Assembly: GCF_030068445.1 (NCBI RefSeq)
Contig: NZ_JAQPOK010000167.1
Coordinates: 1 to 35,978 of the forward strand
DNA length: 35,978 nucleotides
Origin: Roseofilum halophilum BLCC-M91
GTDB lineage: Bacteria > Cyanobacteriota > Cyanobacteriia > Cyanobacteriales > Desertifilaceae
Direction: 5' to 3'
Within the stretch, counting starts at the first letter, position 1. Each line of letters opens with the position of its first letter. The notes beneath the pieces were generated by a model, which saw only the letters and a list, made by a program, of their open reading frames with translations, was not told where the DNA came from and did no database searches. This document shows positions 1-35,978 of this stretch, one piece after another. Both the position numbers and the translations under genes were made by a program.

Positions 1-180
1 TCTACCCTCTTAGGTGAGGATGAAGTCCAGACGCTCCCACCGCTTGGGAACAATCTCTTAGTTGTCAAGGGCTTGTGACCCTTGCCAGCCTTACGCTTCA
101 GGTGTTATTCCTATGCTTTTAGGCTGAACGAATCGCACCCAGGACTCTAGAATACACCATTTTTCAGAGCATCATCACCC
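1..180. other. Left edge, no gene assigned
   Basis: An open frame runs on the plus strand from base 1 to a TGA at 76-78. It could be the last 25 codons of a gene that begins outside the window. I do not recognise the peptide, and its composition is not convincing enough to call a gene. From 79 to 180 I see no gene, tRNA or clear terminator. Confidence 0.3.
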
Positions 181-1185
181 CTAGGCATGGATTTTACCAT
201 CCGGCATCATCGCCCCTTCTAAATTCGCACCTTGCAAATCACAGCCTACCAAAGCCGCATCTCGCAGACTTGCGCCCCGCAGATCTGCACCTCGCAAACA
301 CGCACCATCCAAATTTGCGCCCCACAGATACGCCCCGCGCAAATCCGCTTCCGTCAGATCCGTTCCTCGCAGATCTGCCAAATTCAGATTCGCTTCCGTT
401 AAATCAGCTTTACGCATATCCGCTTCACACAAATTCGTTTTCATCAAATTCGCTTGAATAAACTTACCCCCTTTGAGGATCGTTTCATGCATATCCGCCT
501 GTTTCAAATTCGCCTGATCGAACTGGGTAAAACGCATTTGAGCTTGACTGAGATCGGCTCCCACTAAATTAGAACCGGCCATTTTTGCCCCATTTAACTT
601 CACCGAATCCAATTCCAATCCGCTAAAATTCACACCGGGCAGTTTCAAACCATTCAAAAATGCGCCACTGAGTTTCACCCCATTTAAACCCGCTCCTTGC
701 AAGTTTGCGCCACTTAACCGCGCTCCGGATAAATTCGTCCAATTCAGATTTGCGCCTTCCAGATTCGCTCGTCGCAAATTAATCCCATTCAGGTTTGAAC
801 CACACAGATTCACCTGTGGCATTTTCGCCCGAAATAGATTCACCCAGGTCAAAATGGCTCCGCTCAATTTGGCTCCTGTTAAATCCACTTTTCCCAAATG
901 AGCGCCTCGCAAATCCGCCTTAGTCAAGTCGGCTTCTATCAACACCGATCCTTGGAGTTTCACATAGCTCAAATTTGTACCATACAAAAAAGCACCATTG
1001 AGGTTGGCTTCTTGGAGAAAACACCGCTCTAAAAAAGATCTCGCCAAAGATGCTTCTTTTAGGTTCGCTCCTGACAAGTTGGATTTGGCTAACTCCACAC
1101 CAATTAAGTTGGCATAGGTTAAATCCGATCCACGAAAATCTCGTTCTCCATGGACATATCTTTGTAAAAGTTCATTAGCATCCAT
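181..1185 (-). CDS. Pentapeptide-repeat protein
   Basis: The 334-residue protein is almost entirely pentapeptide repeats of the A(D/N)LXX type, such as ADLRG, ANLDG and SNLSG, from about residue 20 to 325. This pattern folds into a right-handed quadrilateral beta-helix. There is no signal peptide, membrane segment or fused catalytic domain. The first 20 residues, with an acidic and arginine-rich stretch, form a short cap. The ATG at 1185 is preceded by AGGAG at a normal distance, which supports the start. Cyanobacteria carry many such proteins, and most have no known role; a few elsewhere mimic DNA or act as scaffolds. No neighbour suggests a specific function. The fold is certain, the role is not. 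Confidence 0.9.
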   Translation of the reverse strand: MDANELLQRYVHGERDFRGSDLTYANLIGVELAKSNLSGANLKEASLARSFLERCFLQEANLNGAFLYGTNLSYVKLQGSVLIEADLTKADLRGAHLGKVDLTGAKLSGAILTWVNLFRAKMPQVNLCGSNLNGINLRRANLEGANLNWTNLSGARLSGANLQGAGLNGVKLSGAFLNGLKLPGVNFSGLELDSVKLNGAKMAGSNLVGADLSQAQMRFTQFDQANLKQADMHETILKGGKFIQANLMKTNLCEADMRKADLTEANLNLADLRGTDLTEADLRGAYLWGANLDGACLRGADLRGASLRDAALVGCDLQGANLEGAMMPDGKIHA

Positions 1186-1517
1186 AAGATTGCTCTCCTA
1201 TTGGGTTACACTTTTGTTATCTAAGTTGTTTTTTGATACATTTATCCACAAAATGCCTATTTCTTCCCCTCCATTAAGAGATTGTAACGGTATGGAGTAA
1301 AGCCCCTAGCTGCTCAGGCTTACCTTTTTTGGAGTTTTGAAAGGATTAAGTCTAGAAATACAGTCGCGTTTTGACGTTGGCCTATGCTGAGGATTGGTCG
1401 ATTTGCGCTCTGACAATCAGCTTTACTTTATACTTTCTTCAGTATTGCACAAATGTTCCCCTATCCAAACAACTGTAACAAACCTTTAGAAATATCGAGA
1501 AATAGTTACATTTCACC
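1186..1517. other. Intergenic stretch, nothing identified
   Basis: This 332-base gap lies between the end of the amylase gene and the start of the pentapeptide gene, both on the minus strand. It must hold the pentapeptide promoter and probably the amylase terminator. I see no tRNA, no long inverted repeat and no open frame that reads like a protein. Confidence 0.5.
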
Positions 1518-3476
1518 TTAAGACTCCGGACCGGATGCCCAATGGTCTCGCCATTTCACGGTTCCTTCACTCGCCACAACCCAACGCCGGGCAACAATAT
1601 TTTCTCTTAAAGGAGATTGACCTTCACGCCACAGAGCATATTTGTAATTAATCAATTTTCCGACGCTTTCATTGAAGGGAATTTCACCAAACCAGGTATT
1701 GGAATTAATGTACTCTAAGGGATAGGCTTTGCCAATATCCCAATTCCCCAACTCTGGACAATCTCCAGTCACCACAATGCGTTCACCGGGTTGAGTATCC
1801 ACCCCATTCAGTTGGGCGCGAATAATGGTTTGTCCGGTTACTCTTTCGGCCACATGACTGAGGACAATAACTTGATTTTTTTCCAAGGTTAAATCCGATA
1901 GAATACTTTCTTCAACCGGATATTTTGCCAAGGACATAATATCTGTATGCTCGCCATCGGGTAATTCTGTATCAATGGATTCTAAGGTCACCGTTTCACC
2001 TCGATTCATGGCTACAAACAAAATAGAATCCCGATAACGTCGCACATAGCAATAGACATCAGGGGTAATGTATTTTTCCCATTGTCCTCCCATGGAAACG
2101 GCTGGATTAAATCGACGCACGCCGGATAATAAACGAATCGTCCAATAGATTTTTGTGTTCGTATTCCAGCGCGTCATCAGAGGACGATTATAGGGGTCAT
2201 TATTTCCAAAGTGATTATCTGGATCGACATTGGTTTTATTGTAGAGATATTGTTCGGTTCCGTAATAAATACAAGGAATGCCACGGGTGGTCATTAATAA
2301 GGCGATCGCCAAATGCAACACTTCCGGATCGTCATTCAAACTCTGGAAGCGATACATATCATGATTATCGATAAAGGTGATTAACTCCGTTGCCCCAAAA
2401 TAGCGATAATCTTGGTCTAAAACATCCTTAATTCGATAAAATCCGTCTTCTAAACCGAGGGCTAAGGCTTCTCGAATAGCCATACAAAGACCGAAGTCTA
2501 ACAGGGTCATTCCGGAATGATTGGCAAATTCTACGGAACGGTCATCGAGAGGATGGGAATAGATCCATTCTCCGAAGACAAAGATATCGGGTTTATGGGT
2601 TTGAATTTCGGCGTTAAATTCTTGCCAAAACCAAATGGGCATATGCTTGACGGTATCGACGCGCAGGGCATCTACTCCGCGATCGATCCATTGTTTAATT
2701 GCTGCTTTAATATAACTGCGGTAGGCGGTATTGTTTTCGTTAAATGTGGCTAATCCCGATAACTCACAATTCTGGATTTGCCATTCATCTTCCCAATTTT
2801 GCACTTCACCATAGTGATGATACCAATGCTCTTTATCATCATTAAAGTCAGCAATTTTCACTCCGTCATCATAGAGAATTCCCTTCTGGCCGCTAATATC
2901 AGGATTGCTGTGGTTGCAGACGATATCTAAGATCAATTTCATGTTGCGCTTGTGAAGCTCTTCGATGAGTTGATCGAAGAGGGTATTTTTCTCTTCTTGA
3001 GTCTCGTTCAAAGATGGATTATCTTCGGGGCGAATAAAGCGGGGATTAATGCGCTTAAAGTCCTGAATCCAATAGCCATGAATGGCGGCACTTTCAATAA
3101 AGAGTTCTTCAATTTGTTCAAATAGGGGAGTCAGCCAAATGGCCGTTACGCCTAGGTTTTTCAAATAGTCGAGTTTGTTAATCACCCCTTGCAAATCTCC
3201 CCCCCAATATTTACCCCAATCTTCATGGGTGGGGTCGTAGAGTTCGGGGTTTGGCCCTTCATTATTGCGGGGATCGCCATCACAGAAGCGATCGACGACG
3301 ATAAAATAAACGGTTTCTTGGCGAAATTCAATATCGCGAGTATACAAAAATTCTAGGTCTAAGTCTTCCTCGGACTCCGGAGACTCTACAGATGGGTTTA
3401 AGGGAGTTTCTGACTGACGAGCTGAGGGGGTATACTGGCTATGGGGAAACTCGGATAAGTGGGGATCGGGCATCAA
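1518..3476 (-). CDS. Alpha-amylase family glycoside hydrolase with CBM20-like module
   Basis: This 652-residue protein of the GH13 family should hydrolyse or rearrange alpha-1,4-glucans. After a variable, acidic N-terminus (about 1-50), the barrel starts at the YFIVVDRF strand. The usual motifs follow: GVDALRVDTVKH with the nucleophile Asp near residue 270, FVFGEWIYSH with the acid Glu near 300, and TFIDNHDMYRF with the third acid Asp near 370. Residues from about 550 contain GDCPELGNW and NYKYAL, the signature of a CBM20 starch-binding domain. That arrangement recalls cyclodextrin glucanotransferases and maltogenic amylases. No signal peptide is visible, so action on stored glycogen in the cytoplasm is more likely than secretion. 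The exact product specificity cannot be read from sequence. Confidence 0.9.
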   Translation of the reverse strand: MMPDPHLSEFPHSQYTPSARQSETPLNPSVESPESEEDLDLEFLYTRDIEFRQETVYFIVVDRFCDGDPRNNEGPNPELYDPTHEDWGKYWGGDLQGVINKLDYLKNLGVTAIWLTPLFEQIEELFIESAAIHGYWIQDFKRINPRFIRPEDNPSLNETQEEKNTLFDQLIEELHKRNMKLILDIVCNHSNPDISGQKGILYDDGVKIADFNDDKEHWYHHYGEVQNWEDEWQIQNCELSGLATFNENNTAYRSYIKAAIKQWIDRGVDALRVDTVKHMPIWFWQEFNAEIQTHKPDIFVFGEWIYSHPLDDRSVEFANHSGMTLLDFGLCMAIREALALGLEDGFYRIKDVLDQDYRYFGATELITFIDNHDMYRFQSLNDDPEVLHLAIALLMTTRGIPCIYYGTEQYLYNKTNVDPDNHFGNNDPYNRPLMTRWNTNTKIYWTIRLLSGVRRFNPAVSMGGQWEKYITPDVYCYVRRYRDSILFVAMNRGETVTLESIDTELPDGEHTDIMSLAKYPVEESILSDLTLEKNQVIVLSHVAERVTGQTIIRAQLNGVDTQPGERIVVTGDCPELGNWDIGKAYPLEYINSNTWFGEIPFNESVGKLINYKYALWREGQSPLRENIVARRWVVASEGTVKWRDHWASGPES

Positions 3477-3724
3477 AGTAGCGGTTCCTAGGTCAATACT
3501 GGGCTACTCTAGAATAGCAGAAGGGTTGCAATGCAGCTTAGAAGGGAGGCGATCGCCTCTGTCGAGTTTAAGAAACTTAATGTCAACCTAAATCAAATCG
3601 TTCTAAGGTAGCATTGTAGAGGGTAAGTAATCAACTCTACCCCTTTGCCAAGCCTTTGTGGAGACTTACCCAAAGGATTTTTTTAAGACCGTCTTTCATT
3701 TTCAAAATCGGGAACTGTTTTAGG

Positions 3725-4468
3725 ATGAGTACCAATTTAGCGACCAAGCTCCGCGAGGGCACGAAGAAAGCCCACACCATGGCGGAAAACATGGGTTTTA
3801 TTAAGTGTTTCTTAAAAGGAACCGTAGAAAAAGGGTCTTACCGCCAATTGGCTGGTAATCTTTACTTCGTCTATTCTGCCATGGAAGAAGAGATGGAGCG
3901 CCACCAGAATCATCCCATTCTAGGGCCTCTCTATTTTCCGGAACTAAACCGTAAACAGTCCATCGAACAGGATTTAGCGTTCTATTATGGCAGCAACTGG
4001 CGGGAGGAAGTTACCCTATCTCCAGTGGGACAAGAGTATGTTAACCGGATTAGGGAAATTTCCAATGAACAGCCGGAATTACTGATTTCCCATCTCTACA
4101 CCCGGTATATGGGAGATTTATCTGGTGGGCAAATCCTGAAAAAAATTGCTCAAACGGCGATGAGTTTACCGGAAGGACAGGGAACTAAATTCTATGAGTT
4201 TGCTGATATTTCTGATGAGAAGGCCTTCAAGGCTAACTATCGGGAAACCATGGATAATTTACCTATTGATGAGGCAACAGCCGATCGCATCGTCGAAGAA
4301 GCGAATGCGGCCTTTGGCATGAACATGAAAATGTTTAATGAACTCGAAGGTAGCTTAATTAAGGCGATCGGGCAACTGTTATTTAATACCCTCACCAGAC
4401 GGCGCACCCAAGGTAGTACCGAACTAGCTACGGCTGCCACAGCTAAACGGCTCCACCCCCCCTTATAG
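3725..4468 (+). CDS. ho1: Heme oxygenase (biliverdin-forming)
   Basis: This enzyme opens heme to biliverdin IX-alpha, CO and iron, using ferredoxin electrons. Biliverdin feeds phycobilins and the bilin cofactors of phytochromes. The 247-residue product has the helical HO fold. His17 in the sequence GTKKAHTMAEN is the proximal heme ligand, and MGDLSGGQ is the conserved distal-helix motif. The frame is open further upstream to 3656, but the ATG at 3725 gives the family-standard N-terminus (MSTNLATKLREGT), so I chose it. The last 25 residues are polar and variable. The gene is divergent from the amylase gene, and its stop lies 134 bases before mysA on the same strand, so read-through into the MAA operon is possible. 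It may be one of several HO genes in the genome. Confidence 0.95.
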   Translation: MSTNLATKLREGTKKAHTMAENMGFIKCFLKGTVEKGSYRQLAGNLYFVYSAMEEEMERHQNHPILGPLYFPELNRKQSIEQDLAFYYGSNWREEVTLSPVGQEYVNRIREISNEQPELLISHLYTRYMGDLSGGQILKKIAQTAMSLPEGQGTKFYEFADISDEKAFKANYRETMDNLPIDEATADRIVEEANAAFGMNMKMFNELEGSLIKAIGQLLFNTLTRRRTQGSTELATAATAKRLHPPL

Positions 4469-4473
4469 GCGAT

Positions 4474-4550
4474 CATTGCTGTCACCCTGTTACTGTTGTA
4501 AGACTCTGTCGATCGGGTTTAAACAGTCACGGGTTGACAGCATTGCTGTC
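4474..4550. promoter_or_regulatory. Paired repeats upstream of mysA, possible operator
   Basis: The ten bases CATTGCTGTC occur at 4474-4483 and again at 4541-4550. The second copy forms one arm of an inverted repeat GACAGC-ATT-GCTGTC (4536-4550), and this overlaps a TTGACA hexamer at 4534-4539. The inverted repeat ends 52 bases before the mysA ATG. I see no good -10 hexamer 17 bases after the TTGACA, so a promoter call is weak. The repeats could be a regulator site for the MAA operon. Confidence 0.3.
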
Positions 4551-4602
4551 TTTAATGACCTTACTCCTGGCTTAATGTAGCATTTATACCCAAGAAAAGC
4601 AT

Positions 4603-5964
4603 ATGGTTGCACCGTCTCTATCCAATTCCGATCGCACAACAAGCGATCGCCGAAACGCTCCCCCATCTGACAGAAAAGACCCGAACTTACTCATTTGGCG
4701 ACCCCACGACCAGCGATATCAAACCTCAGAATGGTATACCGGTTACGGTGAAATCCAACAAGAAGAAGACCAGCGCTCATTTAAGGTTACAGCCACCTAT
4801 ACCCTACAAGCAGAAGTCAAAATTGTCCAAGGTGTTTTAGACCCCACAAACCCAATTTTGGCCAATCTTTATCGAGAGCGCGAACGCTGTGTCAGCATTA
4901 TCGATCGCACCATTGAGGAACTTTACGGAGAAACCCTACGCCACTATTTCCAAGTTCATGGAATTCCCTTAGAACTCAAAGTCTGTCGCGCTTGGGAATC
5001 CGATAAAACCCCCGAAACCGTCCATCAACTGCTCCATTTTTTAGGTAAAGAAGGCTGTGATGTTTCCCGCAACGAACCCGTTTTAGTCATCGGCGGTGGA
5101 GTTCTGAGTGATGTGGCTGGGTTAGCCTGTGCCTTGCAACATCGGCGCACCCCCTACGTGATGATCGGCACGTCCATTGTGGCTGCCATTGATGCCGGGC
5201 CTTCCCCTCGGACTTGTGTCAATGGCGAGCTATTCAAAAACAGTATCGGCGTGTATCATCCTCCGGTTTTAACTTTAGTAGACCGCAGTTTTTTCAGAAC
5301 TTTACCCATCGGTCATATCCGTAATGGAATGGCCGAAATTATCAAGATGGCCGTCACCGACGATCGCGAGTTATTTGCACTCTTAGAACAGTATGGCACA
5401 GACCTAATTAAAACCCATTTCGCCACAGTCAATGCCGATCCAGAGTTAGAAAAAATTGCCGATGAAGTCATTTATCGCGCCCTCTATGCCTATATGAAGC
5501 ATGAAGGGACGAATATGTTTGAAACTTATCAAGACCGTCCCCATGCCTACGGTCACACTTGGAGTCCCCGGTTTGAACCCGCCGCTAAATTAATGCATGG
5601 CCATGCGGTTACTATTGGCATGGCTTTTGGGGCGACTTTAGCGGAAAAATTAGATTGGATCAGTGCTGAAGACCGCGATCGCATCATCACCCTCTGTCGC
5701 ACCCTCGGTTTAGCCGTCTACCATCCCATCTTAGAAGACACCGAACTGATGTTAGCCGGCCAGCAAAACATGCGTCGCAAGCGCGGCCAAGGCGGACTTT
5801 GGGCCCCCTTACCCCACGGACAAATCGGCTCATGTGATTACGCTCAAGAGATTTCCCCAGAACTGTTGCACACTGCCATAACAGAGCATCAAACCATCTG
5901 TAGCCAGTTTCCCGATGGGGGGGCAGGCGAACAAATGTATCTGGGCGATTTAGGCTTAGAGTAA
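4603..5964 (+). CDS. mysA: Sedoheptulose 7-phosphate cyclase, MysA-type (demethyl-4-deoxygadusol synthase), divergent
   Basis: This is the first step of MAA synthesis, cyclising sedoheptulose 7-phosphate with NAD and a metal in the 3-dehydroquinate synthase fold. The protein has 453 residues. The NAD-binding segment VIGGGVLSDVAGLACAL is near 162-178. Metal ligands are likely E245 in NGMAEIIKMAV, H314 or H318 in HAYGHTWSP, and H332 in MHGHAV. Ala315 in AYGHTWSP matches the residue reported to mark demethyl-4-deoxygadusol synthases. However, the segment MIGTSIVAAIDAGPSPRTC (188-205) differs from the VPTTLIGLIDAG-type segment of the well-studied Nostoc enzyme. The first 40 residues are an extra polar tail, with no later ATG that keeps the fold. 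mysB follows after 13 bases. The genomic neighbours make an MAA role very likely. Confidence 0.88.
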   Translation: MVAPSLSNSDRTTSDRRNAPPSDRKDPNLLIWRPHDQRYQTSEWYTGYGEIQQEEDQRSFKVTATYTLQAEVKIVQGVLDPTNPILANLYRERERCVSIIDRTIEELYGETLRHYFQVHGIPLELKVCRAWESDKTPETVHQLLHFLGKEGCDVSRNEPVLVIGGGVLSDVAGLACALQHRRTPYVMIGTSIVAAIDAGPSPRTCVNGELFKNSIGVYHPPVLTLVDRSFFRTLPIGHIRNGMAEIIKMAVTDDRELFALLEQYGTDLIKTHFATVNADPELEKIADEVIYRALYAYMKHEGTNMFETYQDRPHAYGHTWSPRFEPAAKLMHGHAVTIGMAFGATLAEKLDWISAEDRDRIITLCRTLGLAVYHPILEDTELMLAGQQNMRRKRGQGGLWAPLPHGQIGSCDYAQEISPELLHTAITEHQTICSQFPDGGAGEQMYLGDLGLE

Positions 5965-5977
5965 GGAAACAACCATC

Positions 5978-6811
5978 ATGAGCGAACATCATCCAGAACT
6001 ACAGCCACCAAAAGCAGTAACCCCCCTAGGGATTTTAGTCGAGCAGTTAGAAGCCATTTCTCAACAAGCCAAATCTAGCAATATCCCCAGGGAATTAAGG
6101 GAGCAAATTGACCGCGCTTATCAACTCGCGGCTGGACTCAACCCCTATATTGAAGCCAATACCACCCCAGAATCTTCTGCATTAGCCAACCTTGCTAACA
6201 AAACCAGTCAAGAACCCTGGGAACTGCGCTTTTCCGATGGCGAAACCGTGCGTCAGTTAGAGCAAGAAATGCTCTCTGGACATCTGGAAGGGCAAACCCT
6301 AAAAATGTTTGTGTCCATGACCGGTGCAAAGCGTATCCTAGAAATTGGCATGTTCACCGGCTATTCTGCCCTCGCCATGGCCGAAGCCTTACCCGATGAT
6401 GGACAGGTGATTGCCTGTGAAATTGACCCCTATGTAGCCGAATTTGCCCAAACCTGTTTTCAGCAGTCCGCCGATGGGGACAAAATCTCCGTCAAAGTGG
6501 GGCCAGCTTTGGACATCATGAAAGACTTGGCCGAGGTGAGAGAGTCCTTTGATTTTGTGTTTATCGATGCCGATAAGGGTAAGTATATTCAGTATCTGCA
6601 ACGGCTGTTAGAGACTTCCCTATTAGCTGAAAATGGCTGGATCTTGGTCGATAATACCTTGCTGCAAGGGCAACCTTACCTGAAAATGGAACAGCGCAGC
6701 GCCAATGGAGAGGCGATCGCCCAATTTAATCGCTTTGTCACCGAAGACCCCAGACTAGAGCAAGTATTGCTTCCCCTGCGCGATGGTGTAACCATAATTC
6801 GCAGAAAGTAG
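5978..6811 (+). CDS. mysB: O-methyltransferase MysB (4-deoxygadusol forming)
   Basis: This SAM-dependent enzyme methylates demethyl-4-deoxygadusol to 4-deoxygadusol. The 277-residue protein belongs to the caffeoyl-CoA/catechol O-methyltransferase type. SAM motif I is ILEIGMFTGYSALAMAEALP (120-139). FVFIDADKGKYIQYLQ (194-209) carries the metal-binding aspartates. The block RFSDGETVRQLEQEMLSGHL (84-103), as I recall it, is nearly invariant in cyanobacterial MysB. The ATG has AAGGA a few bases upstream and lies 13 bases after mysA, so the two are surely cotranscribed. Unlike MysA, this protein looks entirely ordinary for its family. After it comes a 135-base gap holding two copies of a small repeat. 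Confidence 0.95.
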   Translation: MSEHHPELQPPKAVTPLGILVEQLEAISQQAKSSNIPRELREQIDRAYQLAAGLNPYIEANTTPESSALANLANKTSQEPWELRFSDGETVRQLEQEMLSGHLEGQTLKMFVSMTGAKRILEIGMFTGYSALAMAEALPDDGQVIACEIDPYVAEFAQTCFQQSADGDKISVKVGPALDIMKDLAEVRESFDFVFIDADKGKYIQYLQRLLETSLLAENGWILVDNTLLQGQPYLKMEQRSANGEAIAQFNRFVTEDPRLEQVLLPLRDGVTIIRRK

Positions 6812-6813
6812 CG

Positions 6814-6886
6814 AAAGTCCTCCTTTTTAAGAGAGATTTAGAGTTATTAAAAGTCCCCCTTTTTAAGGAGGATTTTCCGCAAGCGG
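6814..6886. repeat. Two copies of a short intergenic repeat plus a small hairpin
   Basis: The core AAGTCC(T/C)(C/T)CTTTTTAAG occurs at about 6816-6831 and 6851-6866, each followed by a purine-rich GA(T)TTT tail. The second copy can pair TCC...CTTTTTAAG...GGA. A tight CCGC-AA-GCGG hairpin follows at 6877-6886. The same kind of C-rich/T-run/G-rich repeat ends proW at 12567-12600. These look like dispersed non-coding repeats of the sort common in cyanobacterial spacers. They might weaken transcription between mysB and panD. Confidence 0.6.
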
Positions 6887-6946
6887 ATATGAACACGAAT
6901 CAATTAGAAATGCCATATCATCTGAATCCTAGGGAGTCATAACATC

Positions 6947-7297
6947 ATGTTGATTACCATGTTTAAAAGCAAGCTTCACCGAGTCAAAGTCACAGAAGCT
7001 CAACTCTACTACGAAGGTTCCATTACCATTGATGAAGAACTGCTCAAAACAGCCAATATTCTTGCCTACGAAAAAGTGCAAGTTGTCAATGTAAACAATG
7101 GTTCTCGTCTAGAAACCTACACCATTCCCGGCCAATGGGGAAGCCGGACAATTTGTCTGAACGGCCCAGCCGCTCGGATGAACTCAGTCGGAGATGAAGT
7201 CATTATCATTGCCTATGCTCAAATGATAGAAGAAGAAGCCCGATTACACCATCCTAAAGTCATTTTAGTCGATGACCATAACAATCCCCTAAACTAA
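6947..7297 (+). CDS. panD: Aspartate 1-decarboxylase (beta-alanine synthesis)
   Basis: This pyruvoyl enzyme converts L-aspartate to beta-alanine, the precursor of pantothenate and CoA. The 116-residue proenzyme keeps the self-cleavage pair Gly24-Ser25 in YYEGSIT, Lys9 in KSKLHRV, and the Arg53/Tyr57 region in [10 protein letters not shown]. These fall at, or within one residue of, their places in the E. coli enzyme. The N-terminus [13 protein letters not shown] matches the family pattern, which supports the ATG at 6947 over the one at 6959. The gene sits 135 bases after mysB and only 13 before mysC, on the same strand, so it is part of the MAA operon. Whether it serves CoA synthesis or supplies beta-alanine to an MAA cannot be told here. 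The C-terminal tail is shorter than in E. coli. Confidence 0.95.
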
Positions 7298-7310
7298 ATT
7301 TTATCCTAAT

Positions 7311-8675
7311 ATGGCATTGATCTTATTAATCCAATCGCGCGTATATGCTCTGTTTCAGAATCTTGCAGTTCTCGCCTTACTCGCGATTGTATTACCCTTC
7401 AATTTATGCAAAGTATTGCCCGGATGGGTATGGCTTGGGTTTAGCCAACGATTTGAACCTCAAGAAGACCCTAAACCTACCAAGAATCTATTAATCTCAG
7501 GGGCAAAGATGACTAAATCTTTGCAGCTTGCTCGTCTTTTCCAGAGTAGAGGTCACCAAGTATATCTTCTAGAAGAAGAGAAATATTGGATGTCAGGAAA
7601 TCAATTTTCTAATGTCGTTGCCGGTTTTTACACAGTTCCCAATCCTAAAAAAAACTGGAACAAATACTGTAAACATTTATTAGAAATTATCCAAACCAAA
7701 AACATAGATATCTTTATTCCCGTATCCAGTGCCGTAGGCAGTTATGATGAATCGCGACTAAAAGCAATTCTCTCCCCCTATTGCGAAGTCTTTCACTTCG
7801 ATCCGGAGATTACTGAGCTATTAGACAATAAATTCACATTTATCGAAAAAGCTAAAATTCTCGGTTTATCTGTTCCCAAATCCTTTTTGATAACCAACTT
7901 TCAGCAAATTCTTGATTTTGATTTTGCCCAAGATGGCAGTCAATATATCCTCAAAAGCATTCCCTACGACTCCGTGCGCCGTTTAGACATGACCAAGCTA
8001 CCGATGAAATCTGAGCAAGAAATGGAAGCATTTGTCAAAAAAATGCCCATCAGCAAAGATAAATCTTGGATTATGCAAGAATTTATTCGAGGTAAAGAAT
8101 ATTGTACCCATAGCACCGTTAGGAATGGTAAAATTAGACTGCATTGCTGTTGCGAATCCTCGGAATTTCAAGTCAACTATCACCATGTAGAAGAACCTAA
8201 AATTTATCAATGGGTGGAAACCTTTGTCAAAGGATTAAATCTCACGGGGCAAATCTCCTTTGATTTTATTAAAACCGAAGATGGACAAGTTTATCCCCTA
8301 GAATGCAATCCGAGAACCCATTCCGCCATTACCACCTTTCACAATCATCCCGGAGTTGCCGATGCTTATTTGAAAGACGCTGAAGATGAAACTAAAAGCC
8401 CCATTTTTCCCCTACCCGACAGTAAAGCCACATACTGGACTTACCACGAACTGTGGCGACTGACCGGTATTCGATCTTTTGGGCAATTCAAGGCTTGGAT
8501 GAAACGAATAACAGAAGGTACAGATGGCATTTTTCAATGGGATGACCCTCTGCCATTTTTGATGGTACATCATTGGCAAATTCCTGTACTTTTATTGCAG
8601 AATCTGAAAAAAATGAAAGGTTGGGTTAGGATTGATTTCAATATCGGCAAGTTGATCGAATTAGATTGGGATTAG
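7311..8675 (+). CDS. mysC: ATP-grasp ligase MysC (mycosporine-glycine synthase)
   Basis: This enzyme uses ATP to join glycine to 4-deoxygadusol, giving mycosporine-glycine. The 454-residue protein begins with a hydrophobic helix (about 12-35) that may tether it to a membrane. The ATP-grasp fold then follows: KNLLISGAKMTKSLQLARLF opens the N-domain, ILKSIPYDSVRRLDMTKLP is the ATP-binding region, WIMQEFIRGKEYCTHSTVR is the central strand, and LECNPRTHSAIT carries the metal-binding Glu and Asn. From memory, these blocks agree closely with the Nostoc MysC. Its ATG is 13 bases after panD. The coding strand is more A/T-rich than mysD. The stop codon is followed immediately by the ATG of the remnant frame at 8676. 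Confidence 0.95.
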   Translation: MALILLIQSRVYALFQNLAVLALLAIVLPFNLCKVLPGWVWLGFSQRFEPQEDPKPTKNLLISGAKMTKSLQLARLFQSRGHQVYLLEEEKYWMSGNQFSNVVAGFYTVPNPKKNWNKYCKHLLEIIQTKNIDIFIPVSSAVGSYDESRLKAILSPYCEVFHFDPEITELLDNKFTFIEKAKILGLSVPKSFLITNFQQILDFDFAQDGSQYILKSIPYDSVRRLDMTKLPMKSEQEMEAFVKKMPISKDKSWIMQEFIRGKEYCTHSTVRNGKIRLHCCCESSEFQVNYHHVEEPKIYQWVETFVKGLNLTGQISFDFIKTEDGQVYPLECNPRTHSAITTFHNHPGVADAYLKDAEDETKSPIFPLPDSKATYWTYHELWRLTGIRSFGQFKAWMKRITEGTDGIFQWDDPLPFLMVHHWQIPVLLLQNLKKMKGWVRIDFNIGKLIELDWD

Positions 8676-9008
8676 ATGATATCAAGTCCGGTGTATTACT
8701 CAATTGTAGGGTGGGCATTTTCCACTCTACAAATCTACTTTTTAAGTATTATGTATTACAGTAAATTCACCTTAGATAAACTCAAGAAAGACTTTAACAT
8801 AATCTTGACAGGCAGCAAAGGAAAATTTAATACCTTACCAGAGGTTTTACCCAGTCCATTTATTCTCGAAGCTTTAGAAGAATATCTGCCGTTAGCCGTA
8901 GCGATAGGGTCTGAAAAAGCTCGCTCTGAATTAATCGTTGCACCGATTTTAGTGGAACTCAAAATTTTGGGGATATTAAATAGTTTTTTGGTTAAAAATA
9001 ATGAATAA
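8676..9008 (+). pseudogene. C-terminally truncated remnant of a cyanobacterial hypothetical protein, probable PD-(D/E)XK family
   Basis: The frame encodes 110 residues. From Met26 (codon 8751) onward it reads SKFTLDKLKKDFN, then LPEV, then IGSEKARSELIVAPILVELK. I recognise this as the front half of a large cyanobacterial family with the pattern EKARSE-x-I-aPIL-E. Members are normally about 200 residues long and later carry a DF...VEAK nuclease-like core. Here the frame stops right after the first half, so the core is missing. The first 25 residues read through a hairpin repeat and are probably not native. The last eight bases overlap the start of mysD (ATGAATAA), so translation of this remnant could couple to mysD. 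The family identification is from memory; the truncation follows from it. Confidence 0.6.
8706..8730. repeat. Hairpin repeat between mysC and mysD
   Basis: GTAGGGTGG (8706-8714) and CCACTCTAC (8722-8730) pair with one mismatch around a seven-base loop. The GTAGGGTGGGC motif resembles a dispersed palindromic repeat that I recall from many cyanobacterial spacers. It lies inside the 5' end of the remnant frame, which suggests the segment between mysC and mysD is inserted material. Confidence 0.55.
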
Positions 9009-10065
9009 AACTCAATCGATCGAGTCTCAATTGCGCGTATTGCACCTAGCCGGTTCTCGCGTCTCGGAATTTTACCACAATCTATCGCTGATTTATGCCC
9101 AAGCCGCGATCCAACCTCCAGGGGTGAGCAGTAACTATGCAGTTGTCCATCCCGATGGGTTTTGGCAGTTGGGAACGTCTTTAGAAAACCTATCAGAAAA
9201 GATATCACTTCAGGAGATGATTGCTAAACTCCCTGAGATTAATCTTGTCATTCCCCATATGTTTTGTTTTCCTGGGATGACGAGTTTTCGAGCATTGTTT
9301 GAGGATATTTTGGGTTTACCGGTGGTGGGTTCTCCATGCCATTGTACGGCTCTAGCAGCGAACAAAGCTCATACTAAAAGTGTGGTGTCTGGGGCTGGGG
9401 TTCGTGTTGCCCAAGGGCAAGTGGTGCGCCAAGGGGATAGGGTAACCCTAGAGCCTCCATTAATTGTTAAACCAAGCTCGGAAGATAATTCTTTAGGATT
9501 AACGTTGGTTTGGAAGGAAGAGCAAATTGCTGAAGCGTTGCGAGTGGGCTTTGAACATGATGAGGTTTTGGTGGTAGAAGAGTATATCCCTGGCAGAGAG
9601 TTGCGGGTAGGGGTGATTGAGCGCCAGGGAGAGTTATGGGTAGCGCCGATGATTGAGTATTTGGTGAGTGAGGAGCATCCTATTAGAACGGTAACCGATA
9701 AGTATGAGCTGCGATCGGATGGAACGCCTTATCGACAACCGCAAAATTCGCCGGTTAAACCGGTTTGTCCTGCGGATGTGACTCCAGAGCTATTTGAGAG
9801 GGTGGCTGATGCTGCGAAGAAAGCCCATATTGCTCTAGGCTGTCGCGATTATTCTTTGTATGATTTTCGGGTACATGCCCAAACGAATGAACCCTATTTG
9901 CTGGAGGCAGGTTTGTTTTGGTCGTTTGGGAAAATTGGTATGATTTCTCGGATGGTAGAGGCTGATGGGCAAAGTTTGGATGAGGTGGTGTTGGAGGTAT
10001 GGCAGAAGGCAGCAGGGCGGACTCGTGTGGCGGGGAGTTCGTTGTTTAAGTATATTGAATGTTAA
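9001..10065 (+). CDS. mysD: D-Ala-D-Ala ligase-like ATP-grasp ligase MysD (MAA imine formation)
   Basis: This enzyme should attach a second amino acid to mycosporine-glycine, giving a UV-absorbing imine such as shinorine (serine) or porphyra-334 (threonine). The 354-residue protein has the D-Ala-D-Ala ligase fold. LPVVGSPCHCTALAANKAHTK is the segment before the ATP lid, PLIVKPSSEDNSLGL binds ATP, EEYIPGRELRVGV is the central strand, and the LYDFRVH and LEAGLF region replaces the usual metal-binding segment. The place in the operon separates it from the peptidoglycan enzyme. Its ATG overlaps the end of the upstream remnant by eight bases. The third codon positions look richer in G than in mysC, so the two genes may have different histories. 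Substrate choice cannot be read. Confidence 0.92.
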   Translation: MNKTQSIESQLRVLHLAGSRVSEFYHNLSLIYAQAAIQPPGVSSNYAVVHPDGFWQLGTSLENLSEKISLQEMIAKLPEINLVIPHMFCFPGMTSFRALFEDILGLPVVGSPCHCTALAANKAHTKSVVSGAGVRVAQGQVVRQGDRVTLEPPLIVKPSSEDNSLGLTLVWKEEQIAEALRVGFEHDEVLVVEEYIPGRELRVGVIERQGELWVAPMIEYLVSEEHPIRTVTDKYELRSDGTPYRQPQNSPVKPVCPADVTPELFERVADAAKKAHIALGCRDYSLYDFRVHAQTNEPYLLEAGLFWSFGKIGMISRMVEADGQSLDEVVLEVWQKAAGRTRVAGSSLFKYIEC

Positions 10066-10345
10066 ATTAGCATCAAAATATCATTTTGGCAGCGCTCAAA
10101 GGGAGCGAATAATTGATAAATTTTTTACTTCTTCTGAAGCACCAGTAAATCTGATAATAACTCCACCCCATTTTCGTCAGGACTACCTCATTAGACTCGG
10201 CGATCGCTTTCATAACAGGATCTGGTCTTAATTGTACTATACTCCTATTCAAGCACAGAAAAAGGGAGTCGTCGTTTATAGTGTATATAGAGCGCCCTAG
10301 TTGACTACCCATGAAGCGCTATTTGATGTTATCTCTAAAATCAGC

Positions 10346-11533
10346 ATGACTGAAACCAAAATCCACCTGGAAAACTTAATCAAAATTTACGGTAAACATA
10401 CCTCAACAGCTTTGCAACGGTTTCGAGAGGGGGCAACCCGCGAGATGATCTTGAAAGAAACGGGTAATGTGCTGGGTATCGCTGATGTTTCCCTGAAAAT
10501 TAATCGCGGGGAACTCTTTGTAATTATGGGATTGTCTGGATCGGGGAAATCAACCCTGGTTCGTTGCATTAATCGCTTGATTGAACCCACCAGTGGCAAT
10601 ATCTATATTGATGGCGAGGAGGTGGTGCATACGAGTCAAAAGCGAATTCGGGAAATTCGCCGCACTAAAATTGCCATGGTGTTTCAGAAGTTTGGCTTGT
10701 TTCCCCATCAGAGTGTCATCGAAAATGTGGCCTATGGTTTGAAGGTGCAAGGGATGGATCTTAAGGAACGCCGAGAGAAGGCTATAGACATTTTAGAGCG
10801 AGTGGGGTTAGCAGACTGGCGCAATTATTTACCTTCATCGTTGAGTGGGGGAATGCAACAACGGGTGGGTTTAGCGCGAGCGTTAGCTACTGATGCGGAG
10901 ATTTTGTTGATGGATGAAGCCTTTAGTGCCCTCGATCCGTTGATTCGCCGGGAAATGCAAGATGAATTGATGCGGTTGCAAGCAGAACTCCGTAAAACGA
11001 TTGTATTTATTAGTCATGATATTCAAGAGGCGCTAAAAATTGGCGATCGCGTGGCGATCATGAAAGATGGTGCAGTGGTACAAGTGGGTACTCCCGAAGA
11101 CTTAGTTTTACGTCCCATTGATGAGTATGTCAGGGCCTTTACCCAAGAGGTCAATCGCGCTCAAGTAGTAAAAATTGGCACAGTATCCCGGAAAACTAAC
11201 CCCTTAAATGGCGATCGACATAGGATTGGGCTTGTCCTCGAACAAATGGAACAACAAGGGGTGAATCAACTCTATGTGGTGAATGAAGAGAAAGTTCCCG
11301 TCGGGTTACTTCAGAAACACCGTCTAGAATATGCCCTCAACAATGGCAATCAAAATTTAGCCGATCTGATGGTCAATGACTTTCCCAGGATCGAAGATTT
11401 TCATTGCTTAGAAGCAGCCTTTTCCCTATCGGATTCTGGTCTGCCGATCGCCGTCACCAATGCGGATGGCCAATTCCATGGCATCATTACCCCCAAAGAA
11501 GTGTTAATGAGTATGAGTAGCCCCAGAGCATAA
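10346..11533 (+). CDS. proV: Glycine betaine/proline-type ABC importer, ATP-binding subunit with CBS domains
   Basis: This subunit powers import of quaternary-amine osmoprotectants. The 395-residue protein has Walker A GLSGSGKST (about 62-70), the signature LSGGMQQRVGLARAL, Walker B ILLMDEAFSALDP and the switch histidine in FISHD. The N-terminal extension before Walker A, with the KETGNVLGIADVSL stretch, is typical of ProV/OpuAA. Two CBS repeats after about residue 285 likely sense ionic strength. The frame opens with a TTG at 10301, but the ATG at 10346 gives the family-like start MTETKIHLENL. The permease gene follows 36 bases later. The 280 bases between mysD and this ATG hold no gene I can support. 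Confidence 0.93.
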   Translation: MTETKIHLENLIKIYGKHTSTALQRFREGATREMILKETGNVLGIADVSLKINRGELFVIMGLSGSGKSTLVRCINRLIEPTSGNIYIDGEEVVHTSQKRIREIRRTKIAMVFQKFGLFPHQSVIENVAYGLKVQGMDLKERREKAIDILERVGLADWRNYLPSSLSGGMQQRVGLARALATDAEILLMDEAFSALDPLIRREMQDELMRLQAELRKTIVFISHDIQEALKIGDRVAIMKDGAVVQVGTPEDLVLRPIDEYVRAFTQEVNRAQVVKIGTVSRKTNPLNGDRHRIGLVLEQMEQQGVNQLYVVNEEKVPVGLLQKHRLEYALNNGNQNLADLMVNDFPRIEDFHCLEAAFSLSDSGLPIAVTNADGQFHGIITPKEVLMSMSSPRA

Positions 11534-11569
11534 GAGATCTTAAGTTATGTTGTTGCGTTGAATAAATTC

Positions 11570-12583
11570 ATGATTGACTCTTTATCCCCATCTTTAATCA
11601 GTGAAACTCCAGTTTTCCTTGACCCCTTTCAACTGTATACCCTACCCCTAGGGAATTGGGTTAGCAGCTTGGTAAATTTCTTGGTCGATCAATTTCGCTG
11701 GATTTTCCAACTGATTAGAATTCCGTTCTCTGTCGTTCTCACTACCATTGAAGCCAGTTTATTAGCTATTCCTCCGACCTTATTTTTAATTCTATTAGGG
11801 CTACTGGTATGGCAATGGTGTGGTTCTGGGATTGCCATCTATAGTCTAGTCGCCATGACAGGGATTGGCTTACTGGGAACCTGGGAACCGGCCATGACTA
11901 CCTTATCCCTAGTTGTTTGTGCGGTGACCTTTTGTATCATTATTGGTTTACCGATTGGCATTTTAGCGGCTAGAAGCGATCGCTTTGACTCCATTTTGCG
12001 CCCCCTTCTCGATGCCATGCAAACCTTGCCTTCCTTTGTGTATTTGGTTCCCGTAGTCATGCTCTTTGGGATTGGAGAAGTCCCCGGAGTCATTGTTACC
12101 TTAATTTTTGCCGTGCCGCCCCTGATTCGATTAACCAATCTGGGGATTCGTCAAGTCTCGAAAGAAGTAGTCGAAGCGGCGATCGCCTTTGGTTCTACCC
12201 CCAACCAAGTTCTCTGGGAAGCCCAAGTTCCTTTAGCCTTGCCCACGATCCTCGCTGGGATTAATCAATCTATTCTCTTAGCGCTCTCCATGGTAGTCGT
12301 TGCCTCCATGATTTCCGTCGAAGGTCTCGGTCAAATGGTCTTGCGAGGCATCGGCCGGTTAGATGTGGGATTAGCCACCGTTGGCGGGATCAGCATTGTT
12401 TTAGTGGCAATTTTATTAGACCGAATCACCCAAGCTTTAGGGAAGCCCAAAAAACGCTCCTGGAAAAAGCGCGGCCCCATTGGGTTTGTGCTTTCTTTTT
12501 CCCAAAAACAAGCCCTTAGCAGCGTGATTGTCCTGATCTCTGGCTTATTTGGGTTGGGGACTTTTACAGCCCCCCTTTTTTAA
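11570..12583 (+). CDS. proW: Glycine betaine/proline-type ABC importer, permease subunit
   Basis: This is the membrane partner of the preceding ATPase. The 337-residue protein has an N-terminal region reminiscent of ProW/OpuAB, with a LPLGNWVSSLVNFLVDQFRW segment. About six membrane helices follow. The cytoplasmic loop EAAIAFGSTPNQVLWEAQVPLALPTI is the EAA motif that docks on the ATPase. I prefer the ATG at 11570 to a TTG at 11558. The last four residues (APLF) and the TAA stop lie inside a dispersed repeat at 12567-12600, so the native end of the gene has been replaced or extended. No binding-protein gene (proX) follows; the next gene is on the other strand. Binding may depend on a protein encoded elsewhere. 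Confidence 0.9.
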   Translation: MIDSLSPSLISETPVFLDPFQLYTLPLGNWVSSLVNFLVDQFRWIFQLIRIPFSVVLTTIEASLLAIPPTLFLILLGLLVWQWCGSGIAIYSLVAMTGIGLLGTWEPAMTTLSLVVCAVTFCIIIGLPIGILAARSDRFDSILRPLLDAMQTLPSFVYLVPVVMLFGIGEVPGVIVTLIFAVPPLIRLTNLGIRQVSKEVVEAAIAFGSTPNQVLWEAQVPLALPTILAGINQSILLALSMVVVASMISVEGLGQMVLRGIGRLDVGLATVGGISIVLVAILLDRITQALGKPKKRSWKKRGPIGFVLSFSQKQALSSVIVLISGLFGLGTFTAPLF

Positions 12584-12600
12584 GGGGGCTGGGGGGATCG
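12567..12600. repeat. C-rich/T-run/G-rich dispersed repeat ending proW
   Basis: The sequence runs CAGCCCCCCTTTTT then TAAGGGGGCTGGGGGGATCG. The halves AGCCCCC and GGGGGCT pair around a T-rich loop, so it can form a strong hairpin. It contains the proW stop codon at 12581-12583. It resembles the pair of repeats at 6814-6876. It may also end transcription between proW and the convergent aldo/keto reductase gene. Confidence 0.65.
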
Positions 12601-12647
12601 AAATGTATCGCATAGCAGCGAAAACTGCTGCAAAATCTCTCTCAACT

Positions 12648-13589
12648 CTAACTCAACCAAGGACGGGTGACTTCTTCTAAATCATCCACATCCTCTTGTT
12701 TTAAGCTCCATCCTAAAGCACCCGCATTATCTTTCGCTTGCTTGGCAGTTTTCGCCCCCGGAATAGGAATCACTCCTTGGCAAATCAGCCAATTCAGAGC
12801 CACTTGAGAGGGGGTTTTCTTGTATTGATCGGCAATCCGTTTTAAGCGGGAAATCACGGGGGCAATTTTTCGTAATCCTTCCCGGCCAAATTCTGGGCTA
12901 AGTTTTCTGGCTCCCGTTGGAGCATTAACCGATGTATATTTACCCGTCAATAATCCTTGTGCCAGGGGACTATAGGCTAAAATCGTAATGCCTAACTCGC
13001 GAGCTGTTTCCAGAATTCCATTGACCTCAATTTTCCGACTCAGTAAGGAATACTTCACCTGATTCACGGCTAGGGGAATTCCTTTGTTGGCTAAAATTTC
13101 GTGAGCTTTCCGCATTTGCTGGGCGGAATAGTTGCTCACTCCTATGCTTTGAATTCTGCCTCGTGTCACTTCATCCGCTAATGTATTGAGCAAGGTTTCT
13201 TGACTCATCAGAAAACTGACGGGTTGATGGATCTGATAGAGTTCAATATAATCCACTTGTAGCCGGTTCAAACTATTGGTAATCGCCTCGGATACGGTTT
13301 CCGGTTTAATGCGCCAAGGCACGGGGAAATATTTAGTGGCGATTTGCGGCGATCGCCCGGTTTCTTTCATTAACCGACCGATCAAAGATTCCGACTCTCC
13401 CAACCCATACACTTCTGCTGTATCAAAAAAACTGATTTCCCCTTCTAGGCTTGCCTCAAACGCTTTTCTAATCTCCGCTTCGCCATAGGTATTGCCATAA
13501 TCCCAAAACAGTTTATCACCCCAAGCCCATGTGCCGATTCCCAAGGGAGTGACCCGAATATCCGTTTGACCCAGTTGCACTGTTTCCAT
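12648..13589 (-). CDS. Aldo/keto reductase
   Basis: This is an NADP(H)-dependent oxidoreductase with the TIM-barrel AKR fold, about 313 residues. The catalytic tetrad is visible: Asp and Tyr in FFDTAEVYG, Lys in ATKYFPVP and His in LYQIHQP. The C-terminal cofactor-binding segment reads PIPGAKTAKQAKDN. It resembles the plant and cyanobacterial group related to pyridoxal reductase and YhdN-type enzymes, whose substrates are mostly unknown. The frame extends seven codons further to a TTG at 13610, but the ATG at 13589 gives the usual start METVQLGQTDI. It is convergent with proW and divergent from the guanine deaminase gene. I cannot assign a substrate. Confidence 0.88.
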   Translation of the reverse strand: METVQLGQTDIRVTPLGIGTWAWGDKLFWDYGNTYGEAEIRKAFEASLEGEISFFDTAEVYGLGESESLIGRLMKETGRSPQIATKYFPVPWRIKPETVSEAITNSLNRLQVDYIELYQIHQPVSFLMSQETLLNTLADEVTRGRIQSIGVSNYSAQQMRKAHEILANKGIPLAVNQVKYSLLSRKIEVNGILETARELGITILAYSPLAQGLLTGKYTSVNAPTGARKLSPEFGREGLRKIAPVISRLKRIADQYKKTPSQVALNWLICQGVIPIPGAKTAKQAKDNAGALGWSLKQEDVDDLEEVTRPWLS

Positions 13590-13681
13590 GGCTAAACTCT
13601 GATGACGCAATACTTATTTATATTAGAATGATTTCAGAAAAGTCAAGTTAGACCCTTAGTTTACCCTAACTCATTTGCTCC

Positions 13682-15037
13682 ATGTCTGCCCATTCTGCTG
13701 CTTACCCAGCCTTCCGGGGGGCGATCGCCGATTTTCTCCATAACCCCTTCCTTCATCGGGAATCAGAGAGTGTACGCTATTTTCCCGATGGCTTACTCAT
13801 CCTAGAAAACGGGCAAATTAAAGCGATCGGCGACTACCAAACCCTCCACACTCAATACCCCCATCTGGACATTACAGACTATTCCGGTAAACTAATTTTA
13901 CCCGGTTTTATTGACCTTCATATCCACTATCCGCAAACGGAAACGATCGCCTCCTATGGAGAGCAGTTATTAGAATGGCTAGAAAAATATGTATTTCCGG
14001 TAGAAAAAAAATTTCAAGATCCAGACTATGCCCAAACCATTGCCGATTTTTTCCTCGATGAACTGCTCCGCAATGGCACAACCACAGCCGTCGTTCTCAC
14101 CACCATTTTCCCTCAATCGGTTGACGTTTTATTTACGGCTGCCCAAGAACGCCAGATGCGAATGATTGCCGGGCAAATGTTGATGAATCGCAATGCTCCC
14201 GATTTTTTGTTAAATACCCCTCAAAGCGCTTATGAGCAAACCCAAAATTTAATCCAAAAATGGCATCGCCAAGACCGATTACTCTATGCGGTTACACCGA
14301 GATTTGCCCCCACTTCAACACCAGAAGATTTAGAAATAGCCGGTTATTTACTCCGTCAATATTCCGATCTTTATCTGCATACCCACTTATCGGAAAATAC
14401 CCAAGAAATTGCATGGATTAAACAGCTTTTTCCGAAAGCGTCCGATTATCTGAATGTTTATGAGCAGTTTGGATTAGTCACAGAACGCTCTATTTTTGCC
14501 CATGGTATCCACCTGAGTGACTCGGAACGGCAACGGTTAAGTCAAAGCCAGAGCGCGATCGCCTTTTGTCCTACGTCTAACCTATTCCTCGGTAGCGGAT
14601 TATTCAATTTACAAGCCACCCAAACCCCATCCCCTGCCATTCCCGTTGGGTTAGCCACCGATGTGGGGGCAGGAACCAGCTTTTCCCTGTTCAAAACCAT
14701 GGGAGATGGGTATAAAGTGCTGCAACTGCAAGGACAAGCCCTTTCCCCCTTCCAAGGCTTTTACTTATCTACATTAGGCGCAGCTCAAGCCTTACATTTA
14801 GAGGCTAAAATAGGTAATTTTGAACCCGGAAAAGAAGCAGATTTTATCATCATTAATCCTGCTTCAACTCCCTTAATGAAATTACGCAATCAAAACCAAA
14901 TGCCGCCAGAAACTTTATCCGAACTCGCCGATCAACTGTTTACCTTGATGATTTTAGGAGACGATCGCAACATCGAAGCTACCTATATTCTCGGTAACCT
15001 TTGGAAAGATAATGAACAATTAACAATGAACAACTAA
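13682..15037 (+). CDS. guaD: Guanine deaminase
   Basis: This enzyme hydrolyses guanine to xanthine and ammonia in purine salvage. The 451-residue protein is an amidohydrolase of normal length. Zinc ligands are the two His in GFIDLHIHYPQ, the His in LHTHLSENTQEI, the His in SIFAHGIHLS and the Asp in LATDVGAGTS, all guanine-deaminase signatures. RFAPTSTPE contributes the substrate-binding Arg. The ATG at 13682 follows a short divergent spacer shared with the aldo/keto reductase. The final residues (NEQLTMNN) come from a run of AAC/TAAC repeats that extends beyond the stop, so the true C-terminus may have been altered by repeat expansion. The released ammonia fits the nitrogen-scavenging theme of amt further on, but the two genes are far apart. 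Confidence 0.93.
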   Translation: MSAHSAAYPAFRGAIADFLHNPFLHRESESVRYFPDGLLILENGQIKAIGDYQTLHTQYPHLDITDYSGKLILPGFIDLHIHYPQTETIASYGEQLLEWLEKYVFPVEKKFQDPDYAQTIADFFLDELLRNGTTTAVVLTTIFPQSVDVLFTAAQERQMRMIAGQMLMNRNAPDFLLNTPQSAYEQTQNLIQKWHRQDRLLYAVTPRFAPTSTPEDLEIAGYLLRQYSDLYLHTHLSENTQEIAWIKQLFPKASDYLNVYEQFGLVTERSIFAHGIHLSDSERQRLSQSQSAIAFCPTSNLFLGSGLFNLQATQTPSPAIPVGLATDVGAGTSFSLFKTMGDGYKVLQLQGQALSPFQGFYLSTLGAAQALHLEAKIGNFEPGKEADFIIINPASTPLMKLRNQNQMPPETLSELADQLFTLMILGDDRNIEATYILGNLWKDNEQLTMNN

Positions 15038-15050
15038 CAACTAACAACTA
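15011..15050. repeat. Short tandem AAC/TAAC-type repeats across the guaD stop
   Basis: The segment is built from near-copies of AACAAT, AACTAAC and AACAACTA units. It spans the last eight codons of guaD and the following 13 bases. It looks like the short tandem repeats often seen in cyanobacterial spacers. Confidence 0.65.
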
Positions 15051-15100
15051 TGAATGGTTAATCTCCGCGTCCCCGTCTCTCGATTCCCTATTCCCTAACC

Positions 15101-16240
15101 CTAACCCATTACCTTAACCAGCACTGCATCCAATACATTAATCACCCGATTTAAGGCAGATTCATCCTGTAAACTCGATAGGACAAAACTGGTTAACCGG
15201 GGTTCAACCGGATCGACGGGGAGGGATAAACCAATGGCACTAAACTGATTTCTTAAATAGTCCCATTCCTTCTTTTGATCGAAAGGAGGCAGGGTAGCAT
15301 AACTTCTAGAGGAAATTTGAAGCACGCCATCAATACTAATACTAAAAAACTCGCTCATTTCTCCATTCGGCGGCGATACCCAAACCGAAAATCCACCATA
15401 GGTATCTCCCATTCCCCATTTAATTTTCAAGGGCTGATGTTGGGTGACCCAATCATACAACTGGCGCACGATTTGCGCCTCTTCGTAGCTCTGTCGTGTC
15501 TCATATTCATAGAAAAATGATGTTTTATCCCAACGCCTGCGCTCTAGCACGGTACTGGCTTTTTTCTGCTGGGATTCTGCGGTTTTGCCAATCACGCGAG
15601 GAACGAGGGTTTTTAATCCGGCTTCACTCACATATTGCTTCACCTCCAGACCCAAAATTTCCAAGGGATCGATTTGAGTATTGAGGAACTCAATCATCAC
15701 TCGAAACTCCGGCGAAATTTCATCGGAGACAAAAATTAAGCGCACTTGCCCCGCTTGCAAATGGGTTTTAACTTTCTGCCAGAATTTTTCCTCATCTACG
15801 TCGGTTCCTAAAAAGGATTCAAACACCTGTTCGGGATCTCGTCCTTGCTCCCGACAATTGAGTTCAAATTGGGAAATGACCGCTTCTACGGGCCAGTGTA
15901 GGGGCAGTTGGGCGGCATATTCTAACATTTTGCCCATCATTTCCCGGCGCGATCGCTTGCTATCCTCTCCCTGAACCGCAACTAGGGTGGGGATGCCATC
16001 TTGATCGACGAATAAGTGATCTAAAGACCAACTATTATCATCCTCTTCATCCAGGGTGGAGGTCACTTCACGAGTGATCCCTAACCACCGTCTGGGGGTA
16101 GCTCGATCGATCTGATCGCCTGCTAAAAGATTGGGATATTTTTCAATTAACTCTTGCAGGCGCTCCTCTGAATCATAGGATTGTTCCGTCATTTCCACCA
16201 AATGATCCTCATCCTGAATCAGATAAATTCCCCCACCCAT
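15101..16240 (-). CDS. Restriction-endonuclease-fold protein lacking catalytic residues
   Basis: The 379-residue protein matches a widespread bacterial hypothetical family with an N-terminal PD-(D/E)XK-like domain. As I recall it, relatives read LDHLFVD, then PTLVEVKRS, then RREVVGQMLDYA. Here the first motif is intact (SLDHLFVDQDGIPTLV, Asp74), but the E-x-K pair is replaced by Ala88-Val89-Gln90 (codons 15971-15979). The conserved RREMMGKMLEYAAQL follows. The middle keeps family blocks such as FLGTDVDEEKFW, LIFVSDEISPEF and LVPRVIGKTAESQQKK. A C-terminal half of unknown fold completes it. The protein probably binds something without cutting nucleic acid. It lies 12 bases after dapF on the same strand, so the two are likely cotranscribed. 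The true function is unknown. Confidence 0.75.
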   Translation of the reverse strand: MGGGIYLIQDEDHLVEMTEQSYDSEERLQELIEKYPNLLAGDQIDRATPRRWLGITREVTSTLDEEDDNSWSLDHLFVDQDGIPTLVAVQGEDSKRSRREMMGKMLEYAAQLPLHWPVEAVISQFELNCREQGRDPEQVFESFLGTDVDEEKFWQKVKTHLQAGQVRLIFVSDEISPEFRVMIEFLNTQIDPLEILGLEVKQYVSEAGLKTLVPRVIGKTAESQQKKASTVLERRRWDKTSFFYEYETRQSYEEAQIVRQLYDWVTQHQPLKIKWGMGDTYGGFSVWVSPPNGEMSEFFSISIDGVLQISSRSYATLPPFDQKKEWDYLRNQFSAIGLSLPVDPVEPRLTSFVLSSLQDESALNRVINVLDAVLVKVMG

Positions 16241-16252
16241 GAATCGTCCTCT

Positions 16253-17089
16253 TTAGATTACAACTTGGCCGGTAAACACTGCTTGAGCTGGGCCCGTCAT
16301 GTATAGTCTATCGTTTGTGGCCCATTCAATGTCGAGATCGCCACCCGGCAATTCGACTGTCGTATGGCGATCGCACTTCTTAGAGAGTACCCCAGCTACA
16401 ACCGTTGCACAAGCCCCCGTCCCACAAGCCAAGGTGATTCCAGCACCTCGTTCCCAAACCCGCATTTTTACCCGGTTAGAGGCGATCGCCTGTACAAATT
16501 CAGCGTTAATGCGTTCTGGAAAGGCCGGATGATGTTCAAATTGGGGGCCAATCTGTTCTAAGGCGACTTTCTCCACATCCTCCACAAACGTCACACAATG
16601 GGGATTTCCCATACTCACACAGGTTACCAGCCAGGCATTTCCCCCCACCTCCAAAGCACGATCCACCACCGGAGCGCTACCCGATCCCAAGGTGGTGGGA
16701 ATCTCTGCACCCCCTAACCGAGGAATGCCCATATCCACCGTTACCTGACCCTGTGACCCCAGTTTAGGAACCATTACCCCGGCCAAAGTAGAAATCTGAT
16801 ATTCCGCCTTTCCAGAGCCATCTAAGTGGGCAACAAACTGGGCAAAACAGCGAATCCCATTGCCACACATCTGCGGTTCCGAGCCATCAGAATTAAAAAT
16901 CCGCATGGTGTAATCTGTCCCCTCTTGTCCAGGGAGAGCAAAAATCACCCCATCGGCTCCAATACCAAAATGGCGATCGCACAACTGGGCTGCCTGCTCC
17001 GGCGTAATCATAGGCCGATCGCTTGCCCGATTATCCAGCAAAATAAAATCATTTCCCAATCCCTGGTACTTGGTAAATTGCAGTTCCAT
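16253..17089 (-). CDS. dapF: Diaminopimelate epimerase
   Basis: This enzyme converts LL- to meso-diaminopimelate for lysine and peptidoglycan synthesis, without a cofactor. The 278-residue protein has both catalytic cysteines in their standard motifs, [12 protein letters not shown] and [12 protein letters not shown]. The opening [17 protein letters not shown] and the [14 protein letters not shown] block are family hallmarks. The length is normal and the ATG at 17089 gives the usual start. It diverges from hfq, which lies 168 bases away. The dapF-hfq pairing recurs in cyanobacteria, as I recall. The nuclease-fold gene follows closely downstream. Confidence 0.96.
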
Positions 17090-17136
17090 AACCTTGCCCT
17101 ACTCAATATTTAATTATGGTAATGGGTAATCGGCGA

Positions 17137-17180
17137 TCCCCCTATCTCCCCATTCCCCCATCTCCCCACGCCCTCTCCCA
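17137..17180. repeat. Short tandem CCCC(A/T)TCTCCC repeats between dapF and hfq
   Basis: Units resembling CCCCATTC and CCCCATCT repeat four or five times with small changes. A similar patch (ATTCCCTATTCCCTAACCC) lies at about 15083-15101. These look like low-complexity spacer repeats, not a regulatory operator, but they sit in the divergent dapF-hfq promoter region. Confidence 0.6.
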
Positions 17181-17257
17181 TTTTCAGACATACCTTGTTA
17201 AACTTTGTTCGGGAGGCTCTAATTCCCGATTAAACCGTCATTACCCCTCTTAAAACT

Positions 17258-17470
17258 ATGTCCGAGTTCGATACCACCTTGCCCAGTGTTCGCAACATCC
17301 AGAACTTCATCCAAGAACAGAATGAAGTGGAACTCAAGTTAGTCACCGACGACCTGATTGTAGGCAAAATTGTTTGGCAAGATGTCAACTGTATCTGCTT
17401 GATGGATCACTATGAACAACCCACGATCGTCTGGCGACAAGCGATTGTTTTTATCAAACCCAAACCCTAA
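17258..17470 (+). CDS. hfq: Hfq-family RNA chaperone, cyanobacterial type
   Basis: The 70-residue protein has the Sm fold. SVRNIQNFIQEQNEVELKL forms the N-terminal helix and first strand (Sm1), and PTIVWRQAIVFIKP is the Sm2 strand. It lacks the classical YKHA of enterobacterial Hfq, as cyanobacterial Hfq proteins do. In Synechocystis, Hfq is needed for type IV pilus motility and docks on the pilus ATPase PilB1 through its short C-terminal tail. The tail here is KPKP. The gene diverges from dapF, a linkage that supports the call. The M23 peptidase gene starts 39 bases downstream. The ATG at 17258 gives the family length; no strong ribosome-binding site is visible. Confidence 0.9.
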   Translation: MSEFDTTLPSVRNIQNFIQEQNEVELKLVTDDLIVGKIVWQDVNCICLMDHYEQPTIVWRQAIVFIKPKP

Positions 17471-17509
17471 CTTCTTGTCCCTTAGCTAAGTTTCCTCAAT
17501 CCACGATCG

Positions 17510-18367
17510 ATGAACGTCTTTAACCGATATCAATCCGCCTTAATTACCCTAGTCTCTTGGGCCGCCCTAAGCCAGCCCTTGCAAGCCTTACAAGTCCGGG
17601 TGAATCCCCAATCTGCCCAACTGGGAGATACCATTTCCGTACAGATCCAGGTCAACACCCCCGAACCCCCCACGGTACAAATGGGCAATAGTACCTACCC
17701 TGCATTTCCCCTAAGTCCCAATCGATTTCGGGCCTTGGTTCCGTCGAGTCCCCTGGATCGACCGGGTACTTGGTCGATTGAAGTGCAAGGGGATGGAACC
17801 AGCGAAACCGTGAGAGTTCAAATGGGCGATCGCTCCTTTCCCACCCAAAGCATTTGGTTTTCCGAAAGTGATGCAGCCATTCGCGGAACCGACTACGAAT
17901 TTGACCGGGTAGACGAGTTTAAACGCCTCGTCACGCCCCAAAAATTCTGGAATGGCCCCTTTTTACGCCCCAACTCTGGCTATGTGTCCACCATCTTTGG
18001 CGTTCAACGGTACTATAACGGCGAATTTGCCGAAAATTATTACCATCGGGGAGTCGATTATGCTGCCCCCACCGGTTCCCCTGTGGTAGCTCCTGCTGCG
18101 GGAAGAATTTCTCTGGTGGGTAAAGAGGCGAATGGGTTTGAACTCCATGGCAACACCATCGGCTTAGATCATGGCCAGGGCATTTTGAGCATTTTTATTC
18201 ATCTGCATACGATTAAGGTTCAGGAAGGAGAAATGGTCAAAGCCGGTCAAGTCATTGGTACAGTCGGATCGACCGGTACATCCACCGGGCCCCATCTACA
18301 TTGGGGACTCTATGTGAATGGAGTGGCGGTCGATCCAGTTCCGTGGCGTTTTGAAGGCATTGAATAA
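17510..18367 (+). CDS. Secreted M23 (LytM) metallopeptidase
   Basis: The 285-residue protein starts with a signal peptide (about 1-26, ending PLQALQ). A beta-rich region (30-140) follows, then an M23 domain (about 155-275). The zinc motifs are present: YHRGVDYAAPTG (HxxxD), and GPHLHWGLYVNG with the HxH pair. The IFIHLHTI strand supplies the further catalytic His. Active-site residues are intact, so it should cut peptidoglycan cross-bridges in the periplasm and not act only as an activator. It follows hfq on the same strand, 39 bases away. A role in division, daughter-cell separation or pilus passage is possible, but nothing here decides. Confidence 0.92.
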   Translation: MNVFNRYQSALITLVSWAALSQPLQALQVRVNPQSAQLGDTISVQIQVNTPEPPTVQMGNSTYPAFPLSPNRFRALVPSSPLDRPGTWSIEVQGDGTSETVRVQMGDRSFPTQSIWFSESDAAIRGTDYEFDRVDEFKRLVTPQKFWNGPFLRPNSGYVSTIFGVQRYYNGEFAENYYHRGVDYAAPTGSPVVAPAAGRISLVGKEANGFELHGNTIGLDHGQGILSIFIHLHTIKVQEGEMVKAGQVIGTVGSTGTSTGPHLHWGLYVNGVAVDPVPWRFEGIE

Positions 18368-18510
18368 ACCGATCGATTGCCAACCATTAAAATGTTGCAC
18401 AATGTCACATTGATCCGGATCGTAGAGAATCCTGGGGCAAACTAGGGGAAGATGGAAGAACAGTATATCGTTAATGGTGAGCAAGGACACTGTGGAGTAG
18501 ATTCAGTCTT

Positions 18511-19053
18511 ATGAGTATCCAAGAGATTGTGGAACAGGCCCTCAAGGATGGCTATTTAACCCCAGCAATGGAAGCTGAGGTGGGTAATATTTGTGATAAT
18601 GCCTCAGAGCTATCCATTGAGGAATACATGGCTTTAGACCGGTTAATGGGGTGTTTATTAACGGGCGAAGTGGTGGCCGTTCCTCGTAAGCAATTTATTA
18701 ATGTGATGGAAGAATTGGTGCTAACCGAGTCCATGACGCGGGTGGCGGCGATCGAAGAAAAAGAAGGGATTAAACTAGATTTGGGTGATGTGGCGGCTTA
18801 CGCCCTCAATCGTTTACCGCCCCTGTATGCGACCACAGAAGAAGGGGCCCGCTATCAACGCGATCGCGCTAAACAAGAGCTGATGGAGTTAATTAAACAG
18901 CAAGTTGAGGCGGCCATTTCTAAGAACCAAGAAAAACCCCAAGAACCCGAACGGCAAGCCCTGGGTAAGAGTGAAAACGTCCTCTCTCAGGTCAGCCATT
19001 TATTACAAGCTTATGCCCCAAATTACGAGAAAAAATCCCAGCCCCTAGAATAG
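18511..19053 (+). CDS. ComFB-family protein (late competence; c-di-GMP-binding family)
   Basis: The 180-residue protein carries the ComFB core from about residue 60 to 120. It includes the sequence INVMEELVLTESM and LDLGDVAAYALNRLPPLYATTEEG, which match the family. An N-terminal segment (IVEQALKDGYLTPAMEAEV) is the extension seen in cyanobacterial members. The C-terminal 50 residues are polar. Synechocystis Slr1970 of this family was recently reported to bind cyclic di-GMP and to act in competence and pili. The same may hold here, but the ligand residues are not something I can confirm by eye. It lies between the M23 peptidase and the sigma factor gene on the same strand, with 143- and 121-base gaps. 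Confidence 0.82.
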   Translation: MSIQEIVEQALKDGYLTPAMEAEVGNICDNASELSIEEYMALDRLMGCLLTGEVVAVPRKQFINVMEELVLTESMTRVAAIEEKEGIKLDLGDVAAYALNRLPPLYATTEEGARYQRDRAKQELMELIKQQVEAAISKNQEKPQEPERQALGKSENVLSQVSHLLQAYAPNYEKKSQPLE

Positions 19054-19174
19054 TTGATGACCCCATCCTGGGGATAATTCCCCCTTTCAGGTAAACTGGG
19101 GAGAGATTGAACGGGAACTTAGCGCTCAACCTTGCGTCATGAAAGACTGGAGTGTTTAAGCACTAATTCTGTCC

Positions 19175-19831
19175 ATGAGTCAATCTGTTTCTTTATCCTG
19201 GTCAACGGTTGGGGCAGGAGTTCCTCAAGCACCTGTGCAGCCCGAAAAACTCTCAAACACCGATCTCATTGTTCGCTGTCAGGCGGGTCTTCGCCCTGAC
19301 AAGTTGATGTTTGCTGAATTAGTCAGACGATATCAATCCCATGTCAATCGGATGCTCTATCATCTGGCTCCAGATTGGCAAGACCGGGCAGACTTGGGTC
19401 AGGAAGTCTGGATTCGCGTTTATCGTAATGTTAAGCGTCTGAAAGATCCAGCTAAGTTTCGTGGGTGGTTAAGTCGGATTACCACCAACTTGTTTTATGA
19501 TGAACTGCGTAAGCGTAAACGGGTCAGACCCCCTATTTCTTTAGATGCGCCGCGCCGCTTTGATGATGAGGAAATCAGTTGGGAACTGCCGGCTGATGAG
19601 CCAGGCCCGGAAGAGAGCCTGACGACAACAGAGTTTTACGAAAAACTGAAACAGGCGATCGCCGATTTGCCGGAAACGTTTCGCACAACCATTATCCTGC
19701 GAGAGATTGAAGGCATGGCCTATGAAGAAATTGCCGACATTACTGGCGTATCTCTGGGAACGGTAAAATCCCGGATTGCTAGGGCGCGTCAACGCCTACA
19801 GGTTCAACTCCAGAAGTATCTCAACAGCTAA
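19175..19831 (+). CDS. sigG: ECF (group 3) RNA polymerase sigma factor, SigG-like
   Basis: The 218-residue protein has region 2 (FAELVRRYQSHVNRMLYHL through QEVWIRVYRNVKRL and FRGWLSRITTNLFYDELRKR) and region 4 (LPETFRTTIILREIEGMAYEEIADI plus TGVSLGTVKSRIARARQRL, the helix-turn-helix). The 30-residue N-terminal extension and the downstream anti-sigma-like gene match the arrangement I recall for cyanobacterial SigG, which responds to envelope or light stress. The ATG at 19175 is the first in frame. The spacer to the next gene is 149 bases and contains a perfect 12-base palindrome, AATCTTAAGATT (19866-19877). The SigG name is an inference from context; ECF identity is firm. Confidence 0.88.
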   Translation: MSQSVSLSWSTVGAGVPQAPVQPEKLSNTDLIVRCQAGLRPDKLMFAELVRRYQSHVNRMLYHLAPDWQDRADLGQEVWIRVYRNVKRLKDPAKFRGWLSRITTNLFYDELRKRKRVRPPISLDAPRRFDDEEISWELPADEPGPEESLTTTEFYEKLKQAIADLPETFRTTIILREIEGMAYEEIADITGVSLGTVKSRIARARQRLQVQLQKYLNS

Positions 19832-19980
19832 AATGAACCCTCGCCGGTTCAGAATTGGTGTTGAGAATCTTAAGATTAATTGGAAACTTAAATACCCCTT
19901 TTACGATCATTAGGTGTACACTATCTTGGGTTAGTCACTAAGTGTGATCTTAGGTTTATCAACTTGGTAGGTGACCCGCT

Positions 19981-20571
19981 ATGACTCCTCACTTTGATTG
20001 TCAACCCCATTCCCAGAAGCATGGGTATCTATCCCCGGCTCGTTCCCGGAATGACACCAGCCCCAACTCACATATGGGTGTACCTGATATGTTAAAACGC
20101 GATCGCTTTGAACTGCTCAGTGCCTATCTCGATGGCGAAGCCAGTGCCTCAGAAAGTCAACAGGTGGAAGAATGGCTAGACAATGACCCCACGGTTCAAT
20201 GTCTCTACCAACGCTTGCTCAAACTTCGTCAAGGCTTTGAAATGCTGCCGACTCCTCCGGAGGGGCAACCGGTGGAGGAAACGGTCACTCAAGTGATGGG
20301 CCGTTTAGAAAGACGACCCAAACGTAGGGCCCTATTATGGGGTACAGGGGCGATCGCTGCGGCTGCGGTGGCTGCTGTATCCACAACCTTGACCAATCCG
20401 GGGCAACTGTTTCCCCAAATAGCCACCAGTCCTAGTCCTCAAGAGGGAGCAGCACTGATGCGTATTGCCCTCGATCAACCCCTAATTTCTATCCCCAAAT
20501 CGGGCAGTAATCCCTTGGGAATGCCCAATGCAACCGGCGATCTGCACCAAATGCTCCAGAAAGACCGCTAA
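19981..20571 (+). CDS. Membrane-anchored anti-sigma factor
   Basis: The product has up to 196 residues. The anti-sigma domain begins at DRFELLSAYLDGEASASESQ, the usual sequence of the sigma-binding helix. One membrane helix (ALLWGTGAIAAAAVAAVSTT) follows at about 120-139, then about 55 residues that would lie outside the membrane. The zinc motif HxxxCxxC of redox-sensing anti-sigma factors is absent. The frame opens at 19981, but the first 36 residues are polar and histidine-rich. A start at the ATG of MLKRDRFE (20089) is equally plausible. The position after the ECF sigma gene strongly suggests that it controls that factor. It overlaps the convergent next gene by four bases at its 3' end. 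Confidence 0.82.
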   Translation: MTPHFDCQPHSQKHGYLSPARSRNDTSPNSHMGVPDMLKRDRFELLSAYLDGEASASESQQVEEWLDNDPTVQCLYQRLLKLRQGFEMLPTPPEGQPVEETVTQVMGRLERRPKRRALLWGTGAIAAAAVAAVSTTLTNPGQLFPQIATSPSPQEGAALMRIALDQPLISIPKSGSNPLGMPNATGDLHQMLQKDR

Positions 20572-20969
20572 TCAGATACGGGAGACCAAGAGCTGTTGAG
20601 TAACTCCGTCCCCCCGTATTGCCTAATCTTCTCCATACTCATTCGGTAGGCTAAAACCTCACCTAGAGGTTCGCCGGTTGGTCGAAACACAGGAATCGAC
20701 TGGCGCAGATATTGGTTCTCCTCTAGGGGCGAGTTGGGGTCATAGCCCTCTAATTGGTCAAGCTGATTGAGCAGCTTAGAATCGTGGAAATGGAGTAAAT
20801 ATCCTTGAATCCGGTTGGCTCCTACTGTCAGGGCTGGATAACCCATGGGCAATAAAAACAAACGCCCCCAGGCGATCGCCTCTTCTTCCTTCTCTACATG
20901 CCCCTCACAGTAGCGCCGGTAATTCACTTCACCCGGTTTGAGCGTTCCATAAACAAAAACTTTAAACAT
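20568..20969 (-). CDS. Gamma-glutamylcyclotransferase-like protein
   Basis: The 133-residue protein has the GGCT/AIG2 fold. The opening VFVYGTLKPGEVNYRRY is the family substrate-binding loop, followed by GYPAL and LDQLEGYDP, where the Glu is the likely catalytic acid. The C-terminal GEVLAYRM strand completes the fold. Family members remove gamma-glutamyl groups as 5-oxoproline or act on related amines. The true substrate here is unknown. The gene is tail to tail with the anti-sigma gene, and the last codons of the two overlap by four bases. Confidence 0.85.
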   Translation of the reverse strand: MFKVFVYGTLKPGEVNYRRYCEGHVEKEEEAIAWGRLFLLPMGYPALTVGANRIQGYLLHFHDSKLLNQLDQLEGYDPNSPLEENQYLRQSIPVFRPTGEPLGEVLAYRMSMEKIRQYGGTELLNSSWSPVSD

Positions 20970-21010
20970 CGGCTTGAGCTAAATTTGAATAAAACATTCA
21001 GAACGTTACA

Positions 21011-21142
21011 TTAAGTCAAGAGCAGTTAATGGAGTTAAGTCAAGGAGCGATCCAAGCCGATGAAGACTTGATCCGCAAACTCCTCCAAGAGATTCCAGAT
21101 ACTGAGTCTGATTTACGGGAGGCGATCGAGGCTCTAGGGTAA
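21011..21142 (+). pseudogene. C-terminal remnant of an unidentified gene
   Basis: A frame open from a TAA at 20990-20992 reads TLSQEQLMELSQGAIQADE, then a helical segment ending EAIEALG before the TAA at 21140-21142. A start exists at 21029, giving 37 residues. The amphipathic, acidic sequence resembles the tail found after the last domain of cyanobacterial hybrid kinases or response regulators, in the style of LxxLxxAxxxAD..L. I therefore read it as a leftover end of a larger gene. The final bases are repeated imperfectly at 21162-21179. Confidence 0.4.
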
Positions 21143-21227
21143 GTGTTATAAAGGGAAAGAAGCGATCGAAGCTCTGGGATTTTGGCTATTCATCCACAAC
21201 TCCCCTTTCTTCTTGGGAATTCAGATA

Positions 21228-22730
21228 ATGCACGACAACACCACTTTACGCTCTTGTCAGGATATTTTAGTCGTTGATGATAACCCGAATAATATTCGCT
21301 TTTTATCCCACATTCTCACTCAACAAGGGTATCGTGTCCGCAAAGCCATTAATGGTGAATTAGCCATCAATGCGGTGCGATCGTCTCAACCCGATTTGAT
21401 CTTGCTCGATATTATGATGCCTCATATAGATGGCTATGAACTCTGCGAACAAATTAAATCTGACCCTCAATACCGATCGATTCCCGTTATTTTTATCAGT
21501 GCTTTAGACGGCGAATTAGATAAAAACAGAGCTTTTAGAGTAGGTGGAAATGATTACATCACTAAACCCATTCAAGTGGAAGAAGTCCTCTCAAAAATTA
21601 ACATTCAATTAAGTCTACTTAATCTACAAAAACTTCTCCAAGAAGAAGCTCAAGCTCGCCAAAAAGCCGAAGCAAATTATCGCAGTATTTTTGAACATGC
21701 AATTGATGGCATGTTTCAAACCACTCCAGAAGGTGAATTTATCAAAGCCAATTTAGCCCTAGCTAAACTCTATGGATATGATTCGCCCCAGGAACTGATT
21801 CAGGCGATTTCTGATGTCAATCAAGATTTCTATGTTCGTCCTCAACGTCGAGATGAATTCTTAGCCTATATGCAGCTTTATGATTATGTGGAGGAGTTTG
21901 AATCAGAAATTTATTGCAAGAATGGGGATAAAATTTGGATTTCTGAGAGTGTGCGTAAAATAACCAACGACCAGGGAGAATTGCTATATTTTGAAGGGAC
22001 TGTACGCAACATTACAGAAAAACGCAAAATGGAAGAGGAGTTGCGAAAACAAAGAAGAATATCTGAAGAACTTCTCTTAAATATTCTGCCCCAATATATT
22101 GCTGAAAAGTTGAAGAAAAATCGTCATACCATTGCCGATCATTTACCCGAAGCCACAGTGTTATTTGCTGATTTGGTAGGCTTTACCGAGCTATCTGCCC
22201 AACTCGATTCTACGGAGTTAGTCACCTTGCTCAATGAAATTTTTTCCAGTTTTGATAAACTCACCAAGCATTATGGACTCGAAAAAATAAAAACCATCGG
22301 AGATGCTTATATGGTGGTGGGAGGATTGCCGATGCAGCCCAATCAAAATCCAGATCATTCGGTTGAGAGGGTAGCGAAATTAGCTTTAGCAATGCAAAAT
22401 AAGATCAAGGAATTTCATCGCCCTTTGCCCCTAACAAAAGAGATAGAAATGCTTAAAAATAAACCCTTTCAATTACGGATTGGCATGAATACAGGCCCAG
22501 TGGTAGCGGGTGTCATTGGGATGAGTAAATTGCAATTGGATTTGTGGGGAGATACGGTAAATGTAGCTTCTCGCATGGAATCCCAAGGTTTACCCGGTAA
22601 AATTCAAGTTACCCAAGCCACCTACGATCAGCTAAAATACAAATTCAAATTAGAAAAACGTGGAATATTTAATGTAAAAGGTCGAGGGAAAATGACTACC
22701 TATTGGTTACTAGATGAACAAATACTTTGA
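21228..22730 (+). CDS. Response regulator-PAS-adenylate cyclase (class III)
   Basis: This 500-residue signalling enzyme should make cAMP under control of a phosphorelay. The receiver domain (about 10-125) has the acidic pair Asp17/Asp18, phospho-acceptor Asp61 in LILLDIMMPHIDG and Lys113 in YITKPI. A PAS domain spans about 148-268 and a coiled helix 266-290. The cyclase domain (305-500) has metal-binding Asp315 (LFADLVGF) and Asp359 (TIGDAYMV). The purine-choosing residues are Lys355 and Asp438, which indicate ATP and not GTP. Asn445 and Arg449 in NVASRM complete a homodimeric active site. The frame opens with a TTG at 21213; I chose the ATG at 21228. No kinase gene abuts it. The last 31 bases overlap the convergent pabB-pabC gene. 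Confidence 0.92.
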   Translation: MHDNTTLRSCQDILVVDDNPNNIRFLSHILTQQGYRVRKAINGELAINAVRSSQPDLILLDIMMPHIDGYELCEQIKSDPQYRSIPVIFISALDGELDKNRAFRVGGNDYITKPIQVEEVLSKINIQLSLLNLQKLLQEEAQARQKAEANYRSIFEHAIDGMFQTTPEGEFIKANLALAKLYGYDSPQELIQAISDVNQDFYVRPQRRDEFLAYMQLYDYVEEFESEIYCKNGDKIWISESVRKITNDQGELLYFEGTVRNITEKRKMEEELRKQRRISEELLLNILPQYIAEKLKKNRHTIADHLPEATVLFADLVGFTELSAQLDSTELVTLLNEIFSSFDKLTKHYGLEKIKTIGDAYMVVGGLPMQPNQNPDHSVERVAKLALAMQNKIKEFHRPLPLTKEIEMLKNKPFQLRIGMNTGPVVAGVIGMSKLQLDLWGDTVNVASRMESQGLPGKIQVTQATYDQLKYKFKLEKRGIFNVKGRGKMTTYWLLDEQIL

Positions 22731-24565
22731 CTTTGATAGGGAATGTCGCCTAACCGCGCACTTTGCCATCCTCTAACCGAGTTAATCAGATAAAGAGTAG
22801 AGGATGGGGTAATCATATCGAGGGTAATGGGGTGTTCGCGGATTAGGTGACGCTCTAAAAGCCAGGCGCGGAATGCACCGGGTAAGAGTCCACAACTGAG
22901 GGGAGGGGTAATCCATTGTCCTTGCCAATGGAGAATAAGATTGGCAATACTCGCTTCGGTGATTTGATGGTGTTCGTTCCAGAGCAGCACATCATCGCAG
23001 TCGCTAACCGCAGAGCGGGTTTGCTCGTAGATTTGGCGATGGGTGGTTTTGTGGTAGAGCCAGATGCTGGAGGAGTCAATAGGTTGGGGGGCAAGTTTGA
23101 CGGTGAGAGGAGTGAAGGAGGAAGGGGAAGAAATGGGGGAGGATTCTAGGGTTAATGCTCCTTGGGAATCGATCAACAGGCGGATTTTGTGGGGAGAGCG
23201 CTTGAGGGTGGGGGCGAGGGTTTGCAGTTGGTGGAGCAGTTGGGGAAGGTTGAGGGGAATATTAAAGTATTCGGCGGAGTCTTGGAGCCGTTGCAGGTGG
23301 TAGGAGAGCAGGAAATAGCCAGCGTGGGGAGTCCAGAGGAGGGTTTCTAGGAGGGAGAAGGGGGGCTGTTGCTGGGTGATAACGCGGGATTTTATGTAGC
23401 ATTCTTCATATTCTTCTTGAGTGTTGGAGTCGGTGACGATGCCGCTACCGATGCCGTATTCAACTTGTTGGGCGTGTTTGTCGATCAGTAGGGTACGGAT
23501 GGCGACGTTAAATTGCGCTCTGCGTCCGGGACGGAGAAGACCGATCGCCCCGGTATAGATGCGTCGGGGAGAGCGTTCGAGTTCTTTGATAATCTCCATG
23601 GTGCGGGCTTTGGGTGCGCCGGTAATGGAGGCGCAGGGGAAGATATTGGCGAGAATTTGGCTCAGGGGCGATCGCGTTTGAGCGGTGACGGTTGAGGTCA
23701 TTTGCCAGACGGTGGCATAGCGCTCAACCTCGAATAGGTGCGGCACTTGGACGCTACCAATGTTGGCGACTCGGCCGATATCGTTGCGAACCATATCGAC
23801 GATCATGACATTTTCGGCGCGGTTTTTCTGGGAATGGTGTAACCATTGGGCAAGCTGACGGTCTTCGGTGAGGGTTTTTCCCCGTGGAGCGGTTCCTTTC
23901 ATGGGTTTGCTGGTGAAGGTGGAACCGTCGAGGGTGAAAAAGAGTTCGGGGGAAGAGGAGGCAATGATATAGCGCCCCATGTCCAGGTAGGCGGAATAGG
24001 GGGCGGGGGGCGATCGCCGCAGAAAGCTTAAGGCCCAGTTCGGATCGCCGCTAAAGGGCGATCGCAGGCGGAAGGAATAGTTTACCTGGAAAGTATCGCC
24101 TTGGCTGATGTAGTGTTGAACGCGGGCGATCGCCTGATGAAACTCATCTTCTGTCAGTTCACTTTCCCAGTTGATTCCCGGATCAATAGTATCACGGTGG
24201 AGGTTGATGAATTCCTGGGGGGTAAGAATGCGAGAGGGGCGATCGTAGAGCGCAAACCAAAGCTTAGGAAAATCAGGGTCTTCATGCACCGTTAAGGCGC
24301 TATCAAAGACAGGAGACGCTTCATAACTCAGTATTCCCACGGCATAACAACCCCGTGTTTCCACTTGGTTTTCAATCTCCTCTAAAGTCGAGAGCAGATT
24401 TCCAGAATTTTCAGTCAAACAATAGACTTTAAATGGATTTTCAAACTGTAACCAGTGGTGGTTCTGAGATTGGTAGATATAGGCAAAGGCGTTAGCAGTC
24501 ATTCCCAATTCTTTAGGATTATGGGTGGAAAACTCAGCAAATTCTTCAGAAAAACACTTTTTCAT
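22700..24565 (-). CDS. pabB: Aminodeoxychorismate synthase component I fused to 4-amino-4-deoxychorismate lyase
   Basis: This 621-residue fusion should make p-aminobenzoate for folate. The N-terminal two-thirds is a chorismate-binding domain with GDTFQVNYSFRL, the PMKGTAPRG loop whose Lys marks PabB enzymes, VDMVRNDIGRV and IFPCASITGAPKARTMEII. Residues from about 405 form a PabC-type PLP fold: LLETLLW, then YHKTTHRQIYEQ with a Lys that could hold PLP, then LLWNEHHQITEASIANLIL and SCGLLPGAFRAWLL. A separate glutaminase (PabA) is needed and is not in the window. The ATG at 24565 is preceded by AAGGA at a good distance, so I prefer it to the TTG at 24589. The C-terminus overlaps the cyclase gene by 31 bases, tail to tail. 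Confidence 0.92.
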   Translation of the reverse strand: MKKCFSEEFAEFSTHNPKELGMTANAFAYIYQSQNHHWLQFENPFKVYCLTENSGNLLSTLEEIENQVETRGCYAVGILSYEASPVFDSALTVHEDPDFPKLWFALYDRPSRILTPQEFINLHRDTIDPGINWESELTEDEFHQAIARVQHYISQGDTFQVNYSFRLRSPFSGDPNWALSFLRRSPPAPYSAYLDMGRYIIASSSPELFFTLDGSTFTSKPMKGTAPRGKTLTEDRQLAQWLHHSQKNRAENVMIVDMVRNDIGRVANIGSVQVPHLFEVERYATVWQMTSTVTAQTRSPLSQILANIFPCASITGAPKARTMEIIKELERSPRRIYTGAIGLLRPGRRAQFNVAIRTLLIDKHAQQVEYGIGSGIVTDSNTQEEYEECYIKSRVITQQQPPFSLLETLLWTPHAGYFLLSYHLQRLQDSAEYFNIPLNLPQLLHQLQTLAPTLKRSPHKIRLLIDSQGALTLESSPISSPSSFTPLTVKLAPQPIDSSSIWLYHKTTHRQIYEQTRSAVSDCDDVLLWNEHHQITEASIANLILHWQGQWITPPLSCGLLPGAFRAWLLERHLIREHPITLDMITPSSTLYLINSVRGWQSARLGDIPYQSQSICSSSNQ

Positions 24566-24746
24566 TATACGATCCTTTTTCCACTTCAATTCAACTATCT
24601 GTGATTATACTTAAATATGTTTATTGAGTGGACAAGAAAGAGCCGTAAACATCTATAATTGTAACAAGGCGGTTGTCAGATCCGAGACATATTTTATGAT
24701 AAGGATATAATCTTAGGGTCATCTATTTGCATCAGAGGTGCTTAGA

Positions 24747-24989
24747 ATGTTGAATTATAAAGTTTCGCCGATTCTTACTCATCCGACTGTAGCTCAAAAT
24801 ACTCAACAAAAGTTATCCGCCGACGACCGGATTGAGGGATTTAGTCAGTTGGTTTCTGGTATGATTCAGTCCCTCTCTACAGTCGATCTACCCGAAGGCG
24901 TAGAACCTGAAGACCTGCAAAAGGCTTTAGAGGAATTCCGAGAACGCAAAATTCAGCAAATACAAGAGCAAATATCCGTTAAGTCTTAA
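24747..24989 (+). CDS. Small protein of unknown function
   Basis: The 80-residue product (MLNYKVSPILTHPTVAQNTQ at its start) is soluble and mostly helical in appearance. A conserved-looking middle reads DRIEGFSQLVSGMIQSL, followed by an acidic turn (LPEGVEPEDLQKALEEF) and a charged C-terminal helix ending RKIQQIQEQISVKS. I recognise no family. The ATG at 24747 is preceded by an AGAGGTG stretch about ten bases upstream, a fair ribosome-binding site. A 181-base spacer separates it from the divergent pabB-pabC gene, and the histidine kinase gene converges on it with 17 bases between the stops. The balanced composition and clean start suggest a real gene. Confidence 0.6.
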   Translation: MLNYKVSPILTHPTVAQNTQQKLSADDRIEGFSQLVSGMIQSLSTVDLPEGVEPEDLQKALEEFRERKIQQIQEQISVKS

Positions 24990-25006
24990 TCGAGTTCGAG
25001 AGGTGT

Positions 25007-26836
25007 TTAACTCTGGTGTAAGGGCAATTCAATAGTAAATGTTGTGCCCTTTCCGGTTTCAGACTCAAAGGATAATTCTCCCCCATGATGATCGACAATG
25101 ATTGCATGACATAGGCTCAAGCCTAATCCTTTTCCTTTACCGACAGGTTTGGTACTATAAAACGGTGTAAATAAGCGCTGGCGAATCAAGTCTGACATAC
25201 CAATCCCATTATCAGTGATAGAGATTCTCACCCATTGCATGTGACACTTTTCAGTCGTAATGGTAATTTGTGGGCTATCCCGGTTGGGATGGTTTTCCCA
25301 GGCGCTATCAATCGCATCAATCCCATTCACTAATATATTCATAAATACCTGATTGAGTTGTCCTGCATAGCATTCAACCGGAGGCAAAACTCCATAATTT
25401 TTGTTGACAGTAATCATCGGTCGCTTCGTGTTACCCTGTAAGCGATAATTAATAATCATTAATGTGCTTTCGAGTCCATCATGGAGATTCACCCGTTTCA
25501 TCTGGGATTCATCTAAACGGGAAAAGGTTCTCAGAAACAAAACAATTTCCCGAATTCGAGACGCGCCATATTTCATGGAGTCTAACAAATCCATACAATC
25601 GGCTTGCAAAAACTCTAAATCAATCTCTTCCGAGAGTTGTTCAATATCTTCACCCGGTTCAGGAAATTTCTTTTGATAAAGTTCAACCAATTCTAATAAA
25701 TCAGTCAGATAAGATTTAGCAAAATCAATATTACCATAAATAAAGCTCACGGGATTATTAATCTCATGGGCAATGCCAGCGACTAATTGACCAATGGAAG
25801 ATTTTTTTTCACTTTCAATCAACTGAGCTTGCATTTTTTGTAGTTTTTGTAATGCCAGTTCTAACTCATGGGCTTTATCTTCAGATTCCTGCACTGCCCG
25901 TTGAGATTCATCGTACAAATTAGCTTGATAAATAGCAATCGCCAATTGTTTGGCCACATGCACCAGTAGGGTTACTTCTACTTCCTTCCAATGGCGCGAT
26001 CGCTTACATTCATGGGCAATGAGTAAGCCCCATAATTCCTCTTTAATAATAATCGGTACAATTAAATTAGAGCGAACATCAAATTTTTGTAAAAAATCAA
26101 CGTGACAGGGATCGAGTTGAGAGGTAAATACATCATGAATTACTCTCACTCTGCCATTTTGATAGAGATGGGCATATTCTTGGGAAAAACAATTATCTGC
26201 ACCCACTTTTCCCAAGGTCGATCCCCAGTTGCCCACGACTTTTTCTACGATGACCGATCCTTTCCAGTTGTCTTGAAATTGGTAAATTAGCACCCGGTCG
26301 GTATCCAAAAGCTTTTGAATTTGATTGACGGCTGTTTTCCAAATGGTTGTTAAGTTTAAACTGCTGCGAATTTGATCGGTAATTAACCGGAGTACAGACT
26401 CTTGTTCCTGGGCTTTTTTAAATGAAGTAATATCGGTGTGAGAACCTGCTAAACGATAGGGAGTTCCATCACTGTTGCGATAACACAATCCTCGGGCCAA
26501 AATCCACCGATAGCCACCCGTGGGAGAACGGAGACGATAGTTGCTTTCATAAAACTGGGTTCCTCCTTGAATATGGGCTTGGAGGGCGGCTTGATGAAGG
26601 GCTAAATCTTCTGAATGAATAAGGGATTCAAATTCAGTAAAGGTTTGGGGAAGTTCGGCTTCAGTAAATCCTAAAATATGTTGCCAATTAACATTAAAAA
26701 ATATGCGCCCCGTGGGTAAGTTCCAATCCCATAATCCTTCTTTAGAACTGGGTAGGGCGAGATGAAATTGAGGTTCATCGGAAGACACGGGATCATCAGG
26801 AGAGGGGGCAACAATTCCAGTGAGGCTATCATTCAT
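25007..26836 (-). CDS. PAS-GAF sensor histidine kinase, probable DXCF-type cyanobacteriochrome
   Basis: This 609-residue protein has no membrane segment. A PAS domain lies at about 28-140 (GYRWILARGL, LAGSHTDITSF). A GAF domain at 150-305 reads like a cyanobacteriochrome, with TDRVLIYQFQDNW, YQNGRVRVIHDVF and LWGLLIAHECKRSRHW. It holds Cys244-His245 (LDPCHVDFLQ) at the canonical bilin position and Cys216 in the motif Asp214-Asn215-Cys216-Phe217. The two cysteines are 28 residues apart, the same spacing as in TePixJ. The kinase core has phospho-acceptor His357 (AGIAHEINNP), the N box QVFMNILVNGIDAID and glycine-rich boxes near 540-580. The frame continues to 26917, but the ATG at 26836 lies just after the upstream methyltransferase and gives a sensible start. 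Non-photoreceptor GAF function remains possible. Confidence 0.88.
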   Translation of the reverse strand: MNDSLTGIVAPSPDDPVSSDEPQFHLALPSSKEGLWDWNLPTGRIFFNVNWQHILGFTEAELPQTFTEFESLIHSEDLALHQAALQAHIQGGTQFYESNYRLRSPTGGYRWILARGLCYRNSDGTPYRLAGSHTDITSFKKAQEQESVLRLITDQIRSSLNLTTIWKTAVNQIQKLLDTDRVLIYQFQDNWKGSVIVEKVVGNWGSTLGKVGADNCFSQEYAHLYQNGRVRVIHDVFTSQLDPCHVDFLQKFDVRSNLIVPIIIKEELWGLLIAHECKRSRHWKEVEVTLLVHVAKQLAIAIYQANLYDESQRAVQESEDKAHELELALQKLQKMQAQLIESEKKSSIGQLVAGIAHEINNPVSFIYGNIDFAKSYLTDLLELVELYQKKFPEPGEDIEQLSEEIDLEFLQADCMDLLDSMKYGASRIREIVLFLRTFSRLDESQMKRVNLHDGLESTLMIINYRLQGNTKRPMITVNKNYGVLPPVECYAGQLNQVFMNILVNGIDAIDSAWENHPNRDSPQITITTEKCHMQWVRISITDNGIGMSDLIRQRLFTPFYSTKPVGKGKGLGLSLCHAIIVDHHGGELSFESETGKGTTFTIELPLHQS

Positions 26837-26859
26837 AAGGTTAGGGGATGACGATTGAT

Positions 26860-27513
26860 TTAAGTTGGCTCTTGGCGATAGGCGATCGCCGCATAAAAGG
26901 GATCTCCTCCTCCCCAACCCATCAGTTGTAAGATTGGAGGAACATTCGGTAGACGCACAATTAATTCTGGGTCTGTAAATCCAGATACAGACTGGATATA
27001 CTGTTTCACGAGCTTGAGGCGAGTTTTATCTGTACCGTCACGCCAAATTTGAATCGCTTTTTGATAAAACATGCGGTTAGAAAAACTGACAATGACGAGA
27101 CCACCGGGTTTGAGGATGCGGTGAATTTCGCTAAAGATGGCATCGGGGTATTGTAGATATTGTATCGAGACACAATTGAGGACGGCATCAAAGCTTCGAT
27201 CCTCAAACGGCAGTTGCAGGGTTTGATTGAGGTCTTGTACCCAATAATGGTCTAAGCGAGGGTTTTTGGCTAACTCTTCCTCATTGAGACCATGGCCTTC
27301 CACATGCTCAAAGGTCATTTCGTCAGGAAGGTGGGAAACCCAGCTACTCATTAAATCTAGGATGCGAGTTTGGGGTTGGAGGCGATCGCGGTAAAGATCG
27401 GTTAACTGCTGGATAAACCCCTCGTCCACATGGGTGACGAGTCGAGGAAAGGCATAAAACTGGCGATCGTCGCTAGAATCGAGTTTAGTGCGGTCTTGGG
27501 GTTTTAAGAGCAT
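26860..27513 (-). CDS. Class I SAM-dependent methyltransferase, substrate unknown
   Basis: The 217-residue protein has the Rossmann methyltransferase fold. Motif I is the unusual ILDLMSSWVSHLP, without the common GxGxG. LPFEDRSFDAVLNCVSIQYL is the motif II region, and EIHRILKPGGLVIVSFSNRMF is the post-motif strand typical of UbiE-like enzymes. This form, with DLMSSW in place of glycine-rich motif I, recurs in cyanobacteria and plants, as I recall. The ATG at 27513 starts MLLKPQDRTKLD. Its stop is 23 bases before the start of the histidine kinase, so the two are probably cotranscribed. I cannot assign a substrate. Confidence 0.82.
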   Translation of the reverse strand: MLLKPQDRTKLDSSDDRQFYAFPRLVTHVDEGFIQQLTDLYRDRLQPQTRILDLMSSWVSHLPDEMTFEHVEGHGLNEEELAKNPRLDHYWVQDLNQTLQLPFEDRSFDAVLNCVSIQYLQYPDAIFSEIHRILKPGGLVIVSFSNRMFYQKAIQIWRDGTDKTRLKLVKQYIQSVSGFTDPELIVRLPNVPPILQLMGWGGGDPFYAAIAYRQEPT

Positions 27514-27625
27514 GATGAATAATTCAAATTTAAAGTAGACTGAAAATGATTACGGCTCCCTTTTCCACTATAGAGGATTCTCCAGGGTTGGCTGGATCGG
27601 TTCTTTTCCTCGTAAGGATGGTTCC

Positions 27626-28447
27626 ATGGTTCCCAGTATTTTGATTCTTTTCTTGGTGGCGATCGCCTTTCTGTCGAGTTCCTTGGTGGTGATTCAGGAA
27701 CCCTATGAAGCCTTAGTAGAGCGATTGGGAAGGTATAAACGCACCCTCAAGGCCGGTGTTAATTTTATTATACCCCTCGTGGAAAAAGTGGTAATCCGAG
27801 CCTTGATGAGCGAGCGTTTATTGGATGTTCCTCCCCAACAAACCATCACCAAAGACAATGTATCCTTAGAAGTCGATGCGATCGTTTACTGGCAAATTGT
27901 CAACCTCAAACGGGCCTATTATGCCATTGATAATATTGAAAATGCCCTGGAAAATCTAGTGTTAACCAATTTGCGGGGGGAAATTGGTCGCCTAGAAATG
28001 AACCAAACCTTTTCTGGAATTAAAGAAATCAATCAAGCCTTGCTAGAGCAAATTGACTCGATTACCGACTCTTGGGGAGTCAAGTTGATTCGGGTAGAAG
28101 TACGGGATATTACACCTCCGAAAACTATTATTGAATCTATAGAGCAAGAACGGGCAGCAGAAAGTAAACGATTGGCCTCAATTATTGAGGCGCAAGGAGG
28201 AGCGCAATCGATGAAAATCCTGGCGGATGCCTTAGGAATGGATTCTAACAGCCCTGAGTTTATTCAATTTATCATTGCCCAACGGTATATAGATACCAAT
28301 GAAAAGCTCACGAATAGTCCTAATTCTAAGATCTTCTTTATGAATCCTAGTGCTTTGAATGAAACCCTCACTAATCTCCTAGAATATGAACGGTCAAACT
28401 TGAGGAAAATCGATCTGCCCCCTGAGTCTCCACCTGAAAATGAGTAA
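27626..28447 (+). CDS. SPFH/band-7 (stomatin-like) membrane protein
   Basis: The 273-residue protein has one N-terminal membrane helix (about 4-23), then an SPFH domain (25-200). Hallmarks are VIQEPYEALVERLGRYKRTL, LLDVPPQQTITKDNVSLEVDA and the strand VEVRDITPP. The helical QERAAESKRLASIIEAQGGA segment is the assembly coiled coil. Stomatin-like proteins form ring-shaped oligomers that organise membranes and shield proteases such as FtsH or NfeD-linked enzymes. No nfeD gene lies beside it. It diverges from the methyltransferase gene, with a 112-base spacer. The ATG at 27626 gives a family-like start. Confidence 0.9.
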   Translation: MVPSILILFLVAIAFLSSSLVVIQEPYEALVERLGRYKRTLKAGVNFIIPLVEKVVIRALMSERLLDVPPQQTITKDNVSLEVDAIVYWQIVNLKRAYYAIDNIENALENLVLTNLRGEIGRLEMNQTFSGIKEINQALLEQIDSITDSWGVKLIRVEVRDITPPKTIIESIEQERAAESKRLASIIEAQGGAQSMKILADALGMDSNSPEFIQFIIAQRYIDTNEKLTNSPNSKIFFMNPSALNETLTNLLEYERSNLRKIDLPPESPPENE

Positions 28448-28488
28448 TGGGTAATGGGACAACCCTATAACATCGAATTACTTATTAC

Positions 28489-28791
28489 TTAACAGCGCAA
28501 AGCGCTATAAGCATGTTCTTCTTGGTGATTGGCTAAATGAAAAACAATCCGAAAGGCTTCGTCTAAGGTCGTGTCTTTCTCCGTTTTGATGCGTTTAATT
28601 TTAGTTTTATTCAATTTAGAAATCAGTTCTTCGTAGGTGTCTTTCTCGGCGGATGCATCCTGGCGATTGATGGGGGAAATAATCCGATAATCACAACCAT
28701 AGCGTTGACATTCTAAACTTCCGTATTTGTGTAGACTGCCATTGGGATTGATGTAAGACAGAACTTCAAAATCAACAACTCTAGTTTTCAT
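28489..28791 (-). CDS. Hypothetical protein
   Basis: The 100-residue product starts MKTRVVDFEVLSYINPNG and is rich in charged residues. A Cys pair in LECQRYGCDYRIISP could bind a metal or form a disulfide. A lysine-rich segment (KLNKTKIKRIKTEKD) precedes a helix with HLANHQEEHAYSAL. I recognise no family. The frame runs further to a TTG at 28827, but the ATG at 28791 gives a better start. It is convergent with the band-7 gene, 41 bases apart, with a small AGCGC-AAA-GCGCT hairpin at the stop side (28493-28505). The sequence looks protein-like, but it may be lineage-restricted. Confidence 0.5.
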   Translation of the reverse strand: MKTRVVDFEVLSYINPNGSLHKYGSLECQRYGCDYRIISPINRQDASAEKDTYEELISKLNKTKIKRIKTEKDTTLDEAFRIVFHLANHQEEHAYSALRC

Positions 28792-29011
28792 ACCCTTAAA
28801 CTTCCGTAGGTTAGAACGAAGGGTCAATCCGGATGCAGACCGCGATTAACTCTCATAGCTTAATCATGCCCGATCGCCGGCCAAATCTCTGTGACTGAGG
28901 TAAGTGAAGTCGGTGAGATATCTAAGAGAATGGATTGATCCGAACCGGTAGAGAGGGGTGAGCGATCGCCCCTGATTTGGAGATCTCGATCACACCTGTC
29001 CTCTCTCACCC

Positions 29012-29938
29012 CTAGTTATACGGACTCATCGGATTAGATTCTAAATACATATGTGAAAAGAATTTCATGGCTGTACCCCAAATCAAATAGCCTTGATGGT
29101 TAAGATGCAAGCCATCCGTGGTCAAATCTGCCCGTAGACTCCCTTGGGGTGTGGCAAACAGGGGATACAGATCCAGATAATAGGCTCCTTGGGAATGAGC
29201 CAGAGTCCACAGTTGTTGATTGAGTCGGCGAATGCGTTCATTGGGGACTTGTAAGAGGCGATCGCTCTGTTCCCAAGTCGCCTGTTCTCCCTGATGGGGC
29301 AAAATTGATTGCACCACCAATTGGGTTTGGGGGTGATTCCACTTTAAGTCCTGAAGAATTTGCTGATAATTCTCCAACACCTGGCGATCGCTCACCCCTT
29401 TGAGCAAATCATTAATACCAATCAGAATAAAGATAGTGTCTGGTTTCGTCCGATCTAACAGAGGTAAGCGGCGATATAACCCAGCCGAAGTTTCCCCAGA
29501 AATCCCCTGGTTGAGCCAAGTCCGTCCAGGGGGGAGCAAAGCCGGAGGAAACCATAAACTAATGGAATCTCCCGCTAAAACTGAGAGATTGTCCGGTTGT
29601 TTCGCGGCGGCTACTTCCGCTTCTTTAGCCAGCAATTCCACCCATTCTTGATAGGTGAGATGATGACTCTGAGGGACATAGGTAGGAGCGGGGTTAAAAC
29701 TCTCTGGGGACTCAGTATTGCCCGTATTGACTGAAAGGATCTGGGCCTGAGCTGGCGTACCGGAAGGATTATCGGTCATCGACACCAGCGATCGCCCTTC
29801 GACCGAGCCAATTTCGCGCTGCGCCTGGATCAGCAATAAACTTAAGACCACATTGGCAGACAGGGATAACCCGACCCAAATAGGAATTTTTTTTCTGTGG
29901 CTGAACACAACCCTACACCGAATCAACAGACTTATCAC
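29012..29938 (-). CDS. SGNH/GDSL-family hydrolase, membrane-anchored or exported
   Basis: The 308-residue protein has an N-terminal membrane anchor (about 19-37) followed by a low-complexity linker. The hydrolase domain spans about 115-300. Catalytic Ser125 is in LAGDSISLWF, an oxyanion Gly is in NQGISGET, Asn176 is in ILIGINDLL, and Asp275/His278 are in TTDGLHLNHQGY. All four SGNH blocks are intact, so an active esterase, lipase or acetyl-hydrolase of the envelope is likely. The start is a GTG at 29938. The first in-frame ATG (Met54) would remove the anchor, so I keep the GTG. Substrate unknown. Confidence 0.85.
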   Translation of the reverse strand: MISLLIRCRVVFSHRKKIPIWVGLSLSANVVLSLLLIQAQREIGSVEGRSLVSMTDNPSGTPAQAQILSVNTGNTESPESFNPAPTYVPQSHHLTYQEWVELLAKEAEVAAAKQPDNLSVLAGDSISLWFPPALLPPGRTWLNQGISGETSAGLYRRLPLLDRTKPDTIFILIGINDLLKGVSDRQVLENYQQILQDLKWNHPQTQLVVQSILPHQGEQATWEQSDRLLQVPNERIRRLNQQLWTLAHSQGAYYLDLYPLFATPQGSLRADLTTDGLHLNHQGYLIWGTAMKFFSHMYLESNPMSPYN

Positions 29939-29949
29939 CCATCATAATA

Positions 29950-30003
29950 GGACGGGAGACAAAAAATGAATACCGCTAAAGAGTATAACCTCCTTAGCGG
30001 TAT
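29950..30003 (-). terminator. Intrinsic terminator after amt
   Basis: Ten bases, ATACCGCTAA (29970-29979), pair perfectly with TTAGCGGTAT (29994-30003) around a 14-base loop. On the minus strand the hairpin is followed after four bases by a run of six T residues (complement of 29961-29966). It lies 48 bases after the amt stop codon. Confidence 0.75.
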
Positions 30004-30050
30004 GAAACTGCCCCTCAAATCTGAGGGAACAGTCGAGCTAAAATAACCAT

Positions 30051-31607
30051 CTAATGATCGCTACTACCTACACTAGAGCTTTTCATTGCATCGGCCATGC
30101 CACCGGCGATCGCGCTGGACTCTTTCAGGAAACCACTATAAGCTTCCATGCCATGTTCAGCAATATCCAAGCCTTCAAACTCTTGCTCCGGATGAACCCG
30201 GATACCCACCGTCGCTTTTAGGGCTAACCAGAAAATACTACTCAGCAGCACAGTAAAGCCACCAATCGTCAGAATACCGAGGATTTGAGCAATCAGTTGA
30301 TTCGCTCCACCGCCATAAAACAGGCCTGATTCTGTATTAAACAAGCCAACCGCTAGGGTTCCCCAAGCGCCATTGACCAAGTGAACCGAAATCGCACCCA
30401 CCGGGTCATCAATTTTGAGAACGGTATCGAAGAAACCAACCGCATAGACCACCAGGATGCCAGCAATCACACCAATAATCACAGCTCCCAGATAGGACAC
30501 CCCATCACAGCCAGCCGTAATCCCCACCAAACCCGCGAGAATACCATTGATAATCATCGAGAGGTCAGGTTTGCCATCTTTGAGCCAAGAAACAGCCGTC
30601 GCCGATACTCCACCCGCAGCAGCAGCCAAGTTTGTCGTCACAGCAATATAGGGAACCGCTTCATCTGCTGCCAGTTGAGAACCCGGATTAAATCCAAACC
30701 AGCCAATCCAGAGGATCAGACATCCCAGGGTAGCAATACTCATATTGTGGCCGGGAATCGCGCGGGCTTGGCCATCTTCATATTTACCAATCCGGGGGCC
30801 TAAGAAGGCAGCACCCATCAGAGCCGCCCAACCGCCAACCGAGTGAACCACCGTTGAACCCGCAAAATCGGCAAATCCCGTATCTAGGAAACCGATATCG
30901 CTTAACATACCGCCACCCCAAACCCAGTGACCGGAGATGGGATAGCCAATGCCTACAATCAGCAGGGAAAAGAGGACAAAGGCAATAAACTCAATCCGTT
31001 CCGCCACTGCTCCCGAAACAATAGTGGCAGCCGTTCCGGCAAAGGCAGCTTGGAACAGGAAAAACACCGGAATGGGTAAACCCGCCGGGAAGGGATCGAG
31101 TCCATAGCTTCCCGGATCGGTGCTGCTGAGGAACCAACCGCCGCCTCCGATGAAGCCATTGCCGGAGCCAAACATGAGGGAAAAGCCGATCGCCCAAAAA
31201 ATTAGGGTGGCTAGAGCAAACACGATCAGGTTTTTGGAGAGGATGTTGACGGCATTTTTCTGCCGACAAAATCCCGTCTCTAACATGCCAAACCCGGCAT
31301 TCATGAAGATCACCAGAATGGCAGCGATTAAAATCCAAATGGCATTCAGGACTCCTTGGATATATTCTGGAGAGCCTGGGACAACTTCGGCCGCTTCTTG
31401 GGCTTTAGCCGCTACTTCCCAAATCACCACAATGATTGCGGACAGGGGAATACATGCTATCCAATTTAAGGCGTTACGACCCCACAACAGGCGTAGGGCA
31501 CTGAGTGGGGGCCGTTGCCTTAAGGATGCATTGGCGAAGAAGTTTGGGAGTTTTTTCGGACTCCCTCCGATATCAAGGCGTTGAGTTTTCAATGATTGTC
31601 TTTCCAT
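30051..31607 (-). CDS. amt: Ammonium transporter
   Basis: The 518-residue protein conducts ammonium across the plasma membrane. A hydrophobic N-terminal signal-like segment (about 46-66) precedes eleven membrane helices. The pore residues are present: Asp in [15 protein letters not shown], the first pore His in the same block, and the second in [13 protein letters not shown]. The [21 protein letters not shown] helix and [13 protein letters not shown] match cyanobacterial Amt1. The C-terminal cytoplasmic tail, starting [19 protein letters not shown], is the segment that talks to PII proteins. The ATG at 31607 is the first in frame. An NtcA-type box lies 219 bases upstream, and a hairpin terminator follows, so it is a single-gene unit. 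No glnB is adjacent. Confidence 0.95.
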
Positions 31608-31825
31608 GAATTTCTTGATCTGAGAATTACCGCATAAAATGGGAGATGCAGCTTACTCACTGAGTAGGGGACGACAAATAGCCTTCCAGCTTTTCATAGA
31701 ACCAGTCCAATGAAGATAAAGTCAAACTCAATGCCGATTTTAAGGTTTACTTAAGCTTGGCTACTCCTTGAATTGGTTCCGCAAATACGATAGATAGATT
31801 GCATCAATTCTGATAGGTTTATTCT

Positions 31826-31839
31826 GTATTCAAGAATAC
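31826..31839 (-). promoter_or_regulatory. NtcA-type binding site (GTA-N8-TAC) upstream of amt
   Basis: GTA (31826-31828) and TAC (31837-31839) flank eight bases. The whole 14-mer GTATTCAAGAATAC is close to a perfect palindrome (GTATTC then GAATAC). NtcA, the cyanobacterial nitrogen regulator, binds this pattern. The site is 219 bases from the amt start codon, and a long leader would be needed. A TATCGT hexamer lies downstream, but the spacing is not ideal. Confidence 0.6.
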
Positions 31840-31867
31840 TTTTTGGGAATTCAATTGAAAATTTATG

Positions 31868-32392
31868 TTACATATTTTCTAAGTAATCTTTATATCCAAG
31901 GCGATCTAATTGCGTTTGTTTCTCAATTACCGATTGATTGAGCTGCTGACGATAGGCTTGAACCTGTTGCAGCATGTGGGGTTGGTGGCTGGCTAAAATT
32001 TGGATGGCTAAGAGTCCGGCATTCTGAGCGTTGCCGATCGCCACGGTGGCAACGGGAATCCCTCTAGGCATCTGGACAATGGAGTAGAGAGAGTCGAGTC
32101 CTTGCAGATGGCGAGAAGGCACGGGCACGCCAATCACCGGTAAAGGCGTTAATGAAGCCACCATTCCCGGCAAATGGGCAGCGCCCCCCGCCCCAGCGAT
32201 AATCACCTTAATGCCCCGTTCGTGAGCTTGTTGGGCATAGCTCACCATCCGTTCGGGCGTGCGGTGAGCTGAGACAATGGCAACTTCTGAGGGAACTTGA
32301 AACTCTTCGCAAACGGCGATCGCCGCTTTCATCGTCGGCAGATCGGAATCACTGCCCATAATAATACCAACCAGAGGATCGGACATAACCAT
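31868..32392 (-). CDS. purE: 5-(carboxyamino)imidazole ribonucleotide mutase
   Basis: This enzyme moves the carboxyl group of N5-CAIR to give CAIR in purine synthesis. The 174-residue protein is of normal class I PurE length. [13 protein letters not shown] carries the catalytic region, and [13 protein letters not shown] includes the conserved His. [27 protein letters not shown] and [20 protein letters not shown] complete the family blocks. ATGs exist at 32392 and 32386, and either is possible. The gene diverges from the ROK kinase gene and lies upstream of amt with a 260-base gap. purK is not here. Confidence 0.94.
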
Positions 32393-32449
32393 AGAGTCTT
32401 AAGATTCAGGATTTGATACGATGCAATATAGCGCTTAACGGAGGTGAAA

Positions 32450-33451
32450 ATGAGCATTTATTTGGGCATCGACATCGGAGCCAGCACCGTCAAACTGGGA
32501 TTATTTGATTCGGACAAAGGGGTTATTGGCGATCGCCTCGACAACCCCAGTCGCGCCTCCCAAGGCCCCGATGCCACCATCAACGTCATCAAAACCGCCG
32601 CCCAAGACATCTTCAAAACCAATAACATCAACCCCCAAGATCTCAAAGGCATTGGCGCATGTTGTCCCACCCCCATCGACCCTTCAGGCATGTGCGTTTA
32701 TCCCACCAACATTGACCACTCCTGGCAAGGCGTAAACGTCAAACAAAAACTCTCCGATAGCTTCAACTTACCCGCACTCCTCCTCAACGATGGCGATGCC
32801 GCCGCCTACCGAGAACACACCGTCAGAGAAGCCCAAAATCAAGCCTCTAACTCCATGGCCCAATTTATTACCGGAACTGGATTAGGAGGAGCCTTAATCA
32901 TCAACGGTCAAGTCATTTCTGCCCCCGGAGTCGCCGCCGAACTCGGCCATATTCTCACAGATACCAGCGACAATGCCGACCTTTGTGGATGTGGTGCAAC
33001 AGGATGTGTCGAAACCAGAGCCTCCCTACTCGGACTCAGAAACATGGTCAAACACCGCCAAGCCAAAGGCAACGTACCGGAGCAACTTCAAGGCGACCCC
33101 ATGGAAGTCGCCAAAATCCTCCGCGAACTCGGTCAGGCCGACGATCCCCTACAAGATGTTACGGACATCTGGCATGAATATTTTACCAACCTCGGTCGAG
33201 CCGCCCGAACCGTCCTCAATATCGTCGGCTGTGACCTCATTGTCATCTCCGGTGGAGCGCAGGAAAGACGAAACAACGCATCCGACCATTCCTATGAACG
33301 GTTTAAAACCGATGCCATTGGTTGGATTCGCCATGAAATTGACCATAGTTTCCCCCACCTGAAAAACACCAGAGTCGAATGGTCAATTGATACCCTCCCC
33401 GACAGCGCCGCCTACGGTGCAGCCCAATATGCCAGCATCATGTTAGCCTGA
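32450..33451 (+). CDS. ROK-family sugar kinase (glucokinase or N-acetylglucosamine kinase)
   Basis: The 333-residue protein phosphorylates a hexose. LGIDIGASTVKLGLFD is the first phosphate-binding block. LLNDGDAAAYREH contains the catalytic Asp. GTGLGGALIINGQV is the second phosphate block. ELGHI plus LCGCGATGCVETRAS gives the His and three Cys of the ROK zinc site. The ATG at 32450 follows GGAGG with five bases between, a strong ribosome-binding site that decides against the upstream GTG at 32444. The gene lies 42 bases before L-lactate dehydrogenase, which overlaps nagA. Beside nagA, an amino-sugar substrate such as N-acetylglucosamine is a reasonable inference, but glucose is not excluded. 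Confidence 0.88.
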   Translation: MSIYLGIDIGASTVKLGLFDSDKGVIGDRLDNPSRASQGPDATINVIKTAAQDIFKTNNINPQDLKGIGACCPTPIDPSGMCVYPTNIDHSWQGVNVKQKLSDSFNLPALLLNDGDAAAYREHTVREAQNQASNSMAQFITGTGLGGALIINGQVISAPGVAAELGHILTDTSDNADLCGCGATGCVETRASLLGLRNMVKHRQAKGNVPEQLQGDPMEVAKILRELGQADDPLQDVTDIWHEYFTNLGRAARTVLNIVGCDLIVISGGAQERRNNASDHSYERFKTDAIGWIRHEIDHSFPHLKNTRVEWSIDTLPDSAAYGAAQYASIMLA

Positions 33452-33493
33452 TCGATTCATCCCCCTCCTGCCCATTACCGCGCGAAGTGCTAT

Positions 33494-34486
33494 ATGTTTG
33501 AACATCTCTTTTCCAATTCCAGTTTCTTAACGACTTCCAGTTCCCTTAGCCTCAGAAAAGGAGTAATCATTGGTGCTGGACAAGTCGGTTTAGCCTGCGC
33601 CTATTCTTTACTCATTCAAGATTGCTTTGACGAACTGATCCTGCAAGATATTGCCCAAGATAAAACCGAAGGGGAAGTCATGGATTTGATGCATGGAATC
33701 CCCTTCATTTCCCCCACCCTAGTCACAGCCGGAACCGTTGCCGATGCAGGAAAAAATGCAGATATTGTCATTATTACGGCTGGTGCAAGTCAGAAACCCG
33801 GTGAAAGCCGATTAAGCTTAGTCGAACGCAATGTCACAATCTTTAAAAACTTAATTGCAGAAGTCGTCCAACATTGTCCCCATGCCATTTTGCTGATTGT
33901 CAGCAACCCCGTCGATATTATGACCTATGTCACCCTAAAACTATCGGGTTTTCCCAGCCATCGGGTTTTAGGATCGGGAACCGTATTAGATACAGCTCGC
34001 TTTCGCGCTCTGCTTTCTCAAAAACTCAATCTTGATGCCCGTAGTATTCATGCCTATATTATTGGCGAACATGGGGATAGTGAGCTTCCCGTTTGGAGTA
34101 CGGTGAATGTGGCCGGGATGAAACTCTGTGATGGACGGCCAGGATCTCCAAATGTTGACGACCCCCAATTAGCAGAGATTTTTGATCAGGTGAAAAACGC
34201 TGCCTATGAAATTATCCAACGCAAAGGCTATACTTCCTATGCGATCGGATTAGCAGTAACCGATATTGTCAAAGCCATTTTGCGTAACCAACGCCGGATT
34301 ATGACCGTCAGTCGTTTCGTCGATGGATTATATGGATTACCCGAACTCTGTATTAGTCTACCTACCGTAGTAGACCGCCAAGGAGCCACCCAGTTAATTA
34401 ACCTCTCTCTGAATCAGACGGAACAAGAACAATTGAATCACTCGGCTCAAGTCTTACAAAATATTCTGGGTCAACTGGACTTATGA
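33494..34486 (+). CDS. ldh: L-lactate dehydrogenase
   Basis: This NAD-dependent enzyme interconverts pyruvate and L-lactate. The 330-residue protein has the Rossmann motif [17 protein letters not shown] (24-40). Gln100 in [10 protein letters not shown] separates lactate from malate dehydrogenases, and Arg106 lies in the mobile loop. [10 protein letters not shown], the substrate-binding Arg169 region in [12 protein letters not shown], and catalytic His193 in [11 protein letters not shown] follow. The first 20 residues are a serine-rich extension. The stop codon overlaps the nagA start (ATGA), and the ROK kinase precedes by 42 bases, so the three likely form one operon. L-LDH is patchy among cyanobacteria. 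Confidence 0.93.
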
Positions 34487-35613
34487 ATCCGAATCTGAAT
34501 ATTATTAACGCCCACCTTCCCGGATATGAAGATAAACAAAATATAGTCATCCGAGAGGGCAAGATTCAAGCCATCTTACCCACCCAAACCCAACGGAGTT
34601 CTGACCAACCCATCCTAGATGTGCAAGGAGACTGGATATCCTTGGCAGGAATTGACTTACAAATTAATGGCGCATTGGGATTAGCTTTTCCTGAAATAAC
34701 CAGCGCCGACCAAGAAAAACTCAATCAAATTTGTCATCTTTTATGGCAACAAGGCGTTAGCTATTTTTTGCCGACTCTAGTTACTACATCTATTGAAAAT
34801 ATCCACCGATCCTTAAAAATATTCGCAGAATTTTCACCTCCCCAAAATAGCGCTCAACCTTTGGGAATTCATTTAGAAGGGCCGTGTTTAAATCCAGAAA
34901 AGCGGGGCGCTCATCCTTCAGAGTATCTGCTTCCTTTAACTGTAGAAAACATGAAACAGATCTTGGGAGACTATGCAGAAGTGGTCAAAGTCATCACTCT
35001 TGCGCCAGAACTCGATCCCACGGGTGAAGTAATTCCTTACTTAACCTCCTTGGGAATTACTGTGAGTCTCGGTCATTCTCAAGCGACTTTCGAGCAAGGT
35101 AAATTTGCCTTTGAGCAGGGCGCAACCATGGTAACTCACGCCTTTAATGCGATGCCCGGTTTACACCATCGAGACCCCGGTTTGTTGGGGGCTGCGTTAG
35201 TGAATTCCCAGGTGTATTGTGGATTGATTGCCGATGGGGTTCATGTGTGTCCGACGATGATTGATATTGTGTTGCGAGCCAATTCTCACAATATTTTTCT
35301 AGTCAGTGATGCTCTTGCTCCTTTGGGTTTAGCGGATGGGATTTATCCGTGGGATAATCGCGAAATTGAAGTGAAACAGGGAACCGCACGGTTACTCAAT
35401 GGGACGTTATCGGGGACGACTTTACCGTTATTGGCTGGAGTAGACAATTTAGTCCGTTGGGGGATGGCTCAGTTGGGAGAGGCGATTGCTTTAGCCACAG
35501 AAACCCCTAGAAAGGCTTTGGGGATGCCTGGAATTTCTGCCGAGCAACCTGCGGATTTAGTGCGTTGGTGTTGGGATGGGGAAGAACAGCGCTTAAGCTG
35601 GGAGCGGTTATAG
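34483..35613 (+). CDS. nagA: N-acetylglucosamine-6-phosphate deacetylase
   Basis: This enzyme removes the acetyl group from GlcNAc-6-P to give glucosamine-6-P, which can enter glycolysis or cell-wall synthesis. The 376-residue protein shows the amidohydrolase blocks of NagA: the Glu of [18 protein letters not shown], the His of [13 protein letters not shown], the His of [16 protein letters not shown], the LIADGVHV strand, and the catalytic Asp in [11 protein letters not shown]. The family sequence [11 protein letters not shown] is intact near the end. The ATG overlaps the ldh stop by four bases, so translation is coupled. The stop codon (35611-35613) overlaps the end of the TnpB remnant on the other strand. 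Confidence 0.94.
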
Positions 35614-35978
35614 TTTAATTTTTCCTTGTTTTAAGGCGACTTTACTCAGGGACTGTTGAGTATAAACCAATAAGTGACGACCTTGTTGGGTGTTTTTATA
35701 TTTGGGGATTTTCGGTTTTCCTAAAAACTTCTCCTGGTTGACTTTGTAGGCTTGATTGGCGGCAAAAAAGGATTGCCAGTTTTGGTCTAATCCTCGTAAC
35801 ACTTGTTGAGATACTTTCGCCGGTAAAGCGCGATATGGTTCCGTCTTCTGCATTAATTTATCCATCCGGTTATAGTTCAAGTAACCATGACCATAGATAA
35901 AGTTTTGACGGATTAGATAATTAGCCCCATTGTAGAGATTTTTGGAATGCCATGATAACTCATCTATCTCATTCCAAA
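35608..35978 (-). pseudogene. tnpB: IS200/IS605-type TnpB remnant, truncated at its C-terminus and cut by the window edge
   Basis: Reading the minus strand from the window edge, the frame is open for about 122 residues. It contains SKNLYNGANYLIRQNF, then YRALPAKVSQQVL, then KFLGKPKIPKYK and [21 protein letters not shown]. These are the N-terminal blocks of TnpB, the RNA-guided nuclease of IS605-type elements, in the correct order. A TAA follows directly after KIKL, where intact proteins continue for about 250 more residues including the catalytic RuvC motifs, all lost here. The break lies exactly at the end of nagA. The 5' end lies beyond the window. No ATG start is visible in it, and it is probably a dead fragment. 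Confidence 0.85.

Follow-up and report, generated by a model that had tools for sequence, protein, structure and literature searches.

A panD gene within cyanobacterial mycosporine-like amino acid operons and its possible link to beta-alanine sunscreens

The mys operon of Roseofilum halophilum

The window, the whole stretch of 35,978 nucleotides of the reef cyanobacterium Roseofilum halophilum BLCC-M91 (NZ_JAQPOK010000167.1) analysed in this work, contains an operon for mycosporine-like amino acids (MAAs) followed by a gene remnant (Table 1). The gene order mysA-mysB-panD-mysC-orf-mysD on a single strand and the gaps of 13 bases between mysA and mysB and between panD and mysC, all given in a preliminary description, are borne out by the open reading frames; the gap between mysB and panD, for which it held no figure, is 135 bases. 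Genes for a cyclase, an O-methyltransferase, an ATP-grasp ligase and a D-Ala-D-Ala-ligase-like protein are adjacent, as expected of an MAA cluster. The shinorine/porphyra-334-type cyanobacterial cluster encodes the same enzyme families, with mysA, mysB, mysC and mysD on one strand. In distinction to this type, the window operon has panD added between mysB and mysC, and its MysC falls into a distinct clade that has fixed residues of its own where MysC is otherwise nearly invariant.

Table 1. Genes and gene remnant of the mys operon, in window coordinates
Feature	Coordinates	Strand	Description	Basis
mysA	4603-5964	+	453 aa, DHQ-synthase-like sugar phosphate cyclase, MAA core step 1	ORF, Pfam, NCBIfam
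mysB	5978-6811	+	277 aa, O-methyltransferase, step 2	PF01596, E 7.7e-54
panD	6947-7297	+	116 aa, pyruvoyl-type L-aspartate 1-decarboxylase, giving beta-alanine	PF02261, TIGR00223
mysC	7311-8675	+	454 aa, ATP-grasp ligase of the panD-associated clade; N97, E147, T342	
orf110	8676-9008	+	110 aa, no assigned family	
mysD	9001-10065	+	354 aa, D-Ala-D-Ala-ligase-like; second amino acid addition in known pathways	
TauD remnant	10043-10168	+	remnant of a TauD-family Fe/2-oxoglutarate dioxygenase gene, overlapping the mysD end	

PanD is complete, as had been described, and matches both PF02261 (E 2.7e-50, 169.5 bits against a cut-off of 25) and the curated NCBIfam family TIGR00223 (161.1 bits, cut-off 106) over its whole length. 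Its residues 1-112 align with residues 1-112 of the E. coli PanD 1ppy. Of the residues singled out earlier, Lys9 and Gly24-Ser25 are in place, while Arg53 and Tyr57 had been numbered one too low and are really Arg54 and Tyr58. These residues and Asn72 are kept in the window PanD and in the mys-linked relatives compared, and we take them to have their usual catalytic roles, Gly24-Ser25 being the self-cleavage site. Compared to the PanD of the pantothenate pathway, which is of the same family and has the same catalytic residues, the window gene differs by its setting in a sunscreen operon. The dN/dS values of panD against two other Roseofilum are 0.087 and 0.164. In a tree of 29 loci carrying the best-scoring PanDs, out of 101 genomes with a match, the clade of the window PanD lies near PanD of Rhodothermales and Balneolales, and the gene was probably acquired from a source of this kind. 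The PanDs of Prochloron and Cyanosarcina gave no resolution in this tree, which we count against the reading favoured below.

The window MysA shares 70-73% identity with its counterparts in Okeania, Trichodesmium, Symploca and Moorena and about 34-47% with MysA of another class, and MysC scores 517 bits against NCBIfam PRK06849 (cut-off 406). For the product of orf110 neither Pfam nor NCBIfam gave a match at E 0.001, so its earlier label of remnant is neither borne out nor contradicted; loci L043-L131, which include other Roseofilum, contain no counterpart. In a search for a panD promoter, sigma-70-like sites in the window region did not exceed the level of shuffled sequence; an inverted repeat upstream of panD has an exact match in only four loci.

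Recurrence of linked panD and its joint change with mysC

The arrangement is more than chance, because mysB, panD and mysC follow one another in this order, on one strand, at 15 loci in six genera (Roseofilum, Okeania, Hydrocoleum, Trichodesmium, Symploca and Moorena). The survey of mys clusters for adjacent panD genes which the preliminary description had called for thus shows that the window is no isolated case. No description of a mys operon with panD at this place was found in the literature searched.

The MysC proteins of the panD operons and their near kin form a single clade of 21 rows (support 100/100), comprising 15 rows with an intact linked panD, two with a decayed one, one on a cut contig and three without. 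Topology tests of MysA, MysB and MysC compared 18 of these panD-type operons (two rows, L054 and L179, are without mysA and in L066 mysC is cut) to 12 others with the same MysA class. The panD operons group in MysC, whereas in the AU test such a grouping was rejected for MysA (p 0.00032) and for MysB (p 8e-6). Since the MysC clade has no equivalent in MysA or MysB, panD and the panD-clade mysC change jointly from one mysAB background to another. MysB does agree in part, its tree uniting 14 of the 18 panD-type rows (100/98); the conflict therefore comes from Symploca, Moorena and G673, and for MysA also from Roseofilum, which stands next to a long branch.

The same change is seen at a single locus of Moorena SIO3H5. 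Compared to two close relatives its DNA is 93-95% identical as far as the mysB stop; beyond this point panD is present in SIO3H5 only and MysC is 62-68% identical to that of the two relatives, and further downstream the identity to one of them (G049) is back to 89-94%. The genome of G049 (99% complete, with an ordinary mysC) has no PanD match.

The MysC clade

Asparagine 97 is found in 21/21 panD-clade MysC and threonine 342 in all 20 rows covering the site, whereas other ordinary MysC rows have H97 (32/34) and M342 (33/34). The window MysC, with N97 and T342, thus lacks the residues of the ordinary kind (MysC1, taken as glycine-specific). N97 also occurs in two rows without linked panD (G073 and G025) and in seven of the nine rows of a MysC2/3-like clade (support 97/98), whose members were assigned by tree and motif, without a published reference sequence. 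The cited passage of PMC10510106 (section 7) calls the MysC2/MysC3 kind ornithine/lysine-specific; here too a different amino acid is proposed for a MysC clade, and N97 is common to most of its rows. Unlike MysC2/MysC3, the panD-clade MysC has no AIFSVIYF-like segment and forms a clade of its own.

In a scan by one rule, five MysC columns were specific to the panD clade; one is merely a first residue against a gap, which leaves residues 87, 97, 147 and 342. The same rule gave no column for MysA and MysB, two or none for MysD depending on the rows, and two and none for two control MysC clades. With the MysC2/3-like rows set apart, the panD clade departs at two of 171 conserved MysC columns, few for its stem, and many of 19 control MysC groups depart at more. 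The overlap of its departures with the differences between MysC1 and MysC2/3 has a p of 0.08. These statistics are only suggestive of an altered MysC. No solved structure related to MysC was found by sequence, matches at E 10 being at chance level, and an AlphaFold2 model built from 13 rows had a mean pLDDT of 51.9 and was not used.

Use of the beta-alanine

The reading we favour, on sequence grounds and with a probability of roughly 0.55, is that the beta-alanine made by PanD goes to a changed MysC as well as into CoA. PanD would convert aspartate to beta-alanine, MysC would ligate it, instead of or besides glycine, to 4-deoxygadusol, and MysD would attach a further amino acid, so that beta-alanine mycosporines result; wherever it is the sole PanD, the enzyme would have to supply pantothenate and CoA as well. 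The expected ions would be m/z 260.113 for mycosporine-beta-alanine (calculated) and, with a second amino acid, m/z 333.129 (glycine), 347.145 (serine) and 361.160 (threonine). The glycine and serine products have the same formulae as shinorine and porphyra-334 and would be misnamed if judged by mass alone.

The main alternative, which we hold to be the less probable account, is that a horizontally acquired panD lodged between mysB and mysC, replaced the resident panD and serves only pantothenate and CoA synthesis, the MAAs being ordinary. According to the preliminary description, a sole panD at this place together with MAAs all of the glycine, serine and threonine forms would suggest such a housekeeping role. 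The first of the two was found, the operon PanD being the only one found in the window genome, with PanC present elsewhere; the literature searched, as far as the cited sources go, yielded no MAA chemistry of Roseofilum. In 12 of the 13 genomes where the linked panD is intact, it is the sole full-length PanD (G710, among these twelve, contains a further, partial copy next to the linked one; the genome of the Moorena locus L064 is left out of the count). Among 18 genomes keeping the panD-clade mysC the linked panD is decayed or gone in five, all of which have another PanD (Fisher p 0.0007, a post hoc figure from related rows, counted without G699 with its cut contig). The sole PanD and the loss of the linked copy where another exists keep the housekeeping account alive, but under the favoured reading such reciprocal losses would equally follow from one shared pool of beta-alanine. 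Close PanDs also occur on their own: no mysC was found in two of their carriers, Roseofilum G003 and Prochloron, and in two others, the MAGs G478 and G479, the mysC gene is an ordinary one (59-60% identical). Neighbouring genes may lie within one recombination tract and yet be unrelated in function. The housekeeping account leaves unexplained, however, why panD is linked to one MysC clade but not to one MysA or MysB clade, why panD and mysC differ jointly at the Moorena locus, and why Okeania SIO1I7 keeps its linked panD beside two further PanDs.

It is unlikely that PanD feeds another step, with MysD taking the beta-alanine or with beta-alanine starting an oxidised side chain. The preliminary description had named MysC or MysD as acceptor in the bolder of its two possibilities, the other being CoA synthesis; the case for MysC is strengthened, indirectly, by the single clade, the fixed residues and the joint change with panD. 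The MysD proteins of panD operons split into two types far apart from each other, with 72-89% and 40-41% identity to the window MysD, so no single MysD accompanies panD, which speaks against that part of the proposal. As to oxidation, the cited section 4.11 of PMC4665425 contains a proposal of a beta-alanine origin with alpha-oxidation (Wada et al., euhalothece-362), and a TauD-family dioxygenase gene is present in some clusters (Roseofilum G004 and G005, Okeania SIO3I5, Trichodesmium R02, G514). The gene is full length after mysD in two other Roseofilum, but it is found in just 4/15 linked loci, some of which are cut by contig ends, and is decayed in the window. TauD/TfdA is said in the cited part of the GATOR-GC preprint to be absent from cyanobacterial MAA clusters; the cited section 7 of PMC10510106 already names such a cyanobacterial dioxygenase MysI, so no novelty is claimed for the TauD gene here.

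Downstream of mysD in three Okeania loci a nonribosomal peptide synthetase (NRPS) is encoded. Aspartate in the NRPS adenylation code is typical of alpha-amino acids, and the adenylation domain of L060, the one locus translated, keeps it in its FDVSFQE motif, which gives no support to the NRPS as user of beta-alanine.

That PanD decarboxylates a substrate other than aspartate is very improbable: beyond the operon setting nothing speaks for it, the catalytic residues are kept, TIGR00223 is matched well over the cut-off, and pyruvoyl enzymes need a free amino group on their substrate, so that a completed MAA should be no substrate for PanD.

The products expected under the favoured reading have chemical precedents. 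Porphyra-334 carries glycine at the place compared here. In bostrychine-F (mycosporine-threonine-beta-alanine) from a red alga (PMC6627687), beta-alanine seems from the cited passage to occupy this place, and mycosporine-beta-alanine is known chemically from a sea anemone (PMC4665425). Both contain beta-alanine, as proposed here, and the cited passages name no gene cluster for them.

If true, the feeding of beta-alanine to MysC would provide a genetic route to beta-alanine MAAs, of which those passages name none, and would identify a precursor enzyme which travels with the ligase using its product; residues 97 and 342 would be candidate sites for MysC substrate choice. LC-MS by mass alone could not separate some products from shinorine and porphyra-334. 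Tentatively, and at slightly less than even odds, panD and mysC may be a mobile pair which turns ordinary MAA operons into beta-alanine-type ones and has spread through marine cyanobacteria that live on reefs or form blooms, its products, given the formulae they share with shinorine and porphyra-334, possibly being misnamed or corresponding to the unidentified MAAs of Trichodesmium. The Trichodesmium MAAs named in the cited passage of PMC3083659 are of the glycine, serine and threonine types, with two of the most abundant unidentified, and the finding would bear on these major MAAs.

The panD-containing mys operon and its recurrence

The operon lies on contig C167 of a 4.85 Mb genome (169 contigs, 95% complete). 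As the preliminary description had it, mysA, mysB, panD, mysC, an open reading frame (a remnant in that description) and mysD are carried on a single strand. Each operon enzyme is backed by family scans, which gave no family match for orf110. PanD is complete, as had been stated, the residues given as Arg53 and Tyr57 being correctly Arg54 and Tyr58. In the window mysD is followed by a ProV-like transporter gene. A full-length TauD-family gene follows mysD in two other Roseofilum (G004 and G005), and Okeania SIO3I5, Trichodesmium R02 and G514 carry one in their clusters as well. The mysB-panD gap contains a short cttttt-rich repeat pair (6810-6880), also seen in two other Roseofilum.

Coordinates of the operon genes in the window
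Feature	Position	Strand	Basis or location
mysA	4603-5964	+	ORF and family scans
mysB	5978-6811	+	ORF and family scans
panD	6947-7297	+	ORF and family scans
mysC	7311-8675	+	ORF and family scans
orf110	8676-9008	+	ORF between mysC and mysD
mysD	9001-10065	+	ORF and family scans
TauD-family dioxygenase remnant	10043-10168		end of mysD

Three of the six Roseofilum genomes carry panD inside the mys operon (the window genome, G004, where an EamA transporter gene sits between panD and mysC, and G005). In G001 and G002 the mysABCD operon lacks panD, a different PanD being encoded at another site, and G003 has a close PanD standing alone and no mysC match. With the window PanD as query, a scan of GTDB species gave 444 confirmed relatives. 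Among the best 80 loci, which were examined, mys genes flank panD in the order mysB-panD-mysC in thirteen: one Roseofilum, six Okeania, Hydrocoleum (whose contig begins at mysB), two Symploca, Moorena and two Trichodesmium MAGs. The remaining 67, four cyanobacterial and 63 mostly Rhodothermales/Balneolales by title, had no mys match in the stretch examined, except for a weak MysA match (26%) at locus L130. With the window and G005 this makes 15 loci with linked panD, and in each the mys genes found share one strand. A sodium/solute symporter gene is present in 11 and an EamA gene in 7 of the 12 such loci outside Roseofilum from the best 80. Among 119 relatives 53 had a MysC match; by comparison of coordinates by eye, panD adjoined mysC only in Roseofilum, and it was found in none of 40 mysC regions outside the genus, some of which end at contig edges. 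Two of seven further mysC regions hold a decayed panD. The survey of other mys clusters proposed in the preliminary description has found adjacent panD in other genera, and the gene arrangement is real and conserved.

The MysA of the compared operons falls into two classes, one sharing about 67-89% identity with that of the window and the other about 34-47%. An inverted repeat CGGTAA...TTACCG, possibly an operator or hairpin, precedes the panD start by a short distance in the operons of Hydrocoleum, two Okeania and Trichodesmium (L054 1181, L057 9958, L060 9957, L065 7395), with look-alikes in L056 and L066. NRPS genes follow mysD in three Okeania loci (L056 17946, L057 18541, L060 17040); the L060 adenylation domain, by appearance of the alpha-amino acid kind, perhaps takes proline, like the Moorena MysE reported in PMC10510106.

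Joint change of panD and mysC

In a MysC tree of 64 rows, 21 form one clade (100/100), with linked panD intact in 15, decayed in 2 and missing in 3, one row being on a cut contig. Residues N97 and E147 occur in each of the 21, and T342 in 20/20 rows covering the site; the other ordinary MysC rows, a kind taken as glycine-specific, have H97 (32/34) and M342 (33/34). Nine MysC2/MysC3-like rows, assigned by tree and motif and not via a published sequence, form their own clade (97/98), with N97 in seven and Y97 in two; MysC2 and MysC3 are named ornithine/lysine-specific in section 7 of PMC10510106. Overlap of the clade-specific columns with the MysC1 versus MysC2/3 differences gave p 0.08 in a weak test. 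N97 also occurs in two other MysC rows (L168 and L169, from G073 and G025), which lie beside very divergent MysA (34-35%) and MysB (27-28%). Against a tie of PanD to this MysC, two MAGs (G478, G479) combine a close PanD, away from mysC, with a mysC of the ordinary kind (60% and 59% identical).

Trees were built of 18 operons of the clade, of which 13 have an intact panD and 5 do not, together with 12 further operons of the same MysA class. In the MysC tree the 18 come out as a single clade (100/100), but this grouping is rejected for MysA (AU p 0.00032) and MysB (AU p 8e-6). In the MysB tree 14 of them (Okeania, Trichodesmium, Roseofilum) are still together (100/98), Symploca, Moorena and G673 being placed elsewhere; in the MysA tree Roseofilum splits off too, beside a long-branched row. 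The joint change is plainest at one locus: Moorena SIO3H5 and two relatives, G089 and G049, have MysA 97-98% identical and DNA 93-95% identical up to the mysB stop codon, beyond which panD is present in Moorena only and MysC is 62-68% identical, the nearest compared MysC being that of Symploca (79-81%). From position 13311 on, identity to G049 is back at 89-94%, and to G089 at 82-95%, in pieces. No PanD match was found in G049 (99% complete, ordinary mysC); G089 has two PanDs elsewhere in its genome. Either state may be the older, and whichever it is, the sequences indicate that panD and mysC changed jointly at this locus, although a misassembled contig may be the source of the pattern.

A PanD tree (109 rows, 115 columns, many forks weak) places the 15 mys-linked copies in one clade (98/92) with three stand-alone ones, from a Coleofasciculus MAG, a Nostocales MAG and Roseofilum G003. 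A single unresolved node (90/91) unites this clade with Prochloron, with Cyanosarcina and with 61 rows, mostly of Rhodothermales/Balneolales; 24 other cyanobacterial PanDs lie far away, as does the one in G001/G002. Because some Okeania are placed differently in the PanD and MysC trees, within the linked clade, panD has probably been exchanged on its own as well. In comparison with G005, panD has a dN/dS of 0.087 and the mys genes 0.108-0.171; with G004 the values are 0.164 for panD and 0.111-0.171 for the mys genes.

Other PanDs and the possible use of beta-alanine by MysC

The operon panD, following the suggested check for a second copy, is the only PanD found in the window genome, where PanC is present away from the operon. 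Nineteen of 388 genomes sampled from the order carry this MysC at at least 68% identity, and every one of them was searched for PanD. Thirteen have an intact linked panD; twelve of these contain no second full-length PanD, the exception being Okeania SIO1I7 with two additional ones. Three genomes (G001, G002, G673) lack the linked copy, and in two (G514, G636) it contains stops; each of these five possesses another PanD. The contig of G699 (83% complete) ends immediately ahead of mysC, and this genome, in which no PanD was found, was excluded. A post hoc Fisher test on these related rows gave p 0.0007. The pattern suggests a need for beta-alanine that a single source can meet. The additional SIO1I7 genes are of a long form (L173 6809-7279, L174 6079-6543), with apparent gamma-butyrobetaine-hydroxylase-type dioxygenase genes nearby, as judged by eye; these regions are perhaps other beta-alanine natural product clusters.

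The reciprocal pattern fits equally a CoA housekeeping role and a MysC using beta-alanine, the latter since N97, E147 and T342 are kept in all five genomes without intact linked panD. We consider it the likelier reading, at a probability of roughly 0.55, that the MysC of panD-linked operons uses beta-alanine, because panD pairs and moves with a changed mysC. Capture of panD as a housekeeping gene is a serious rival, to which we give less credence.

PMC4665425 records mycosporine-beta-alanine from a sea anemone and, in section 4.11, a proposed beta-alanine origin for euhalothece-362, and PMC6627687 describes bostrychine-F with beta-alanine at C-3 and threonine at C-1; according to PMC10510106, MysC puts glycine on C-1 and MysD serine on C-3. 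Authors do not all number the ring alike. The preliminary description knew of no MAA operon of this layout, and this holds within the searchable literature: full-text searches, with most subscription papers outside their reach, returned no paper joining mycosporines with aspartate decarboxylase, or mycosporines with beta-alanine and mysC, and the word decarboxylase is absent from PMC11888242, PMC13280781, PMC10510106 and PMC9918943. In the product of a MysC that uses beta-alanine, the latter would, on the model of porphyra-334, stand in the place of glycine.
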